Origin: Prevotella sp. MGM1
GTDB taxonomy: Bacteria; Bacteroidota; Bacteroidia; Bacteroidales; Bacteroidaceae
Assembly: GCF_002933775.1 (NCBI RefSeq)
Contig: NZ_BEWV01000215.1
Span: forward strand, 1 to 64,000
Direction: 5' to 3'
DNA: 64,000 nt
How positions within the stretch are numbered: the stretch's first letter is position 1; every line of letters starts with the position of its first letter. A program made the translations under genes and the position numbers. Positions 1-64,000 of this stretch are shown piece by piece. The notes under the pieces are model-generated. The model was not told the origin of the DNA. It worked only from the letters and a program-made list of their open reading frames with translations, and did no database searches.

Positions 1-210
1 ACAAAGCAAGTCCAAATACTAATTACACATATATAATATATAAAGAGACAATGGCTACAATCTTTTTTATAAATGAAATACAAGGCTGCCATAAACCACA
101 CGGTATACAATTTCTTGTAAACGGACAATATAAAAAAGAGGGGCATACTGTAAAAAGCAAGCAAAAAAGTTTAGTGACTAACTTTTGAGACGCACCGCAA
201 TAATCAGATA
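1..210. other. Left-edge non-coding segment
   Basis: AT-rich stretch downstream of the Bax-inhibitor-like gene. The only open frame of note (23-232, minus) has no recognisable features and overlaps nothing conserved, so I do not call it. I see no RNA gene here. Confidence 0.5.
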
Positions 211-244
211 AAAAAAATGAGGGGCACTTCATTCAAAGTGCCCC
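211..244 (-). terminator. Rho-independent terminator of the Bax-inhibitor-like gene
   Basis: Perfect 9-bp stem (GGGGCACTT, 221-229, with AAGTGCCCC, 236-244) and a 6-nt loop. Read on the minus strand the stem is followed by TCATTTTTTT. It lies about 110 bp beyond the stop of the gene at 354-1073, as expected for an intrinsic terminator. Confidence 0.75.
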
Positions 245-353
245 ATCCTCTTCTTTTTCACTTTTACGATTTTATACTCCAATAATATAAAATCACTGTT
301 GTATTTAAAATACTAGATATTCAAAAATAATATAATAAGGTAATAACACCCGG

Positions 354-1073
354 TTATTTACGGTCACCCATTATTCTGAGAAGATGCAAGAACAGGTTTA
401 CGAAATCAAGATAAAGAGACAATGCACCTAAAAGTGCGATTTTCTGCGCTGTCTCACCTGTATCTCCAGCTTCCCAAAGCATTTTCTTTATTTTTTGAGT
501 GTCATAGGCTGTCAATCCAACAAAGACGAGGACACCGACATAGCTAACTATCAGTTCCAATCCTGTACTCTTCAAGAATATATTTACCACGGAAGCGATT
601 ATAATACCTATCAATGCCATGAAAAGGAATTTTCCCATTGAAGACAAATCAGTCTTCGTTGTATATCCAATAAAAGCCATAACGGCAAAAGTACCCGCCG
701 TAATAAAGAATACACTTGATATGGACGACATGGTATACAATGCGAATATGAGTGACAACGTGGCTCCGTTGATCACCGAATAGATAACAAACATCAAGGT
801 TGCCACAGTGAGCGACAGCCTGTTGATCGCAGCGCTTAGTCCTATCACAAGAGCCAATTCAGCAATGATAAGACCAAAAAACAGCATCTTGTTCGTTGCT
901 ATCTCTATCAGCATTCCCGGGCTGTTGGCTATGCCATAAGCTGTAAACCCTGTTATCACAAGAGCCAAGGCCATCCATGTGTACACTTTTCTCATCAGTG
1001 CCGGAAATGCTGCCGACATTTCCAATTCACGCTCCCTAACGAGCTGTTCTGTTTCAAAACTGTTGTAATTCAT
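354..1073 (-). CDS. Bax inhibitor-1/YccA family membrane protein
   Basis: Inner-membrane protein of the BI-1/TMBIM superfamily, 239 residues. Seven hydrophobic segments follow a short polar N-terminus, and the end carries the family's acidic helix pattern (GLTAYDTQKIKKM, then LDFVNLFLHLLRIMGDRK). Family members are pH-sensitive channels or regulators of membrane proteases; the role of most bacterial ones is unknown. The frame can be extended to a TTG at 1130, but the ATG at 1073 fits the family length and is preceded by an A-rich stretch. The gene stands alone, with its own terminator and a likely -7 box at 1184-1191. The family is certain; the function is not. Confidence 0.9.
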   Translation of the reverse strand: MNYNSFETEQLVRERELEMSAAFPALMRKVYTWMALALVITGFTAYGIANSPGMLIEIATNKMLFFGLIIAELALVIGLSAAINRLSLTVATLMFVIYSVINGATLSLIFALYTMSSISSVFFITAGTFAVMAFIGYTTKTDLSSMGKFLFMALIGIIIASVVNIFLKSTGLELIVSYVGVLVFVGLTAYDTQKIKKMLWEAGDTGETAQKIALLGALSLYLDFVNLFLHLLRIMGDRK

Positions 1074-1183
1074 TTTCTTTCGTTTATTTAAATTTGACAT
1101 TCCATATTTCTCCGTACCACGATACTGCAACCGAACGGCAACATAACGGTCGCCGGCTGCATACCCGCATCATGATCGCTTTG

Positions 1184-1191
1184 CAAAGATA
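1184..1191 (-). promoter_or_regulatory. Bacteroidetes -7 box (TATCTTTG) for the Bax-inhibitor-like gene
   Basis: The plus strand reads CAAAGATA, so the minus strand reads TATCTTTG, matching TAnnTTTG. It lies about 110 bp upstream of the ATG. No convincing TTTG is seen at the -33 distance. Confidence 0.45.
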
Positions 1192-1291
1192 TCTATTATT
1201 TTCCCGATTGGCATCAACATCGGTCATAAAAAAAATAAAAACAGTACATCAACCATTACCCAAAATAAGTAAGAGAACCACTATACGCCAC

Positions 1292-3280
1292 CTAATCACA
1301 CTTCTTTTTCTCCGAAACAACGGTATAAGAATATGACCCGAAAAGAGTTTGTCTTCTCGCAACCAATATCACACGATAAATCTTCCGTCCCCAAATATTG
1401 TACAAACGCGGATCATCTATCAATACCGGTTCTACAACCGGGCTGAAAATATCCTTATCATACATCAACAATGCTTTTATACCCTTTATATCAACAGTTA
1501 CGATTCCCGGCTCCGAGATATCGACCATGCCCCATGTTAGAAATACAACACGATTGGGACTACACGCTTTCGACAAAGAGAAACGGTCGTTAATCTGCAA
1601 CGAGCCATCCGACAAACGATACGAGCGAGTCCATATCTTCACATTCGCTTCCCGTGGATACGCTTCCGCAATATTGACAGAAAAACACATATTCACCGAA
1701 TCAAACACTGTATCTTTCGCCCTATAACTCCTACCAACACCCTGGGAAACACCATTAATCACAGGAATATTATGATACTCGCTTCGCATTGTCCATATCG
1801 AATAGCGTTCGGAACTAAATGTTTTTCGCGTGTACGTCCCTACTCCGGCATCCAAAAAGACCGGTATGCTGTTAATATAAAGAGCGAAAGAACCCACATC
1901 ATTATGATTATGGCTCTCGCCGTTATAACCACCTTTGGCTGCCACGAAAAATCCCGCATTGTTGGCCATATAACAAATCTCCGTTTTCGGATACCACGTG
2001 TATGGCGGTTTTTCCGGCGGTTCGTCTGTCCCTGTCAGTTCATTCCGGTAGAGCAACGTTTGCAACAAGCGGAAAATATCTCCTTGCGGTACTTCTCTTT
2101 TGGCCGGCAATCCTTTGAGATATGACGCGAAATGCATCATTTCCCGGCTTTTGACAGCTTTTCCATAACGGAAAATCATATCCACGTCAATATGGCCTAT
2201 CGCTGTGGAGTCGGCAAAACTCACCAGCCATCCATCTCCGACATACGACCGCACCATATATTCACCCATATTCCGAAGTATGTGGCTATCGAATATAGAT
2301 ACGGCTCCGGCCGTTCCATCGTAAAGCAACTGAAGATAGTCATAAAGTTTCCCGGCCGCGTATTCCCAGTAAAACGTACCCTCTTCGCATGCTCCGTCAT
2401 CAAAATTATAATTGATAAAATGATCCATGGAAACCATGGTACGACAAACTGCTTCGGCCAACCTGTCACGGTCGGTCTCTATAAGAAAGAAACACTGCAA
2501 TACATAAAAGTTATTCCACGGAGTCCAGTTATTTATATGTTCTGTAGGTATCGGGTTAAATGCCATCCATCTGAAACGGTCTGTGCCCATGTATGTGTCA
2601 AGGATCCTTGTCCTCAGCTCATAAAGAAGCCTGTTGGATATCATTGGATTAACTTTATCGAAAGAGGGGCTCAAATAATAATAAATCCATGCCAACAACG
2701 AGGCAAGACCTCCGCTTCCCATCTCGATTATATGTTCCTTATGACTTGGCAGATATCCACCGTCCTTCTGATTCCACAGATGAGCCGACAACGCCCAAGT
2801 AGTCATCTCGCAACAATAAAACACACCATTTATTATCTGGTCTATAAAGCGGCCGCCACCTTCCGCCATCTCAGCCAAAAACAAGTATTCCAAAGCCGTT
2901 CTGTTCTCCCCATACGGTATTTCCATAACAGCCTGGTCGCCGCTTCTTCCGAATTCCATATAATCGGTGGCCTTTATTACTTTCCATTCATAGCCCAGAC
3001 AATCCTCACCCTTACGTATATAGTCATCTTTATAATCACCAAGAAAATCGTCCCAACCGGCACGGTCCTTGTAAGCAGGATAAGGAACCCACTTTTGATT
3101 CATTACCAATGAAGCCCTGACTTTCTTGAAATCAGCCGCATTTTTCAGTAAGTCACGCTTTTCATACGGATAAGGCCGCACGCCAATCACGTCAGAGACC
3201 AATAAATACAGCCTTATACCTGTGACTTTAGCCATCCACCGATACACTATTTTGAGTATGCCCTTGATTTTCATTACCAT
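1292..3280 (-). CDS. Heparinase II/III family protein
   Basis: About 662 residues. The N-terminal two thirds are alpha-helical and rich in W and Y, like the toroid domain of heparinase II/III-type uronic-acid polysaccharide lyases. The C-terminal part carries the Hepar_II_III beta-sandwich signature, with GESHNHNDVGSF near residue 455 and then DAGVGTYT; the histidine/asparagine cluster belongs to the family's active-site region. I see no signal peptide (the start is K/R-rich), so it may be cytoplasmic or act in glycan synthesis or modification, as in polysaccharide loci. The frame extends to a TTG at 3289; ATGs at 3280 and 3274 are both plausible. The gene lies 44 bp downstream of a hexapeptide acyltransferase on the same strand, suggesting a two-gene glycan-modification unit. 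The substrate is unknown. Confidence 0.8.
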   Translation of the reverse strand: MVMKIKGILKIVYRWMAKVTGIRLYLLVSDVIGVRPYPYEKRDLLKNAADFKKVRASLVMNQKWVPYPAYKDRAGWDDFLGDYKDDYIRKGEDCLGYEWKVIKATDYMEFGRSGDQAVMEIPYGENRTALEYLFLAEMAEGGGRFIDQIINGVFYCCEMTTWALSAHLWNQKDGGYLPSHKEHIIEMGSGGLASLLAWIYYYLSPSFDKVNPMISNRLLYELRTRILDTYMGTDRFRWMAFNPIPTEHINNWTPWNNFYVLQCFFLIETDRDRLAEAVCRTMVSMDHFINYNFDDGACEEGTFYWEYAAGKLYDYLQLLYDGTAGAVSIFDSHILRNMGEYMVRSYVGDGWLVSFADSTAIGHIDVDMIFRYGKAVKSREMMHFASYLKGLPAKREVPQGDIFRLLQTLLYRNELTGTDEPPEKPPYTWYPKTEICYMANNAGFFVAAKGGYNGESHNHNDVGSFALYINSIPVFLDAGVGTYTRKTFSSERYSIWTMRSEYHNIPVINGVSQGVGRSYRAKDTVFDSVNMCFSVNIAEAYPREANVKIWTRSYRLSDGSLQINDRFSLSKACSPNRVVFLTWGMVDISEPGIVTVDIKGIKALLMYDKDIFSPVVEPVLIDDPRLYNIWGRKIYRVILVARRQTLFGSYSYTVVSEKKKCD

Positions 3281-3324
3281 AGAATACAAAAACCGCCATC
3301 ACATATCCGGTAATCAACGGAATA

Positions 3325-3915
3325 TCAAACAGAAATCCGTCTGACTATTCTTGCCGGGTTTCCGGCTATCACGCAATACCCTTCGGGAAAACTTTTCGTC
3401 ACCACAGATCCTGCCCCGACAACCGTAACAGGACCCAATGTCACGCCCGGCAGAATCACGCTGTTCATCCCTATCCAGCATCTTTCGCCTATGCTCACCG
3501 GCTTTGCCTCTGAGTGCCTGTCAAGATTTAGCAAATCATGATTAGCCGTTATTATCCCTACATTCTGTGCTATGTATGTCCCTTTTCCAACGCTGATAGC
3601 CCCGATAGCCTGGAAATAGGTACCCGACATCTGGAAATTATTGATATCATCCACATGAAAAGATATATTGTCGGGATTGACAACTTTCTGAAACCGTGCC
3701 ACCGGCCACCATGCCCCGGAGTTTGCTCCAAACAGTTTCTGGTGTAAAAGCCCTTTCGTGGCCCACTCCCACCCTAAAGACGATAACCCACTGAACCACA
3801 CCGACTTATACAAACGGGGGGGGTAAAACATCCTTGCTACCGTATTGCCGATGGCATAATATAGAGCCTTTCGGATATACAATACGGGGTTCTTTATGCA
3901 ACGACTGATTTTCAT
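3325..3915 (-). CDS. Hexapeptide-repeat acyltransferase (WbbJ/serine acetyltransferase-like)
   Basis: 196 residues with a C-terminal left-handed beta-helix: repeated [LIV]-G-x4 motifs and the typical ending GSVVTKSFPEGYCVIAGNPA. The histidine in ITANHDLL may be catalytic. Such enzymes O- or N-acylate sugars in surface glycans, and colocation with the heparinase-like gene fits that. The N-terminal part contains a run of eight C on the coding strand (plus-strand G8, 3816-3823) encoding Tyr-Pro-Pro-Arg near residue 31; slippage there would remove nearly the whole enzyme. The acceptor cannot be inferred. Confidence 0.85.
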   Translation of the reverse strand: MKISRCIKNPVLYIRKALYYAIGNTVARMFYPPRLYKSVWFSGLSSLGWEWATKGLLHQKLFGANSGAWWPVARFQKVVNPDNISFHVDDINNFQMSGTYFQAIGAISVGKGTYIAQNVGIITANHDLLNLDRHSEAKPVSIGERCWIGMNSVILPGVTLGPVTVVGAGSVVTKSFPEGYCVIAGNPARIVRRISV

Positions 3916-4130
3916 TGTGCCATTTATCTATAATTACTAAAACATAAAACCTCTCAAAAAATTACGCGGCCATCCTGTCAGATCCTACTCGATCTACCGC
4001 TGCGTCTGATGTATACACTGTATCTTTCCGTGCCATACATTAGCATGGTTATCGTGACGTCCTGTCACTTACATGCCGCTCCGAAGCAGGCGCCGGCTCC
4101 TCTAACACACCGGACACGCACTCCTGCATG

Positions 4131-4138
4131 CAAAGTTA
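4131..4138 (-). promoter_or_regulatory. -7 box TAACTTTG for the acyltransferase/heparinase pair
   Basis: Minus-strand TAACTTTG matches the Bacteroidetes TAnnTTTG consensus. It implies a leader of about 210 nt. The -33 element is weak: a TTG with 23-bp spacing. Confidence 0.4.
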
Positions 4139-4268
4139 TCCATTATTTTTCAGACCGCCGCCAATTCTTTTTCATAAAAACGATAAAAGGCCGGCATCTG
4201 CCGGTCCACAGATATGCCTGATAACTTTAGTTAACAATAATCCACGATGCAATCGAGGCATTTTTTTG

Positions 4269-4276
4269 TAATTTTG
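4269..4276 (+). promoter_or_regulatory. -7 box TAATTTTG for the GNAT gene
   Basis: Matches TAnnTTTG and implies a leader of about 140 nt. No clear -33 TTTG is seen. Confidence 0.35.
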
Positions 4277-4420
4277 CAGAAACCTGCCACAGCAACGGAA
4301 TTTCCGGTCACATATGATATCGGTTTCCGGCATAGCCGACAAAACATTCGCCATAGGAAACAAATCCGCCCTCGGGCAGGAAAGACCAAACGATTAGCAA
4401 CATAGTAAACAACCGCAAGC

Positions 4421-5002
4421 ATGCAAGAAAAAATCACACTTCGCCCGGGCCGCAAGGAAGATGCGCCCGTGATAGCCGAACTCATCGTAATGGCAATGAC
4501 AGACGAGTGTTGCCGCCACTTCTACGGAGAAAACCATACGGCCGAAGACTTCATGAGACTAATCACAGACCTGGCTGCCGGCAGCGACACACAATACAGC
4601 TATGAGAACACAATATGTGCCATGACAGACGACGGGCAGATAGCGGGTATCAGCGTGAGCTATGACGGCGGCAGGCTTTATGAACTTCGGCAGGCATTCA
4701 TCAACGGAGCGAAAACCGCTTTCGGCATAGACCACAGCAGCATGAAGCCCGAGACCCAGGCCGGCGAACTTTACCTCGACTCACTCGCCGTATACCCCAG
4801 ATTCCGGGGCATGGGCATCGCCAAGATGCTCATCGAGGCCACAGCCGAAAAGGCACGTTCGATGGGCTGCGGCCCTCTCGGACTGCTTGTAGACGAGGGC
4901 AACCCGAAAGCCGGGTGTCTGTATGAGTCCGTGGGGTTCAGGTTTGTAAACGACAGCGACTGGGGAGGGCACCACATGCGGCACTTACAGATGGGCAAAT
5001 AG
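4421..5002 (+). CDS. GNAT family N-acetyltransferase
   Basis: 193 residues. A GCN5-related fold is indicated by LYLDSLAVYPRFRGMGIAKM near residues 119-138, which carries the acetyl-CoA pyrophosphate-binding R/Q-x-x-G-x-G/A loop (RFRGMG), followed by a helix and the terminal strand LYESVGFRFV. The N-terminus (ITLRPGRKEDAPVIAELI) is also typical. The substrate cannot be predicted; many such stand-alone proteins acetylate small amines or protein N-termini. It is a single gene with no obvious partner, starting at the first ATG of the frame. Confidence 0.85.
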   Translation: MQEKITLRPGRKEDAPVIAELIVMAMTDECCRHFYGENHTAEDFMRLITDLAAGSDTQYSYENTICAMTDDGQIAGISVSYDGGRLYELRQAFINGAKTAFGIDHSSMKPETQAGELYLDSLAVYPRFRGMGIAKMLIEATAEKARSMGCGPLGLLVDEGNPKAGCLYESVGFRFVNDSDWGGHHMRHLQMGK

Positions 5003-5148
5003 ATGATTACGAATTTTATTTACAACTACCCTCTCATATTTCGTTTATTTTTGAAAAAAAGTCAGGAGGTCGAAAATTCCTGAGTTTTGAGCATTTTATA
5101 AGACACTGCCTGTCACCTACTTGTATTTTATTGACAAAACAACGGCAT

Positions 5149-5254
5149 GCAACGGGATACTCGTTGCACACCGTTTGATTGCATTTCACCAAGCGACGGG
5201 ATGCCCGTTGTCTCGCAATAAGCCGCTAAATGCGCCATAACGAGCGTCCCGTTG
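5149..5254. repeat. Intergenic repeat copy 1 (GCAACGGGAYRC family)
   Basis: This segment carries three copies of a short motif: GCAACGGGATAC at 5149-5160, GCGACGGGATGC at 5193-5204, and the reverse complement GCGTCCCGTTG at 5244-5254. It also has AGCCGCTAAATGCG at 5221-5234. The same motifs recur at 28007-28113 and 45430-45512. It is the main content of the roughly 500-bp gap between the GNAT and SGNH genes. Confidence 0.6.
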
Positions 5255-5441
5255 GAAAACAATCAGCCAAAAATCCGTTTTACGGCACTTTCAAACCTCA
5301 TTCAAACGATTTTTCAGCACAAAAATCGGAACGCTTTTTTTTCAGAATTATCATTACATCACCATCAAAATGCCGACCCGAAAAAAACACTTAGAAACTT
5401 CATTTTCAAACCGTCGGTTTCATTTTATCGAAAATAATGAA

Positions 5442-5449
5442 TACCTTTG
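5442..5449 (+). promoter_or_regulatory. -7 box TACCTTTG for the SGNH hydrolase
   Basis: Perfect TAnnTTTG followed by C, about 60 bp upstream of the ATG at 5509. The -33 region holds only a partial match (GTTT near 5417). Confidence 0.5.
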
Positions 5450-5508
5450 CATAAATCAAGCGGCATACCGGCAATAAACAATTGAAAACAAATCAAAATA
5501 CAATAGAT

Positions 5509-6318
5509 ATGAAAAGTAAACTGTTTTGCACCATCACCGCCATACTAATGGCTGTAACATCGGTGGCACAGACCATCACGGCACACCCGTGGCAAGGCAA
5601 GCGGGTGGCCTATTTCGGCGATTCCATCACCGACCCGCGCAACAAAGCGTCAGTCAAGAAATACTGGTCTTACCTGCAAGAGTGGCTCGGCATAAATCCT
5701 TATGTGTACGGAGTTAGCGGCCGGCAATGGAACGACATTCCACGACAGGCAGAGAAACTGAGAGCCGAACATGGCAACGACTTCGACGCCATACTGATAT
5801 TCATAGGTACAAACGACTACAATGCCGGCGTGCCTATCGGAGAATGGTTCACGGAAAAAGACGAGCAGGTGATGGCGGGAATACACGAGCCGAAACACAT
5901 GGTAGACCGCAAGCGCAGGTATCCCGCAATGGACAAAGGCACATATCGTGGCAGGATAAACATTGCACTCGACACACTGAAACGCATGTTTCCAACCAAG
6001 CAGATCGTAATCCTCACCCCGATACACCGTGCCGGCTTCTACGCCAACGACAAGAACTGGCAACCCACAGAAGATTACACCAACAAGTGCGGAGAATACA
6101 TATCGGCATACGTTGACGCCTCCAAAGAAGCCGCAAACATCTGGGCAGTGCCCGTGATAGACCTCAACGCCTCTTGCGGCCTGTATCCGCTGATAGATGA
6201 GCACGCACAGTATTTCAACAAGGCAGACACCGACCGCCTGCACCCTAACGACAAGGGACACGAGCGCATGGCACGCACACTGGCATATCAGCTGCTCACG
6301 CTTCCTTGCTGCTTCTGA
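5509..6318 (+). CDS. Secreted SGNH/GDSL hydrolase (esterase-like)
   Basis: 269 residues with an N-terminal signal peptide (MKSKLFCTITAILMAVTSVA). Block I is VAYFGDSITD, with the nucleophilic serine near residue 38. The block III region IFIGTNDYN supplies the oxyanion-hole Gly/Asn, and block V is DRLHPNDKGH (Asp near 241, His near 244). All four SGNH blocks are present, so it is probably active as a carbohydrate esterase or deacetylase in the periplasm or outside the cell. The ATG at 5509 is preferred over the upstream in-frame TTG at 5482 because the signal peptide begins there. The gene is monocistronic, with promoter-like and terminator-like sequences on either side. The acyl group removed cannot be predicted. 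Confidence 0.85.
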   Translation: MKSKLFCTITAILMAVTSVAQTITAHPWQGKRVAYFGDSITDPRNKASVKKYWSYLQEWLGINPYVYGVSGRQWNDIPRQAEKLRAEHGNDFDAILIFIGTNDYNAGVPIGEWFTEKDEQVMAGIHEPKHMVDRKRRYPAMDKGTYRGRINIALDTLKRMFPTKQIVILTPIHRAGFYANDKNWQPTEDYTNKCGEYISAYVDASKEAANIWAVPVIDLNASCGLYPLIDEHAQYFNKADTDRLHPNDKGHERMARTLAYQLLTLPCCF

Positions 6319-6347
6319 CAGCGCCCCAGGCACGTCGAAACCATACC

Positions 6348-6383
6348 GGCATTTTCCTCATAATGTGTGGAAAATGCCTTTTT
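6348..6383 (+). terminator. Rho-independent terminator of the SGNH hydrolase
   Basis: Perfect 10-bp stem (GGCATTTTCC with GGAAAATGCC) and an 11-nt loop, followed directly by TTTTT. It lies 30 bp after the SGNH stop codon. Confidence 0.85.
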
Positions 6384-6432
6384 ATATGTCCGAGAGAAAA
6401 CTATACCGAAACAAAAAGTTTCCTTAAAAACA

Positions 6433-6461
6433 TTGTAATACAATATTTTTTTGTATTTTTG
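6433..6461 (+). promoter_or_regulatory. Promoter for the PCMD lipoprotein operon
   Basis: TTG at 6433-6435 and TATTTTTG at 6454-6461 with an 18-bp spacer, close to the Bacteroidetes -33/-7 arrangement. The start codon lies 37 bp downstream. Confidence 0.5.
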
Positions 6462-6497
6462 TACGCCTAAATATATTTTATCCATTTCTATCCGACA

Positions 6498-7652
6498 ATG
6501 AAATATTTATCATACGCCCTACCGGCACTCTTTTATATCCTTTGTCTCACTTCATGCTTCAAAGACGAACCGCTCAACGCGGAATGCGACATCGAAACGG
6601 CATGGATACACGCTGACAATCCTGAAGATATGTTTTTCAGCCTCAGCGACAGCCTGATCAACGTTAAGTCAGACATTACGGAAATTGTGTTTGAAGTGAA
6701 ATCAGGCACCGACCTCACGGCTCTTGCCCCGATGTTTGCCGTCACAGAAGGTTCCACTATAACACCTGCAAGCGGCTCGGTACACGATTTCAGCAATGGC
6801 GGAAAAGTGGAATATACCGTGAGATCGCAAGACGGGGAATGGAGCAGGAAGTACACCGTGAGTTTCCGAACAGTGAAACGCACCAAGGAAGACATAGTGA
6901 AATTCGACTTCGAGAACTTCAGGAAAGACCGCACGGGCAAATACTACGAATGGAGCGACATCAACGAAGACGGAACCAACTTGAACAACTGGGCCACAGG
7001 AAACCCCGGATTCATGATAGCCATGGGATCGGCGCCGGCCGAAAACTATCCAACCACACCGATAGCAGACGGGGGGCTCGACGGAGCTGCCGTCAGGCTG
7101 GTGACGAGAAGCACCGGAGCATGGGGAGCGACAGTGGGCAAGAGAATAGCCGCCGGCAACCTGTTTCTCGGTGAGTTCGACTTCAAATACGTGCTGACAG
7201 AGACTCTGAAAGCAACAAGGTTCGGTGTTCGCTTCGACAAAAAACCGGTTAAATTCACCGGTTACTACAAGTATGCGCCCGGTGACAAGTTCCAGGACCA
7301 ATACGGAAAGATTATAGACGGGCGAACTGACCGTGCAGCCATATACTCCGTGCTCTACCGCAACCACGACGACGCAGGCAATCCCGTGGTGTTGTATGGG
7401 GACAACATCATGTCGAGCGAGCTGATTGTCGCGATAGCAAGAATAGAATATGTTGAGCCTGCAAGCGGATGGACCATGTTCGAGGTCGACTTCAACTACG
7501 TGAAGGAACTCGACGAAGAACTGCTGTCCAACTACGGATACAATCTTGCCGTGGTTTTCTCGTCGAGCGACGAGGGTGACCACTTCGAGGGAGCCATAGG
7601 CAGCGAGCTTATGATAGACAAGGTGAGAATTACATGCACGATAACGGAATAG
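6498..7652 (+). CDS. Surface lipoprotein with PCMD (putative carbohydrate metabolism) domain
   Basis: 384 residues. A lipoprotein signal peptide ends in LTSC, with lipidated Cys20; the following FKDE resembles the acidic/Lys surface-export signal of Bacteroidetes lipoproteins. Residues about 35-125 form an Ig-like all-beta module, and residues about 130-380 match the PCMD layout (KFDFENF, then the W-rich middle and GSELMIDKVRI end), a jelly-roll fold found in many Bacteroidales surface proteins. No catalytic residues can be assigned, so glycan or ligand binding is as likely as hydrolysis. It is the first gene of a three-gene set, 6 bp before the beta-barrel gene. Confidence 0.75.
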   Translation: MKYLSYALPALFYILCLTSCFKDEPLNAECDIETAWIHADNPEDMFFSLSDSLINVKSDITEIVFEVKSGTDLTALAPMFAVTEGSTITPASGSVHDFSNGGKVEYTVRSQDGEWSRKYTVSFRTVKRTKEDIVKFDFENFRKDRTGKYYEWSDINEDGTNLNNWATGNPGFMIAMGSAPAENYPTTPIADGGLDGAAVRLVTRSTGAWGATVGKRIAAGNLFLGEFDFKYVLTETLKATRFGVRFDKKPVKFTGYYKYAPGDKFQDQYGKIIDGRTDRAAIYSVLYRNHDDAGNPVVLYGDNIMSSELIVAIARIEYVEPASGWTMFEVDFNYVKELDEELLSNYGYNLAVVFSSSDEGDHFEGAIGSELMIDKVRITCTITE

Positions 7653-7658
7653 GAAACA

Positions 7659-8408
7659 ATGAAAAGACTCTTTACTATAATGGCGATGGCTGTCGCCACA
7701 CTGACCGCATGGTGCGGCGGACTGACCGACAGCCTGTGCTACAACGCACGGCTGGGATACAACATCGGCGGAACGGCCCCTATAGGCATGCCCGCCACGA
7801 TACGAAGCCTCAACGAGTATAAAATGAAATCGAACCTGTCGTTCGGCATCGATGTACATAAAAACCTGAAAGGCCGATGGGGAGTCATGGCCGGCCTTCA
7901 TCTCGAAAACAAGGGTATGGAGACAGACGCCACAGTGAAAAACTACCACATGACGATAGTGAAAGGCGGACAACCGCTCGAAGGATACTTCACCGGCAAC
8001 AACTGCGTGAGAGTGGACGAATGGCTGCTGACCGTACCGGTGACGGCCACATACGACGCGGCCAAGAACGTGAGAATAAAACTCGGGCCATACGTGTCTT
8101 ATGTGATGACGAAGAAGTTTGACGGGTATGTGTACGACGGGTATCTGCGCCAGAACACCCCAACCGGCCCCAAAATAGGCATAGGCAACACCGACAGCAC
8201 CCGCGGAACATTTGATTTTTCCGACGAGATGCGCCGCTTCCAGTTCGGCATAGACGCAGGCGTAGACTGGTATTTCAGCAAGCGATGGGGAGCGTATGCC
8301 GACATAGCGTGGGGACTGACCGGCATACACAACAGCGATTTCAAGACCATAGAGCAGACGCTCTACCCCATATTCGGAACTCTCGGACTGACATACAAAT
8401 TGAAATAA
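7659..8408 (+). CDS. Outer-membrane beta-barrel protein (porin family)
   Basis: 249 residues. A signal peptide (MKRLFTIMAMAVATLTAWC) is followed by alternating amphipathic strands with aromatic ends (WGVMAGLHLENKGM, VDWYFSKRWGAYADIAWG) and a terminal strand LGLTYKLK, the pattern of small 8-stranded OMP_b-brl-type barrels in Bacteroidetes. It lies 6 bp after the PCMD lipoprotein and 54 bp before a secreted calycin/PCMD protein, so the three are probably coexpressed as an envelope complex. No specific ligand can be inferred. Confidence 0.75.
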   Translation: MKRLFTIMAMAVATLTAWCGGLTDSLCYNARLGYNIGGTAPIGMPATIRSLNEYKMKSNLSFGIDVHKNLKGRWGVMAGLHLENKGMETDATVKNYHMTIVKGGQPLEGYFTGNNCVRVDEWLLTVPVTATYDAAKNVRIKLGPYVSYVMTKKFDGYVYDGYLRQNTPTGPKIGIGNTDSTRGTFDFSDEMRRFQFGIDAGVDWYFSKRWGAYADIAWGLTGIHNSDFKTIEQTLYPIFGTLGLTYKLK

Positions 8409-8462
8409 GATGAGAAACACGAGTACTTATATTCATTAACAAAACAAAAAGAAAGGAACATT

Positions 8463-10091
8463 ATGAGAAAATTGTTTACCCTGTTCACCGCAGCCTGCAT
8501 ATCCGCAGCGGCAACGGCCACCGACTTCAACGGCAGACTGATGGTACTAATCAACGGAAGCGCATCTCCGAGCCAGGAGGCCAACATATCCGTGAACAGG
8601 CAGGATGACGGCAAATACACGCTTGAATTGAAAAACTTCATGCTCGGCACGGGAGCCGACGCAATGGGCATCGGAAACATCAAAATCACGGATACCGAAG
8701 CTACTGTCAACGCCAGCGGCACGACAAACCTGAAGACGACACAGACAATCACCATCACGGAGGGCGACGCTTCCGGCGTGATGATGTGGATGGGCCCGAT
8801 GCTCGGTGAGATACCCGTAAGCATAGACGCCGACGTGGATGGCGAAAAGACACTCGCAGCCACCATCGACATTCCGTTCGTATCGATGAACATGCAGATA
8901 AAGGTGCTCTTCGACAGCAGGGCTTACCATATCGGCAACTCCGACTTCGAGAGTTTCCACACCGCCAAACTGTATTCGCCCCTCGAAGACGGCAGCGACT
9001 GGAACTATGAGGCAGGCCCAATGGCTACAAGCAACGAACCGGACCACTGGCACTCATTCATGAGCGCATCGGGAATAAAGCCCCTTATCTACATGGCGGG
9101 ATACACTCCGCACACTTTCACATGCGACACGGTACGCCCCGGAAGCACAGGAACAAAGAGCGTACTGCTGACTTCGGCAGACATGGGATTTTTCGGTGTG
9201 GCCAACGGCACTATAACCACAGGCCGCATCAACACCGGAAGCATCAGCGCCGCAGACCTTGTGAACCACTCATGGAGCTCGCTCGACTCCATTGGAACCG
9301 ACGATAAGGGCGACCCGTTCTACTCATTGATGGCCGGGCGGCCCGACAGTCTGACACTGTGGGTAAAGTTCAAGCAACTTGTTCCGCAGGAGACATACCC
9401 CTATGCCACTGTAAAAGCGGTGATTACGGACGGCAAATACTATCAGGATCCTGAAGACAAGGAGTACGACAATGTCATAGCCAAAGCCGTAAACAACACC
9501 ATCGAAAGCAATAACTTCGAGTGGCAGAGACTCAGCATACCTTTCATATATACAGATAACGGAAAGGAAGGAAAGGTGATCCACGTGACTATATCCACCA
9601 ATGCGGAACCGGGAAAGGGCAGCACCGACTCCCTGATAATAGACGATCTGAGCATATTGTACAACTGCGAGCTGACCGGTCTTAAAGTCAAGGGACAGGG
9701 CATAGACCTCGGTAAAGGCGTATACGATGCCGAAACAAACGCCACACTGATTATGGCAGACGGATTTACAGGCAATGACATCACCGCGGCAGACATCGAG
9801 ACAGCGACGAACGGAAAAGGAGCCAAGGTGATCTACAACGTAGCATACTCGGATACCGACACCTACGTGACGATAACCGTGGTGAGCAACGACCTGAACT
9901 CATACAATACTTACAACGTGGTTTTACCCGGAACGGTGACAGGAATAGAGTGCATCGACAATCCGGAGGCATCCGACACCGTAAAGGCCATATACAACAT
10001 GAAAGGCCAGAAAGTGAGCAAGATGAAGAGCGGAGAGGTATATGTGACCAGATATACCAACGGAAAGACCGTCAAGAGTATAATGAAATAA
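8463..10091 (+). CDS. Secreted calycin-like + PCMD protein with T9SS-like C-terminal tail
   Basis: 542 residues. A signal peptide (about 1-19) is followed by a calycin-like beta-barrel (about 20-145, opening DFNGRLMVLINGSASPSQ) and a PCMD-type jelly roll (about 150-400, with SLIIDDLSILY near its end). Next comes an Ig-like linker (about 405-495), then a short tail with YNMKGQKVSKMKSGEVYVTRY, resembling type IX sorting or anchoring tails. Calycin-like and PCMD modules often occur together in Bacteroidales surface proteins of unknown ligand. It is the third gene of the 6498-10091 set and ends at a strong bidirectional terminator. A role in capture of a carbohydrate or hydrophobic ligand is inference. 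Confidence 0.75.
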   Translation: MRKLFTLFTAACISAAATATDFNGRLMVLINGSASPSQEANISVNRQDDGKYTLELKNFMLGTGADAMGIGNIKITDTEATVNASGTTNLKTTQTITITEGDASGVMMWMGPMLGEIPVSIDADVDGEKTLAATIDIPFVSMNMQIKVLFDSRAYHIGNSDFESFHTAKLYSPLEDGSDWNYEAGPMATSNEPDHWHSFMSASGIKPLIYMAGYTPHTFTCDTVRPGSTGTKSVLLTSADMGFFGVANGTITTGRINTGSISAADLVNHSWSSLDSIGTDDKGDPFYSLMAGRPDSLTLWVKFKQLVPQETYPYATVKAVITDGKYYQDPEDKEYDNVIAKAVNNTIESNNFEWQRLSIPFIYTDNGKEGKVIHVTISTNAEPGKGSTDSLIIDDLSILYNCELTGLKVKGQGIDLGKGVYDAETNATLIMADGFTGNDITAADIETATNGKGAKVIYNVAYSDTDTYVTITVVSNDLNSYNTYNVVLPGTVTGIECIDNPEASDTVKAIYNMKGQKVSKMKSGEVYVTRYTNGKTVKSIMK

Positions 10092-10113
10092 TACCGGAAA
10101 GAGTATTAACTGG

Positions 10114-10164
10114 AAATTAAATCCTCCAAACCGACATCATATCTCGGTTTGGAGGATTTAATTT
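10114..10164. terminator. Bidirectional terminator between convergent genes
   Basis: Perfect 21-bp inverted repeat (10114-10134 with 10144-10164) and a 9-nt loop. The stem ends in A/T runs on both sides, so it can terminate the plus-strand calycin/PCMD operon and the minus-strand fdt operon. Confidence 0.9.
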
Positions 10165-10253
10165 TAACATCTGAAAGAAGTTTATTTAAACATAAGAAAA
10201 GGTTTATCTAAAACTCATTGTCATCGCTTCCGGCTATATTGAAAATCATGTCA

Positions 10254-11423
10254 TCAACTGCCGAAGCTGTTTAGCAAGCCTATCACCGTGTTTATTTCAT
10301 TCTCCGTGAGCACCTGATTGCAAGGTATGCTCAGTTCCTCACTGTGTATACGCTCCGTTATCGGCAGTGACATATCGGCCATATGCCTGTAACAACCTTG
10401 CTTATGGGGGGGCACGGGATAATGGATTACCGTCTGCACGCCATTATCATAGAGGTATTTCCGCAACTCGTCGCGCCGATTGCAAAGTACTGGAAATATG
10501 TGAAAGACATTGTCGGAACAGTAGTCTTCCGTCGGAATGGTTATAAACGGATTACGCACATTGTCAATATACAATGCGGCAAGTCGGCGGCGGCATTCAT
10601 TATCAATGTCAAGATAAGCCAGTTTGACATCAAGCACGGCAGCCTGTATCTCATCGAGACGACTGTTTCGACCCTCGTACGGGAAGATATACTTTCTTGA
10701 GGAACCGTAATTAGCCAGCGTTCTCACCATTTCGGCAAGCTCGCTGTCGTCTGTTGTCACGGCTCCTCCGTCGCCGAGGGCACCCAAGTTCTTCCCCGGA
10801 TAGAAACTATGGGCGGCAGCGCTACCGAGCGAACCGGTGCGGCGAGGACTATCCAGAACTTCATTTCCACATCCCGCCACTTTTTTCTCACACCATCCGG
10901 AAACGTCTGCTCCGCCGAATGTGCAACCGTGGGCCTGCGCATTGTCTTCAATAAGCTTGAGATTATGCCGCCTGCATATATCTCCTATCGCATCCGTATA
11001 AGCGCATTTACCGTAAAGATGCACTATCATCACGGCCCGCGTGCGGTCTGTCAAGGCGCGTTCTATCAGCGAGTCGTCTATCTGGAACGTTTCGATCCTC
11101 GGTTCCACGAGCACCGGCACAAGACGGTTGGCGGTTATTGCAAGAATGGTAGCAATGTAAGTATTGGCCGGAACAATGACCTCGTCACCCTCATTCATCA
11201 CTCCAAGCTCTATATAGGCCCGAAGAATGAGTGTCAAAGCATCGAGACCGTTGGCGCATCCTATGCAATGCGCCGTACCGATATAGCGGGAATAATCTGT
11301 CTCGAAAGCCGCATTAGCGTCTCCTTGCAGATACCATCCGCTGTCTACGACACGACGTACAGCGTCATTAATCTCTCCGGCATGCCGCTCCGTGACCTTT
11401 TTCAGTTCGAGATATTTTATCAT
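10254..11423 (-). CDS. DegT/DnrJ/EryC1 sugar aminotransferase (FdtB-like)
   Basis: 389 residues; a fold-type I PLP enzyme that aminates a nucleotide keto-sugar. The PLP lysine lies in SFYPGKNLGALGDGGAV; GCANGLDAL (phosphate loop) and EDNAQAHG are also present. Neighbours (FdtA-like ketoisomerase, RfbB) point to a dTDP-3-keto-6-deoxyhexose substrate, giving dTDP-3-amino-3,6-dideoxyhexose. Oddities: about 20 extra residues (VSGWCEKKVAGCGNEVLDSP) sit between the Asp loop and RRTGSLG, and a C7 run (plus G7, 10406-10412) encodes the Pro-Pro of VPPHKQG. The gene begins 5 bp after the FemAB-like gene and is last in the run. Whether the product is the Fuc3N or Qui3N isomer cannot be told. Confidence 0.85.
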   Translation of the reverse strand: MIKYLELKKVTERHAGEINDAVRRVVDSGWYLQGDANAAFETDYSRYIGTAHCIGCANGLDALTLILRAYIELGVMNEGDEVIVPANTYIATILAITANRLVPVLVEPRIETFQIDDSLIERALTDRTRAVMIVHLYGKCAYTDAIGDICRRHNLKLIEDNAQAHGCTFGGADVSGWCEKKVAGCGNEVLDSPRRTGSLGSAAAHSFYPGKNLGALGDGGAVTTDDSELAEMVRTLANYGSSRKYIFPYEGRNSRLDEIQAAVLDVKLAYLDIDNECRRRLAALYIDNVRNPFITIPTEDYCSDNVFHIFPVLCNRRDELRKYLYDNGVQTVIHYPVPPHKQGCYRHMADMSLPITERIHSEELSIPCNQVLTENEINTVIGLLNSFGS

Positions 11424-11428
11424 TACCG

Positions 11429-12352
11429 TTATATTTCAAATGAGAATTTAAGGGAACTGCGGCATCCTATACCTTCCTTAAAAGAACAAAGGCCGTAATT
11501 AGGGACACCGTTTTCCGTTGAAGGGCCTATGTCGAGAATCCTGACACCATGGCCTCTATAATATTCAAAAATGCGGAACGCAAGATAATTCATCGGCCGC
11601 AGACGCGAATACTCACGCAAATCCCCCCAATAAATCACCTGGCATATATCATCGGTGACATGGAATATCTGGGCGGCGGCGATATCGTTGCCTTCATGTT
11701 CAAGTAGAAAGAAATCGGCATCCACGACTTTTATCGTATTGACAACATCATCGTGAGACATCCGCAACGGATAGCCTTGGTCCTCTCTGTTTCGCCTTAT
11801 CACACAATATGCCCGATCGACACCCTCAACATCGCCGCTGTCTATATGCCGGAATACAAAATCCTCTTTCATGGCCTGGCGCAGTTTGTTCTTCGCTGTG
11901 CGCTCCAAAGACATTCCGTAATTGTCAAAGTCGGAAATGAGAAAATGGTAATTGACATCCATGGAACATATTCTCCCGAAACGGTGCATGGAGTTTGTCA
12001 TCACGGAGAGTTGCCGTTCGTCATAAAATACCGGAGGCAATGTCATCACTACCGGCCTTGACATGCCATCGCCATAATCTTTCAATAAAGCGACCGCTTC
12101 GTCCACAAACTCGAAACATTGCTGCCTGTTGGTAGTAAAACCTCCGAACGGAGCGGAAAAAGGAGAAAGCAGCCGGCCGTTCCGCTCACCGAGAACAAGG
12201 CCGAAACGCACTTTTGAATTTTCAAATAACAGATAATGGAGGCTGTCGGCCTTTTCTCTGTTCAACTCAGAGAAACCGACCGTATTGTAAATATGCGGAT
12301 ATCGCATAAAGAACTCTTTATACTCCGCCGCAGAAGTCTCTGTTATTCGCAT
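11429..12352 (-). CDS. FemAB/GNAT-like acyltransferase in amino-sugar cluster
   Basis: 307 residues. The sequence resembles the duplicated-GNAT FemAB fold (Acetyltransf_6 type): RTAKNKLRQAMKEDF mid-protein, then FFLLEHEGNDIAAAQIFH and a late GPSTENGVPNYGLCSFKEG motif. Such proteins transfer acyl or aminoacyl groups to amines. It lies between an FdtA-like isomerase and an FdtB-like aminotransferase, where other organisms carry a hexapeptide or GNAT N-acetyltransferase (FdtC/FdhC), so I infer it N-acylates the 3-amino group made by its neighbour. This is position-based; a role in peptidoglycan-type peptide modification is the alternative. Confidence 0.7.
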   Translation of the reverse strand: MRITETSAAEYKEFFMRYPHIYNTVGFSELNREKADSLHYLLFENSKVRFGLVLGERNGRLLSPFSAPFGGFTTNRQQCFEFVDEAVALLKDYGDGMSRPVVMTLPPVFYDERQLSVMTNSMHRFGRICSMDVNYHFLISDFDNYGMSLERTAKNKLRQAMKEDFVFRHIDSGDVEGVDRAYCVIRRNREDQGYPLRMSHDDVVNTIKVVDADFFLLEHEGNDIAAAQIFHVTDDICQVIYWGDLREYSRLRPMNYLAFRIFEYYRGHGVRILDIGPSTENGVPNYGLCSFKEGIGCRSSLKFSFEI

Positions 12353-12413
12353 CCCTTACGACTTTTATCCACACCCATAAACCTTTCGCGACCATCAATC
12401 AAGCCTTTCATCA

Positions 12414-12821
12414 TCACCTGTTACGACTTGCGATAAACTCGTCGTAGTCGCGAATATAGTCTTCTTCCTCAAACAGCTCGGACGCAAGGACAAGACAAAC
12501 TGCACCCGAAGAAAAATCGTCAAGCGTGCGCCAGATACCGGTATCAACATAAAGCCCCTGATAAGGATGGTTCAAATGAAAAGTGACACGCTCTTCTCCA
12601 TCGTCAAGAGTTACATCGAAAGAACCGCTTACAGCTATTATCAACTCCTTACATAACTTGTGGGCATGGCCTCCCCTGCTCTCACCCGCCGGTATATCAT
12701 ACGTCCAATAAACACGTTTTATGTCAAAAGGCACGTTTCTTATGCCGTCGGCCACTGTCAGATTACCCCGCGGATCAATAATCTTGGGCAGTTCGATTAT
12801 CCTTCCCTTGGATGGATTCAT
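12414..12821 (-). CDS. fdtA: Sugar 3,4-ketoisomerase, FdtA/WxcM-like cupin
   Basis: 135 residues; a small cupin of the FdtA/QdtA family. Visible motifs are the opening IIELPKIIDPRGNLTVADG, GGHAHKLCKELIIAVSG with the paired His-x-His of the cupin, and LNHPYQGLYV with a late WRTLDDFSSGAVCLVLAS. The family converts dTDP-4-keto-6-deoxyglucose, the RfbB product, to a dTDP-3-keto isomer, the substrate for the nearby aminotransferase. FdtA and QdtA differ in product stereochemistry and I cannot tell them apart by eye. It follows purT after 140 bp that hold an inverted repeat. Confidence 0.85.
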   Translation of the reverse strand: MNPSKGRIIELPKIIDPRGNLTVADGIRNVPFDIKRVYWTYDIPAGESRGGHAHKLCKELIIAVSGSFDVTLDDGEERVTFHLNHPYQGLYVDTGIWRTLDDFSSGAVCLVLASELFEEEDYIRDYDEFIASRNR

Positions 12822-12849
12822 ATTTGATATCGAGTATATTTAAAGATAT

Positions 12850-12948
12850 GGACATGCGGCACGGGCATCTACTCCGGAGTTCATTATCCCCGCCACTTAA
12901 TCATACACGCAAAGGACACTACCCGCCACCGGCTCGTGCCGCATGTCC
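12850..12948. repeat. 14-bp inverted repeat spanning the purT-fdtA gap
   Basis: GGACATGCGGCACG (12850-12863) is exactly complementary to CGTGCCGCATGTCC (12935-12948), with 71 nt between. It fills most of the 140-bp gap between two minus-strand genes. It could form a long-loop RNA stem or mark the ends of a small inserted segment. Confidence 0.6.
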
Positions 12949-12961
12949 GTCACCCTATGAA

Positions 12962-14122
12962 TTACTTTATAATTGTATCGGCAAGGCGCTTGGCTTTATC
13001 GCGCAAAGCGTCAATATCGGCATCAACCTCACCGTAACAGAGCACCACTCCCATACGGCGATTGACGTGCTGGTCGGGCTTTCCGAATATGCGTATGCGC
13101 GTATGATCTTCCTTCAATGCGTCAACGAAATTGTATTCAGGCTCATAGCCGGCATCTTCCTTTGCCAGAACCACGGCGCTCGCACCGGCATGTTCGAGAT
13201 GAATGCCTGCGATCGGCAGTCCCATAACGGCACGGAAGTGCAATTCGAATTCGCTGAGATTGGTGGTATGACCGAGTGTTACCATACCCGTATCATGCGG
13301 GCGGGGAGACAACTCGCTGAAAATAACACCCTGTTCACGACTGTAAAAGAATTCAACACCCCATATACCGGCACCTGTGAGTGCCTTTGTAACCTTGTCG
13401 GCCATCTGCTGAGCGTCTTTCAACGCCTTGTCATCAATGGCATACGGCTGCCAGCTCTCACGGTAATCACCACCTTTCTGTATATGACCTATAGGCGGAC
13501 AGAACAGCGTAGGGCCGTCTTTCTGGGTCACTGTGAGAAGAGTGAACTCACTGTCGAAATGTATGAACTCCTCTATTATCACTTCTTTCACGTCTCCGCG
13601 ACTGCCTTCCATAGCCTCATTGAAAGCTTTTTCAAGCTCGTCGGCACTCTTGACAGTGCTCTGTCCGTGACCTGAAGACGACATCAGAGGTTTAATTACA
13701 CACGGGAAACCGATTTCCTTGCTTGCCTCTTTCAACTCATCGAAAGTCTTGGCATAGAAATACTTGGCCGTGCGCAGTCCCAGTTCCTTGGCGGCGAGAT
13801 CGCGGATAGCCTTACGGTTCATCGTGTAATTCACCGCACGGGCACTCGGTGTCACCTGTATGCCCTGCTTTTCGAAGTCAAAAAGACGCTCAGTACGTAT
13901 AGCCTCTATTTCCGGCACGATAATATCAGGCTGATGCTTCTCTACCACCGCGGCCAAAGCATCGCCGTCGAGCATGCTGAATATTTCCCTCTCGTCCGCA
14001 ACCTGCATTGCCGGTGCGTTATCATAACGGTCGCAAGCAATGACATACTGACCCGCGCGCTTTGCCGCAATGACGAATTCCTTGCCCAATTCGCCTGAGC
14101 CTAATAATAATATTTTCTTCAT
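12962..14122 (-). CDS. purT: Formate-dependent phosphoribosylglycinamide formyltransferase (GAR transformylase 2)
   Basis: 386 residues; an ATP-grasp enzyme of purine biosynthesis that makes formyl-GAR from GAR, formate and ATP. N-terminal nucleotide fold: [18 protein letters not shown]-grasp features: [11 protein letters not shown] glycine loop, [20 protein letters not shown], and the metal-binding [25 protein letters not shown]. Length and motifs are standard, so it should be active. The ATG at 14122 overlaps the TGA of the upstream small gene (ATGA), implying coupled translation; an in-frame extension upstream lies inside that gene and is rejected. Its place in a sugar-nucleotide gene run is unusual. 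Confidence 0.95.
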
Positions 14123-14418
14123 ATTGTTTGTTGAATCATTTGCCATTCCGGCGTTATCGCTAATTTTCTGACGCACCCGTCTATAGTCTCCATCATCTCT
14201 TCGGGAGTCACCCCACGGCTTGCCGCTATCTCATCAAGGGCTATCCGCTCCATGCCGAACAACCCGTAATAGCCGGTCACGGCATGTTCGTCTTCCGGTG
14301 TGAGCAGGTGCATTATATGCTCCATGGCATGAACAATATCGCCACTCACGCTCTCGGGCGTATATGAGAGCCTTACGAGAAACGAATGCAGCCCTTTGCT
14401 TATATTATCTGTCGGCAT
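14119..14418 (-). CDS. Small protein with sigma-70 region 4-like helix-turn-helix
   Basis: 99 residues. Residues about 39-90 ([20 protein letters not shown], then [20 protein letters not shown] and IDGCVRKL) line up well by eye with sigma-70 region 4.2: LTP-E, a YGL stretch, L-EIA, GVT-E and RKL. The N-terminal 38 residues lack sigma region 2. It overlaps rfbB's 3' end by 14 bp and purT's start by 4 bp, so it is firmly embedded in the operon. It could be a stand-alone DNA-binding or anti-sigma-type regulator, or a structural protein that keeps the fold. Function unknown; the helix-turn-helix resemblance is moderately strong. Confidence 0.7.
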
Positions 14419-15517
14419 ACATGCTCTCGTAATACTTCTCGTACTCTCCGCTTGTGATATTATCCATCCATTCCTGGTTGTCGAGATACCAGCGTACGGT
14501 CTTCTCTATACCCTCCTCAAACTGCAAACTCGGTTCCCATCCAAGCTCGTTTTTAAGTTTGGTGGAATCTATAGCATAGCGCATATCATGCCCCTGGCGG
14601 TCTGTCACGTATGTGATAAGATCGAGATCCTCACCTTCTTTGCGTCCAAGCAAACGGTCGACGGTGTTTATCACAACCTTTATTATATCTATGTTCTTCC
14701 ACTCGTTGAAGCCTCCGATATTGTATGTGTCGGCTATCTTGCCGTTGTGGAATATCACATCGATGGCTCTCGCATGGTCTACCACATACAGCCAGTCGCG
14801 CACGTTCTCGCCCTTGCCGTATACTGGCAGCGGCTTGCGGTGGCGTATATTGTTGATAAAGAGCGGGATTAATTTTTCCGGGAACTGATACGGACCGTAA
14901 TTGTTCGAGCAGTTCGTCACTATCGTAGGCATTCCGTAGGTATCATGGAACGCACGCACAAAATGATCGCTTGATGCTTTCGACGCCGAATAAGGCGAAT
15001 GGGGATTGTATTTGGTATACTCGTGAAAGAACTCATCGCCATATACCTCATGAGCGGATATTTCAGACGGTTTGCCTTCCGGATGAGTAAGTTCCAACGC
15101 TCCGTAAACCTCATCTGTAGAGATGTGGTAGAACTTCTTGCCCTCATATCTCTCGGGCAGTGACTCCCAGTATGTCTTGGCAGCTTGAAGTAGCGACAGA
15201 GTACCCATCACATTGGTTCTGGCGAATGTGAACGGATCTTTGATACTCCTGTCAACATGGCTCTCGGCGGCAAGGTGTATTATTCCGTCCACACGGTGCG
15301 TCTTCATCAGATCGAACATGAAGTCAAAATCACAGATATCCGCTTTCACGAACCTGTAGTTAGGCTTGCCTTCTATATCTCTCAAATTGGCCAGATTACC
15401 GGCATACGTGAGTTTATCCACATTGATGATATCATAATCCGGATATTTGTTCACAAACAGGCGGACTACATGGCTGCCTATAAATCCGGCTCCTCCGGTG
15501 ATTATTATTGTCTTCAT
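14405..15517 (-). CDS. rfbB: dTDP-glucose 4,6-dehydratase
   Basis: 370 residues; an extended short-chain dehydrogenase converting dTDP-glucose to dTDP-4-keto-6-deoxyglucose. It has the NAD-binding GGAGFIGSHV, HLAAESHVDRSI, the active-site region ISTDEVYGAL, and the YxxxK pair in SPYSASKASSDHFVRAF. Length is normal. The product feeds both rhamnose and the 3-amino-sugar route encoded by fdtA and fdtB downstream; rfbA, rfbC and rfbD are not in the window. The gene lies 41 bp after the phosphoesterase and overlaps the small sigma-4-like gene. Confidence 0.95.
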   Translation of the reverse strand: MKTIIITGGAGFIGSHVVRLFVNKYPDYDIINVDKLTYAGNLANLRDIEGKPNYRFVKADICDFDFMFDLMKTHRVDGIIHLAAESHVDRSIKDPFTFARTNVMGTLSLLQAAKTYWESLPERYEGKKFYHISTDEVYGALELTHPEGKPSEISAHEVYGDEFFHEYTKYNPHSPYSASKASSDHFVRAFHDTYGMPTIVTNCSNNYGPYQFPEKLIPLFINNIRHRKPLPVYGKGENVRDWLYVVDHARAIDVIFHNGKIADTYNIGGFNEWKNIDIIKVVINTVDRLLGRKEGEDLDLITYVTDRQGHDMRYAIDSTKLKNELGWEPSLQFEEGIEKTVRWYLDNQEWMDNITSGEYEKYYESMYADR

Positions 15518-15558
15518 ACTCTGTTATTTTTGGTTGATATGTCTTTTGTTGTTATCTA

Positions 15559-16068
15559 TCACAGTTCCGCCTTCCGGTGGTCTCCTAATGTAATAACTTC
15601 ACAATCAGTGAATTTATTGCCCTCTATTGTAAGTCTTATCACCGTCCGTTCCTTGTGCCACCCTTGCAGACCTGCCGCACCGGGATTTATGTGCAACAAA
15701 TTCAGCGTCTTGTCATATTTCACTTTCAATATATGAGAATGGCCGCTTATAAACAGTTGAGGGGGCGAGGCGTATATCATGCTTCTTATCGAGCAATCGT
15801 AATTGCCGGGATACCCTCCGATATGTTTCATCAGCACATCCACGTCCTCACATTTCCAACGTAGGGTCTCACGGTACATCAGCCGCAGGTCACCTCCGTC
15901 ACAGTTACCGCATACGGCTCTGAGCGGACGAAAGGCGGCCAGTTTTTCCGCCACTTCGAGCGAACCTATATCGCCCGCATGCCATATCTCGTCGCATGGG
16001 TCGAAGTATTTCAGGTAGCGGTCGTCCCAGTAAGAATGCGTATCGCTGATTATTCCTATTCTCTTCAT
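15559..16068 (-). CDS. YfcE/MJ0936-family metallophosphoesterase
   Basis: 169 residues; a compact calcineurin-like phosphodiesterase. Metal-ligand motifs are in order: GIISDTHSY (D-x-H), EIWHAGDIGS (GD), AVCGNCDGG (GNCD), GHSHI (GHxH), with LLHINPGAAG at the end. Relatives hydrolyse phosphodiester model substrates; the cellular substrate is unknown. It is tightly packed between the kinase-like gene and rfbB on the same strand. A role linked to sugar nucleotides is suggested only by position. Confidence 0.88.
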   Translation of the reverse strand: MKRIGIISDTHSYWDDRYLKYFDPCDEIWHAGDIGSLEVAEKLAAFRPLRAVCGNCDGGDLRLMYRETLRWKCEDVDVLMKHIGGYPGNYDCSIRSMIYASPPQLFISGHSHILKVKYDKTLNLLHINPGAAGLQGWHKERTVIRLTIEGNKFTDCEVITLGDHRKAEL

Positions 16069-16110
16069 CGCTTCATGCGTTTATTCACTAATGAATCATC
16101 GTGCGGAAGC

Positions 16111-16725
16111 TCAACGCTCCGTAGCCAAAGCCTGCTCTATGAAACGGGATATATAATCCACCGTGCCGGACATGCCGAGAACGCTCGAATTCACACACAG
16201 GTCGTAACTCTCGCTGTGCCCCCACTTCTTCCCTGTATAGTAATTATAGTAAGATGCCCTCTCGCTGTCTCCTTTCGATATTCGCTTGCGTGCCTCGGCC
16301 TCATCCAGTCCGTCACGTCCGCAGATGCGGTTTATGCGGTCTTCGGTATTTGCCGTGACAAATATATTCACGACATCTGTACGGTCACGCAGCACATAGT
16401 CTGCACACCGACCTACAAACACGCATGCCCCGGATTCGGCCGCCTTGCGTATGGCATCGCTCTGAAACTTGAAGAGACTCTCCTGCGACAGGTTGTTATT
16501 ATAGAAGTTTCCGTCGCTCATATGCGGAACGTGCAGATGAAATATTGTCTTGAAAAAGTTTTTGTTCTCATCGTTACGTTCGAAAAACTCCTCGCAGAAT
16601 CCGCTTTCCTTTGCTGCCAGATTGAGCAGTTCCCTATCATAGAAGCGACAGTTGAAACGCTCCGCCAGACGGGAAGCTATAGTGCGTCCGCCGCTGCCGA
16701 GTTGCCGTCCTACATTTATTATCAT
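16111..16725 (-). CDS. Cytidylate kinase-like family protein
   Basis: 204 residues. The P-loop GRQLGSGGRTIA at the N-terminus and RLAERFNCRFYDRELL fit the AAA-type cytidylate kinase-like family (PF13189), with later VFVGRCADYVLRD and a basic lid region RICGRDGLDEAEARKRI. A genuine cmk is present at 49.5 kb, so this paralogue probably phosphorylates another substrate or has a regulatory role. Its ATG overlaps the TGA of the MATE gene? No: the MATE stop (16722-16724) overlaps this gene's start codon (16723-16725), so the kinase-like gene is downstream in position but the MATE gene is transcribed after it; coupling is by ATGA. Confidence 0.8.
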   Translation of the reverse strand: MIINVGRQLGSGGRTIASRLAERFNCRFYDRELLNLAAKESGFCEEFFERNDENKNFFKTIFHLHVPHMSDGNFYNNNLSQESLFKFQSDAIRKAAESGACVFVGRCADYVLRDRTDVVNIFVTANTEDRINRICGRDGLDEAEARKRISKGDSERASYYNYYTGKKWGHSESYDLCVNSSVLGMSGTVDYISRFIEQALATER

Positions 16726-18083
16726 AGTGTTTGATTTTCGTTTTTCATTTTATTCATGTATCTCACCATAAGCCACAGCGTGACCAGCGCCGACAGAGTA
16801 TCTGATATGGGCATGGACATCCATACACCGTTCACCCCGAACTCCAACGGAAGTAGCAGAAGCAACGGAAACAGAAAGAGCATCTGGCGGGACATTGAAA
16901 GAAATATGCTGGTCTTTGCCATACCGATACTCACAAAGAAGTTGGTCACCACCATCTGATAGCCAACAATCGGGAACGTAGCCATTATAATGCGCAGACC
17001 GTGCGCCGCCAGACCTATCAGCTGCTCATCGGGGGTAAACATCCTGGCACATAACTCAGGAATAAACTCGGCCACGAGAAAACCGGATGTCGTGACCACT
17101 GTGGCTGCCAGCATCGATAGCTTCAATGTCTTCATCAGCCGGGCCGTGTTGCGCGCTCCATAGTTATATCCGGCTATCGGCTGCATGCCTTGGTTAATTC
17201 CCATAACCACCATAACAAAGACAAACGCAATTCTGTTAGCTATACCGTAAGCACCCACCGTCAGGTCACCGCCATATTGGAGCAGTCCCTTATTGATGAA
17301 TATCACCACGATACATGCACACACATTCATCAGAAATGGTGACATACCTATGCCTATTATGTTTCTGACTATCGCTTTCCTCAACTTGTATGTCCCCTTG
17401 CATAGGTGCAGAAGCTGGCTCCTGTCGGCAAACAGCCATATCTGCCACGTAAGAGCTATCATCTGCGACAGTATCGTGGCGTATGCCGCTCCGCTTATAC
17501 CCAAACCGAGAGTATATATGAACAGCGGGTCGAGCATGGTGTTCATAATAACGGTGAACATCGTGGCATACATCGCATGACGTGGTTTTCCAGCTGCGCG
17601 CAGCACGGCATTCATACCGAAATACATGTGCGAGAACACGTTTCCGAGCAGTATTATCACCATATAGTCGCGTGCGTAAGGTATTGTCTGGTCGCTCGCG
17701 CCGAAGAAATACAGTATAGGATCGAGAAACAGTAGCGACACGATACTGAAAAGCACTCCGATTATCAGGTTGAGCGTAATCGTGTTACCCAGAATGTTCT
17801 GTGCCGTGGAATAGTCGCGCTGACCCAGTTTCACGGATATGCATGTAGACGCTCCCACACCCACCGCCGCACCAAATGCCGCTGAAAGGTTCATGAACGG
17901 GAATGTGAGCGCAAGCCCCGATATGGCCATCGGCCCCACTCCCTGCCCTATGAAGATACTGTCTACCATGTTATAGAGCGACGACGCCGTCATGGCGATA
18001 ATAGCCGGCATGGCATACTGCATGAGCAGACGTCCCACCGGCTTGGTTCCTAATTCCAATGTCGACTGTTTGTTATCTGACAT
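16722..18083 (-). CDS. MATE family efflux transporter
   Basis: 453 residues with 12 predicted membrane segments in two homologous halves (first half opening LLMQYAMPAIIAMTASSLYN; second half with GINQGMQPIAGYNYGARNTAR). The glycine- and proline-containing signature is typical of the DinF/NorM-like MATE superfamily, which exports cationic drugs or metabolites by H+ or Na+ antiport. A -7 box lies just upstream at 18106-18113. The stop codon lies at 16722-16724, overlapping the kinase-like gene's start codon at 16723-16725 in the ATGA arrangement, so the kinase-like gene follows it in the same transcript. Substrate unknown. Confidence 0.92.
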   Translation of the reverse strand: MSDNKQSTLELGTKPVGRLLMQYAMPAIIAMTASSLYNMVDSIFIGQGVGPMAISGLALTFPFMNLSAAFGAAVGVGASTCISVKLGQRDYSTAQNILGNTITLNLIIGVLFSIVSLLFLDPILYFFGASDQTIPYARDYMVIILLGNVFSHMYFGMNAVLRAAGKPRHAMYATMFTVIMNTMLDPLFIYTLGLGISGAAYATILSQMIALTWQIWLFADRSQLLHLCKGTYKLRKAIVRNIIGIGMSPFLMNVCACIVVIFINKGLLQYGGDLTVGAYGIANRIAFVFVMVVMGINQGMQPIAGYNYGARNTARLMKTLKLSMLAATVVTTSGFLVAEFIPELCARMFTPDEQLIGLAAHGLRIIMATFPIVGYQMVVTNFFVSIGMAKTSIFLSMSRQMLFLFPLLLLLPLEFGVNGVWMSMPISDTLSALVTLWLMVRYMNKMKNENQTL

Positions 18084-18105
18084 ATTTATCTTAGTAAATG
18101 ATGTG

Positions 18106-18113
18106 CAAAGTTA
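18106..18113 (-). promoter_or_regulatory. -7 box TAACTTTG for the MATE-led gene run
   Basis: Minus-strand TAACTTTG about 22 bp upstream of the MATE start codon. No clean TTTG is seen at -33. It may drive the whole run down to the FdtB-like gene. Confidence 0.5.
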
Positions 18114-18442
18114 GCACAAAAAAGCGAGAATATGAAAAAGAAAAGAAGAGAAAGAAGATTTTTTGAAAAGATGGACAAAGGAAAGACCGGGAATTGAAGA
18201 AAATACATGAAAAGTTAAAGAAATAAGAGGGAGTTATGGCAAGACTCGCCCGCCGGCAGGTTAAATGACAATCGCTTTTGCCAATGAGCCTTGCACATTC
18301 TGAGACACGCCCTAAACAAATAAAAAAACATGAAACAACTTTTTGTCATCCGCCATAAACAAAACAAGAAATTCTCCGGTTAATATACGCAGATGCTATA
18401 TACCGAAGAACTTTTACCTGCATTTGACATGTCGGATATGCT
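18114..18442. other. Purine-rich gap between MATE and acyltransferase genes
   Basis: No gene seen. The stretch 18120-18235 is a run of A and G (many GAAA/GAAG units) that opens short Lys/Arg-rich frames of no significance. There are no clear hairpins. Confidence 0.45.
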
Positions 18443-19657
18443 TTATCTGTTTCCGGAAAACAGCAAGGTTATCTTTGGAAAAATCTTTCGTGCCACCATA
18501 AGTACGACAATACACATAAACGCCGTCAGAAAAGGGGCAAAGAGATATACTATACCATTTTCAATCCCGGTATTCCCCGGAATTATTTTGTGGAGTATCC
18601 GGGTAATCAAAACCAAGGGCATTCCTATCAGAGGTAAGCCGACACCATGAAAAGCGTAGATAAAAAAGCAACAAGACACCAAGAACTTGTTTGGCCTGAC
18701 ATCATAATTGCTTATACACCATGAAGCCAAATAAAAAGCTGTAAAAACTCCACTGGACACAAACAGCGGGTAAACATTTTGCCCAATTACTGTATTGGTG
18801 CCATCATAAATAGTCGTGACAACTAAAAGACATGCACATACTGGGATTAACAGATATTTGTATTTGTTAGCGAATGTGACAATATTGAGTCTGTTCAAAG
18901 CAAAATACGCTCCCGTTGAGAAATAAAAGAATGCCGTAATATGAAAACCTGGCAAAAGAGTCCACACCCTTGAAATATATGCGGCAAACAAGAAAAGGAC
19001 AAAAGAAAGTCTGAGCTTCTTTATCGCATAATAAATCAATGGCGCAAGAACGGTTACCACTATCAGATCCCGAAGAAACCAAAGAGGCAAATCGTATGGT
19101 CCTGTCATCCTCAGATTATCTCCGAGCCAGTTTGTTTGCGTCGTTCCCCATTCCCGACAATCGTAAAAAATGTGCCAACTCTTTTCTTGTATCATGGAAA
19201 GCACATCACCAATATTGTCAGAACTGACTAAAGCAAGAGAAAGTTTTCCCAATACTGCCAAAACAAACGGCACAAGATTCCACAATATATAAGGAATAAA
19301 CAAAGTTTTTGTCCTGCTCTTTACCTTTCTTTTATATGCGTCCCACGATAATTTTGGAATGTTATAAAAGAAAAGAAATCCGGAGATCAGAAAAAAAATC
19401 GGTACCGCTATATGGGTCAGCACATGTGAAAAGACTATCCCAATCACATTGTAAATACCGCGACCTGACAATAACTCGAAATCAGCTTCCAACAAATTGA
19501 TTACATTCGGATTCATGTGTATAAAGATAACCATTATCGTTAATGGAAATCTGAGAAGGTCGATCGTGTTCAATTGCAACTGTGAAGCGTCCGAAAGCGA
19601 CGCTTTTTGATTAGATAACGTGACGTTTTTATTCATGGTTAATATTGCTTTCCGCAT
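18443..19657 (-). CDS. Acyltransferase family 3 (OafA/WecH-like membrane O-acyltransferase)
   Basis: 404 residues with about ten hydrophobic segments. The family opening is NTIDLLRFPLTIMVIFIHMN, where the Arg-Phe and the histidine are conserved catalytic-site residues. Later segments include VPIFFLISGFLFFYN, typical of OafA/WecH/NodX-type proteins that acetylate or succinylate glycans. The start may be at 19657 or at the second Met, 19636. Base composition is more AT-rich than the neighbours, suggesting horizontal origin. It stands alone, and the minus-strand leader holds an unusual structured segment (19679-19836). Confidence 0.85.
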   Translation of the reverse strand: MRKAILTMNKNVTLSNQKASLSDASQLQLNTIDLLRFPLTIMVIFIHMNPNVINLLEADFELLSGRGIYNVIGIVFSHVLTHIAVPIFFLISGFLFFYNIPKLSWDAYKRKVKSRTKTLFIPYILWNLVPFVLAVLGKLSLALVSSDNIGDVLSMIQEKSWHIFYDCREWGTTQTNWLGDNLRMTGPYDLPLWFLRDLIVVTVLAPLIYYAIKKLRLSFVLFLFAAYISRVWTLLPGFHITAFFYFSTGAYFALNRLNIVTFANKYKYLLIPVCACLLVVTTIYDGTNTVIGQNVYPLFVSSGVFTAFYLASWCISNYDVRPNKFLVSCCFFIYAFHGVGLPLIGMPLVLITRILHKIIPGNTGIENGIVYLFAPFLTAFMCIVVLMVARKIFPKITLLFSGNR

Positions 19658-19678
19658 TTATCTATCAATCACGTCACC

Positions 19679-19802
19679 GCATAAAAAAGGCACAGGCCTT
19701 CTTATGCGTTCGTCGAGGTTGCGTCGGAATGAGACCTCTCTATCCTTATAAGAGTACCTATGCCGGATGAGGCAAAGGCAATGACTCCTATTTCAAGGAT
19801 AG
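19679..19802 (-). ncRNA. Candidate structured RNA / leader upstream of the acyltransferase
   Basis: Two strong hairpins lie in tandem. The first, 19740-19802, nests four stems: CTATCCTT with AAGGATAG; AAGAGT with ACTCCT; CCT with AGG; TGCC with GGCA around a 6-nt loop. The second, 19679-19707, pairs GCATAAAAAAGGC with GCCTTCTTATGC, with one bulge. Between them GAGGT pairs with ACCTC. The A-C mismatches seen on the plus strand in both hairpins become G-U wobbles on the minus strand, which favours a minus-strand RNA, i.e. the 5' leader of the acyltransferase. It matches no RNA family I can name. A short reading frame covers the same bases (see next entry). Confidence 0.35.
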
Positions 19803-19836
19803 AAAGGCAAATCCGACCAATGGATTCGCCCACCAC
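19702..19836 (-). CDS. Possible 44-residue membrane-segment peptide (GTG start)
   Basis: An open minus-strand frame ends at a TAA (19702-19704). From a GTG at 19834-19836 it encodes 44 residues with one hydrophobic stretch (ICLSILEIGVIAFASSGIG), followed by RIERSHSD and a polar tail. It has no ATG and overlaps the hairpins of the candidate RNA. It could be a tiny membrane protein, the remnant of a larger gene, or a chance frame in a structured repeat. Confidence 0.25.
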   Translation of the reverse strand: MVGESIGRICLSILEIGVIAFASSGIGTLIRIERSHSDATSTNA

Positions 19837-20390
19837 TATTTGTTTGTTCTTATCTCAATCTGATTAGTTTCCGACGCTATTCAGACGAACGCAAATAATA
19901 GTCAATGCTTTATGTAAAATATCTGCGCTATGCGCTAATTGTTTTCTGTTTCTTACTAAAATAAATTATTCAATACCCAACCGCCATAATACGATGCGGA
20001 TACTGTGTTGTCATACATTAAAAAGTGCCGTCAATATTATTACGGACATAAAGGCAACACATTCATCACTGTGGATAAAAGAAGTTACCGGCGCAAAGAT
20101 ACAATTTTTCCAACAAATAGTAGAAACACTCACAAACTTTTACACTAATCTTGATTTACTTCTTTCATTTATCTGTAACCGCACCCTGATTGCAGTAAAA
20201 TTGCAGTAAAATTTGCCATCCCCTTCATCGTCAATTTTGTGGAGCTGAAATCAGACAGGTTCCCACACACGTAACCCTCGCCTGACACAATTATAGAAAC
20301 AACGATGAAATAAACAACAAGCACAAAATACCGATGCGCACCTGCAAGTGCGCCTCTTTTATATCAAACCTCTACACATTTCCGGATTTA
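19837..20390. other. AT-rich gap before the subtilase gene
   Basis: No supported gene. It includes two abutting ATTGCAGTAAA copies (20190-20212), a unit related to the ATTGCAGTAAG that carries the subtilase promoter at 20409-20419. The duplication may be a relic of promoter repeat formation. Confidence 0.4.
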
Positions 20391-20422
20391 TTTGGATTTT
20401 AGCGGAAATTGCAGTAAGTTTG
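20391..20422 (+). promoter_or_regulatory. Consensus Bacteroidetes promoter of the subtilase gene
   Basis: TTTG (20391-20394), a 20-bp spacer, then TAAGTTTG (20415-20422), a full match to the sigma-AB consensus. The ATG is at 20436, only 13 bp beyond the -7 box, so transcription probably starts within a few bases of the start codon, giving a nearly leaderless mRNA. Confidence 0.75.
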
Positions 20423-20435
20423 CACCATAAACGAT

Positions 20436-21980
20436 ATGGGAACAAGAACAGGCATATATATAATCGCAATATTCATGGCGTGCTTCTGCCATGCGGCCGG
20501 GCACGGGCGGAACATATTCGGAGACAAACCGGTGCGCAACAAGCGCGCCGGCACATGCACACAGGAAACAAACGTGCTATCCACTGAGGACAGCGGCAAG
20601 ACAGCACACAAGCCGGCGGATACCGGTGATACGAAAGAAAAGAAAAAGAAAGCGGTAAAGAGACAATACATATACAGGTTTACGCTGAAAGACAAAAGCG
20701 GCAACCCATACTCTCTGAGCCGTCCGGAAGAGTTTCTTTCACGCAAATCTATTGAGCGCAGGCGGAGACAAAAGCTCCCGACAGACTCCACCGACATGCC
20801 CGTCAGTACGAAATATATAGAAATGCTGAGCGTGGAAAGGGTGAAAATAATCGGTACAAGCCGCTGGCACAACACCGTTCTACTGAGCACCTCAGACACA
20901 ACCACCGTACAACGACTTGCCCGAATGAACTTCGTGAGAAAATGCGAGAAAGTCTATCAGTCGCCAGACAGCATCGAGAAAGAAGTATACGACAAAGACT
21001 ACCATGACCGCTTCAACCCATGGGACACTGTCGCCACCTCACGCTACGGGGTTGCGGAAAGCCAGGTCGCGATGCTCAACGGCTCTGCGCTGCACGAAGC
21101 CGGCTACGAGGGACAGGGCGTGACAATCGCCGTACTCGACGGCGGATTCAGGAATGCAGACCGAATTCCGGCTTTCGAAAGCATAAACATTATCGGAGCG
21201 AAGGATTTCATCAGCGAGAACACTGACGACATATACCGCAAAGCCGACCACGGGACAAAGGTCCTGTCGGCGATGGGAGTGAACGCGCCATACGTCTACA
21301 CCGGCACGGCACCACAAGCCGGCTACTGGCTGCTGCGATGCGAGGACATACAGACCGAGCAACCGGTGGAAGAGGACTACTGGACTATGGCGGCCGAGTT
21401 TGCCGATTCCGTCGGAGCGGACATAATAAACAGCAGTCTGGGCTACACACAGTTCGACCGTCACCTCGGCGACCACAGATACAGAGACATGGACGGGCAC
21501 ACCGCATTCATATCGCAATCAGCGTCCATGCTTGCCGACAAAGGCATGATACTCATCACGAGCGCCGGAAACAGCGGCATGGGCCCTTGGAAAAAAATCG
21601 TTTTTCCGGCCGATGCGGAAAACATCATCACCGTAGGAGCGGTAACACCGAAAGGCATGAATGCCCCTTTCTGCGGTGTAGGGCCTACGCAAGACGGAAG
21701 GACAAAACCCGATGTGATGGCACAGGGCAGTCCGGCGGCCGTAATATCGGGCCGCGGCACGATCAACAGAGACATGGGAACTTCTTTTTCCACACCGGTG
21801 GTGTGCGGCCTCACGGCCTGCCTGTGGCAGGCTTTGCCGGGCAAGACGGCAAAAGAAATAATGGACCTTGTACGTCGTTCGGCCGACAACACCGATCATC
21901 CCGACAACATATTCGGCTACGGCATACCTGATTTCGGTCGGGCTTACGACATGGGAAGAGACGGTTTGCCACAGCAATGA
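20436..21980 (+). CDS. Secreted S8 (subtilisin-like) serine protease
   Basis: 514 residues. An N-terminal hydrophobic signal (TGIYIIAIFMACFCHAAG) leads into a Bacteroidetes-type propeptide region (about 75-200) with FLSRKSIERRRRQKL. The catalytic domain has Asp near 235 (IAVLDGGF), His near 271 (DHGTKVLSAMG), the oxyanion Asn in SAGNSG, and Ser near 450 (GTSFSTPVVCG), so the triad is intact. No C-terminal sorting domain is visible, so it is likely periplasmic or exported another way. xseA follows 19 bp downstream. The target is unknown. Confidence 0.92.
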   Translation: MGTRTGIYIIAIFMACFCHAAGHGRNIFGDKPVRNKRAGTCTQETNVLSTEDSGKTAHKPADTGDTKEKKKKAVKRQYIYRFTLKDKSGNPYSLSRPEEFLSRKSIERRRRQKLPTDSTDMPVSTKYIEMLSVERVKIIGTSRWHNTVLLSTSDTTTVQRLARMNFVRKCEKVYQSPDSIEKEVYDKDYHDRFNPWDTVATSRYGVAESQVAMLNGSALHEAGYEGQGVTIAVLDGGFRNADRIPAFESINIIGAKDFISENTDDIYRKADHGTKVLSAMGVNAPYVYTGTAPQAGYWLLRCEDIQTEQPVEEDYWTMAAEFADSVGADIINSSLGYTQFDRHLGDHRYRDMDGHTAFISQSASMLADKGMILITSAGNSGMGPWKKIVFPADAENIITVGAVTPKGMNAPFCGVGPTQDGRTKPDVMAQGSPAAVISGRGTINRDMGTSFSTPVVCGLTACLWQALPGKTAKEIMDLVRRSADNTDHPDNIFGYGIPDFGRAYDMGRDGLPQQ

Positions 21981-21999
21981 CACATAAACAGCATCCCTT

Positions 22000-23250
22000 A
22001 TGACACATTATAGTATCACTGACAGACGACCGATGACACTGCTCGAACTGAACACCATGCTGCGTTCGGCCATCGAAACGGGCATGCCAGACGAGTATTG
22101 GGTAGAGGCGGAACTGTCGGAAGCAAGAGAATCGCGAGGCCACTGCTACATGGAACTCGTGGAAAAAGACGGCGCCGGCAACACGCCGATAGCACGTGCA
22201 CAGGCCAAATGCTGGCAGAACACGTGGTCGCTGCTCCGTCCATACTTCGAGCGCACCACCGGACAGAGGCTCCGCCCCGGCATGAAAGTGATGCTTAAAG
22301 TATATGCACGCTATCATGAGGCATACGGCTTCTCATGGATTGTGACAGACATCGACCCTACATACACCATCGGCGACATGGCACGCAAGCGGCAGATGAT
22401 TATCGACAGTCTGAAAGCCGCCGGAGTGTTCGACCTTAACAAAGAACTGGCTCTCCCCATGTTCACGCAACGTATAGCCGTAATATCGAGCGAGACGGCT
22501 GCCGGATACGATGATTTCCGCAACCAGCTCACCGACAACGAATATGGCTTCGCATTCTCAGTAACGCTCTTTGACGCAATAATGCAAGGCGAACACGTGG
22601 AGAAAAGCATCATCGCCGCCCTCGACTTGATAAACGGTCGGGCCGAGGATTTCGACTGCGTGGTAATCATCCGGGGCGGCGGAGCCACAAGCGACATGTC
22701 GGGGTTCGACTCGCTCGCACTCGCGGAAAACGTCGCCAACTTCCCCCTTCCGGTAATAACGGGCATCGGGCACGACAGGGACGAAAGCGTGACAGACATG
22801 GTTGCCCACACCAGCGTGAAGACACCGACTGCCGCCGCCGCAATGCTCATCGGCATTTTGAAATCCACGGCAGACACCATCGACAGTTATGGGGAGCGCA
22901 TAGCAAGGGCCACAAGCAACCGGATGGAAACCGAACACATACGCATCGGACGACTGGCGGAACGCATTCCTGCTCTATTCTCAGTGGCAAAGACAAAACG
23001 TGAGGCGTTTCTTGACATGCTCTGGATGCGGATATGCTCGGCACCGAGACACATACTGACCGCCGAGACACACCGGGTCTCAATGTTGGCACAGCGTGCG
23101 CAGGCTCTCGACCCGACCCTGCTGCTCAAGCGCGGCTACAGCATCACCCTTCATAACGGACGTGCCGTAAGAGACGCCAATAAGTTGAAACCCGGTGACG
23201 AGATAGAGACAAGATTTGAAAAAGGAAGTGTGAAAGCGGTAGTGAAGTAA
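22000..23250 (+). CDS. xseA: Exodeoxyribonuclease VII large subunit
   Basis: 416 residues. The N-terminal OB-fold is in the region opening MTLLELNTMLRSAIETGMPD and VEAELSEARESRGHCYMELV. The catalytic domain has AVISSETAAGYDDF, VVIIRGGGATSDMSGFDS and ITGIGHDRDESVTD, where the His-x-Arg-Asp and Gly-Gly-Gly motifs are conserved; a coiled-coil region and the KRGYSITLHNGR end follow. With XseB it degrades single-stranded DNA to oligonucleotides. The length is near that of other Bacteroidales homologues. It is separated from xseB by a 371-bp repeat-filled gap, whereas these two genes are often adjacent. Confidence 0.95.
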   Translation: MTHYSITDRRPMTLLELNTMLRSAIETGMPDEYWVEAELSEARESRGHCYMELVEKDGAGNTPIARAQAKCWQNTWSLLRPYFERTTGQRLRPGMKVMLKVYARYHEAYGFSWIVTDIDPTYTIGDMARKRQMIIDSLKAAGVFDLNKELALPMFTQRIAVISSETAAGYDDFRNQLTDNEYGFAFSVTLFDAIMQGEHVEKSIIAALDLINGRAEDFDCVVIIRGGGATSDMSGFDSLALAENVANFPLPVITGIGHDRDESVTDMVAHTSVKTPTAAAAMLIGILKSTADTIDSYGERIARATSNRMETEHIRIGRLAERIPALFSVAKTKREAFLDMLWMRICSAPRHILTAETHRVSMLAQRAQALDPTLLLKRGYSITLHNGRAVRDANKLKPGDEIETRFEKGSVKAVVK

Positions 23251-23262
23251 TTTTCACGAAAA

Positions 23263-23554
23263 AAGGAAGTGTATTTGAGAAGTTAAAGAAGTTTTTTTTG
23301 AGAAGTTAAAGAAGTATTTTTGAGAAGTTAAAGAAGTTAATGAAGTTAGGAGAAGTTAAAGGACGTATGCTTTGTTATATGTATTTTGAAATGAACATAA
23401 GCCTAAGTAATAATGATTATTCTATAAATAATCTGCAACCGACACGTCTGCACAATCAGGCACACAGTCGGTATTGTCCTTTAACTTCCCCTAACTTCAT
23501 TAACTTCTTTAACTTCTCAAAAATACTTCTTTAACTTCTCAAATACACTTCCTT
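23263..23554. repeat. Large inverted tandem repeat between xseA and xseB
   Basis: The left arm (23263-23364) contains three GAGAAGTTAAAGAAGT units, plus a shortened one, ending AGAAGTTAAAGGAC. The right arm (23476-23554) is its reverse complement, lacking one 23-bp unit and with a single substitution over 77 aligned bases. The loop is 111 nt and holds a weak inner stem (CCGAC with GTCGG). Transcribed RNA would form a very long hairpin. It begins just after the xseA stop, and its first bases (AAAAGGAAGTGT) copy the xseA 3' end at about 23220-23231. I see no transposase or clear target duplication. Confidence 0.85.
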
Positions 23555-23621
23555 ATCTTCTCTATTCCACTTCCTTATCTTCCCAAATCATCATTAAATC
23601 ATAATCAACAAACAATATCCA

Positions 23622-23813
23622 ATGAAAAAAGCGATAAAATACGAAGAAGCGGTGAAAGAGCTCGAAGAGATTGTAAGGCAAATGGAAAGTGACAGGCTCG
23701 ACATCGACGTTATGTCAGACAAACTTAAAAGAGCGCAGGAACTGATTACAATCTGTAAGAGCAAACTTAAAAAGACCGATGAGGAAATAAGAAAAATACT
23801 CGATAAAGAGTAG
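23622..23813 (+). CDS. xseB: Exodeoxyribonuclease VII small subunit
   Basis: 63 residues, the usual small helical-hairpin partner of XseA. The opening KYEEAVKELEEIVRQMESDR and LDIDVMSDKLKRAQELI is the family signature, ending KLKKTDEEIRKILDKE. It binds XseA's coiled coil to form the active nuclease. The start is the first ATG after the repeat block; the gene may be read through from xseA or have its own promoter. It is slightly shorter than the E. coli protein, as is normal in this phylum. Confidence 0.95.
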   Translation: MKKAIKYEEAVKELEEIVRQMESDRLDIDVMSDKLKRAQELITICKSKLKKTDEEIRKILDKE

Positions 23814-23850
23814 TTTTGTTACAATAGAGGTCAATTTATACGACATTTTA

Positions 23851-23881
23851 TTGTCAGTGTCCTATATTTTAACTACTTTTG
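23851..23881 (+). promoter_or_regulatory. Promoter of ilvE
   Basis: TTG (23851-23853), a 20-bp spacer and TACTTTTG (23874-23881) fit the Bacteroidetes consensus. The predicted leader is about 90-95 nt. Confidence 0.6.
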
Positions 23882-23982
23882 CAGAAGATAAACCTCATCT
23901 ACGGCCGCTTCAAGTAAACCGTACTGCGTGCCGCCGGGATTATCATCGCACATTAACGACATAAAAAAGAGTCTGAACAATA

Positions 23983-25005
23983 ATGAAGAACTTAGATTGG
24001 GCCAACCTTTCGTTCGGCTATATGCCGACAGATTACAACGTTCGATGCTACTATCGTGACGGCAAATGGGGCGAAGTGGAGATTTGCTCCGACGAATACA
24101 TCAACATGCACATGGCCGCCACATGCCTGCACTACGGCCAGGAGGCGTTCGAGGGACTGAAAGCATACCGCTGTCCCGATGGCAAGGTACGTGTGTTCCG
24201 TATGGACGAGAACGCCGCGAGACTGCAAGGCACATGCCGCGGCATAATGATGCCCGAGGTTCCGGCCGAGCTTTTCGAGCGGATGGTGCGCCAGGTTATA
24301 TGTCTCAATCAGGAATACATACCTACCTATGAGAGCGGAGCTACACTGTATATCCGTCCTCTGCTCATCGGTATGTCGGCACAGGTGGGCGTCCATCCCG
24401 CCACGGAATACCTGTTCCTCATCTTCGTGACTCCCGTCGGCCCGTATTTCAAAGGCGGGTTTGCCACAAACCCGTATGTAATCATCCGCGATTACGACCG
24501 CTCGGCACCGCTCGGCACGGGTATGTACAAGGTGGGCGGCAACTATGCTGCCAGCCTCCGTGCCAATCACATCGCCCATGAGAAAGGTTATGCCTGCGAG
24601 TTCTATCTCGACGCAAAGGAAAAGAAATACATGGACGAATGCGGAGCGGCCAACTTCTTCGGCATAAAAAACAACACATACGTCACCCCGAAATCGTCGA
24701 GCATACTGCCGAGCATCACCAACAAGAGCCTCATGCAACTGGCAGAGGACTTCGGCATGACCGTGGAACAACGGCAGATACCGGAAGAAGAGCTCGCCAC
24801 ATTCGAGGAAGCGGGAGCCTGCGGCACGGCCGCCGTAATATCACCGATATCATATATCGACGATCTCGACACCGGAACGCGCTACACTTTCAGCCGTGAC
24901 GGCAAGCCGGGGCCAGTATCCACAAGGCTTTATAACCACCTGAGGGCAATCCAATACGGTACCGAAGAAGATAAACACGGCTGGACAACAGTCATCATAG
25001 AATAA
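23983..25005 (+). CDS. ilvE: Branched-chain amino acid aminotransferase
   Basis: 340 residues; a fold-type IV PLP enzyme catalysing the last step of Val/Leu/Ile synthesis and the first of their breakdown. Features: ATCLHYGQEAFEGLKAYR, RPLLIGMSAQVGV, the PLP-lysine region GTGMYKVGGNYAASLRA, and MDECGAANFFGIKN. The length and the 'class II' BCAT pattern fit IlvE of this phylum. A promoter precedes it; a DUF975 membrane protein follows 20 bp downstream. Confidence 0.95.
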   Translation: MKNLDWANLSFGYMPTDYNVRCYYRDGKWGEVEICSDEYINMHMAATCLHYGQEAFEGLKAYRCPDGKVRVFRMDENAARLQGTCRGIMMPEVPAELFERMVRQVICLNQEYIPTYESGATLYIRPLLIGMSAQVGVHPATEYLFLIFVTPVGPYFKGGFATNPYVIIRDYDRSAPLGTGMYKVGGNYAASLRANHIAHEKGYACEFYLDAKEKKYMDECGAANFFGIKNNTYVTPKSSSILPSITNKSLMQLAEDFGMTVEQRQIPEEELATFEEAGACGTAAVISPISYIDDLDTGTRYTFSRDGKPGPVSTRLYNHLRAIQYGTEEDKHGWTTVIIE

Positions 25006-25025
25006 CAAATTAAAAAATTATCACC

Positions 25026-25637
25026 ATGTTAACAAGTACACAGTACAAGAATTTGGCGCTGCAATCACTTAACAGCAAGTGGGGCAAAGGCGCAATCGTG
25101 ACATTCATCTACCTTGCCGTTTCTGGCGCATTGTCTTCTTTCGATTTTATCAAGGAAGGCTTGGGTTCCGTTATCTCTCTTTTGGTCGGATTGCCCCTCG
25201 CATACGGTCTCTACTGCTTCTTCCTCGGGATAAGCCGCGACGAACCTGTGACAAACGGTAATCTGTTCGACGGTTTCAAAGATTTCAAAAGGATATTCCT
25301 CACCACTTTATTGCAGAACATATACACATTGCTGTGGACTTTGCTTCTCATAGTTCCCGGAATAATAAAGAGCTATTCTTACGCCATGACACCGTATGTG
25401 CTCAAAGACAACCCTGAGTTGAGCAACAACGCTGCCATCGAGGAGAGTATGAGAATGATGGAAGGTAAGAAAATGAAGCTGTTCCTGCTCGACCTGAGCT
25501 TCATCGGATGGGCCATTCTCTCTGTCCTGACACTCTGTATCGGTTTCCTTTTCCTCATTCCTTACATATATACGGCACGCGCCCACTTCTATGAGGACGC
25601 GAAGAAAGAGATTGCCGAAGTCGGAGCCATTGACTGA
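25026..25637 (+). CDS. DUF975 family integral membrane protein
   Basis: 203 residues. Features are the opening TSTQYKNLALQSLNSKWGKG, GLPLAYGLYCFFLGISR, TLLQNIYTLLWTLLLIVPGI, KSYSYAMTPYVLKDNPELSN and the end FLIPYIYTARAHFYEDAKKE. These match the DUF975 signature, with about four membrane segments and the conserved YAM-PYI-D motif. Function unknown. It is 9 bp upstream of trmB and 20 bp after ilvE, so probably cotranscribed with them. Confidence 0.85.
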   Translation: MLTSTQYKNLALQSLNSKWGKGAIVTFIYLAVSGALSSFDFIKEGLGSVISLLVGLPLAYGLYCFFLGISRDEPVTNGNLFDGFKDFKRIFLTTLLQNIYTLLWTLLLIVPGIIKSYSYAMTPYVLKDNPELSNNAAIEESMRMMEGKKMKLFLLDLSFIGWAILSVLTLCIGFLFLIPYIYTARAHFYEDAKKEIAEVGAID

Positions 25638-25646
25638 TAAGCGCAG

Positions 25647-26414
25647 ATGAGCAAAGGAAAATTAGAGAAATTCGCCGACATGGCGAAGTACGAGAACGTG
25701 TTCCAATACCCCTATTCGGTAATGGAACACGTTCCTTTTGAGCAGAAAGGCAAGTGGAGAGACTATTTCGGGAACGATAATCCGATAGTACTGGAACTTG
25801 GTTGCGGCAAGGGCGAGTATACCGTGGAACTGGCCAAGCTCTATCCCGACATGAACTTCATAGGCGTAGACATAAAGGGAGCGCGCATGTGGACAGGAGC
25901 CACGCAGGCTCTCGACGAGCGACTGGCCAACGTGGCTTTCCTGCGCACCAACATCGAAATCATCGATCGCTTCTTCGGTGAAGGCGAGGTGCAGGAGATA
26001 TGGCTCACGTTCAGCGACCCGCAGATGAAAAACCCACGCAAGAGACTGTCGAGCACATACTTCCTCGAACGGTACAGACGCTTCCTGAAAGACGGCGGTA
26101 CGATACATATCAAAACAGACTCGAACTTCCTGTTCACATACACCACATACATGGTGGAGCACAACGGCCTGCCGGTGCTGTTCCGGACGGAAGACCTCTA
26201 TCATACCGATGGTATCGACGAGCAGACCAAAAAGATACTCGGCATACGCACATACTACGAGTCGATGTGGATAGAACGCGGACTGAACATCAGATACATG
26301 AAGTTTGCCCTGCCCGCCGCGGGCGCCCTGACAGAGCCGGACGTGGAGATACCGCTCGACGAATACCGGAGCTACAAAAGGCCTAAGCGGAGCGGACTGG
26401 CCACAAGCAAATAA
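25647..26414 (+). CDS. trmB: tRNA (guanine-N7-)-methyltransferase
   Basis: 255 residues. SAM-binding motif [20 protein letters not shown], then [14 protein letters not shown], and the family signature [20 protein letters not shown], where Asp and Pro lie at the active site, followed by [19 protein letters not shown]. It methylates G46 in the variable loop of tRNAs. The C-terminus carries a polar tail of about 35 residues ([13 protein letters not shown]) beyond the usual core. It is the last gene of the ilvE-DUF975-trmB group. Confidence 0.93.
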
Positions 26415-26589
26415 ACCGACGCCGGAAACCGACGCCACCGGGGCGGCACGCCCTGCCATATAAAGACAATCCGCCCATTGCCGGATACAGGCATACCGAT
26501 TTGAGGTATATTGAAACGTAAAAAGCCGAAAAGCGGTGAAAGAGCCATAACGGCACGGTATTTGCCTGCACACGGTAAACAAATAAACA

Positions 26590-27702
26590 ATGAATGAAAT
26601 GACACTATATCCCAAACTGATTCTCGACGCACTGGCAACAGTGACCTATCCGGGTACCAAGAAGAACCTTGTGGAAAGCGAGATGGTAGCCGACACGCCA
26701 TCAATCAACGGCATGGCGGTGAAAATAGTACTGCTGTTCCCGCGCGACACGGACCCGTTTCTAAAATCGACGGTGAAAGCCGCAGAGGCAGCCATACACT
26801 ACCACGTGGGCAAAGACGTGCAGGTGACAATCGAAACGGAGTTCAAGTCGAAACCACGCCCTGAGGTAGGCAAGCTCCTGCCTCAGGTGAAAAACATCAT
26901 AGCCGTAAGTTCAGGCAAGGGCGGAGTGGGCAAAAGCACCGTAGCCGCCAACCTGGCAATAGCCCTGGCAAAGCTCGGTTACAAGGTGGGACTGCTCGAC
27001 GCCGACATCTTCGGCCCGTCAATGCCAAAGATGTTCCACGTAGAGGACGAGCGGCCTTATGCCACGGAGAAAGACGGCCGCCAGTTGATCGTGCCCATAG
27101 AGAAATACGGCGTGAAGCTGCTGAGCATCGGTTTCTTCGTCAATCCCGACACGGCCACCCTCTGGCGCGGCGGGATGGCGAGCAACGCGCTTAAACAGCT
27201 CATCGGCGATGCCGACTGGGGAGAGCTCGACTACTTCGTCATCGACACCCCGCCGGGCACGAGCGACATACATCTGACCCTCCTCCAAACGCTCGCCATC
27301 ACGGGAGCCGTAATCGTCAGCACGCCACAGAGCGTGGCGCTGGCCGATGCCCGCAAGGGAATAGACATGTACAAGAACGACAAAGTGAACGTGCCAATAC
27401 TCGGACTGGTGGAGAACATGGCATGGTTCACGCCGGCCGAACTGCCCGAAAACAAGTACTACATATTCGGAAAGGAAGGCTGCAAAAAGCTCGCCGATGA
27501 GATGGGAACGCCCCTGCTTGCCCAGATACCGCTCGTACAGAGCATCTGCGAGAGCGGCGACGACGGCGAACCGGCAGCCACCAAACCCGACACCGCCACG
27601 GGGCAGGCGTTTCTCGGCTTTGCCCAAGCCGTGGTCACGGTGACCAACAGGCGAAACAAAGAGCAAGACCCGACACGAATAGTGAAGGTCAGCAGACAAT
27701 GA
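26590..27702 (+). CDS. apbC: Mrp/NBP35-family ATPase, iron-sulfur cluster carrier
   Basis: 370 residues. The N-terminal 95 residues are a DUF59/MIP18-like domain, followed by a deviant Walker A SSGKGGVGKSTVAANLA near residue 106, then LLDADIFGPSMP, SIGFFV, and DYFVIDTPPGTSDIHLTL. Carriers of this family bind a bridging 4Fe-4S cluster and pass it to apoproteins. The CxxC near the end of many homologues is not obvious here: only one Cys lies near GKEGCKKLAD, and another (SICESG) is far off, so cluster binding may use a different arrangement. A strong terminator follows. Confidence 0.9.
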   Translation: MNEMTLYPKLILDALATVTYPGTKKNLVESEMVADTPSINGMAVKIVLLFPRDTDPFLKSTVKAAEAAIHYHVGKDVQVTIETEFKSKPRPEVGKLLPQVKNIIAVSSGKGGVGKSTVAANLAIALAKLGYKVGLLDADIFGPSMPKMFHVEDERPYATEKDGRQLIVPIEKYGVKLLSIGFFVNPDTATLWRGGMASNALKQLIGDADWGELDYFVIDTPPGTSDIHLTLLQTLAITGAVIVSTPQSVALADARKGIDMYKNDKVNVPILGLVENMAWFTPAELPENKYYIFGKEGCKKLADEMGTPLLAQIPLVQSICESGDDGEPAATKPDTATGQAFLGFAQAVVTVTNRRNKEQDPTRIVKVSRQ

Positions 27703-27751
27703 CAAACGGCCGTGGCCGGTCTTCCGGCAGTCGGCAAAAAAATGAACATCC

Positions 27752-27795
27752 ACAACAAAAAATCCGCAGTGTCATCTGCGGATTTTTTTGTTGTC
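27752..27795 (+). terminator. Rho-independent terminator of apbC
   Basis: The stem pairs ACAACAAAAAATCCGCAG with CTGCGGATTTTTTTGTTGT (one-base bulge) around a short TGTCAT loop. The uridine run lies in the 3' arm. It sits 50 bp past the stop codon. Confidence 0.85.
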
Positions 27796-28006
27796 GTGCC
27801 ATCACGCATTCCCTATATGCCACTCATGTCCCGGACACATATCCATACATCGACATCGGAAACACGGCAAAAGATGATTTCCGTATAAAAAAAATCATAA
27901 AAAAACGCTCTCTTTTTTTCTTGAAATAGAATTTCAAAACGCTACACACACATATACACAACACGATAGCGGGAGTGCCGCATACCGCCTAAAGACCGTT
28001 TCTTTT

Positions 28007-28113
28007 GCAACGGGACGCTCCTTGGAACGCGTTCAGCAATTGATTGCACTGCGTTTAGCCGCCCGTTGCAACCCAACGGGCGGCTAAACGCAAGGCAATA
28101 AGATACCCGTTGC
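28007..28113. repeat. Intergenic repeat copy 2 with a 19-bp perfect palindrome
   Basis: GCAACGGGACGC (28007-28018), a perfect 19-bp hairpin (28050-28068 with 28074-28092, 5-nt loop; TGCGTTTAGCCGCCCGTTG), and GATACCCGTTGC (28102-28113). The motifs GCAACGGGAYRC and GCGTTTAG are shared with the copies at 5149-5254 and 45430-45512. The rest of the 27.8-28.4 kb gap holds no supported gene. Confidence 0.75.
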
Positions 28114-28369
28114 ATAAAAAATATCGGACAGACGCAACATGACTGGCGTAAAATCCAGGTCTTACATACGTATCGCCCTGACTGACAACCGTTTGTGTAA
28201 AACAGCGAAATACGGCGATATTTTCGGGCACGTGAGTCATATTTCAGAAAGACAAGAATATAAACAGCATATTGTAAACATTATTCACAATCAAGGAACA
28301 ACTGTTTTATTTAAGTTTAAAAAACTTTAATTTCTCTCTCCACAAAAGCGTTATAGAATAATTTATAAG

Positions 28370-28377
28370 TAACTTTG
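28370..28377 (+). promoter_or_regulatory. -7 box TAACTTTG for the 28-35 kb glycan cluster
   Basis: Perfect TAnnTTTG followed by C, 45 bp upstream of the first gene of the polysaccharide cluster. The -33 region lacks TTTG. Confidence 0.5.
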
Positions 28378-28421
28378 CAATTTGATAAAACCAAATCTTC
28401 ATAATCTAAAAACATACAGAC

Positions 28422-29369
28422 ATGGGCATACCCATCTCTAAAAAATTTGCCATCACCGGAGTAGCTGGATACATAGCTCCGAGACATCTGAAAGCAATGA
28501 AAGCATTGGATGCGGAACTGACCGTCGCCCATGATCTTTTCGACAGCGTGGGAATAATGGACAGCTACTTCCCGAACGCATATTTCACTACCGACGCCGA
28601 TGATTTCAAAAGACATATCGCCACCGGAAATACAGATTTTCTCACGGTGTGCACCCCTAACCACCTTCATTGCAGCCATGTGATAGGCGGACTGCAAACG
28701 GGCAACGACGTGATATGCGAGAAACCGCTCGCCACCACGCCCGAAGAACTGCAAATGATGGACGACTGCCGGAAGGCATGCGGACACCAGGTATGGACGA
28801 TATTGCAGCTAAGGCATCACCCCGAAATAATAAGGCTGAAACAGGCGGTGGACGGCGACACACGGAAAGCCACGCACGACATAGACCTGACCTACATAAC
28901 GCCAAGAGGAAGCTGGTATGCGGCGTCATGGAAAGGCGACCGCACGAAAAGCGGCGGACTGGTGGCGAATATCGGCATACACTTCATCGACATGCTCAAC
29001 TGGATATTCGGCGAAACGGAACAGGTGGTGATGCACCACTATTCGGCAGACAGCGCTGCCGGAATGCTATACATGAAAAAAGCGCGAGTAAGGTTTTTCC
29101 TGAGCATCAACCCGGCGCACAGGCCGGTGCCGGCAGACAACATTATGACGCCATACAGGAGCATATCCATAGACGGGGCGGAGATCGACTTCACAAACGG
29201 GTTTACCGATCTGCACACCGCCAGCTACGAACATATATTGAAAGGCGAGGGCTTCACTATAGAAGACACGGCCATGGCCGTAAAGACACTGCAAGCCATA
29301 AACGGAGCCGAGCCGAAAGGGTTCGCAGGCGACTATCATCAGGTGGCGAAAACAAAAATAACGGAGTGA
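28422..29369 (+). CDS. Gfo/Idh/MocA oxidoreductase, WlbA/WbpB-like
   Basis: 315 residues. N-terminal Rossmann fold (KKFAITGVAGYIAPRHLKAM), the NAD-binding VCTPNHLHCSHV, and EKPLATT with the EKP motif characteristic of Gfo/Idh/MocA enzymes; VANIGIHFIDMLNWIFG carries the family's catalytic histidine. It closely resembles WlbA/WbpB, which oxidises C3 of UDP-N-acetylglucosaminuronic acid. The aminotransferase, N-acetyltransferase and 6-dehydrogenase of that pathway follow directly. The start ATG is the first in the frame, 45 bp after a -7 box. Confidence 0.9.
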   Translation: MGIPISKKFAITGVAGYIAPRHLKAMKALDAELTVAHDLFDSVGIMDSYFPNAYFTTDADDFKRHIATGNTDFLTVCTPNHLHCSHVIGGLQTGNDVICEKPLATTPEELQMMDDCRKACGHQVWTILQLRHHPEIIRLKQAVDGDTRKATHDIDLTYITPRGSWYAASWKGDRTKSGGLVANIGIHFIDMLNWIFGETEQVVMHHYSADSAAGMLYMKKARVRFFLSINPAHRPVPADNIMTPYRSISIDGAEIDFTNGFTDLHTASYEHILKGEGFTIEDTAMAVKTLQAINGAEPKGFAGDYHQVAKTKITE

Positions 29370-29428
29370 CCGGCCACCTTGCGACAACTGAAAAAAGTTT
29401 TTATAAATCATACGCCTCAATCGGTTTC

Positions 29429-30916
29429 ATGCACAACACGGACATTAAAATGGCAGACCTGTACTGCCAGTACACTGATACGGCCGGAAGTATAGACAAA
29501 GCCATAAAAGAGGTTATTGCCAACTCGGACTTTATCAAGGGCGAAGCCGTAGGGGAACTCGAAAGCAGGCTTGCCGGACTTCTGGACACAAAACACTGCA
29601 TCACGTGCGGCAACGGCACCGACGCGCTATTCATCTCGATGATGGCGACCGGCATCGGACAAGGCGACGAGGTGATAGTGCCGGCATTCTCGTTCGGTGC
29701 CGTGGCGGAAGCCGTGGCCCTGCTCGGCGGCACACCCGTATTCGCCGACGTGGAGGCTGACACGTTCAACATGTCTGCCGACAGTGCCGAACGCATGATA
29801 ACACCACGCACGAAAGCCATCGTACCGGTACACTTGTTCGGACAGCCGTGCGACATGGCGGCTATTAACGACATGGCGGCACGACACGGACTGACGGTAA
29901 TAGAGGACAACGCACAGTCTCTCGGCTCGGAGTGCTTTTTTCCGGACGGCACACGCAAATACTCCGGCACGGCAGGACACATCGGATGTACGTCTTTCTT
30001 CCCGTCGAAACCGCTCGGATGCTTCGGAGACGGCGGAGCCATGTTCACCGACGACGACAGGCTGGCCGAACGCATGCGGGCATTGTCCAATCACGGACAG
30101 ATACGCAAATACAACCATCTGCATGTCGGCGTAAATTCAAGACTGGATACAATACAGGCGGCCGTATTGCTTGCCAAACTGGGACATATTGGCGAATGGA
30201 CCGCAAAACGCCGCAAAGCCGCCGAGTACTACACGGCCGGGCTGGCAGGACTCGACGGAACCATCATCACGCCGGCCACACCGCCACACGGCACGCACGT
30301 ATATCATCAGTATACGATAAGGCTTACCGACGGCAACAGCCGGGACGCACTGAAAAACAAACTGGCCGAAGCCGGAATACCGTCAATGATATACTATCCG
30401 ATGCCGCTGACGGAACAACCGGCATACAAGAATATATGCCTGTCGGACAGGGGCGTGACACAGGCCGCCAAACTGTCGGAAACAGTGCTCTCGCTGCCGA
30501 TGCACAGCGGACTTAAAAAAGAACATCAAGACACGATAATAGGCGTGATACGCCAATTCTGTAGGGGGGGGGGTAAAAATAAGGCAAGTCGGATAAACAG
30601 ACGACAAGGCCCACGAAAACATATACGGAGACCGTATATTCGCACTACCCGAGATACCTATATCAAACTAATAATACAAACATATTATTACAATGACAGG
30701 ATATTTTATCCACCCGACCTCAATAATAGACGACGGCGCCATGATAGGCGACGGTTGCAGGATATGGCACTTCTCTCATATAATGGGAGACACGGTGCTC
30801 GGCGCATCGTGCAACATAGGGCAAAACGTGATGATTGCCTCAGGAGCACGGCTTGGCAACAACGTGAAAGTACAGAACAACGTATCCGTATACTCGGGTG
30901 TGACGTGCGAGGATGA
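29429..30916 (+). CDS. DegT/DnrJ sugar aminotransferase, WbpE/WlbC-like, with poly-G read-through tail
   Basis: PLP enzyme aminating the 3-keto UDP-GlcNAc-uronate. PLP-lysine motif FFPSKPLGCFGDGGA, phosphate loop CGNGTDAL, Asp motif EDNAQSLGSE, and the DLYCQY-type opening. The conserved protein ends near 30563 (about 378 residues, normal for WbpE). A G10 tract (30564-30573) follows, and the frame as given stays open to 30916, overlapping the next gene by 224 bp with a basic, unconserved tail. With one more G the frame would stop immediately after Arg-Gly-Gly-Gly; with one fewer it would stop within about ten codons. So either the tract varies or the base count is a sequencing error. ATGs at 29429 and 29450 are both possible starts. 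Confidence 0.8.
   Translation: MHNTDIKMADLYCQYTDTAGSIDKAIKEVIANSDFIKGEAVGELESRLAGLLDTKHCITCGNGTDALFISMMATGIGQGDEVIVPAFSFGAVAEAVALLGGTPVFADVEADTFNMSADSAERMITPRTKAIVPVHLFGQPCDMAAINDMAARHGLTVIEDNAQSLGSECFFPDGTRKYSGTAGHIGCTSFFPSKPLGCFGDGGAMFTDDDRLAERMRALSNHGQIRKYNHLHVGVNSRLDTIQAAVLLAKLGHIGEWTAKRRKAAEYYTAGLAGLDGTIITPATPPHGTHVYHQYTIRLTDGNSRDALKNKLAEAGIPSMIYYPMPLTEQPAYKNICLSDRGVTQAAKLSETVLSLPMHSGLKKEHQDTIIGVIRQFCRGGGKNKASRINRRQGPRKHIRRPYIRTTRDTYIKLIIQTYYYNDRIFYPPDLNNRRRRHDRRRLQDMALLSYNGRHGARRIVQHRAKRDDCLRSTAWQQRESTEQRIRILGCDVRG
30564..30573 (+). repeat. Poly-G (G10) tract at the 3' end of the aminotransferase gene
   Basis: Ten consecutive G, directly at the point where family similarity ends. Tract length sets the reading frame and hence where the aminotransferase stops (see that entry). 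Homopolymers of this length are prone to slippage in replication and to sequencing error. Confidence 0.85.
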
Positions 30917-31271
30917 CGTGTTTCTCGGTCCGTCGTGCGTGTTCACGAACATCAAAAACCCAAGAAGCGCCGTTTCAAGACGCGGTAAATACGAAAGGAC
31001 AATAGTGCGCAAAGGAGCCACGATAGGGGCGAACGCCACTGTCGGCTGCGGAATAGAGATAGGAAAGTATGCTTTCATCTGCGCAGGTGCCGTGGTGACA
31101 AAGTCGGTGCCGGCCTACGCAAGGATGATGGGAGTGCCGGCACGACAGACAGGATGGATGAGCCGATGCGGCCGCAAACTGGTATTCGACGAGAAAGGAG
31201 AGGCCGTTTGCGACGAGTCGGGACTGAAATACGTATTAAAGGAGGGCACAGTGTATGAAGTGGAGCAATGA
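30693..31271 (+). CDS. Nucleotide-sugar N-acetyltransferase, WbpD/WlbB-like
   Basis: 192 residues; a left-handed beta-helix with hexapeptide repeats (IIDDGAMIGDGCRIWHFSHI, SCNIGQNVMIASGARLGNNV, CEDDVFLGPSCVFTNIKNPR). WHFSHI and the loop FTNIKNPRS carry the Asn and Arg/Phe residues of the WbpD/WlbB active site, which acetylates the 3-amino group of UDP-2-acetamido-3-amino-uronate. The ending VPAYARMMGVPARQTGWMSR is the family terminus. It overlaps the aminotransferase read-through frame at its start and the dehydrogenase gene by 17 bp at its end. Confidence 0.93.
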   Translation: MTGYFIHPTSIIDDGAMIGDGCRIWHFSHIMGDTVLGASCNIGQNVMIASGARLGNNVKVQNNVSVYSGVTCEDDVFLGPSCVFTNIKNPRSAVSRRGKYERTIVRKGATIGANATVGCGIEIGKYAFICAGAVVTKSVPAYARMMGVPARQTGWMSRCGRKLVFDEKGEAVCDESGLKYVLKEGTVYEVEQ

Positions 31272-32538
31272 CACGGCATTGAGACGGCTTACAAACGGCG
31301 AGACGGCAATTGCCGTAATCGGTCTCGGCTACGTGGGACTGCCCGCGGCGATGTGCTTCGCCGGAAAGTTCAAAGTCATAGGCTACGACATCAATGGCAA
31401 AAGAATAAAAACACTGAAAGAAAAACACGGCACGGCAAACGGCAACATACTGTTTACCGACAGGGAAGAGGAACTGGATAAAGCATCGTTCCACATAATA
31501 ACCGTACCCACACCGACAGACAGTGACAACAAGCCCGACCTGGCACCGCTGCTCGACGCCACAAAGACGGTGGCACGGCACATAAAGCCGGGAGACTGCG
31601 TGGTGTACGAATCGACCGTGCACCCGGGATGTACCGAAGACACGTGCGTACCAATCATCGAGAGATATTCGGGACTGGAACAAGGAAAGGATTTCAAGAC
31701 CGGATACTCACCGGAACGCATAAACCCTAACGACACACGACACCAGTTCAGCAACACACCGAAAATAGTATCGGGCAACGATGCCGACGCGCTCGAACTG
31801 ATATCAAACATTTATTCGTCAGTCATAGACTCACAAGTGCACCGCGCACCGTGCATAAAAGTGGCGGAAGCGTCGAAGATGCTCGAAAACGCACAGCGAA
31901 ACGTGAACATCGCTCTGATGAACGAGATGTCAGTACTGTTCTCGCGGACAGGCATTGAAATGCGTGACGTACTGGAAGCCGCGGCCACCAAATGGAATTT
32001 CGCACGATACACGCCGGGACTTGTGGGCGGACACTGTATCCCGGTAGACCCGCACTACCTCCTGGCGTTTGCCGACAAGGCGGGAGTGGAAACACCGGTA
32101 CTAAGAACATGCTGCGGAGTGAACGACAATATGGCGCGATATGTGGCAGAATCACTGATCGGCCTCATACGGACAACCGGCAGAAACCCCGAGGAGGCAA
32201 GAGCATTGATAATGGGATTTACGTACAAGGAGAATGTCGGCGACATACGAAACACGCTTACAGCAGAAATTTTCAATATACTGACCAAAGCCGGCATAGC
32301 CACCGACATAACGGACCCGCATGCAGATCCGAAAGAAGTATCGGCCATGTACGGCATAACGCTTGCCGCTGAGCCGACCGGCAAATATGACATCATAGCA
32401 ATAACGGTGGCTCATGATGAATACAAAGCGCTCGATGAGGATTATTTTATCGGGTTGTCGGATGGTAACGCCGTGCTCGCCGATATAAAATGGATATATA
32501 AAGACAAGATAAAGTCACTGAGATATTGGAGCCTTTGA
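31255..32538 (+). CDS. UDP-sugar 6-dehydrogenase, WbpA-like
   Basis: 427 residues; a nucleotide-sugar dehydrogenase with AVIGLGYVGLPAAMCFAG (NAD), VPTPTDSDNKPDLAPL, ESTVHPGCTED, the Lys/Asn helix AEASKMLENAQRNVNIALMN, and the catalytic Cys in GGHCIPVDPHYLL. It oxidises C6 of UDP-GlcNAc (or UDP-GalNAc) to the uronate, the first step of the wbp pathway whose other enzymes precede it. It overlaps the acetyltransferase gene by 17 bp. WbpI, the C2 epimerase, is not here, so the end product predicted is the UDP-diacetamido-glucuronic form rather than the manno form. Confidence 0.93.
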   Translation: MKWSNDTALRRLTNGETAIAVIGLGYVGLPAAMCFAGKFKVIGYDINGKRIKTLKEKHGTANGNILFTDREEELDKASFHIITVPTPTDSDNKPDLAPLLDATKTVARHIKPGDCVVYESTVHPGCTEDTCVPIIERYSGLEQGKDFKTGYSPERINPNDTRHQFSNTPKIVSGNDADALELISNIYSSVIDSQVHRAPCIKVAEASKMLENAQRNVNIALMNEMSVLFSRTGIEMRDVLEAAATKWNFARYTPGLVGGHCIPVDPHYLLAFADKAGVETPVLRTCCGVNDNMARYVAESLIGLIRTTGRNPEEARALIMGFTYKENVGDIRNTLTAEIFNILTKAGIATDITDPHADPKEVSAMYGITLAAEPTGKYDIIAITVAHDEYKALDEDYFIGLSDGNAVLADIKWIYKDKIKSLRYWSL

Positions 32539-32552
32539 GATAAACCAGTTGT

Positions 32553-34148
32553 ATGTTTAAATTCGTCCGTATGCCAGAAACGCAGAGTCTACCACTACGA
32601 CCGAACCGTGATACAACCGACCGCATGGCAAAAGAAAATACCGGTAACAGCCGCACCGTACAGGCCTCGTGGCTCACTCTGGCCGGATTTATGTCGCTGA
32701 GCGTAGGTATTATAACGGCAGCCATACTCAGCCGGTTCATGACAAAATCGGAATACGGCACATACCGACAGGTCATTTACATATACTCCACACTGCTGAT
32801 AATATTCTCACTGGGACTGCCGAAGGCATACTCTTATTTCCTCGCACGGATACCGAGAGACGAGGGCCTTGACATGGTGAAGAAAATAAGCATGCTGTTT
32901 ATCGGCATGGCAGCCGTCTTTTCCGCCGTATTGCTGTTTGGCGCCGACACTATAGCCGGCCTGCTGGGCAACCCTCTGCTTGCCGAGAACCTTAGATACT
33001 TCGCCGTCACCCCCATACTCCTCATGCCGGTGATGGGTGTGGAGAACGTACTGACGGTATACAAGATGTCTCGTGTGGTGGCTGTATATGCCACCGTAAG
33101 CAGGCTCTTCATGATTATATGCACCGTATTGCCGGTGGTAATGATAAAAGCTGACGCCACACACGCCGTCATCGGATTTGTAGTCTCGTCGGTGATAACC
33201 TGCATTTCGGGATACATTCTGATAAGACTTCCGTTCCGAAATACGGTCCAAAGAAAGACAAAAACAGGATTAAAGGAAATCATAAGGTTCTCCAAGCCCG
33301 TATTTACTACGACCGTTTACGGATTTGTCATCAGTTCGACAAGTCTTTTTTTCGTAGGAAGATACTTCGGCGCCGAAGAGTTCGCGATGTTCGCCAACGG
33401 TTACAAGGAACTTCCGTTCGCAGGAATGATAATCAGCGCAGCCACCGCCGTGCTGCTTCCCGAATTCTCAAAGATGCAAAAAACAGGAGCCATGAACCGC
33501 GAGTTCATATCCCTGTGGAAATCGGTCGTATACAAATCGCTCTCCGTGATATGCCCGTTGTCGCTCTTCTGCTGCGTATTCGCAAAGGATATAATATGCA
33601 CCATATACGGAACGGAATACTCAGACGCGTCGGTATTGTTTCAGATCATCACGATGATAAACCTCACATACGTCATGCCGTACAACACTATCATGCTCGC
33701 ACTTGACAGAGGCAAAGAGCTGGCGCGTGCCTATATGCTGGCGGCGGCACTGATAGTGGGGCTGAATATAATGTCTGTAAGCCTGTCTTTCCACTCCATC
33801 GCACTGATAGCCGTGATACACACATCGTGTATCCTTCTATGCAGGGCAATGCTCATGGCCGTCATTTCACGGTCGTTGAATACCACTGTCGCCAAACTCG
33901 TGCCGTGGAAAAAGAGCATCAGAATACTCACCGCCTCGGCGGCGGCATGTCTCATCGCCGTATTTACGAGATATCTGCTCGGCAATATGCACGGAATAGC
34001 AGGTCTGACGACAGGTTTCTGCATTTTCATCATGACATACTGCTTCATCGCCGGCATGGCGAAAATCGACTACAAAGAGATTTTCCGGCCTATAATATCA
34101 AGGATCGGAATATACAAAAACAACATATCCGATGCCGGATATGCCTGA
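32553..34148 (+). CDS. Polysaccharide flippase (Wzx-like, MOP superfamily)
   Basis: 531 residues with about 12-14 membrane segments (first near residues 40-60, TLAGFMSLSVGIITAAIL, then FMTKSEYGTYRQVIYIYST, a typical Wzx opening). It probably moves an undecaprenyl-linked repeat unit across the inner membrane. It starts 14 bp after the dehydrogenase; a second ATG at 32625 would remove 24 polar N-terminal residues and better fits the family. It forms part of the same transcription unit as the glycosyltransferase that follows. Confidence 0.85.
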   Translation: MFKFVRMPETQSLPLRPNRDTTDRMAKENTGNSRTVQASWLTLAGFMSLSVGIITAAILSRFMTKSEYGTYRQVIYIYSTLLIIFSLGLPKAYSYFLARIPRDEGLDMVKKISMLFIGMAAVFSAVLLFGADTIAGLLGNPLLAENLRYFAVTPILLMPVMGVENVLTVYKMSRVVAVYATVSRLFMIICTVLPVVMIKADATHAVIGFVVSSVITCISGYILIRLPFRNTVQRKTKTGLKEIIRFSKPVFTTTVYGFVISSTSLFFVGRYFGAEEFAMFANGYKELPFAGMIISAATAVLLPEFSKMQKTGAMNREFISLWKSVVYKSLSVICPLSLFCCVFAKDIICTIYGTEYSDASVLFQIITMINLTYVMPYNTIMLALDRGKELARAYMLAAALIVGLNIMSVSLSFHSIALIAVIHTSCILLCRAMLMAVISRSLNTTVAKLVPWKKSIRILTASAAACLIAVFTRYLLGNMHGIAGLTTGFCIFIMTYCFIAGMAKIDYKEIFRPIISRIGIYKNNISDAGYA

Positions 34149-34175
34149 AACAGATATTAAATAAACGACAATAAC

Positions 34176-35402
34176 ATGAATATTCTTATCGTAAGCAACT
34201 ATTTCTGCCCTTCCACAACCATAGCGGCATATCGTATAGAGGCTTTTGCCAAATACCTGAAAGAAGCCGGTCACGATATAACAGTAGTGACGGAATGGGA
34301 TGAAGAGAACCACATCAAATGGCACGGATGTGACGTTTATTATGTTAAAAACCGCATTGCACAAAGGGAGTACTTGGAAAAGTGCAGAAATCTACATAAA
34401 AAATGGACTCTAAAGAGAATGGCAAACGCCATTCTTTCACGCGCACTACTCGACCCCTCGATATTGTCTTGGAACCACTGGGCTTATAAAAAAATCGTCG
34501 AGTTATTCAAACACAAGCATTTCGACGTCGTATTAAGCTCATACCCGTTCTTGGCTTCGCACCTGCTTGCCCTCAAACTAAGAAAGAACGGATACAAATT
34601 CTACTGGATAGCGGACATGCGCGACGAGATGTCCAAGTTTTATTTCGGACCTCCTTTCTACCGCCGACGTATCCGCTCGTATGAGCATGAGATACTGGAC
34701 TCAGCCGACGTTACGGTATCCGTGTCAGCCCATCTAATCAAAGACTTCAAAGCCACATGCGATAACGGAAGGTTTCTCGAAGTAAAGAACGGATACGACT
34801 ATGATGAAATACATGACGTAACATTCCAGCCTCAATTCACGATGTCATATATCGGGAACCTCTATAAGAATTTAATTACACCGTACAACTTGTTCAAAGC
34901 ATTCCACGAGCTTATGGAAGAAAGGAAAATCCCTTCCGACAGCAAAATAAAAATAGTGGGAAACACATACATAAAACTAAATGTTCCCGATAGTATCAAA
35001 GATAACGTCATCCAAATAGACAGGGTATCCCACTCGGAAGCCATCAGAATGTCGACAGAGACGGATGTCCTGGTAGTAATACACCAAACGGGAAGAAAAG
35101 GAGTATACACGGGAAAGGTCTTCGACTATCTTGCGACAAACAAACCTATACTCGCGCTATGCGACCCTAATGACGTGATAGCCGAATTGCTCAACGAGAC
35201 CAAGACCGGCTTTACCGTAGACAACGACGATATTGAAGGAATAAAAAGGAGCATCCTAAAATGTTACTCTATATGGAAGAACAAAGAGGTGCTGCCAAGA
35301 GACTGGGAGAAAATAAAACAGTATAAACGCAAGAATCAAATAAACATACTGGCCGACTACCTGGCCGCGCACAAGGATGAGGTAGAGAGTAAAAAGGCTT
35401 AG
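34176..35402 (+). CDS. Glycosyltransferase (GT4-like, WbuB type)
   Basis: 408 residues; GT-B fold. The N-terminus NILIVSNYFCPSTTIAAYR with an acceptor-binding pattern resembles the WbuB/WfgD group. C-terminal donor-domain features are FTMSYIGNLYKN, KVFDYLATNKPILALCD and FTVDNDDIEGI; the typical E-x7-E is replaced by a looser arrangement. More AT-rich than the upstream genes, suggesting separate acquisition. It is last in the cluster, convergent with the export operon. The sugar transferred cannot be predicted. Confidence 0.85.
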   Translation: MNILIVSNYFCPSTTIAAYRIEAFAKYLKEAGHDITVVTEWDEENHIKWHGCDVYYVKNRIAQREYLEKCRNLHKKWTLKRMANAILSRALLDPSILSWNHWAYKKIVELFKHKHFDVVLSSYPFLASHLLALKLRKNGYKFYWIADMRDEMSKFYFGPPFYRRRIRSYEHEILDSADVTVSVSAHLIKDFKATCDNGRFLEVKNGYDYDEIHDVTFQPQFTMSYIGNLYKNLITPYNLFKAFHELMEERKIPSDSKIKIVGNTYIKLNVPDSIKDNVIQIDRVSHSEAIRMSTETDVLVVIHQTGRKGVYTGKVFDYLATNKPILALCDPNDVIAELLNETKTGFTVDNDDIEGIKRSILKCYSIWKNKEVLPRDWEKIKQYKRKNQINILADYLAAHKDEVESKKA

Positions 35403-35615
35403 AGAAAATATCCGCATATAAAAAACGGATGGGACGATATTGATGGATAATGCGACTATATATCAATGTTCAAAAGAACTGCCGATATACCGGTCGCATT
35501 ATTTTCGTTTGATACCTCAATAGAACATGTATCGAAAGACAACGATTTTGCGTCTCCCGAATATCCTTTACCCGATCACCATGCAACGGAACGATATTAA
35601 AGGCATGAAAAGACA

Positions 35616-36893
35616 TCATCTGTCTTTCCCAACACCATGCCTTAACTTACGGCGGACAGCCCGCTTATGCCTCAAATCGCGCAAACGGCGCATCAGATTG
35701 GCACGCGAAAGATATATCTGATAGCGATATACGCCACATGCAAGACAGAAATAGACCACGACGTGCAGCCATAGCATACGATACTCGGTCACCACATCCG
35801 AAAGGCCGGCACCCATGGAGTTGACCCGCACAAAGGCACGCACACCGAATGTTGACGGGAATATCCACGAAACAGCCTGCCAAAACCACGGTATATCGCT
35901 CTGAGGCCATGACACACCAGAAAGAAACAGCAACGGAACAGACATGAAAACGACAAGCAACATTACATTCTCACGATAACGGATGAGGCACGATACCGTC
36001 ATGCCGAAGAATACGCAAGCCAACAAATAGGGCAACATTACGCCTAAAAGGTCTGCCGGACGCGAGAGAGCGGCAAAGCCGAAAATCCTCGGTACCACAA
36101 GAGTGAGGTATGCGGCGGTAACAGAGAATATCATCATATAACACAAAGCCTTGCCCAATACGATACGGAATACCCCGCGATAATGCTTGCTTATGGGTAT
36201 CAGTTCCTTATAACCGTTTGTCTCCCTGGCTGTTCCGGCAGCGAGACCGATGCCGAGCACGAGTGTCTGTTGCAGTATGAGCATAAGAACCCCCGGCAAT
36301 ATGAAATTACCGTAACCGCCTGTAGAATTGAAAATGGGAACCTCCTCATACGCCAGCGGCATTCTCATTATCTCATCCTCACGGTCTGTCTGATTTCCGG
36401 AAACAGCCACCTGTATATCGGAATTCATCTCCTGAGATACCAACAGGGCAGCCTGGTATACGGCTTTATAAGTCAGCATAAGACTCATATCGCAATAAAC
36501 GCTCACTACCGTCTGCTGCATCCGTCCCTGACGGGTGGAGAAATCGGACGGGATATAATAAATACCACGCACTTCCTGACTGCTCATCAGTGCCTTGGCC
36601 TCATCCATATCCGTGGCATGACAGGCTATTCTCACATCGGGCGAGGCATCGCAACGGCGAATGAAGTCACGGCTCAACGCGCTATGGGAGTTGTCTACCA
36701 CGGCAACAGGCACCTCATGCACCACTTCATTGTTGTACACCCACGAATAAAGAAGAGGATAAGCAATCGGAACGATGAGGAAAAAGATTATCACCCCCTC
36801 GTCTTTAAATGTGTTTCTCATCTCCTGCCACCACACATAACAAGCGTCGCTTATTCCTTCGGCAATTCTTGATAATGGTCCTTTGTCCTTCAT
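35616..36893 (-). CDS. ABC-2 type permease (YhhJ-like), second of a pair
   Basis: 425 residues. One N-terminal membrane helix (VIIFFLIVPIAYPLLYSWVY), a large extracytoplasmic domain (about 45-190), then five helices in the C-terminal half (from NFILPGVLMLILQQTLVLG), the ABC2_membrane layout of YhhJ/YbhR-type exporters. The ATG at 36893 leaves a 4-bp gap from the previous gene; a longer frame from 36914 would overlap it by 17 bp. It is last in an operon with a second permease, HlyD- and TolC-like proteins. No ATPase gene is visible in the operon. Confidence 0.85.
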   Translation of the reverse strand: MKDKGPLSRIAEGISDACYVWWQEMRNTFKDEGVIIFFLIVPIAYPLLYSWVYNNEVVHEVPVAVVDNSHSALSRDFIRRCDASPDVRIACHATDMDEAKALMSSQEVRGIYYIPSDFSTRQGRMQQTVVSVYCDMSLMLTYKAVYQAALLVSQEMNSDIQVAVSGNQTDREDEIMRMPLAYEEVPIFNSTGGYGNFILPGVLMLILQQTLVLGIGLAAGTARETNGYKELIPISKHYRGVFRIVLGKALCYMMIFSVTAAYLTLVVPRIFGFAALSRPADLLGVMLPYLLACVFFGMTVSCLIRYRENVMLLVVFMSVPLLFLSGVSWPQSDIPWFWQAVSWIFPSTFGVRAFVRVNSMGAGLSDVVTEYRMLWLHVVVYFCLACGVYRYQIYLSRANLMRRLRDLRHKRAVRRKLRHGVGKDR

Positions 36894-36897
36894 ACGC

Positions 36898-38076
36898 CTA
36901 TGGTATATAAACATAATTGAGCATGGCCTTCTTCAATTTAGGCAGCACAGCCAAAGGCAACAACGCAAAAACGGCAAGAGCCACTATGTGCGGCATGGCA
37001 TCGACCAGCGGGAAGCCATTGAATATCGCCTGCTGGTATATCATGAAATAATGACGCAGCGGAAAGAGCCACGACAGAGACTGCAACGCCCCGTCCATGC
37101 CCATGACGGGAAACGCAGAGCCGGCCATGGAGAAACTGAGCACAGCCCAAAGCGAACAGGTACTCATCGACAGGCGCAATGAAGGCATAAGACCGAATAT
37201 AAACACGCCGAACCCCTGAGAGGCAAGCACCATCAGAAGTCCCGAAATCACAATAGGCACCATACCTCCCGGATGCGGGAAATCGAGAATGCCATACACA
37301 TAATACATATATCCGTATGTGACGGCAAGAAAGACGATGGTCTGAGGAATTATTTTACCGGCCATTGCCACCGGCATATTATTACCGGACAAAGCGAGCC
37401 AGTGCTTGGAACGGCAGAATTTAAGTTCTGTTCCGAGCGAATAGGCCGTTATCAGAAAGGCGAACAGCATTATCATACCCGGCACAAGCACCGTACTAAG
37501 ATATACATTATAGTTCGTCCATGGGTTCGACGGTTGATGAAGATCTATCAGTATGGGCTGCAAAAATGTCTTTATCTGCTCAGGGGTGTATCCCCTCGCG
37601 CTCATGGCTGCCTGTGCCACCGATGCCGAACCAAGTGTGGATATTGTCTTCAAGTCACGAAACAGCAGTGCCCCTGATGTCAACGACGTCAAACTGTAAT
37701 AGAAAGAAATCTTCGGTTGCCGGCTCGACAAAAGCTTGCCTGCCGTACCTTTCGGAATGTATATAAACGCATAAATCTCGTTTCGCTGTATGGCAGCGCG
37801 AGCCTCGGCCACGCTTTCATAGCGTGCAACGACCCTACTGGTCTGGAAAGCATCGAGATTGCGTATCAGTTTGCGGCTGGTTGAGGTATTGTCAAGGTCC
37901 ACTACACCCACAGGCATGTCCTGGGGCTGGCCTGAATCCATGAGCGACGTGAAGAAAAACATGGTCAGCAACGGGAATACCACCATGCAAAACCAATACA
38001 TCGGGTTTGAAACCATGATGCCAACCTCACGCCGCGACACCATGAGCACATTTTTAATATATCCCGCCACACTCAT
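36898..38076 (-). CDS. ABC-2 type permease (YhhJ-like), first of a pair
   Basis: 392 residues, same layout as its neighbour: one N-terminal helix (MYWFCMVVFPLLTMFFFTSL), a periplasmic domain (about 40-190) with PVGVVDLDNTSTSRKLIRNL, and five C-terminal helices from LVPGMIMLFAFLITAYSLG. Such pairs are thought to act as heterodimers. It lies between the HlyD-like gene (22 bp upstream in transcription) and the second permease. The energy source is unclear because the usual N-terminal ATPase (as in YhiH) is missing. Confidence 0.85.
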   Translation of the reverse strand: MSVAGYIKNVLMVSRREVGIMVSNPMYWFCMVVFPLLTMFFFTSLMDSGQPQDMPVGVVDLDNTSTSRKLIRNLDAFQTSRVVARYESVAEARAAIQRNEIYAFIYIPKGTAGKLLSSRQPKISFYYSLTSLTSGALLFRDLKTISTLGSASVAQAAMSARGYTPEQIKTFLQPILIDLHQPSNPWTNYNVYLSTVLVPGMIMLFAFLITAYSLGTELKFCRSKHWLALSGNNMPVAMAGKIIPQTIVFLAVTYGYMYYVYGILDFPHPGGMVPIVISGLLMVLASQGFGVFIFGLMPSLRLSMSTCSLWAVLSFSMAGSAFPVMGMDGALQSLSWLFPLRHYFMIYQQAIFNGFPLVDAMPHIVALAVFALLPLAVLPKLKKAMLNYVYIP

Positions 38077-38098
38077 AACAAAGCCCCTTGACAGCCGA

Positions 38099-39088
38099 TT
38101 ACAAATCCTTTATGATGAGCGACATACCGGGGCGAAGACCATCCACCGCCTTAACGGGACGGGCTTTCACCTCAAAAGTCTTCAAGTCGTACTGCCCGTT
38201 GGCTTTCGTCGCCTTCCATACGGCATAGCTACCTTCGTCTTTGATATAGTATACCTTCATACGAATATCTTTACCGAATGCCGGAGCAAAGGCCGTAAAC
38301 TCCTCTCCCACCTTCATGCCTTTCAAGCGATCCTCACGTACATTGAACGTACCCCACATATCGTTCATCACCGATATCGTCATTATCGGCGAGCCTGTAC
38401 CCACCAGCTCACCGACCTTCGGATATATATCTGTCACCTCACCGTCTGCCGTGGCAGTCTGAACCGTCTCGCTTATATACGAGTTTACCTCATCGACAGC
38501 TCCCTTCGCACGGCTCACCTGTGCCGCGGAAGCCATCTTCTCTTCTTTTCTCGCCCCGTTACGAGCCATGTCATACTGGCTCTTAGCAGCCCGCTCCTGC
38601 GCTTCCATAGCTTTATAATTGGCGTAAACCTCGTCACGCTTCTGTGCGCTTATCACTCCCTCATCAAACAAACGCTGCATACGCTCATACGATTTCTGCG
38701 CTATATCCAGTCCGGCACGAGCCTGTTGCCACACCTGATATGCCCCGCGCACCTGCTCGGCGCGCGCTCCGGCGTTTGCCATTGCGTCAAGAGCGGCGGC
38801 GGCATTCTCCGCCCCCTGCGCCTGCTCCATCTTCGCCCGCACGTCGGGAGCGTCTATAATGGCCAGCGTATCGCCCGCTTTAACGAAGTCGCCCTCTTTC
38901 ACACGCAGTTCAAGAATACGGCCGGGCACTTTGCTCGACACCCTGTATTCCGTCACTTCCACTTGCCCTTGAATGAAATCCGGTTCACCGCCAATGGTAA
39001 AATAACCTATCAAGGCCACGATTAACACCACTGCCGTAAATCCCGCTATGGCATAAAGTATGCTGTTGTGCTGTGATTTTGCTGACAT
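38099..39088 (-). CDS. HlyD-family membrane-fusion (adaptor) protein
   Basis: 329 residues. An N-terminal signal-anchor (LYAIAGFTAVVLIVALIGYF), a biotinyl-lipoyl half (VSSKVPGRILELRVKEGDFV), a long coiled coil (about 95-185), the second half (ATADGEVTDIYPKVGELVGT) and a C-terminal barrel ending in GLRPGMSLIIKDL. It bridges the inner-membrane permeases and the TolC-like channel encoded next to it. All elements are intact and of normal length. Confidence 0.92.
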   Translation of the reverse strand: MSAKSQHNSILYAIAGFTAVVLIVALIGYFTIGGEPDFIQGQVEVTEYRVSSKVPGRILELRVKEGDFVKAGDTLAIIDAPDVRAKMEQAQGAENAAAALDAMANAGARAEQVRGAYQVWQQARAGLDIAQKSYERMQRLFDEGVISAQKRDEVYANYKAMEAQERAAKSQYDMARNGARKEEKMASAAQVSRAKGAVDEVNSYISETVQTATADGEVTDIYPKVGELVGTGSPIMTISVMNDMWGTFNVREDRLKGMKVGEEFTAFAPAFGKDIRMKVYYIKDEGSYAVWKATKANGQYDLKTFEVKARPVKAVDGLRPGMSLIIKDL

Positions 39089-39117
39089 AACTATATGTAT
39101 TAGTAAAATTTGGTAGA

Positions 39118-40656
39118 TTATTGTTCCAACGTGCCGAGAGCCTTACGCATATTAACGTCGCTCAGGCGGATATCAATCTCCGCGTCAATCTTCTGCGAAC
39201 GTGCCTGCAACCATGCAGTCTGCGCCTCCATCACCGTGGTGGCAGGCATCACACCCTCACGAAATCCCACCTCGGCACTGCGCAAGTTCTCCTCGGCACG
39301 CTTCACATTGCTGTCGGCAAGTGTCAGACGCTTAGACGCCTCGCCAACCTTGAAGGCGCTTTGACTTGCCTGCAGCTCTATCTTTTCACGGGCCTCGGCC
39401 ACCTCAAGTGCCGCAATAGCAGACGCACCTTTCGCCGCACGAACCTTATAAGCCACGTCGCCCCAGTTCCATACCGGTATACTCACGAGCACACCGACAT
39501 TCCATACTCCGCCGAATTTCTTCTGATAACCGTCGTAAACATTGGGGTTCGTCACCGTATAACCGCCCGTAAGCCCTATCTTCGGCAGGTTTCCGGCTTT
39601 CAGCAGATTTACCGCCTGCTTGCTCATGTCTGCCATAGCCTGAAGCACATGTATTTCCGGACGATTATCAGCCGCCGTCTTAACAGCGGTTGCTTCCACC
39701 GGAACCGCCACAGGCACTATCTTATCCTTGTCCTCATCGTCCGTTATCAGTTCCGTATCCACGGGCAATCCGCATTGCTGACAAAGCAGCATGCGCGACA
39801 GGGTCAGTCCGTCATTGACTTGAAGCAGTGTCATTTCCGCCTCATTGACCTTCACGTCAACCCCAAGTCCCTCGGCACGGGTAGCCACTCCCTCGGCAAT
39901 CATCTTATATACATCGCCGCGCAGTTTTTTTATTAGGGCGAGATAACTCTCTGCCAGTTTCTTCTTGTGCTTGAGAGACACGACTGTCCAATATGCCTTG
40001 TCGGTGTCGTATATTGTCTGCTGGCGTACCGCCTCGGCTGTTCCGGCGGCCATCCGCTCGCCTATATCGGCCATGCGGTTAACCGCCTTGATGCTTCCTC
40101 CCATATATATCGGCTGCGTAACGATCACCGAGCCGGCAAAGATATTGCGAGTGTCGGTACGGAAAGCGTCCACGAGGCTGCGGCCTCCGGCGTTGAGCAT
40201 TGCCGCGGCACTGTTTATGTGCTCATTGAAACCGCCCGCTATCTGCTCAATGCTTGTACCGAGAGCGCCAAGTTGCCCGTTTATTGCCGCAAGCTGTTCA
40301 GGAGTCAGGGATGCGCCCGCATTCTGCAAGGCCGAATTTATTCCGTTTGCGGCTGTTGTTCCGATGTTCGACAATGCCGACTTCTGGTCTCCGTTGAGAA
40401 GCGATATCTCACGGCTTGTATACATATAGCTCCCGAATGCGTGTATTCCAGGAAGATATTTAGTGCGAGCCGACTTGCGTATGTTTCTCGCCATGTCTTG
40501 CTTGACCTCCGATATGCTCATCTGCTTGTTGTTGCGCAAAGCCATGGCACGACAACTGTCTATGCCGACAGGCTGCCCGGCAGCGACTTCCAGCACAGGG
40601 AACGACATAAGGAATAATGCAGCTAAATATCTCATAGGCAAATAATTACTTATCAT
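39118..40656 (-). CDS. TolC-family outer-membrane efflux protein
   Basis: 512 residues. Signal peptide (RYLAALFLMSFPVLEVAAG), then two OEP repeats rich in long helices (first near 35-260, second near 300-510), with ASQSAFKVGEASKRLTLADS and ending EIDIRLSDVNMRKALGTLEQ. It forms the trimeric exit duct. The ATG at 40656 overlaps the TGA of the upstream coiled-coil gene (ATGA coupling); a second ATG at 40635 gives a more compact signal peptide. An insert of about 70 residues (about 75-145), rich in Asn/Gly/Ala (TTAANGINSALQNAGASLTP), is unusual for the family. Confidence 0.9.
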   Translation of the reverse strand: MISNYLPMRYLAALFLMSFPVLEVAAGQPVGIDSCRAMALRNNKQMSISEVKQDMARNIRKSARTKYLPGIHAFGSYMYTSREISLLNGDQKSALSNIGTTAANGINSALQNAGASLTPEQLAAINGQLGALGTSIEQIAGGFNEHINSAAAMLNAGGRSLVDAFRTDTRNIFAGSVIVTQPIYMGGSIKAVNRMADIGERMAAGTAEAVRQQTIYDTDKAYWTVVSLKHKKKLAESYLALIKKLRGDVYKMIAEGVATRAEGLGVDVKVNEAEMTLLQVNDGLTLSRMLLCQQCGLPVDTELITDDEDKDKIVPVAVPVEATAVKTAADNRPEIHVLQAMADMSKQAVNLLKAGNLPKIGLTGGYTVTNPNVYDGYQKKFGGVWNVGVLVSIPVWNWGDVAYKVRAAKGASAIAALEVAEAREKIELQASQSAFKVGEASKRLTLADSNVKRAEENLRSAEVGFREGVMPATTVMEAQTAWLQARSQKIDAEIDIRLSDVNMRKALGTLEQ

Positions 40657-41528
40657 TTAAAGGTAAAATTGCGTGCGCCTATCATGTTTCCGTCTGCGAA
40701 TATGCTCACGTTGTATGTTCCGCCTTCGAGATAGTTTGTTATGTTCCAATACGTGATGACCGACATTTCCTCTCCCGTATATTCTATGTTCTTCGTCATT
40801 GAATACTCTATCTCACGGTTCTCGTAGGCGAATGTACCTCCCGTACTGCCCAGTATAGAGCCTCCGGGGGTCATTATACGCACGTATATGGTGCGTATTC
40901 CGTTAGGGGCCGTCACGTTCTTTGCTATGTTGAATGATACTTCTATCGTCTTGCCGTCCTTGATTTTCTTGGCCGGCTTCTTACGCTTGTTTCTTACCAC
41001 CATGTTGATCGATGTTGCGTCGAGCTGCGACGCTATTGCCACTTTCTCCGACAACGACGCCTTTTCGTTGCTGAGTCCCTCTATCTGGCGCGTGGCCTCG
41101 GCATACTGGTCCTTTACTCTGTGATTCTCATCCATCAGGTTCTGGTTCAACCGGTTGAGCGAGTCTATCTGCAACACATAGCTGCGGAGCACCATACGCA
41201 CCGTGGCCAGTTCTTTTTTCAGTCTTGTTATCTCCCGGGCGTCATCGCTTTTCACACGCTTCAACTCTTCGAGAAGCCTCTGCGTGCGCAACTGCTCCTG
41301 CGTGAGCTGTGCCACGATAGAGTCGTTGTTTATCTGAGCTTTCATCTCGCTGTACTGACGGGCAAACTGCTCATACTCGTTTTCCATCTCTTTCTTTTCA
41401 AGGTTTGCCAGTTCCTGCATGTCGCGGTTGGCCTCTTTCTGCTCATTGAGATTAAAAACGAGGAATACCACCGCCCCTATGAGAAACACTAAAACACCTA
41501 TCAAAGGTATAAGAATCTTCTTGTTCAT
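40653..41528 (-). CDS. Conserved coiled-coil membrane-anchored protein of the efflux operon
   Basis: 291 residues. One N-terminal membrane anchor (ILIPLIGVLVFLIGAVVFLV), a long coiled coil (about 25-165) and a beta-rich C-terminal domain (about 190-291, opening KTIEVSFNIAKNVTAPNGIR and ending in NVSIFADGNMIGARNFTFK). I do not recognise a named family, though the layout suggests a periplasmic assembly or scaffold protein. It is first in the export operon (with TolC, HlyD and the permeases), directly behind a consensus promoter, and translationally coupled to TolC. Confidence 0.7.
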   Translation of the reverse strand: MNKKILIPLIGVLVFLIGAVVFLVFNLNEQKEANRDMQELANLEKKEMENEYEQFARQYSEMKAQINNDSIVAQLTQEQLRTQRLLEELKRVKSDDAREITRLKKELATVRMVLRSYVLQIDSLNRLNQNLMDENHRVKDQYAEATRQIEGLSNEKASLSEKVAIASQLDATSINMVVRNKRKKPAKKIKDGKTIEVSFNIAKNVTAPNGIRTIYVRIMTPGGSILGSTGGTFAYENREIEYSMTKNIEYTGEEMSVITYWNITNYLEGGTYNVSIFADGNMIGARNFTFK

Positions 41529-41558
41529 ATCTAAATATTATTATTCTCGAAAACGGTG

Positions 41559-41589
41559 CAAATTTAAATTATTTTGCCGAGACAACAAA
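41559..41589 (-). promoter_or_regulatory. Consensus promoter of the export operon
   Basis: Minus strand: TTTG (41589-41586), a 19-bp spacer, then TAAATTTG (41566-41559). This is a full Bacteroidetes sigma-AB match. The start codon of the first gene lies 31 bp downstream. Confidence 0.7.
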
Positions 41590-41833
41590 AAAATTGTTTT
41601 TATTAAAAGGAAATAAGTATTTATTTTTAAGAGAAATACGGAAAAAAAGAACTTTTTTTACATTAACCCGAATATCCGTCATTTCCCGACTGCCGCCATT
41701 CAAGCATAAAGCGACAACCCGGCATCACCTGAATAGAAACGGCACCGCACCATGAATAAAAACGAAAAACGCCACGTGACAATCAGGTTAAAATGACATA
41801 ACGCGATCGGCACGCACAGCATATATGACAATC
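41590..41833. other. Gap between the export-operon promoter and the Lrp terminator
   Basis: No gene, repeat or hairpin of note seen. It is AT-rich near 41600-41660. Confidence 0.4.
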
Positions 41834-41861
41834 GCAGGCAATATCGGTCGATATTGCCTGC
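41834..41861 (-). terminator. Hairpin after the Lrp-family gene
   Basis: Perfect 13-bp inverted repeat (GCAGGCAATATCG with CGATATTGCCTGC) with a 2-nt spacer. It begins 6 bp beyond the regulator's stop codon. No long uridine run follows, so its strength as an intrinsic terminator is uncertain. Confidence 0.6.
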
Positions 41862-41867
41862 AAACAT

Positions 41868-42356
41868 TCAGTCTTCATCCTCTTCGGATACCGGTATGTC
41901 CATTATCGGCAATTGCCGGTCTATCGCCGAGTTGAACGATATTATCGTCTCGCTACGTGCCAGTCCGAGCGGCTGCAACTTGTCGTGGATGATGTTCAGC
42001 AAGTGATGATTGTTGATGGCGTATATCTTGATGAACATGTCGAAATCTCCCGTGGTGTAATGACACTCCACCACTTCGGGAATATTCCTCAGCTTTTCCA
42101 CCACCTCGTCGAATTTCTCGGGACTGCGCAGGTTAAGGCCGATATATGCACATGTCTCATACCCTATCTTTTCCGGGTCGATGACAAACTGCGAGCCTTT
42201 CAATATTCCGAGATTGGTTAGTTTCTGTATTCTCTGATGTATAGCCGCGCCGCTCACATTACACGCCCGAGCGACCTCCAGAAACGGTATTCTGGCATCG
42301 TCGGCTATCAAACGCAAAATTTGTTTGTCAAGTTTATCCAATTTCTGATTTGCCAT
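41868..42356 (-). CDS. Lrp/AsnC family transcriptional regulator
   Basis: 162 residues. N-terminal winged helix-turn-helix (LDKQILRLIADDARIPFLEV, with ACNVSGAAIHQRIQKLTNLG as the recognition region) and a C-terminal RAM (ligand-binding) domain from about 65 (KIGYETCAYIGLNLRSPEKF, HYTTGDFDMFIKIYA). Such regulators respond to amino acids or other small ligands. It has its own promoter-like sequence (42378-42408) and hairpin. The target genes are not evident. Confidence 0.93.
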   Translation of the reverse strand: MANQKLDKLDKQILRLIADDARIPFLEVARACNVSGAAIHQRIQKLTNLGILKGSQFVIDPEKIGYETCAYIGLNLRSPEKFDEVVEKLRNIPEVVECHYTTGDFDMFIKIYAINNHHLLNIIHDKLQPLGLARSETIISFNSAIDRQLPIMDIPVSEEDED

Positions 42357-42377
42357 TTTAATTGATATTTACAGGCA

Positions 42378-42408
42378 CAAAGATATAACAAATATCGCAT
42401 ATTCGCAA
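42378..42408 (-). promoter_or_regulatory. Promoter of the Lrp-family gene
   Basis: Minus strand: TTG (42408-42406), 20-bp spacer, TATCTTTG (42385-42378). The start codon lies about 22 bp downstream, so the leader is very short. Confidence 0.55.
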
Positions 42409-42447
42409 TAAAACCGTAAGTAATATTACGGTTATTATTATAAATCA

Positions 42448-42915
42448 TCATTCTTTCTCTTCCTGTTCTCCCGAATATACGATGTTGAGAGCATAAGATT
42501 TGCGCAACGCCTCTTTCACGTCACTTATCAGCCCCATCGGCACCGACCTGTCGGCACTTATGCTCACTTTCATGTTTTTAAGGTCTTCGGGAGACATCCG
42601 CGAACGCTCGGCCGCTATATAGTCGGCTATATCATCCACGTCGGCCAACTTGTCATTGAGCTGTATACGTATGGCACCGGCCTCACCTCCACCGGACGAA
42701 GCCCCGACCCTGCCTATATATATATGGGATACCGTCGACCTCTTTGCCAGCCTCTCGGTCTCCGAACCTTGCGGTACTGTGTATTTCACTTTCATCTCCA
42801 CCTCGCGCATGGTCGTGACTATCATGAAAAAGAAGAGCACGGTGAAAATCATGTCGGGCAGCGACGAGGTGTTCAGTCCCGGCATACGGTGCTCACGGCG
42901 GTCGAACATGCTCAT
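42448..42915 (-). CDS. ExbD/TolR-family biopolymer transport protein (second copy)
   Basis: 155 residues. The opening GLNTSSLPDMIFTVLFFFMI carries the membrane helix with the conserved Asp that moves protons in the TolR/ExbD family, followed by a periplasmic domain (about 55-155) ending in IVYSG. It is the last gene in the ExbB operon, overlapping the first ExbD by 4 bp (ATGA). Two ExbDs behind one ExbB is common in this phylum. Confidence 0.9.
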   Translation of the reverse strand: MSMFDRREHRMPGLNTSSLPDMIFTVLFFFMIVTTMREVEMKVKYTVPQGSETERLAKRSTVSHIYIGRVGASSGGGEAGAIRIQLNDKLADVDDIADYIAAERSRMSPEDLKNMKVSISADRSVPMGLISDVKEALRKSYALNIVYSGEQEEKE

Positions 42916-43430
42916 CTGCCGCCCCCTTCCGTCGTTTCCGATATACGCTGCGGGTATCGCTCGGCCACCATAGTCTTCTCTTTAGTGTCGCACTCGGCAT
43001 AAGGCCGTCCATAACGCTGCCGTGCATACCTGTCTCTCAGGTTGTTGTATGCCGCCATTATGGCGTTCTGCATGGCGAAATACGTGTCGTAAGTTGCGCT
43101 TCTGTCCACGTGTACCGACAGTACGTGCTTCGTACGCTTGCTTTCCACAAACGTCTCGATCCGACGTACCAACTCTTCGGGCGTGATGTCTTCACCGTCA
43201 CACGTAAGCCGGTTGTCCGCCGCTATGTCAAGCCTCATCATGTCGGAGCGCCTGACCACCAGCTCGGCCTCTTCCTCACTCTGCGGCGGCGGGGCAAGCC
43301 GACGCTGCAAACCGCTGTCGCTGTCTATCGAGGTGGTGACGAGAAAGAACACCAGCAACATAAAAGATATGTCGGCGGTGGATGTAGTGTTGAGTGCGGG
43401 CACCCTGCTTCGAATACGTCTCCTGAACAT
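42912..43430 (-). CDS. ExbD/TolR-family biopolymer transport protein (first copy)
   Basis: 172 residues. Membrane helix PALNTTSTADISFMLLVFFL with the conserved Asp, then a periplasmic domain including HVDRSATYDTYFAMQNAIMA. The protein forms the proton channel with ExbB and drives TonB or a TolA-like partner. It lies 3 bp after the 176-residue membrane protein gene. The C-terminal region after about residue 150 is polar and unique. Confidence 0.9.
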   Translation of the reverse strand: MFRRRIRSRVPALNTTSTADISFMLLVFFLVTTSIDSDSGLQRRLAPPPQSEEEAELVVRRSDMMRLDIAADNRLTCDGEDITPEELVRRIETFVESKRTKHVLSVHVDRSATYDTYFAMQNAIMAAYNNLRDRYARQRYGRPYAECDTKEKTMVAERYPQRISETTEGGGR

Positions 43431-43433
43431 TGA

Positions 43434-43964
43434 TCAACATTTTTTTGAGCCGCGACCGCCACGGACTATGCCCGACAGGCCGAACACCACACATATAACG
43501 GCAATGACCATGAGTACGGCAGATGTGTTGATAAACATGTCGCTAAGTTTCAACCACACGGCAGAGTCGTACATACGGCCGTTGATTTCCATGGGCTCCG
43601 ATGAGCCGGAAAGAAACGTTATCAACAAAACAACCGCTGAAGTGCCTGCCGTGGAATACATGATGCGGGCCGAGGGAATTCCGTTGGACACCGCATCGCC
43701 GCCCATGCGGGTCTTTATGTCGCGTACAACCGACACCCCAATAAGCACGACAGCCAATACCACGAGGGTATATGCCAGCCCTATCAGTACATCGGTGAAC
43801 ATAGGGGCGTTGTAGTTCGGATTTTCCTCGTAAGGCACCGAAAAGCCGAACAGATAAAAAGCGCCGAATACCGCGGCCGCTGCGACAATGAGCAACAGAA
43901 ACACGCGACCGGCAATTCTATCGGCCGACATGTTGCCGATATTTGTCTTACCGGCTCTCTTCAT
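43434..43964 (-). CDS. Four-helix membrane protein within the ExbB/ExbD operon
   Basis: 176 residues with four membrane segments (VFLLLIVAAAAVFGAFYLFG; VLIGLAYTLVVLAVVLIGVS; ARIMYSTAGTSAVVLLITFL; TSAVLMVIAVICVVFGLSG). I recognise no Pfam-type motif. It overlaps the ExbB gene by 17 bp and precedes the first ExbD, so it is clearly part of this operon. It may be a structural partner of the ExbB/ExbD motor. Confidence 0.75.
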   Translation of the reverse strand: MKRAGKTNIGNMSADRIAGRVFLLLIVAAAAVFGAFYLFGFSVPYEENPNYNAPMFTDVLIGLAYTLVVLAVVLIGVSVVRDIKTRMGGDAVSNGIPSARIMYSTAGTSAVVLLITFLSGSSEPMEINGRMYDSAVWLKLSDMFINTSAVLMVIAVICVVFGLSGIVRGGRGSKKC

Positions 43965-44808
43965 CGTGACGGAGTTTGAATTTCATTATCATATCGAGCA
44001 GGGCTATTGCCGATTCCTCCATCTGCGACGTCAGATGCTCGATCTTAGATATCACATAATTATAGAAAAGTTGCAGGATGAGAGCCACGATGATACCGAA
44101 TATGGTGGTTATCAGGGCCACTTTCATGCCCGATGCCACGATAGACGTGCTTATATCGCCGGCGATGCGTATCTGGTCGAAAGCCATGACCATGCCTATC
44201 ACCGTGCCGAGAAATCCGAGCGACGGGGCTATGGAGATGAAAAGAGTTATCCACGAGCATCCCCGTTCGAGATTTGCTGACTGTACAGACCCGAAAGAGA
44301 CTATCGAACGCTCTATGTTGTCTATCGGCTCTCCGATACGGGCAAGCCCCTGATAGCATATCGAGGCCACCGGGCCGCGGGTGTCACGGCACAACTGCTT
44401 GGCGCCTTCAATGTCGTCTGCGGCTACTTTCTCCTCCAAGTCCCGCATGAACCGTTTGGCGTTTATCTCTGAAAGCGTCAGATAGATGATGCGCTCTATG
44501 CAGAAAGCCAGTCCCAGCACGAGAGCGATAGCCACGAGAGACATAAAACCGGCATTACCTTCTATGAATTTTGTTTTCAGCCGTGTATGAAAGCCTGTGC
44601 TTTCCTCCGCCTCAAGCCCGTCGTCCGAAAGATTGTCCGCTGTATCATCATTGATTATCCCGCTTGCCGAAGAGTCGCGTGCCACAACCGCCGCACTGTC
44701 TTCCGCCACGGTTTCCACCGTATCCTGTCTTGCCTGAGCACTCGCTAAGTCTGCCTTGATCAACAAAAGGAAACCGCTAATTGCCAAAACCGCAATTAAT
44801 TTTCTCAT
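43948..44808 (-). CDS. MotA/TolQ/ExbB proton-channel family protein
   Basis: 286 residues. A signal-like N-terminus (LIAVLAISGFLLLIKADLAS) and an acidic, low-complexity linker (about 25-70) precede the ExbB core: helix 1 (FMSLVAIALVLGLAFCIERI), a cytoplasmic loop, and helices 2-3 (WITLFISIAPSLGFLGTVIG; VALITTIFGIIVALILQLFY), with the conserved GTVIGM and TTxxG motifs. The long N-terminal extension is typical of Bacteroidetes. It is first in the operon, 49 bp after tRNA-Ser, possibly cotranscribed with it. Confidence 0.92.
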   Translation of the reverse strand: MRKLIAVLAISGFLLLIKADLASAQARQDTVETVAEDSAAVVARDSSASGIINDDTADNLSDDGLEAEESTGFHTRLKTKFIEGNAGFMSLVAIALVLGLAFCIERIIYLTLSEINAKRFMRDLEEKVAADDIEGAKQLCRDTRGPVASICYQGLARIGEPIDNIERSIVSFGSVQSANLERGCSWITLFISIAPSLGFLGTVIGMVMAFDQIRIAGDISTSIVASGMKVALITTIFGIIVALILQLFYNYVISKIEHLTSQMEESAIALLDMIMKFKLRHDEESR

Positions 44809-44857
44809 TCCTTAAAATAAGCTGAATTGGTTTAAATAAGCTGATTATTTCTTTTTG

Positions 44858-44945
44858 CGGAGAGAGGGGGATTCGAACCCCCGAACCGGTTTTGCCGGTT
44901 ACACGCTTTCCAGGCGTGCCTCTTCAGCCACTCGAGCACCTCTCC
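44858..44945 (-). tRNA. tRNA-Ser (anticodon GGA)
   Basis: 88 nt. The acceptor 7-bp stem is GGAGAGG with TCTCTCC (one G-U pair), and the discriminator is G. The anticodon loop CTGGAAA gives GGA, reading UCC. A long variable arm (AACCGG with CCGGTT) and the T-arm GGGGGTTCGAATCCCCC confirm a class II serine tRNA. No CCA is encoded. A TAAATTTG box (44994-44987) lies about 42 bp upstream. Confidence 0.95.
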
Positions 44946-44986
44946 TAAAATCAGCGTCTGCGCCGCATACGACGCTTTTTGCGGTG

Positions 44987-44994
44987 CAAATTTA
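44987..44994 (-). promoter_or_regulatory. -7 box TAAATTTG for tRNA-Ser
   Basis: Minus-strand TAAATTTG lies about 42 bp upstream of the tRNA 5' end. No clear TTTG at -33. Confidence 0.45.
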
Positions 44995-45136
44995 TCCTTT
45001 TTCGGCCTAATTCATATATTTCACACGCTTTTTTTATAATTCTTTAAGGGAAAAGCCGGTTTATCGCCTTTCTTTTATCTTCCGATATATCGGCAAACAT
45101 ATAGCGATAATCCTTGTTTGACGCATGTTTTTTCCT

Positions 45137-45249
45137 TAAATTTGCATGGTACGAACAATTCAAGGACAAAGAACAACATGACATTTAATTTACAAGACGG
45201 GCATCCATCCATGAATATTTATGCAATAATCGAAGACTATGAAATATGA
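45137..45249 (+). promoter_or_regulatory. Promoter-like box with a 23-codon leader-type frame
   Basis: TAAATTTG (45137-45144), with TTTG at 45117-45120 (16-bp spacing) or TTG at 45114-45116 (20 bp). ATG at 45178, preceded by AAGGACAAAG, opens 23 codons (MTFNLQDGHP, ending EDYEI) to a TGA at 45247. A 19-bp hairpin follows about 75 bp later. The set resembles a leader/attenuator or a small RNA, but no full gene follows on this strand. Confidence 0.3.
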
Positions 45250-45321
45250 TATTGCCGCACGACAAACCGTCGTCCGCGTCTTTGGCACACATATTATGAT
45301 TTATCGGCATTTGCCGGCTGT

Positions 45322-45365
45322 CGTGTTTGCGGGGCTTCACCACTGTGTGAAGCCCCGCAAACACG
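45322..45365. repeat. 19-bp perfect palindromic hairpin
   Basis: CGTGTTTGCGGGGCTTCAC (45322-45340) pairs exactly with 45347-45365 across a 6-nt loop; followed by TTTATA. It could terminate a plus-strand small transcript from the box at 45137, or TatD transcripts on the minus strand. Confidence 0.75.
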
Positions 45366-45429
45366 TTTATACATGAATGGATATTTATGCAAAAACACAT
45401 TTTTGCCACTCACATCCGGCTATCCGTTC

Positions 45430-45512
45430 CATTGCGTTTAGACGCTAAACGGCTTCCGTTTAGCGTCTAAACGCAATGCAACCGGTATCTAAACGCAACA
45501 TAACGGGATACC
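45430..45512. repeat. Intergenic repeat copy 3 with a 23-bp perfect palindrome
   Basis: The 23-bp arms at 45430-45452 and 45456-45478 (core GCGTTTAGACGCTAAACGG) enclose a 3-nt loop. GCAACCGGTATC (45478-45489), CTAAACGCAA (45489-45498) and AACGGGATACC (45502-45512) follow. Motifs are shared with the copies at 5.2 and 28.0 kb. Confidence 0.8.
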
Positions 45513-45799
45513 GAATACATGAACATGCCCCGCTCACCATCATCTGCCGGCAAAACAAGGTCACAACAACAGGAAACATATCATTTATCAATGTTCGGAA
45601 CACCGCTTTACATCCAGTCTTGCATAAATATGCATTCCGGAAGAGAACGGTTTTGCAGGAATTATGTTTACAAAAGAAAACGAACGAAGTTCCGGAGGGT
45701 TATGTGACAATACGAAACGACATTTCCTTAAAGCAAATAAACGCATTTCAGTATCGAAAGTTCCGCATGCCGGCGCATACATGTAAAAAAGAGACAGTC

Positions 45800-46576
45800 T
45801 TATTTGTCTATAAACCGAAATATACGCTCAGCATTGGCAGTTGTGGCACGGGCAATATCTTCCTCGCCGACTCCGTAGCACTCGGCCATCTTTCGAAGTA
45901 CATACAGCGTATACGCACTCTCATTGCGCTTGCCGCGCATCGGCACGGGAGCCATGTAAGGACTGTCTGTCTCGAGGACGACCCTGCCGAGCGGCACAGA
46001 TGGGAGCACATCGGGCAGATTGCTCTTCTTGAACGTCAGCACACCGCCTATTCCGAGAGCGAAACGTTCGAAACGCAACAGTTCGGCGGCCTCATGGGCA
46101 TTGCCGGTAAAGCAGTGGAAAACGCCTCCCGGCAGTTCTTTCTCGTACCTGCGCAGCATGGCCACCATCTCGTTCTGCGCCTTGCGGCAGTGAATCATCA
46201 GCGGAAGGCCGTACTCTATCGACCAGCACACCTGCTCCTCGAAAGCGGCAAGCTGCTCCCTCTCGTACTCACGGCTCCAATAATAATCGAGACCAACCTC
46301 GCCGACAGCTATATAACAGTCGGGCAACAACGCCTTTATGCCGGCCAGCACTGTGGCATAGTCGGCCTTCACCTCCTCGGGGTGCAGTCCGGCCATGGGA
46401 TATACGAAACCCGGATAGCTGGCGGCGAGATTACGGGCAGCGACCGACGACGACAAATCTATGGCGGGAACGAACATGCGCCCCACCCCGGCCTCACGGG
46501 CACGGGACACGACCTCGTCACGGTCGGCGTCGAACTCTGTGCCGTCGAGATGCGTGTGAGTGTCTATATAGTACAT
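45800..46576 (-). CDS. TatD-family metal-dependent hydrolase
   Basis: 258 residues; TIM-barrel amidohydrolase fold. The opening YYIDTHTHLD gives the His-x-His metal ligands, then GLHPEEV, AVGEVGLDYYW, PLMIHCRKAQNEM, GVFHCFTGN and LETDSPYMAP, which supplies the final Asp. TatD enzymes act as 3'-5' DNases or related hydrolases. The ATG at 46576 is preferred to the upstream frame start at 46606, since the family begins with this motif. It lies 57 bp after the polyprenyl synthase in the same direction. Confidence 0.93.
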   Translation of the reverse strand: MYYIDTHTHLDGTEFDADRDEVVSRAREAGVGRMFVPAIDLSSSVAARNLAASYPGFVYPMAGLHPEEVKADYATVLAGIKALLPDCYIAVGEVGLDYYWSREYEREQLAAFEEQVCWSIEYGLPLMIHCRKAQNEMVAMLRRYEKELPGGVFHCFTGNAHEAAELLRFERFALGIGGVLTFKKSNLPDVLPSVPLGRVVLETDSPYMAPVPMRGKRNESAYTLYVLRKMAECYGVGEEDIARATTANAERIFRFIDK

Positions 46577-46633
46577 ATCAAAACAATGATTTCTTTCCGA
46601 CTGCACGCCTCACGATAAATGTGAGGCATGGTC

Positions 46634-47608
46634 TTACTTTTCCCTTTTCATCATCCCGGCAGTGAACCGGCGCAGGCTCTCCTTACGCTCATCGGCCACA
46701 CCGACCATGTCGAGATACTTCCCGCTCTCGGCAAAACAACTGTTTATCTTCTCCTCGCACAGCCGGCGGATGCCAATCTCATCGTATATAGCCGTGACGG
46801 CGGCTATCTTCTCGGCGCGGTCAAACTCTTTCATGCCTATCCACCGCTCCAGTTCGGCACGCTGCCTGCCGTCTGCCAGTTGCAAGGCGTTTATCAGCAT
46901 GTATGTCTTCTTGTTTGAAGTGATGTCGCCTCCGATTGCTTTTCCGAACACGGCCGGGTCTCCGTAGACATCGAGCAGGTCGTCCTGCAACTGGAACGCC
47001 AGTCCCATCCGCTCGCCGAACTTGTAAAGATTATCCGCATCGGCATCCGACGCGCCTGCCAGTATGGCGCCAATCTTAACGGCACAGGCCAGCAGCACGC
47101 TCGTTTTCAGACGTATCATCTCGATATATTCCTCTTCCCTGACATCGCTTCGGGTCTCGAAGTCCATGTCATATTGCTGTCCCTCGCCAATCTCCAAAGC
47201 CGTCTCCGTAAACAGGTCGAGCACCTGCCTCAACTTGTCGGGAGCACATGCGGCAATGCGTTGATAGGCCACCACGAGCATGGAATCGCCCGAAAGTATC
47301 GCCGTGTTGGCATCCCACTTGCGATGAACGGTAGGCCGACCGCGGCGCACATCGGCATTATCCATCAGGTCGTCGTGGAGCAATGTATAGTTGTGGTATG
47401 TCTCTATGCCGCAGGCAGGCATGAGAATGCTTTCCGGATCGTCCTTATACAGATTGTAAGCAAGGAGCATGAGCACCGGGCGTATGCGCTTGCCGCCGAG
47501 CGAGAGCACATATTTTATGGGGTCGTAGAGCGACTCGGGTTTACGGGAGTATGGCAGATTGTCGATGAAATCGTTCACCATGCTGAGTATTTCTGCTGAT
47601 GTCAACAT
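46634..47608 (-). CDS. Polyprenyl (farnesyl/geranylgeranyl-type) diphosphate synthase
   Basis: 324 residues; all-alpha trans-prenyltransferase. The first Asp-rich motif is LLHDDLMDNADVRRGRPTVH and the second is AFQLQDDLLDVYGDPAVFGK, with GKRIRPVLMLLAYN at the IPP site. Such enzymes build the isoprenoid chain for undecaprenol or quinones. The chain length cannot be read with certainty: residues before the first motif (YHNYTL) have an aromatic at about -5, which favours short (C15-C20) products. It lies 21 bp after the TonB gene. Confidence 0.92.
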   Translation of the reverse strand: MLTSAEILSMVNDFIDNLPYSRKPESLYDPIKYVLSLGGKRIRPVLMLLAYNLYKDDPESILMPACGIETYHNYTLLHDDLMDNADVRRGRPTVHRKWDANTAILSGDSMLVVAYQRIAACAPDKLRQVLDLFTETALEIGEGQQYDMDFETRSDVREEEYIEMIRLKTSVLLACAVKIGAILAGASDADADNLYKFGERMGLAFQLQDDLLDVYGDPAVFGKAIGGDITSNKKTYMLINALQLADGRQRAELERWIGMKEFDRAEKIAAVTAIYDEIGIRRLCEEKINSCFAESGKYLDMVGVADERKESLRRFTAGMMKREK

Positions 47609-47629
47609 ATAGATAATGGTTTTATGTTA

Positions 47630-48352
47630 TTACAATTTAAATACAACGGGGACGCGAACCATTGTCCGGCATGGTTTGCCGTCCTGTATGCCGGCTTTCC
47701 ACCGTGGCATCATCCTTATCACGCGCAGTGCCTCACGGTCGAGTGCCGGGTCGGCATGAGCCACAATCCTAATATCGGTGGCAACGCCATCGACAGTGAC
47801 GATAAACTGCACTATGACCTTTCCTTCCTTATTGCGCCGCTTTGCGTCGGAAGGATATTTAAGATTGCGGGTGAGCCACTTCATCATCTCAACCGGACCG
47901 CCTGGAAACTGCGGCAACTCGCGCACCACACGGAAATGCTCCGGATTATCGCCGGCAACGGGAGAAAGCGGCGGAACGGCAAGAGCCGCATCATCGTCGG
48001 CCGGCATGAAAGGCAGCATGCCGGTGGCATTGCCTGAAGGAGCGGCTGTCTCGCTGTCGGACATGGCGGCATGTTCGTCGGTCACGGCATCGTCTTCGAC
48101 CCGAAGCCTGTCGGCCGCCGGGTCCTGCTTTACAGGAGCAAAGGCTATCATGTCTTCCTCTACACGTACAGGACTGAGTTCGAGATCGGCGGCAATATCG
48201 TCGAGAGCCGTATCACCGGCATCAGACGAGGTATCGCTCACAATGTATTCAAAAGCCGCGAAAAGAAGAGATAAAGCGAATATCAGCCCGAGTAGGAACC
48301 CCGTAAGCCGCTTGTTCTCCAAATCTGCCGAGACGCTCTTCTTTATCTCCAT
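47630..48352 (-). CDS. TonB-family energy-transducing protein
   Basis: 240 residues. A single N-terminal membrane helix (GFLLGLIFALSLLFAAFEYI), a periplasmic linker low in Pro and rich in Asp/Ala (about 45-155), and the TonB C-terminal domain: MKWLTRNLKYPSDAKRRNKE, GKVIVQFIVTVDGVATDIRI, DREALRVIRMMPRWKAGIQD. It would link an ExbB/ExbD motor to TonB-dependent receptors such as SusC-type proteins. A minus-strand -7 box (48417-48424) lies about 65 bp upstream. Confidence 0.9.
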   Translation of the reverse strand: MEIKKSVSADLENKRLTGFLLGLIFALSLLFAAFEYIVSDTSSDAGDTALDDIAADLELSPVRVEEDMIAFAPVKQDPAADRLRVEDDAVTDEHAAMSDSETAAPSGNATGMLPFMPADDDAALAVPPLSPVAGDNPEHFRVVRELPQFPGGPVEMMKWLTRNLKYPSDAKRRNKEGKVIVQFIVTVDGVATDIRIVAHADPALDREALRVIRMMPRWKAGIQDGKPCRTMVRVPVVFKL

Positions 48353-48416
48353 TCGTATTTATAATATAAAGAGTTATTTTTCGTTATATTGTCAGTGATA
48401 AAACGAATTACTGATG

Positions 48417-48454
48417 CAAAATTAACGCAGATATTTCAAAAAGGCGTAACTTTG
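48417..48454. promoter_or_regulatory. Divergent -7 boxes for tonB-like and porQ-like genes
   Basis: Minus-strand TAATTTTG (48424-48417) faces the TonB-family gene; plus-strand TAACTTTG (48447-48454) lies 22 bp before the PorQ-like ATG. Both match TAnnTTTG; neither has a clear -33 TTTG. Confidence 0.5.
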
Positions 48455-48476
48455 CCGACAAATTACCATAAAATAG

Positions 48477-49421
48477 ATGAAAAAAGTGCTTTTTGCCATA
48501 ATCGCCCTGCTTTTTCCCGTGCTGACAATGGCACAGGAAAGCCGGACCGATTATAATTTCCTGCGGTTGCCCATGAGCGCACACGCTGCCGCACTCGGAG
48601 GCGACAACATAACGATAATAGAAGACGACCCAACACTTATATTCCACAATCCGTCGCTGATAACAGGCGTAAGCGACAAGTCGCTCAACCTGGACTACAT
48701 GACATACATGGAGGGCGTGAGGCTGGCAGGAGCATCGTTCGTAAAGGCAGTGAACGACAAGGCGACATGGGGAGTGTCTGCACAATACATGGACTACGGA
48801 AGCATGAAAGAAACGACACCCGACAACGTGCAGACAGGTACATTCTCGGCAAAAGACATAATGATAGGCGGCTCGTTCGCATACACCCTGACCGACAAAC
48901 TGGCGGGAGGAATAACGGCAAAGGTGATAACATCGACCATAGCAGGATACAACTCGATAGCGATGGGCGTGGATCTGGGACTGAACTACTACATCGAAGA
49001 CCGGGGACTGTCCGTATCGGCCGTGGCGAGAAACCTCGGCGGACAGGTCAAAGCTTTCAACGATGATTTCGAGAGCATCCCGCTCGACATACAACTTGGA
49101 GTGAGCAAGCAGCTCGGCAACGCCCCGCTGCGCATATCCGGCACATTGACAAGACTCAACAGCCGGGAAGGGCGGCTCATCAATCACTTAGTGCTTGGAG
49201 CGGACATCATGCTGTCAGACAACATCTACATTGCCGGAGGATATAATTTCAGGCGCGCCGACGAGATGAAAATCACCGACAGCGAGGGCGAAAGCAGTCA
49301 CGGGGCTGGACTGTCGCTCGGAGCCGGACTGCAACTCGAACGGTTCAAGCTGAACGTTGCCTACGCTAAATACCACGTATCGTCCACATCACTGACGTTC
49401 AACGTGACGTATTCACTATAA
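48477..49421 (+). CDS. porQ: PorQ-like type IX secretion/outer-membrane protein
   Basis: 314 residues. Signal peptide (KKVLFAIIALLFPVLTMAQ), then the PorV/PorQ-type barrel motif FLRLPMSAHAAALGGDN and EDDPTLIFHNPSLI, followed by alternating strands to a terminal FNVTYSL. It resembles PorQ, which helps attach or process cargo of the type IX secretion system. PorQ lies next to cmk in several Bacteroidetes, which supports the assignment. Other T9SS genes are not in the window. Confidence 0.85.
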   Translation: MKKVLFAIIALLFPVLTMAQESRTDYNFLRLPMSAHAAALGGDNITIIEDDPTLIFHNPSLITGVSDKSLNLDYMTYMEGVRLAGASFVKAVNDKATWGVSAQYMDYGSMKETTPDNVQTGTFSAKDIMIGGSFAYTLTDKLAGGITAKVITSTIAGYNSIAMGVDLGLNYYIEDRGLSVSAVARNLGGQVKAFNDDFESIPLDIQLGVSKQLGNAPLRISGTLTRLNSREGRLINHLVLGADIMLSDNIYIAGGYNFRRADEMKITDSEGESSHGAGLSLGAGLQLERFKLNVAYAKYHVSSTSLTFNVTYSL

Positions 49422-49507
49422 GAAAAAATCATCCATCATAAGCAACAAATTCATTCACTACAAGAAACATATTTACTCACTATAAGAAACAAGTTTTTTT
49501 CACTACA
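49407..49507 (+). repeat. Short direct repeats between porQ and cmk
   Basis: The sequence TTCACTATAAGAAA from the porQ stop region recurs as TTCACTACAAGAAACA (about 49454), CTCACTATAAGAAACA (about 49475) and TTCACTACAA (about 49499). The copies fill the 86-bp gap. The first copy includes the porQ stop codon, suggesting local tandem duplication of the gene end. Confidence 0.6.
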
Positions 49508-49525
49508 ATGACAACAACGGAACAC

Positions 49526-50221
49526 ATGAAAAAGATTACCATAGCGATAGACGGTTTCTCGTCGTGCGGCAAGAGCACGATGGCAAAAGACCTTGCGAAA
49601 GAGGTTGGTTACGTATATGTGGACACGGGGGCGATGTATCGCTGTGTCACCCTTTACGCACTGACAAACGGAATGTTTGATGCCGACGGCAACATAGACA
49701 AGGCCGGACTGGAAAGCAGGATGCCGGATATCGACATATCTTTCAGGCTCAACGAGAATACACGCCTGCCCGAAACATACCTGAACGGAAAGAACGTGGA
49801 GCGTGACATACGCACGATGGAAGTGTCGGACCGTGTCAGTCCGGTGGCGGCGCTGCCGTTCGTGCGCTCGGCTCTCGTGGCCATGCAACAGCAAATGGGC
49901 AAGGACAAAGGCGTGGTGATGGACGGGCGAGACATCGGTACGACGGTGTTTCCCGATGCCGAACTGAAAGTTTACGTCACGGCGAGTGCCGAAGTAAGGG
50001 CCAAACGCCGCTATGACGAACTGAAAGCAAAAGGCATGGACGCCGACTTGGACAGCATACTGCGCAATGTGCAGGAACGTGACTACATCGACTCACACCG
50101 CGATGTGTCGCCGCTGCGCAAGGCAGACGATGCCATCGAACTGGACAACAGCCACATGACGCTCGACGAACAGAAACAATGGCTGCTCGAAAAATTCAAC
50201 GAGGCGGCACGCAAAGCCTGA
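49526..50221 (+). CDS. cmk: Cytidylate (CMP/dCMP) kinase
   Basis: 231 residues. P-loop [19 protein letters not shown], then [15 protein letters not shown], and the CMP-binding insert and lid: [58 protein letters not shown]. These are the standard Cmk motifs; it phosphorylates CMP and dCMP with ATP. The ATG at 49526 is the family-typical start; one at 49508 would add six residues. It follows porQ, an arrangement found in other Bacteroidetes. Confidence 0.95.
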
Positions 50222-50244
50222 CAATACAGTGCCGAAATAAAAAC

Positions 50245-50286
50245 AAGGCGGATGCCAGACGTACTGAAACGAACGGCATCCGCCTT
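50245..50286. terminator. Bidirectional terminator after cmk
   Basis: Perfect 12-bp stem (AAGGCGGATGCC with GGCATCCGCCTT) and an 18-nt loop in the convergent gap between cmk and the gene at 50319-51917. The flanks are A/T-rich on both sides. Confidence 0.8.
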
Positions 50287-50318
50287 ATTATATATACGGA
50301 TTTTACATAACAACAATA

Positions 50319-51917
50319 TCATTCTTCCGCCGCAAAGAAGTGCTCACGAGCAAGTTTCAGCATACCGGAGAACACGGGAAGGGTTATCCGACGGCTTCTC
50401 ATTTCAAGCAGTCTGGCATCCGGCACACCCGGTAACAAATTGTTCTTATCCCTGAAACTCATCATCAGATATGCCTGTTCGAAAAGAGCGTCGGTGCCGG
50501 CGGGCTTATGCCGGAAAGCCCTTATTGCCCCCATAACCTTATTTTCAGCACACAAGATGCGTTCCTCCTTAGTTTCACACCGGTCATTTTCACACGCCAA
50601 ACTGCCGTAACGGCTCAGCGACGAGGCCATCAGTTCGCGCATGAAAGGCTTATATGACGGTACGACGAGGAATGTGTTGTCGCACGCTTTCACTCGCGAA
50701 ATGACATCATAACCCGAATGCCTGATGATATATGGCAACGTGTCGGAAAGAGTCCGTACTTTCGGTCCGCCGCCCAGAAAAGGCTTTATCATCCTGTTTG
50801 CCACCCGGTTGGCTTCATCGACCGCATCCCTTGCGCATCCTACATTATACTCCGTGCGCAGCATCTGCGTCTCTACATCGCCAAGCCTGTATTTTGACGA
50901 AAGATAAAGGGCGAGGGAGTCCAATATGTCCATCCGCCTTTCAGCAGTTTCTTTGCCTGCGCACTTCCCTGCCTTAGCGGCATCCGTCGTTCCGGTATAT
51001 AGCCACGCGACCATAGGGCAGTTGTTGAGCAATTTGCCGAAATCCGTCTTCCCGCTCTTATACTCTATCCGCCTGTCACCGCCGGCATAGTCGTATATGT
51101 CCATGTGGAGATTGTCTCCCGGATAGAGCACCACGGGTATTGCCTGAGGCGCATAGTGAGTGGCGGAAGTGAACGGCTTATCCAAAAACTCGGGTGACTT
51201 CGGTTTTAAGGCATACAGGGATGTCCATGACGGTCCCAGCACCGGTATTTTGGCACTGAAACATCCCGTACTGTCGACAATAATCGTATAACCGAACTTC
51301 ATATTGGTTGCCACGCTGTCTATACAATCATGATATTCCGCCAGTTCCAGCCGGAAACCGCCAACGGAATAATTGCCGGTATCGTGAAAACGGCCGGAGA
51401 CAATCATCGAGTCGGCCATGAAAACATCATCGGGGAATACCTTGGCAACAGCAGGTGACGCACAGCCCTGTTTCGTTCGCTTACCGCCAAGCAACGGCAG
51501 CCCGCCCTCACGGATACCGTAATAGTATCTTCCGGCATTCACAAATATCTCCGCTATCATGTCGAAACGCTCCGTGCCGTCGGGCAACGGCAGAAAAGAC
51601 ACGCTGAATTTCAAGCCTTTCTTTCCCGGGCATACATCCTTGCCGGCCTCTACATTCTTGCATCCCGTCATCTTATAGCGCCTGCCCGACTCGTCGACAA
51701 GATAGCTGCATGACGGAATACTGAAACTAAACGCACTGTCACCCACGGCATGGAAATAGAGCGTGGTGGCCTTGTCCGTCGTCTTTACGCGCATAATGGT
51801 GACCCCATCCGACGGCAACGCCAGATAATCGGGTTTGTCGATGTTTGCCGTCCGCCCGCTTCGGGCAAGGACCGGCACTGCCAGAAGCAGCAGGATGAAA
51901 AATGACAAATGTTTCAT
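50319..51917 (-). CDS. Secreted protein resembling the N-terminal part of TlpA-family reductases (no thioredoxin domain)
   Basis: 532 residues. Signal peptide (KHLSFFILLLLAVPVLA), then a beta-rich domain (about 25-125, ATTLYFHAVGDSAFSFSIPS and FSVSFLPLPDGTERFDMIAE) typical of the N-terminus of Bacteroidales TlpA-like proteins, and a middle domain with VSGRFHD and PLY-type turns. The sequence ends with an all-helical region (about 330-532); I find no WCxxC active site, so the usual C-terminal thioredoxin domain is absent. It is last in the hydrolase gene run, 95 bp after a GH97 gene. Function unknown. Confidence 0.6.
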   Translation of the reverse strand: MKHLSFFILLLLAVPVLARSGRTANIDKPDYLALPSDGVTIMRVKTTDKATTLYFHAVGDSAFSFSIPSCSYLVDESGRRYKMTGCKNVEAGKDVCPGKKGLKFSVSFLPLPDGTERFDMIAEIFVNAGRYYYGIREGGLPLLGGKRTKQGCASPAVAKVFPDDVFMADSMIVSGRFHDTGNYSVGGFRLELAEYHDCIDSVATNMKFGYTIIVDSTGCFSAKIPVLGPSWTSLYALKPKSPEFLDKPFTSATHYAPQAIPVVLYPGDNLHMDIYDYAGGDRRIEYKSGKTDFGKLLNNCPMVAWLYTGTTDAAKAGKCAGKETAERRMDILDSLALYLSSKYRLGDVETQMLRTEYNVGCARDAVDEANRVANRMIKPFLGGGPKVRTLSDTLPYIIRHSGYDVISRVKACDNTFLVVPSYKPFMRELMASSLSRYGSLACENDRCETKEERILCAENKVMGAIRAFRHKPAGTDALFEQAYLMMSFRDKNNLLPGVPDARLLEMRSRRITLPVFSGMLKLAREHFFAAEE

Positions 51918-52012
51918 AATTACTATATATTAAATTAATTAATCGTCATTTCCTACATGTATAGTATATACATTACCAAACAGAATATCTCAATACGACT
52001 TTGCGATATAAG

Positions 52013-53986
52013 CTATTTAACTTTACGAACGGCACACACCGCCCCGCCACGGGGCAAGGCGGACAATGACAATGAAGACGAGGATGAGACCTTTCTGCGT
52101 GATATTCGCCACGGAGCACCGGTGCTGCCACTATCCTCAAAAGACACAAGTTCATAATCGCCAACACCCAAAAAGCCTAAATTGAATGATATCTCTTGCG
52201 AGACATCAAGGCCGTTAAGGACACCTACCCACCAGTTGTCGCCCTTTCGACGGGCCATAACCACCGACTTGCCGGGATAGCCGCTGATAAGTTTTGTGTC
52301 GTCCCATGCCGCGGGCAGGGAAGAGAAGAAATTGCGGACATCCTCCGGTTGCGCGAGCAGACTCTCCGGCCTGTCGGCCAGATGCTGCAATGCCGACTCA
52401 AAAACGACGGTCAGGGCCAACTCGTGGGCGTGAGTGGTGATATGCGGATGTTGCGAATCGGAAAAAGCGCACGGTGTATAGTCCATAGAGCCGACGACGT
52501 TGCGGGTAAAAGGCAATGTGGTATTATGCACACCGGCACGGTCGGTGAGCACAGGGCGGTTGTTATACCACTCGGCACCATACACTCCCTCGACCGACAT
52601 AAGATTGGGATAAGTGCGCTGCCAGCCCCGCGGAATGGTGGCTCCGTGGAAGTTTACCATCAGATTATGGCGTGCGGCCGATTCGAGCAGATCCATACAA
52701 TACTCCATGGTGGGCTGTGTGTCGCCGTCGAAGAAATCGATCTTGACACCGGCGATGCCTTTCTTTTCAAGCCACGCGAACTCGCGCTCGCGGTCTTCGG
52801 GCTTGTTAAGCCTGTAGAAAGGACCTGGAGCGCCGTTGTTCACCCATGCCGTAGACGAGTTATACCAAATCATCAGCTTCACGCCTTTTGACGCGGCATA
52901 GTCTATAGCGTCGTCGATATTTCCGCCATTGGACATCTCGTCCCACTCGGCGTCTATCAAAGCGTACGGCAGTCGCAAGGCACAAGCCAGATCTATATAT
53001 TGCTTTACAAGCATGAAGTCCCTCGAACCATGATTATGCGCCCAATAAATCCACGACACGACACCGGGCTTTATCCACCCGTTATCTGTTCCTTTTTCCG
53101 CAGGACGGGAGACATCCGTGACAAGAGTGGACTCCACCACATCATCGAGATGCCCCATAATGATGACTCGCCACGGTGACACCCAATCTCCGGTCACGGC
53201 ACGGTCGTTTCTGGCAAGGGTCACCTTATAATCAGTCGGCACGGCACGATTTGTCAACGACGAGGCCGCATGACAACGCTCGATACCGGCCTCGGTTATC
53301 AACGCCCAGCATTCGGGAGCAAACCGCAGTAAAGCAGGGTAAGCGGAATGGGCGGCACTCTCCCTGCCAGATGTGGTCTTAGGAAAGAAGTTCTCGTATG
53401 AAGGGTCGAAACGCTGTATGCATCGTTCCACGCCCTCTGGTATGCGGTATGTCGTAAACTCATCGTAGACAACGCTGCCGGCCAGCCCGTCTATCTCATA
53501 CCGGAACGCGATACCATCGTCATACAGCCTCAGAGCCAATCTGCCATGGCCGTCGGTACCGTAAGAACAGGCATATATGTACTCTATACCCTCGTTGACA
53601 CATTCTGAACGCTTACCGGTCTGCATGGTATAGCACTCATGGAGCGGCCTTGAAGACTTCATGCCGGCAACCCGCCACCGGCCGCTTTCGGAATTACCGT
53701 CGACCGCTACACCAAGAGACGGTATCGTGAATGCACGGCAGACCGATTTACCGTCGATGTATTTCACCGCCAACGACGTGTCGCCCTGCACCTCGACCAC
53801 AATTCTCCCATTGGGCGAGACGACACCGGCAGATGCCTTATTGCAGACAAAAGACGCTGTACAAAAAAACAAAACGCTTAACAACGCTTCGTGACAGTAC
53901 TTTCGCAGACATTGGAAACCGTACGCCTTAAAATATCGGAAAGTACTAATTGACGTTTTAATGCCTGACATTGACAAGATAACCAT
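52013..53986 (-). CDS. Glycoside hydrolase family 97 (retaining, alpha-galactosidase-type)
   Basis: 657 residues. N-terminal signal region (ALLSVLFFCTASFVCNKASA), a beta-sandwich (about 55-270), and the GH97 TIM barrel: VSWIYWAHNHGSRDFMLVKQ, YALIDAEWDE, KGIAGVKIDFFDGDTQPTME, NFHGATIPRGWQRTYPNLMS and a late VEGVYGAEWYNNRP. The Asp of VKIDFF is at the position of the nucleophile in retaining GH97 enzymes, such as the B. thetaiotaomicron alpha-galactosidase. It likely cleaves alpha-linked sugar side chains from hemicellulose. It is the penultimate gene of the run, with a second GH97 at 60.5 kb. Confidence 0.9.
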   Translation of the reverse strand: MVILSMSGIKTSISTFRYFKAYGFQCLRKYCHEALLSVLFFCTASFVCNKASAGVVSPNGRIVVEVQGDTSLAVKYIDGKSVCRAFTIPSLGVAVDGNSESGRWRVAGMKSSRPLHECYTMQTGKRSECVNEGIEYIYACSYGTDGHGRLALRLYDDGIAFRYEIDGLAGSVVYDEFTTYRIPEGVERCIQRFDPSYENFFPKTTSGRESAAHSAYPALLRFAPECWALITEAGIERCHAASSLTNRAVPTDYKVTLARNDRAVTGDWVSPWRVIIMGHLDDVVESTLVTDVSRPAEKGTDNGWIKPGVVSWIYWAHNHGSRDFMLVKQYIDLACALRLPYALIDAEWDEMSNGGNIDDAIDYAASKGVKLMIWYNSSTAWVNNGAPGPFYRLNKPEDREREFAWLEKKGIAGVKIDFFDGDTQPTMEYCMDLLESAARHNLMVNFHGATIPRGWQRTYPNLMSVEGVYGAEWYNNRPVLTDRAGVHNTTLPFTRNVVGSMDYTPCAFSDSQHPHITTHAHELALTVVFESALQHLADRPESLLAQPEDVRNFFSSLPAAWDDTKLISGYPGKSVVMARRKGDNWWVGVLNGLDVSQEISFNLGFLGVGDYELVSFEDSGSTGAPWRISRRKVSSSSSLSLSALPRGGAVCAVRKVK

Positions 53987-54055
53987 AATAATATTCTTTG
54001 TTTAAACACTCATATCGGAAAACAAGCCTACCGACGCTTTAACTCCAGTTTACTC

Positions 54056-54086
54056 CGTGTACCGCAGGTTAATCCTGCGATACACG
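54056..54086 (-). terminator. Hairpin between GH43 and GH97 genes
   Basis: The 13-bp stem CGTGTACCGCAGG with CCTGCGATACACG has one mismatch and a 5-nt loop; it lies 28 bp downstream of the GH43 stop on the minus strand. No strong uridine run, so it may be an RNA-processing or attenuation site within the operon. Confidence 0.5.
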
Positions 54087-54114
54087 AAATACTAATGATA
54101 CGGGACTACCGTAT

Positions 54115-55764
54115 TTACTGTTTCGACGTGGCATACAGACCGATGCACGCGCCAATGAAACCGGTGGAACGGCTGGTGCTCAGATTGACTGCATCCACAC
54201 CACGGGCGATAAGCTGCCACTCTTTACCTTGCTCGGCATAGTAGAAATCATAGTAGCGGCCACGGCCTTCTATCTTCAACTTCACCGGAGCATTGCCGGT
54301 AATGAATGCCGACCCGACAACGACACGGTCTTTCTCGGCACGGGTGAGCACGACGGCAGGACGGCCGCCAAGCAATGTCTTGCCGAAAGTGAAGTTGTAT
54401 TCCTCGTTCTGCAATAATGTAAATCCGGCAAAATCCTTATCCGAGCCTGGAGTGAAATCAACCTGAGTCTCGGCAGAGAAAACAGTATGTTGCTGACGAC
54501 AGAACACTGCCGAAGGCGATTTGCGCTCGGTGATGCTCACCGGTTTGGGATTTATCACAAGGCCGTTATCGAGACGGAAGAACTCCGACGGGTTGCGCAG
54601 GAACATCCAACGGATATCAAGCGTCTGCGAGTCAAAACGATCCGTATATCCGAAATTACCCGTGGTAAGTGTCTTATCTGCCGTCGGGATGATGTCCGCT
54701 TTATCGTTTACAGTGGGGATGGCTGTGTTCTTCTCCAATATCACGGGCCAACCGTCTTTCCAAGTGACAGGCAACAGATATGTGTCGCGACCCGTATTGT
54801 AGAAGTCGCCCTCATAGGGACGGCATCCGAGGAATACAGCCCACCAGTCGCCTTTCTTCGTCTGGACGATGTCCGCATGGCCTGCGCTCGTCACTATATC
54901 CTGACGATTGGGGTCAAGACCTGTACGCTGGGTTAGTATCGGGTTCCCGCCGAACTCCTCCCAAGGTCCCATCGGATTCTTGGCACGCAGAATAACCTCG
55001 CTATGCCACTCGCAAGTACCGCCCTCGGCACACATGAGATAGTAATACTTGCCGACACGGAAGAGGTGGGGACCCTCTATCCAGATAGGATTTTTATCTA
55101 CATGTGTTCCGCCTCGGAGTATTTCTTTCTGCTCGCCGACAACCTTATCGTTCTTTACATCAAACTCATGGATGAATATCGAACGCTGGCCTTCATAGTC
55201 ATGGCCGCCGACAGGCTCGTCATTATTCACGATATAGCCTTTGCCGTCTTTGTCGAAGAAGAAAGACGGGTCTATACCTCCTACCTCTTTGAGATAAATC
55301 GGCTCGCTCCACCCCTTTGCTGGGTCTTGGGTCTTGACGAAGAAATTGCCCCGGCCTACATTCGTCGTTATCATATAGAACGTCTTGTTCTTCGGATTAT
55401 AAGTGATGGCTGGCGCGAAAATTCCGCCGGATACTTTCTGGTTGTCGAGCGGCAACTGGCTCTCACGGTCAAGAACATGACCGAGCTGCTTCCAGTTTAC
55501 AAGGTCCTTGCTCGTAAAAATAGGTACACCTGGAAAAAACGAGAACGAAGAGTTGACAAGATAATATGTATCTCCCACCCTGCACATCGACGGATCGGGA
55601 TAGAAACCGGCCAAAACGGGGTTCAAATACTGACTTGACGGGTCATACTTCTTATCGAAACGCGCATCGTTTCCGTCATACTTGAAATACTTGAATGTGG
55701 CGGTCTGAGCCTGTGAGCCCATCGATGCGAGAAGCATTGCCGCCGATAAAAGCAATTTTTTCAT
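54115..55764 (-). CDS. Glycoside hydrolase family 43 (beta-xylosidase / arabinofuranosidase-like)
   Basis: 549 residues. Signal peptide (KKLLLSAAMLLASMGSQAQ), a five-blade beta-propeller (about 45-350) with the base Asp in AGFYPDPSMCRVGDTYYLVN, the pKa-modulating Asp in IDPSFFFDKDGKGYIVNN, and the acid Glu in WIEGPHLFRVGKYYYLMCAE. A C-terminal beta-sandwich (about 360-549) ends in TGFIGACIGLYATSKQ, typical of xylosidase-type GH43. It acts on xylan or arabinoxylan side chains or ends. It follows GH115 by 57 bp. Confidence 0.9.
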   Translation of the reverse strand: MKKLLLSAAMLLASMGSQAQTATFKYFKYDGNDARFDKKYDPSSQYLNPVLAGFYPDPSMCRVGDTYYLVNSSFSFFPGVPIFTSKDLVNWKQLGHVLDRESQLPLDNQKVSGGIFAPAITYNPKNKTFYMITTNVGRGNFFVKTQDPAKGWSEPIYLKEVGGIDPSFFFDKDGKGYIVNNDEPVGGHDYEGQRSIFIHEFDVKNDKVVGEQKEILRGGTHVDKNPIWIEGPHLFRVGKYYYLMCAEGGTCEWHSEVILRAKNPMGPWEEFGGNPILTQRTGLDPNRQDIVTSAGHADIVQTKKGDWWAVFLGCRPYEGDFYNTGRDTYLLPVTWKDGWPVILEKNTAIPTVNDKADIIPTADKTLTTGNFGYTDRFDSQTLDIRWMFLRNPSEFFRLDNGLVINPKPVSITERKSPSAVFCRQQHTVFSAETQVDFTPGSDKDFAGFTLLQNEEYNFTFGKTLLGGRPAVVLTRAEKDRVVVGSAFITGNAPVKLKIEGRGRYYDFYYAEQGKEWQLIARGVDAVNLSTSRSTGFIGACIGLYATSKQ

Positions 55765-55821
55765 AATAATGCTGTTATTCTTATATTCTTTACAACTTAA
55801 AAATCAGATACAATCATATCA

Positions 55822-58320
55822 TCACGGTCTGGAATGCGGAGATTCGTCACCGAACAGATAACCGGGACGATAGCCGCCAAGGTCTATCACAAGTTTTTCA
55901 AGCACGATGGCCGGGTCTTTCGGAGCAAACGTAACGGTGTGCTCACCCTTTCCGAGACGCCCCAACGACACCTTACTCTCAACAACACGACGCGCGACGG
56001 TGGGATAATATACCGAATAAATATTGTCCGGATGTTCGTTGAGACGCGCATTGAAGTTTACTGATTGCGGTTTACCGCCATCTATGGATACATCATACAC
56101 CAATCCGCCCTTATTGAGATAATCAAGCGTTGATTTCACTATGACATGCAGTTCGGCATCATCTGTGGCAGGATTATCAAGACGGAACTTATAAGTAAGC
56201 ACAGCGCCATCGGCCGGTTTGTCATAGGGCATGAGCGAAATGCCTCCACGTGTACGCCCCATGTCTGGAATGACAGTCCAAGACGTACCATCCGACGATT
56301 TACTACTGAAATAATGTCCAGCCTCAATAGCTACATAACCGTCTTTGGCTTCAAAGACAAACCCACCGCATGCAGGTTCGATCCGATATATCTTAGGAAG
56401 AATGTCCGCTCTGAAATTATCATTCCATGATTTATAACCGATATGCTTCTGGGTCATCATTCCACGCCATTTTCCACCCGCTATATCGTTATTGTACGCA
56501 GCACAAAGAAGTGAGTCACGTCGAAAAGCCTCAACCGTACGGTCTGCCCATACATTGGCTTCAGGGTCATTATTCTTATAAAGATAATTGTTCATTGCCT
56601 GGGCATAATACATCTGATGCAGGTTTGACATGGCCTGAACTGGGAAAAGCACCAACTCGTTGTATGCGTCACGGTACCGTTCGTCAAGAGTGATATACTG
56701 CCTCAGGGCTTCCGCCTCCAAACGCATGTAATCGTCAGCGACCTTGCGCCACTCTCCCGAAACAAGATTATATGTCTTGGCATCGAGCATCTCTGCCGTT
56801 GAACGTCCGTTATACTTGCAACATAGATTTAAAATACGGGCAGCCTCATCGGCCTGAGCATCACCAAACTGCATGCGGCAGAACTCGAGCGTATGAGATT
56901 CCACATCGGCTACCATTTCACAACCGTTTGATTTTGTCTTTATCACATCAGGATTCCATGCCATATCCATGAACAGTGTTATTGGGTATTCCATGGGTTT
57001 AAGGTCTCCGACATTCAATATCCATAATCTGTCAAGACTGTTCTGATGAGCAAGTGTCAACTGTTCCCACATATTCTGTGTAGGAGTGGCGTTTATCCAT
57101 TTTGAATTTCGTGGCGCACCTACATAATCCACATGATAATACAGCCCCCAGCCTCCTTTATGCTTTCTCTCTTTGGCATTAGGAACACGGCGGACATTAC
57201 CCCAGTTGTCGTCGCACAAAAGCATTATGACATCGTCAGGTACACGCATACCTTTGTCATAATAATCAAGAACTTCCTTATATAAAGCCCATACCTGAGG
57301 TGTTTTCGACGCATGCTTACCGGTCACCTTGCTGATTATCTTACGCTGATTATCCACAACACGTTCCAACAATTTGGTATCAGCCTCTTCACTCATGGCC
57401 TCATCACCGTCGCCACGCATTCCAATGGTGACGATATCGTCAGTATTCTTTATCCTTTCTATACCCTCGGTGAAAAACTTGTCCAAAACCTTTTGATTAG
57501 TCTGATAGTTCCACTCTCCGTATTTCCTGCGGTTGCGTGCCCACTCCTGATGATTGCGTCCCATCGGTTCGTGATGTGAAGTACCTATAATAATACCCAT
57601 ATCATCCGCCAATTTTGAATTTTCAGGGTCATCTGCATAAAAAGCCCAACCCCACATGGCCGGCCACAAGAAATTACCTTTCAATCTGAGGATAAGCTCA
57701 TATACTTTCTCATAAAAACGATGATCTCCGTAATTGGTGCCGAAAGTATTCTTCACCCACGATGTAAGGCAAGGAGCTTCGTCATTAAGAAAAAGTCCGC
57801 GATAACGCACGGCAGGTTCACCATCTGTGTATTCTCCTCTGACCGCGTACAAGTCGGCATGTTTTTCAACAGGCACATCAGCCCAATAGTACCAAGGAGA
57901 CACACCTATCTGCCGTGACATTTCATAGATACCGAATATAGTGCCACGCTTATCACTACCTGCAATGACAAGTTGATCGCCTATTGTCTTTATTACATAT
58001 TTCTCTGTTTTGCCTTTAAGATCGCCAAGCAAGCCTTGCTTCACCAACTTATCTATCCGGCTGTTGCAGCCTAAGGTACCTATCAGTATTCGGGGAGCGT
58101 CCGCAGACACAGACGGTTTTACACCTGTGACTTTTTCTAAATCACACCTCAAATTATCCATGGCAATCCGCACACTCTTATGTTCGCCGCTCTCGCAACC
58201 AACCGTCGCATTGTTCAATGACAGAGCATCACCATGCCCCGTGAATATTATGAACCGTTCGGCAGCAAAACTAAACGCTATATGCGCCAAAAAGAAAAGA
58301 AAAACAGTAAGTCGTTTCAT
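55822..58320 (-). CDS. Glycoside hydrolase family 115 (xylan alpha-1,2-glucuronidase)
   Basis: 832 residues. Signal peptide (LTVFLFFLAHIAFSFA), an N-terminal alpha/beta domain (about 20-180, ILIGTLGCNSRIDKLVKQGL), then a TIM barrel opening YRGLFLNDEAPCLTSWVKNT with NFLWPAMWGWAFYADDPENS, IIIGTSHHEPMGRNHQEWAR and TIGMRGDGDEAMSEEADTKL. The C-terminal part is a beta-sandwich with YKFRLDNPATDDAELHVIVK. GH115 removes (4-O-methyl)glucuronic acid from internal xylose residues. It is 15 bp downstream of the GH43 at 58336-60432 and thus tightly co-operonic. Confidence 0.93.
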   Translation of the reverse strand: MKRLTVFLFFLAHIAFSFAAERFIIFTGHGDALSLNNATVGCESGEHKSVRIAMDNLRCDLEKVTGVKPSVSADAPRILIGTLGCNSRIDKLVKQGLLGDLKGKTEKYVIKTIGDQLVIAGSDKRGTIFGIYEMSRQIGVSPWYYWADVPVEKHADLYAVRGEYTDGEPAVRYRGLFLNDEAPCLTSWVKNTFGTNYGDHRFYEKVYELILRLKGNFLWPAMWGWAFYADDPENSKLADDMGIIIGTSHHEPMGRNHQEWARNRRKYGEWNYQTNQKVLDKFFTEGIERIKNTDDIVTIGMRGDGDEAMSEEADTKLLERVVDNQRKIISKVTGKHASKTPQVWALYKEVLDYYDKGMRVPDDVIMLLCDDNWGNVRRVPNAKERKHKGGWGLYYHVDYVGAPRNSKWINATPTQNMWEQLTLAHQNSLDRLWILNVGDLKPMEYPITLFMDMAWNPDVIKTKSNGCEMVADVESHTLEFCRMQFGDAQADEAARILNLCCKYNGRSTAEMLDAKTYNLVSGEWRKVADDYMRLEAEALRQYITLDERYRDAYNELVLFPVQAMSNLHQMYYAQAMNNYLYKNNDPEANVWADRTVEAFRRDSLLCAAYNNDIAGGKWRGMMTQKHIGYKSWNDNFRADILPKIYRIEPACGGFVFEAKDGYVAIEAGHYFSSKSSDGTSWTVIPDMGRTRGGISLMPYDKPADGAVLTYKFRLDNPATDDAELHVIVKSTLDYLNKGGLVYDVSIDGGKPQSVNFNARLNEHPDNIYSVYYPTVARRVVESKVSLGRLGKGEHTVTFAPKDPAIVLEKLVIDLGGYRPGYLFGDESPHSRP

Positions 58321-58335
58321 AAATTTGTATTTGTT

Positions 58336-60432
58336 TTAGTTTCTAATTTCCACTTTAAACACAGTTCCGTCCTTACGGTCGGGAGTCGTTCCGGCATTGT
58401 CGGCTGAATACGGTTCACCGGTTGTAGGCTCACAGCCGACAAAACGATGAGTACGCATTGACATCAACATACACTGGTCACGCAACATATCCTGCCATAA
58501 GAACAAGCTACCGGCTGTCTCTTTTTCCATCAATCTGACATCCGCGGAAAGCCCTTCTCCGACAACAGTAATAAAACCCGTTCCGTTCATGGCTTCAAGC
58601 GCCACACGCCCGTTGCCACGATCGTGAACACGGAAACATACGGCATCACTATCATAATCTTTAGAACCACGAGCCACACCATGAACTATACCGTGTCTCA
58701 TGGCCATCATTCGATTTCCATTACCAAGATTTGTCAACATGACAACCTTTCCAATCGGCAGATTAGCCCTTCGATCCGCCAAAGGCTCTACGATACTGAA
58801 ATTATCAAATTCGGCATAACCGCCATTCCTTCCATTCCTGTTATATGCAAAAAGCGAATAACGGGTACCTTGAAATGTCTTCAATTGATATGGCATCAAG
58901 ACCTCTTCCCCTATATTTGTATAATTACGTCCGTCTGTACTATAACTGAAATGAGCCACGTCTTTATCAAAATCGCCCGTCACACGAAGATAGACAGCAG
59001 ACTTGGGAGACAACGATACGCCTTGGGATATCTTATCACCGTTCTGGTCTTTCACCTTTAAAACAAAAGTTCCCGCACTTCGTTCCACAGCAAGCCATGC
59101 GTAAGGCATGTTCAACAATCCCAACCCGGCAATATCCCCATCTTTTAAATGTGAGAAGTCCAATTCCACCGTAGCCGCGGAAACAGGACCTATGCCACGC
59201 TGAGTAAGAGTATTTCTCGCCCAAAGATAATCTTTGGCCGGCATGGTATTCAAACGCAGTTTACCACCTGACAACTTCCACATACCGGCAACAGGCTCAT
59301 GATTCCATTGCCATACCTCACGCAATTTCTTTCCATCGAAATCATCATTACGCACATAGGGCGCATGCGGAGCAACAGTTTTCCCCGTATTGGGTTTAAA
59401 CCATGTACGCGGTACACGTCCGAGATTACCTTCTGTTCCGAAATAAGGCCATCCGTCTTTCCAAGTGACAGGAGAAAGAGCCACCGTACGACCGACGGAA
59501 GTAAAATCAAGCATTGATATGCCCCACCATTCTCCATTCGGGAGATCAACTATTCCACCCTGATGCACGGTAGCGCACCCAAGACGATTGCCGCCTTGCC
59601 CTCCGACATTGAATTTAAATCCGTCACCAGGAACAGGATGTCCAAGCCCCACATTGTGAACCATGTGCCCGATAGGGGTTCCGAAAGACTCGCGCTGGCA
59701 TATAGTAACAGTCTCGTAAGGGCCATCTATTTTATCTGAACGCGCACATTGCATACGTCCCATCGGAGAATAGTCGGCACTGATGATATAATACCTACCA
59801 TCTATTTTGTATATATGATGCCCCTCACCCATGGCATTCCCTTCGGGTATTATCTCGCGGGTACTACCCTCAACTATACCGCTAAGATCGGATTTCAGTT
59901 CAGTCAATTGAACGGAACCATACTTATGCACCGCATATATCCTGCCGTCATCATCGAAAAGAACGCTGAGGTCATAAATGTTTCCTCCCATGTTCCTGTG
60001 TTCCCACGGCCCTTTGGGATTGTCGGAAATAAAAACCTGCATTCCTACGCCATTGATATTCGAGAATACATAGAACTTACCGTCGTGATAACGAATGCAA
60101 GGCGCCCATATTCCCTGTCCATAAGACTCCTTACCATTGACAAGCCTAAACTGGTCTCCAAGATTAAAGTTATCCATGCAGTAACTTGCCAGTTCCCAAT
60201 TCACAAGATCTTTCGAATGCAAGACAATAAGTCCCGGCAAACAGTGCATCGTCGTTCCGGCAAGGTAATAATCTTCGCCGACACGAATGATATCCGGATC
60301 TGAGAACTCATCGTAAAACAACGGATTTGTGTATGTCCCATTGCCGTTATCTGCCGTCCATGACTGTGCTGACGACCGCACCGAAACCAATGCCGCGACA
60401 ATGAACACCAGAAGCATCTTTCCTATCATCAT
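58336..60432 (-). CDS. Glycoside hydrolase family 43 with C-terminal accessory domains
   Basis: 698 residues. Signal peptide (GKMLLVFIVAALVSVRSSAQ), a GH43 propeller (about 30-345) with the base Asp in EFSDPDIIRVGEDYYLAGTT, the second Asp near DLSVLFDDDGRIYAVHK, and the acid Glu in AMGEGHHIYKIDGRYYIISA. A beta-sandwich follows (about 360-565, HLKDGDIAGLGLLNMPYAWL), then an extra domain (about 570-698, LPIGKVVMLTNLGNGNRMMA) that looks like a fascin- or beta-trefoil-type module. The extra domain suggests glycan binding. Operon position: 50 bp after GH97, 15 bp before GH115. Confidence 0.9.
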   Translation of the reverse strand: MMIGKMLLVFIVAALVSVRSSAQSWTADNGNGTYTNPLFYDEFSDPDIIRVGEDYYLAGTTMHCLPGLIVLHSKDLVNWELASYCMDNFNLGDQFRLVNGKESYGQGIWAPCIRYHDGKFYVFSNINGVGMQVFISDNPKGPWEHRNMGGNIYDLSVLFDDDGRIYAVHKYGSVQLTELKSDLSGIVEGSTREIIPEGNAMGEGHHIYKIDGRYYIISADYSPMGRMQCARSDKIDGPYETVTICQRESFGTPIGHMVHNVGLGHPVPGDGFKFNVGGQGGNRLGCATVHQGGIVDLPNGEWWGISMLDFTSVGRTVALSPVTWKDGWPYFGTEGNLGRVPRTWFKPNTGKTVAPHAPYVRNDDFDGKKLREVWQWNHEPVAGMWKLSGGKLRLNTMPAKDYLWARNTLTQRGIGPVSAATVELDFSHLKDGDIAGLGLLNMPYAWLAVERSAGTFVLKVKDQNGDKISQGVSLSPKSAVYLRVTGDFDKDVAHFSYSTDGRNYTNIGEEVLMPYQLKTFQGTRYSLFAYNRNGRNGGYAEFDNFSIVEPLADRRANLPIGKVVMLTNLGNGNRMMAMRHGIVHGVARGSKDYDSDAVCFRVHDRGNGRVALEAMNGTGFITVVGEGLSADVRLMEKETAGSLFLWQDMLRDQCMLMSMRTHRFVGCEPTTGEPYSADNAGTTPDRKDGTVFKVEIRN

Positions 60433-60482
60433 TGTTGTTTTATTCTGTTCCTATATTATTTGCAATACATAACATATCGCAT

Positions 60483-62405
60483 CTATCTCACAATAACTAC
60501 CCCGCCATTATTCGGTATGCTGACGCTGAAAGTCTTTTTCTTCGATATTTTTGCTGTCACGAGCTTATCGTTCATATAAAGGCTTACGGTCTCACCACCT
60601 TCAAACATCGGCAACTCCAAAGTCTTCTTCATTGTCTCACCCGTTGCGTTTATTCCCGCTATATACCATTTGGTTCCTGATCTGCGAGCCATTATGGCAT
60701 AACGCCCGGGATAGCCGTCGATGTATCTCACTTCATCCCACGTTGTCGGCACCTGTTTCATAAAATCTATCGCCCATGACGGGGCATCATCGAGGTTATT
60801 GGGAGCAAGGGCAAAATGCTGCACGGCGCTTTGGAAAAGCACGGCCGTGGCAAGAGCGTATACATCCGTAGTCACACGACGGCTGCCAGTTTTATTATTG
60901 GCATTATAAAACTTATTGAGCGTAGAGCCTCCGAAATCCATCGAACCTACTGTGTTTCGGATAAACGGATGTATCGTTCCACAATGGGCCTCTACATCGC
61001 AGAACCCTTGCGAGAAATGAAGGTTCTCACTTGCGAGAACAGCCTCACTTGCCGCATAATTGGGGTACATGCGTTCCCATCCTCGAGGCAACGTACATCC
61101 ATGGAATATTACGAGCAGATCATTGTCATTGGCATCCGTAAGTATCTGTTCGTAAAGTTGCATTGTCGATTGCTTGTCTCCACCGAAAAAGTCAACCTTT
61201 ATTCCAAGTATACCGGTCTTTTTCATCCACCGCATCTCCTCCTTACGTTTAATAGGATCATTCATTATGCCACGCGGAGATTGCGGAGCATGATTCCATG
61301 CACCGTTAGAGTTATACCAAAGATACAGTCCCACTCCTTTTTGCTTTCCATATTTGGCCAGTTCTTCTATTCGCCCATAACCAATCTGAACATCCCAAAG
61401 AGCATCTATAAGAACAGAACGGTATCCCATAGCGGCAGCAAAATCGATATAACGACGCTGTTCGTCAAAATTACAACTGGAATCCATGCCTATAATCCAC
61501 GACCAAGTACCTTTACCGTACTCATATTTATATTCCGTAGAATATTTCGGTTTCACCAAATCCCACGCAACAGTAGTCTCCACCACATTTGCCAATGTCG
61601 CACCCACTGTTATCGTTCTCCATGGCGTCTCACCCGGCAAAGCCATCTGTACGGATGTATCTCCCCAACCGTTGTTTTCTTCGGCCATCGGGAAGCCTAT
61701 TCTGTAATTACCATTCGGTCCGCCAAGCAATCTGCATCCGCAATAGTCGCCGTCCGTACCTGTCTCGGATATCAGTGTCCATCCGTTATCGCCATTACGG
61801 AAAAGGCATGGGAAAGTATATCCAAATCCCCAACCATTCTTTCCGGTCGCCTCATCACAGGCATACCTTGTCTCATAGCTCGGAGCCGTTCCGGCAAATC
61901 CGGTCATTGGCTTTGATTGAGGACACAAGAATGTTGTCGTGCCTTCTGGCATATCAAAGGATGTTTTTTCCTCCTTTATCACACAACTGAATTTTCCTTT
62001 CGGCGCATTGAGCGTATAACGGAATGCCACGTCACGGTCACTGACACGGAATATAACGGACATTACCTGTTTGCCGGCTTTATCAAACCGGCAAATCATT
62101 TCATTGGCCGAATAATTTATATTGCTTTGCTTTATGTTTCGCAAGCCGTAACTTTCGTTTATTGTTTTTCTTTCCGAACCGTTCAACATCAGCTCACGGC
62201 TGAAATCACCGATATCGGTAATCAAGCCCAAAAAGGATTTACCGATAAAAGTCTTGCCATCGTATTTAACCTCATACTGAGGAGTGCCGTTCTCATCGGA
62301 AACAGTAACCGCAATCCGTCCGTCAGGACTGTTTACAACATATTCCGCCCCAAACAAAAACATAGGAACATATACCAACAAAGATATCAAAAACAGTTTT
62401 TTCAT
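60483..62405 (-). CDS. Glycoside hydrolase family 97 (retaining, alpha-galactosidase-type)
   Basis: 640 residues. Signal peptide (KKLFLISLLVYVPMFLFGA), N-terminal beta-sandwich (about 22-280, EYVVNSPDGRIAVTVSDENG), then the GH97 TIM barrel: WSWIIGMDSSCNFDEQRRYI, ILGIKVDFFGGDKQSTMQLY with the putative nucleophile Asp, and IFHGCTLPRGWERMYPNYAA. A terminal all-beta domain follows. It is a paralogue of the GH97 at 52013-53986 (clearly diverged), so the two may act on different linkages. It lies 50 bp upstream of the GH43 at 58336-60432 in transcription order. Confidence 0.92.
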   Translation of the reverse strand: MKKLFLISLLVYVPMFLFGAEYVVNSPDGRIAVTVSDENGTPQYEVKYDGKTFIGKSFLGLITDIGDFSRELMLNGSERKTINESYGLRNIKQSNINYSANEMICRFDKAGKQVMSVIFRVSDRDVAFRYTLNAPKGKFSCVIKEEKTSFDMPEGTTTFLCPQSKPMTGFAGTAPSYETRYACDEATGKNGWGFGYTFPCLFRNGDNGWTLISETGTDGDYCGCRLLGGPNGNYRIGFPMAEENNGWGDTSVQMALPGETPWRTITVGATLANVVETTVAWDLVKPKYSTEYKYEYGKGTWSWIIGMDSSCNFDEQRRYIDFAAAMGYRSVLIDALWDVQIGYGRIEELAKYGKQKGVGLYLWYNSNGAWNHAPQSPRGIMNDPIKRKEEMRWMKKTGILGIKVDFFGGDKQSTMQLYEQILTDANDNDLLVIFHGCTLPRGWERMYPNYAASEAVLASENLHFSQGFCDVEAHCGTIHPFIRNTVGSMDFGGSTLNKFYNANNKTGSRRVTTDVYALATAVLFQSAVQHFALAPNNLDDAPSWAIDFMKQVPTTWDEVRYIDGYPGRYAIMARRSGTKWYIAGINATGETMKKTLELPMFEGGETVSLYMNDKLVTAKISKKKTFSVSIPNNGGVVIVR

Positions 62406-62598
62406 ATATTACTTCATTTATTATAACGTTAGTTCCACGAACTCAGAATAAAGCCATGACCGGCTAAAACATGTTCACAATAGTCGATTGACATTTGACA
62501 TGTGTCCACTGCCATAAACAAATTGTTTTATACACTCAACAGTGCAGGCTATGGCAATAGCCTCATTATTTCCAAAAACCACGTCATTATTATTATAC

Positions 62599-63969
62599 TT
62601 ATTCAAATTTCCACCAATCGAAATTAAACAACTTGCAGCCCTTATATCCCTTGTAAACGAAATAAATATCATGCTTTCCGCTAATCTTATTTTTCACCGG
62701 TGCCTCAAAGATTTTCCATTCTTCCCAACCACCGGTACGAGGAATGGCTGTTTCCGCTATCAAGGTTCCGCCTATACTATCTGCATGAACTTCAATAGTA
62801 CCACCCTTCAAGGCAGAGGCTGCACAAACAATAAACTTGTTATATTCCCTTTTATTAAAATCCACCTCACGCACTTTCGTCCAGTCACCGTTATTTATGT
62901 TTGACACATATACACCTGTACGATCGTTGTTCTCTGTTTCCACTCCTTTTGAAAAAGCTATGGTCTCAGCCTCTGTCTTTATAAACGGATTTAAAACACC
63001 TATCGGTTTAACACCTTCGTCAGTAGGCATGATTACAGGGAATGTACCATCGGAATTGTACTTAAACTCTTCTACAGCCGTACTACGTCCGAATCCTCCG
63101 CCACCGGGTAATTTTCCGGTATGGTAGAAGAAATAATTATGTCCTTTGAAATCTGCCACACCGCAATGGTTAGTAAAAGAACCGGTCTTGCACAAAGGCA
63201 TGATCTCACCACGATATTTCCACGGGCCGGTAGGTTTCTTTGCCGTGGAGTAAGCTATATGCTCGGGTACTCCACCAGCAGCATAAAGCAAGTAATAGAG
63301 CTTATTGCGTTTAAGCAACCAAGGCCCCTCCGTATAACAATCTTTATACTTTACGTCCTTCTTCCTCTGTTTCATACCCGGAGCACCGAAACCTTCTTCC
63401 GTCTGTTCTATCTTTTCCACTTCCCCGCTGTATGAAATCATATCACGGTTAAGACGTATGTAATATATATTGGGATTGCCCCAGAACAGCCAAGCCTGTC
63501 CGTCATCGTCTATCATCACAGTCGGGTCTATATTGTCCCAACTGCCATTATCAACAAGCGGTTTGCCTATGGCATCCTTAAACGGCCCGGTCGGAGTGTC
63601 TCCCACCGCAACTCCGATTGCCATACCGTTGGTAATCTTCGAATGGGCACATATATACCAATAATACTTACCATCACGTTCTATACACTGCGCAGCCCAC
63701 GCCCTATCATCAGCCCAACTGAATGTACCAAGCCCCAAAGGCACTCCGTGATCTGTCCAGTTCACCATGTCTTCGGTTGAATACAATCTCCAATCATACA
63801 TCCAGAAGAAATCAGCCCCGGCTTCGTCATGACTGGTATAAAGATACAATCTGTCACCTGCCACCATTGGAGCCGGGTCGGCAGTATAACGTGTCTGAAC
63901 AATGGGGTTCTGAGCACCCGCAATAGTTGCGGTCATCGCCAAAGCTGTTATCAATATAGATTTTTTCAT
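62599..63969 (-). CDS. Glycoside hydrolase family 43 with C-terminal CBM6 (arabinoxylan arabinofuranosidase-like)
   Basis: 456 residues. Signal peptide (KKSILITALAMTATIAGAQ), a GH43 propeller with the base Asp in RYTADPAPMVAGDRLYLYTS, the second Asp in NIDPTVMIDDDGQAWLFWGN and the acid Glu in YTEGPWLLKRNKLYYLLYAA. Residues about 320-456 (KTEAETIAFSKGVETENNDR, then GYKGCKLFNFDWWKFE) form a CBM6 beta-sandwich. The layout is that of arabinoxylan arabinofuranohydrolases. It is the first gene of the run inside the window; the locus probably continues beyond 63969. The gap to the next gene (193 bp) holds no feature I can identify. Confidence 0.92.
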   Translation of the reverse strand: MKKSILITALAMTATIAGAQNPIVQTRYTADPAPMVAGDRLYLYTSHDEAGADFFWMYDWRLYSTEDMVNWTDHGVPLGLGTFSWADDRAWAAQCIERDGKYYWYICAHSKITNGMAIGVAVGDTPTGPFKDAIGKPLVDNGSWDNIDPTVMIDDDGQAWLFWGNPNIYYIRLNRDMISYSGEVEKIEQTEEGFGAPGMKQRKKDVKYKDCYTEGPWLLKRNKLYYLLYAAGGVPEHIAYSTAKKPTGPWKYRGEIMPLCKTGSFTNHCGVADFKGHNYFFYHTGKLPGGGGFGRSTAVEEFKYNSDGTFPVIMPTDEGVKPIGVLNPFIKTEAETIAFSKGVETENNDRTGVYVSNINNGDWTKVREVDFNKREYNKFIVCAASALKGGTIEVHADSIGGTLIAETAIPRTGGWEEWKIFEAPVKNKISGKHDIYFVYKGYKGCKLFNFDWWKFE

Positions 63970-64000
63970 ATCGTGTTATTTAAATAATAATTGCGCAAAT

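Follow-up and report, generated by a model that had tools for sequence, protein, structure and literature searches.

The window analysed here is a 64,000-nt stretch of Prevotella sp. MGM1 (positions 1 to 64,000 of contig NZ_BEWV01000215.1, forward strand). Its plus strand carries the genes of the two exonuclease VII subunits, xseA (large subunit, 22000..23250; PF02601, 5.4e-72, and PF13742) upstream and xseB (small subunit, 23622..23813; PF02609, 4.8e-15) downstream, and Pfam thus confirms the neighbors named in the initial annotation. The 371 nt between them contain a GAGAAGTTAAAGAAGT-type unit in two arrays of opposite orientation. The left array (23263..23366, plus strand) consists of GAGAAGTTAAAGAAGT(ATTTTT) units with a period of 22-23 nt followed by sub-units of 9-19 nt, and the right array (23476..23590, minus strand) is its inverse, extended beyond the paired part (23476-23554) by two decayed outer units (23547-23590, out to about 23588). 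Positions 23297-23364 pair with 23476-23543 over 68 bp with a single mismatch (23351/23489), and pairing resumes between 23263-23292 and 23525-23554 after a register shift of 23 nt, which results from an extra 23-nt unit in the left arm. The complementarity had been given as 77 bp; our count is 79 pairs across the right arm (23476-23554), while the inverted pairing itself, the one mismatch, the additional unit in one arm, and the 111-nt separation of the arms all stand as first described.

The loop between the arms (23365..23475, 111 nt) is bounded by two short motifs read from the sequence, GACGTATG on the left (23362..23369, plus strand) and GACAATAC on the right (23471..23478, read on the minus strand), the latter lying inside GGTATTGTCCTTTAACTTC. 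An open frame of 64 amino acids (23340-23534) spans the loop and matched no Pfam family. The array hairpin between xseA and xseB is not a product of chance: at up to three mismatches the window contains 13 matches to the unit, 10 of them in the xseA-xseB gap, against 0.34 expected per window, and the predicted fold of the 371-nt gap reaches -152.1 kcal/mol (z = -21.0), with none of 100 shuffled sequences as good. Its stem, 79 bp long and A+T-rich, is not the short G+C-rich stem with a T run of an intrinsic terminator; the scan found no terminator-like site in 23100-23700 and, around the hairpin, one promoter-like site against 1.1 expected. The Rfam search gave one sub-threshold match to a plant miRNA (22.1 bits, gathering threshold 75), which we took as chance. 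Two further tandem arrays with a period of about 22 nt are found elsewhere in the window, at 10161-10212 and 49411-49492.

In relatives, the two genes lie much closer together. We compared 73 named xseA loci, 67 labelled Prevotella, Prevotellaceae, Hoylesella, or Leyella and six labelled Bacteroidales or Bacteroidaceae. Among the 66 in which both genes were present, the median gap was 20.5 nt (a median that includes a value of 1,383 nt for L113, which is a parsing failure), 61 gaps were of 150 nt or less, and 13 pairs of genes overlapped; in all 19 further relatives the gap was 89 nt or less. The very long hairpin parts xseA from xseB, as had been proposed, and, considering a gap of 371 nt here against a median of 20.5 nt and 13 overlaps among the 66 relatives, it is plausible that it would uncouple one gene from the other. 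The nearest relative found (G164), with an XseA 80.5% identical, has a 46-nt gap without any array, which points to an insertion, the two sequences being too diverged for its exact ends to be placed.

The initial annotation had derived the arms from the 3' end of xseA by local duplication. The copy it noticed does exist, as a 13-nt match (AAAAAGGAAGTGT) between the xseA end (23219-23231) and positions 23260-23272, but RGGAAGTG is also how the outer unit of the arm itself reads. The origin proposed for it is unsupported, since GAAGTTAA-type arrays recur at 12 places elsewhere in the draft genome (225 contigs, 2.95 Mb), one of them around a gene that is described below. These places are either inside contigs (C121, C162, C180, C203, C209, and C211) or at contig ends (C24, C76, C99, C213, C224, and C225), and 6 of the 13 array places stop no more than about 35 nt short of the end of their contig, as would be expected for multi-copy palindromes in a short-read draft. 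The xseA-xseB array sits inside an 80-kb contig, and the same architecture is present in other species, so an assembly artifact is an unlikely source of its arms. In relatives, a search of which had been suggested together with that of the genome, TATTGTCCTTTAACTTC was found in 4 of 100 genus genomes, the window's own genome counted. The persistence of a long, unstable inverted repeat had been regarded as notable; the window arms are one of several such pairs in the genome.

At one of these places (C203), the arms frame a complete gene for a 23S rRNA intervening-sequence protein (IVP; PF05635, 118 bits), a four-helix-bundle protein. The C203 arms are 49 nt long and inverted, ending 1 nt before the ATG and at the stop codon, and the gene is the only IVP gene found in this draft. 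In the C203, C209, and C180 pairs, GGTATTGTCCTTTAACTTC (0-2 mismatches) is present at each inner end; it occurs once at C121, and the window pair has it at its right inner end exactly as in the IVP-bearing C203. The site group that includes C203 comprises 13 loci, among which several different units are represented. Small hairpin modules of the GAAGTTATCGC...GCG type were seen by eye within arms beside the inner end, with copies at L064, L066, L068, and L070 (all in G058) and at C121, C24, and C225 of the window's own genome.

IVP genes are frequent in these bacteria. PF05635 was detected in 215 of 249 genus genomes at E ≤ 1e-5 (202 above the curated cut-off) and in 147 of 198 phylum genomes at E ≤ 1e-10. 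The flanks of IVP open reading frames (ORFs), picked by profile, were compared by aligning the upstream 300 nt with the downstream 300 nt in reverse complement, a score of at least 28 counting as a pass. The Prevotella set comprised 111 unique ORFs (118 before the removal of duplicates), namely, C203, L061, 30 loci of the genus search, 58 of the 60 additional stretches drawn from its list, and 21 loci contributed by ten genomes; it includes a few weak matches (L257, L261, and L262 among them), and weak IVPs are under-sampled in it. The inverted match was at least 28 in 82 of the 111, with 29 scoring lower, compared with 8 of 111 in direct orientation, 186 of 3000 mismatched pairs of left and right flanks, and only 1 of 282 control ORFs other than IVP genes. 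The match was weaker across the wider Bacteroidota, where 12 of 30 loci passed and 18 scored below 28 (direct orientation, 2 of 30; mismatched pairs, 18 of 870). Short arrays are also found apart from IVP genes in Prevotella junctions.

The array unit, read by eye at most but not all loci, varies with the IVP subfamily. Around the "type B" IVPs, proteins with F(E/Q)NI-AWQKAH, the units are GAAGTTAAAG or GGAGTTAAAG, and around other subfamilies they are AGTTGACAAG, AAGTTTTT, GGTTATAC, GAGAGGTGA, TTGAGCG, and others; they are mostly of 7-10 nt, against 22 nt in the window. At non-orthologous sites, the similarity of the arrays tracks the identity of the IVPs, with a Mantel r of 0.503 against a null maximum of 0.116 in 300 permutations (5183 pairs from 106 of the 111 loci). 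At shared sites whose IVPs are less than 60% identical, arms resembled each other more within a locus than between loci in 206 of 211 pairs (from 40 loci), which indicates that the two arms change together. One chromosomal site is occupied by 22 IVP loci (e.g., L149, L151, L157, L162, L166, and L181) from different species and of several subfamilies, each with its own unit, reflecting either repeated replacement or a rapid concerted turnover of both arms.

The inner ends of the arms are also characteristic. Of 41 type-B IVP ORFs, 21 have on both sides a motif class composed of [AG]GAC[AG] plus four bases, and none has it on both sides in the wrong orientation; of 70 other IVP ORFs, a single one has it on both sides. 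The window copy carries this type-B inner-boundary motif at both of its ends, as GACGTATG and GACAATAC. Regarding their surroundings, both neighbors were co-directional with the IVP gene in 40 of 47 site groups, compared with 92 of 216 baseline ORFs taken from the xseA loci. With one IVP as the query, none was found in phage records.

Plasmids allowed occupied and empty sites to be compared. IVP genes were found in 28 plasmid records (22 from cyanobacteria), and the flank test was applied to 12 cyanobacterial plasmids (of 15 first listed). Inverted flanks scored at least 28 in 6 of the 12, four of them at least 46, against a 95th percentile of 29 and a maximum of 55 for mismatched pairs, so that two of the six passes (29 and 30) are at about that percentile; in L434 the direct repeat was stronger than the inverted one. 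Control ORFs on four of these plasmids passed in 7 of 116 cases. The plasmids of Trichormus variabilis 0441 and Nostoc linckia NIES-25 are 99.1% identical over 972 nt of flanks and differ by one insert of 428 bp made up of an array, an IVP gene, and a second array, with GTAAT at both ends of the insert and once in the empty site. Five further records gave a two-piece match like this pair, and a clear 5-bp duplication was seen at the one site only. In the plasmids of Nostoc C052 and ATCC 53789, differing array-IVP-array inserts flank the same gene (protein WP_104899637.1), one located before it and the other after it, so that each plasmid is the empty site of the other; the first of these two reciprocal sites is also empty in another C052 plasmid.

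A further junction (L435, L452, and L454) was found in three states, as array-IVP-array in Nostoc edaphicum, as a gap of 260 nt holding two arrays in inverted orientation, without any IVP match, in ATCC 53789, and as a 52-nt gap without arrays in C057. Separately, a copy on C052 pE has lost most of its IVP gene. At the level of sequence comparison, these plasmids demonstrate that arrays and IVP gene insert as a unit and that the gene-less form can occupy a junction that elsewhere bears the gene. The close pairs are all cyanobacterial, and no equally close occupied and empty pair was found in Prevotella. CRISPR operons on cyanobacterial plasmids also hold IVP genes, in the orders cas6-IVP-cas4 (L434 and L438) and cas10-IVP-cmr3 (L429). 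These may be guests of the junctions rather than CRISPR components; the available part of a CRISPR survey names IVP in a figure legend (PMC10910872).

The window copy most likely belongs with other gene-less ones. No remnant of an IVP gene was detectable in its loop, where the similarity to the start of the C203 IVP was equalled by 59 of 200 shuffles, and a decayed IVP gene was consequently discarded as an identity for this loop; for the loops of C209, C180, C121, and L066, between 10 and 192 of 200 shuffles were as good. Within the genus, GAAGTTAAAGAAGTTAA is present in 71 of 248 genomes and is very unevenly distributed, G079 being the richest with 96 copies. Of the 29 places read in this genome, 12 (L346, L350, L362, L370, L394-L396, L398, L399, L401, L407, and L409) share a core of 52-53 nt, six of them identically, in both orientations and with arms of varying length. 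By eye, the ends of this core (GACAAT... and ...CATACGTC) match those of the window copy. Similar cores were seen by eye in G080 (L379 and L381). The G079 IVPs looked at, two out of five, have units that differ from those of the gene-less copies, which weakens any claim that a cognate IVP moved the latter. At the xseA-xseB junction itself, inverted arrays are found in Prevotella conceptionensis (L106, 285 nt) and Hoylesella loescheii (L137, 284 nt), in gaps of about 285 nt that are too short for an IVP gene plus arms. Their TTGAGTTTATGAGTT-type unit differs from that of the window, indicating either that this junction is a repeated target or that an old element has had its unit turned over.

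Considering all of the above, we assign a probability of roughly 0.8 to the xseA-xseB feature belonging, as a gene-less and MITE-like copy, to a family of IVP insertion elements rather than being a local duplication of xseA. The gene-bearing form of this family is most likely an inverted short-tandem array, an IVP/S23 four-helix-bundle gene (PF05635), and a second array in inverse orientation. Such an element would be widespread, apparently unrecognized, and inserted between adjacent genes in distantly related bacteria. The window copy has the traits of a MITE, since it is gene-less, has inverted ends, and exists in multiple copies, and its arms and inner ends suggest that it most likely descends from a gene-bearing copy.

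Three other explanations are improbable to different degrees. The least improbable of them is that the feature is a MITE derived from some unrelated DNA transposon, with the arms as its terminal repeats and the IVP genes as passengers. Gene-less copies with inverted ends and a conserved core would be expected from it, as would the GTAAT duplication at one cyanobacterial site; however, IVP is the only gene seen in those inserts for which an empty site served as comparison, the units change from one IVP subfamily to another, and the arms consist of tandem arrays whose length varies. We consider slightly less probable a host regulatory hairpin (an attenuator, a processing site, or an mRNA stabilizer) that arose at this junction and adjusts xseB relative to xseA. 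The location between two subunits of one enzyme, the very stable predicted helix, and the other-unit inverted arrays at the same junction in L106 and L137 fit this idea. Against it, the relatives have short gaps (150 nt or less in 61 of 66, 89 nt or less in 19 of 19 more, and 46 nt in the nearest), the window unit and inner ends recur at unrelated sites, there is no terminator-like site, and the arms of the family show no preference for G-U pairs. Least probable of all is a simple repeat seeded by the xseA end and grown locally by slippage and template switching without any mobile element, which would account for the 13-nt match, the unequal number of units in the arms, and the short tandem arrays of other Prevotella junctions, but not for the shared non-repetitive inner ends, the 52-53-nt core kept at 12 G079 sites, the inserts with known empty sites on cyanobacterial plasmids, or the correlation of the unit with the IVP protein sequence at non-orthologous sites.

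If the insertion-element reading is correct, the element would have entered the short xseA-xseB junction as one unit, arms plus core. Its arms could then lengthen by slippage, with exchange between them keeping them alike. A read-through transcript would form a hairpin of about 79 bp and might then be cut by RNase III, as in 23S rRNA intervening sequences. This processing would separate the message of xseA from that of xseB at small cost, making the guest nearly neutral. The G-U wobble test, carried out on the 94 of 141 IVP loci that scored at least 28, speaks against selection on a sense-RNA helix, as it came out the opposite way, with 139 A-C against 75 G-U arm mismatches on the IVP-sense strand (22 against 8 by site group). 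The A-C excess may reflect A-rich sequence before start codons. An A-C bias on the IVP-sense strand equals G-T on the other strand. As a further and less supported step, the IVP protein might act on its cognate arms and be needed for spread, possibly together with a reverse transcriptase. Avd, a relative of IVP, works alongside a reverse transcriptase in diversity-generating retroelements.

More broadly, we propose tentatively, and at somewhat less than even odds, that IVP/S23 genes with their cognate arrays form a class of transposase-free mobile elements residing in the operon junctions of Bacteroidota and Cyanobacteria. The IVP would recognize its own array and drive either movement or the homogenization of the arms, the 23S rRNA intervening sequences would be an rRNA-borne branch, and the unexplained heptamer arrays, with their inverted pairs, known from Nostoc, Xanthomonas, and Beggiatoaceae would, like the window hairpin, be gene-less offspring. 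The closest solved IVP structure is 2gsc (XCC0516), which, judging from the XCC tag, presumably comes from Xanthomonas. Two old puzzles, the origin of the IVP-bearing intervening sequences and the maker of the intergenic heptamer arrays, may be one, and both become testable if the IVP genes and the arrays prove to form a single element. A guest in the junction may also be a plain reason for the presence of IVP genes in CRISPR and other operons. We found no description of a link between IVP genes and inverted arrays in the literature searched, which left out most subscription journals.

Several known systems resemble these elements in part. MITEs and REPINs are short, gene-less, dispersed sequences with inverted ends and variable loops; unlike them, the elements described here have arms that are tandem arrays of variable length. 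Another dispersed Prevotella repeat without coding sequence is PINSR, of the Prevotella intermedia group, which in the available part of its description is said by its authors to lack terminal inverted repeats, unlike the window element (PMC4755523). Avd of diversity-generating retroelements belongs to a protein family related to IVP, according to the portion of the source available (PMC10053308), but the resident IVP matches the Avd model (NF033474) weakly, with 29.2 bits against a cut-off of 80.

The heptamer arrays share with our elements their short tandem units and intergenic location. They have been described as GGGAATC in Xanthomonas, where two genomes hold 70 and 75 inverted pairs, and as GGGGA(C/T)T in Nostoc/Anabaena, where there are few inverted pairs in the genome studied and the heptamer is absent from its plasmids; the parts of that study drawn on here report no general link to mobile elements (PMC4692102). 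TAACTGA arrays are known from Beggiatoaceae, Cyanobacteria, and Bacteroidetes, with no evident mechanism of spread in the corresponding sections of the source (PMC4679880). Neither "S23" nor "four helix" appears in the main texts of these two papers (PMC4692102 and PMC4679880). A close parallel is found in the 23S rRNA intervening sequences of Coxiella and others, in which an ORF of the IVP family lies within complementary ends that form a long stem and for which cutting by RNase III has been reported; in the excerpts available, they are called a selfish element, transposition or a mobile-element origin is among the hypotheses, and their function and origin are stated to be unclear (PMC4990558). 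Like them, the window feature has complementary ends that form a long predicted stem, but it lies between xseA and xseB and lacks an IVP ORF, and the family to which it probably belongs differs from them in residing in the junctions of protein-coding genes and in having tandem arrays as arms that change with the IVP subfamily.
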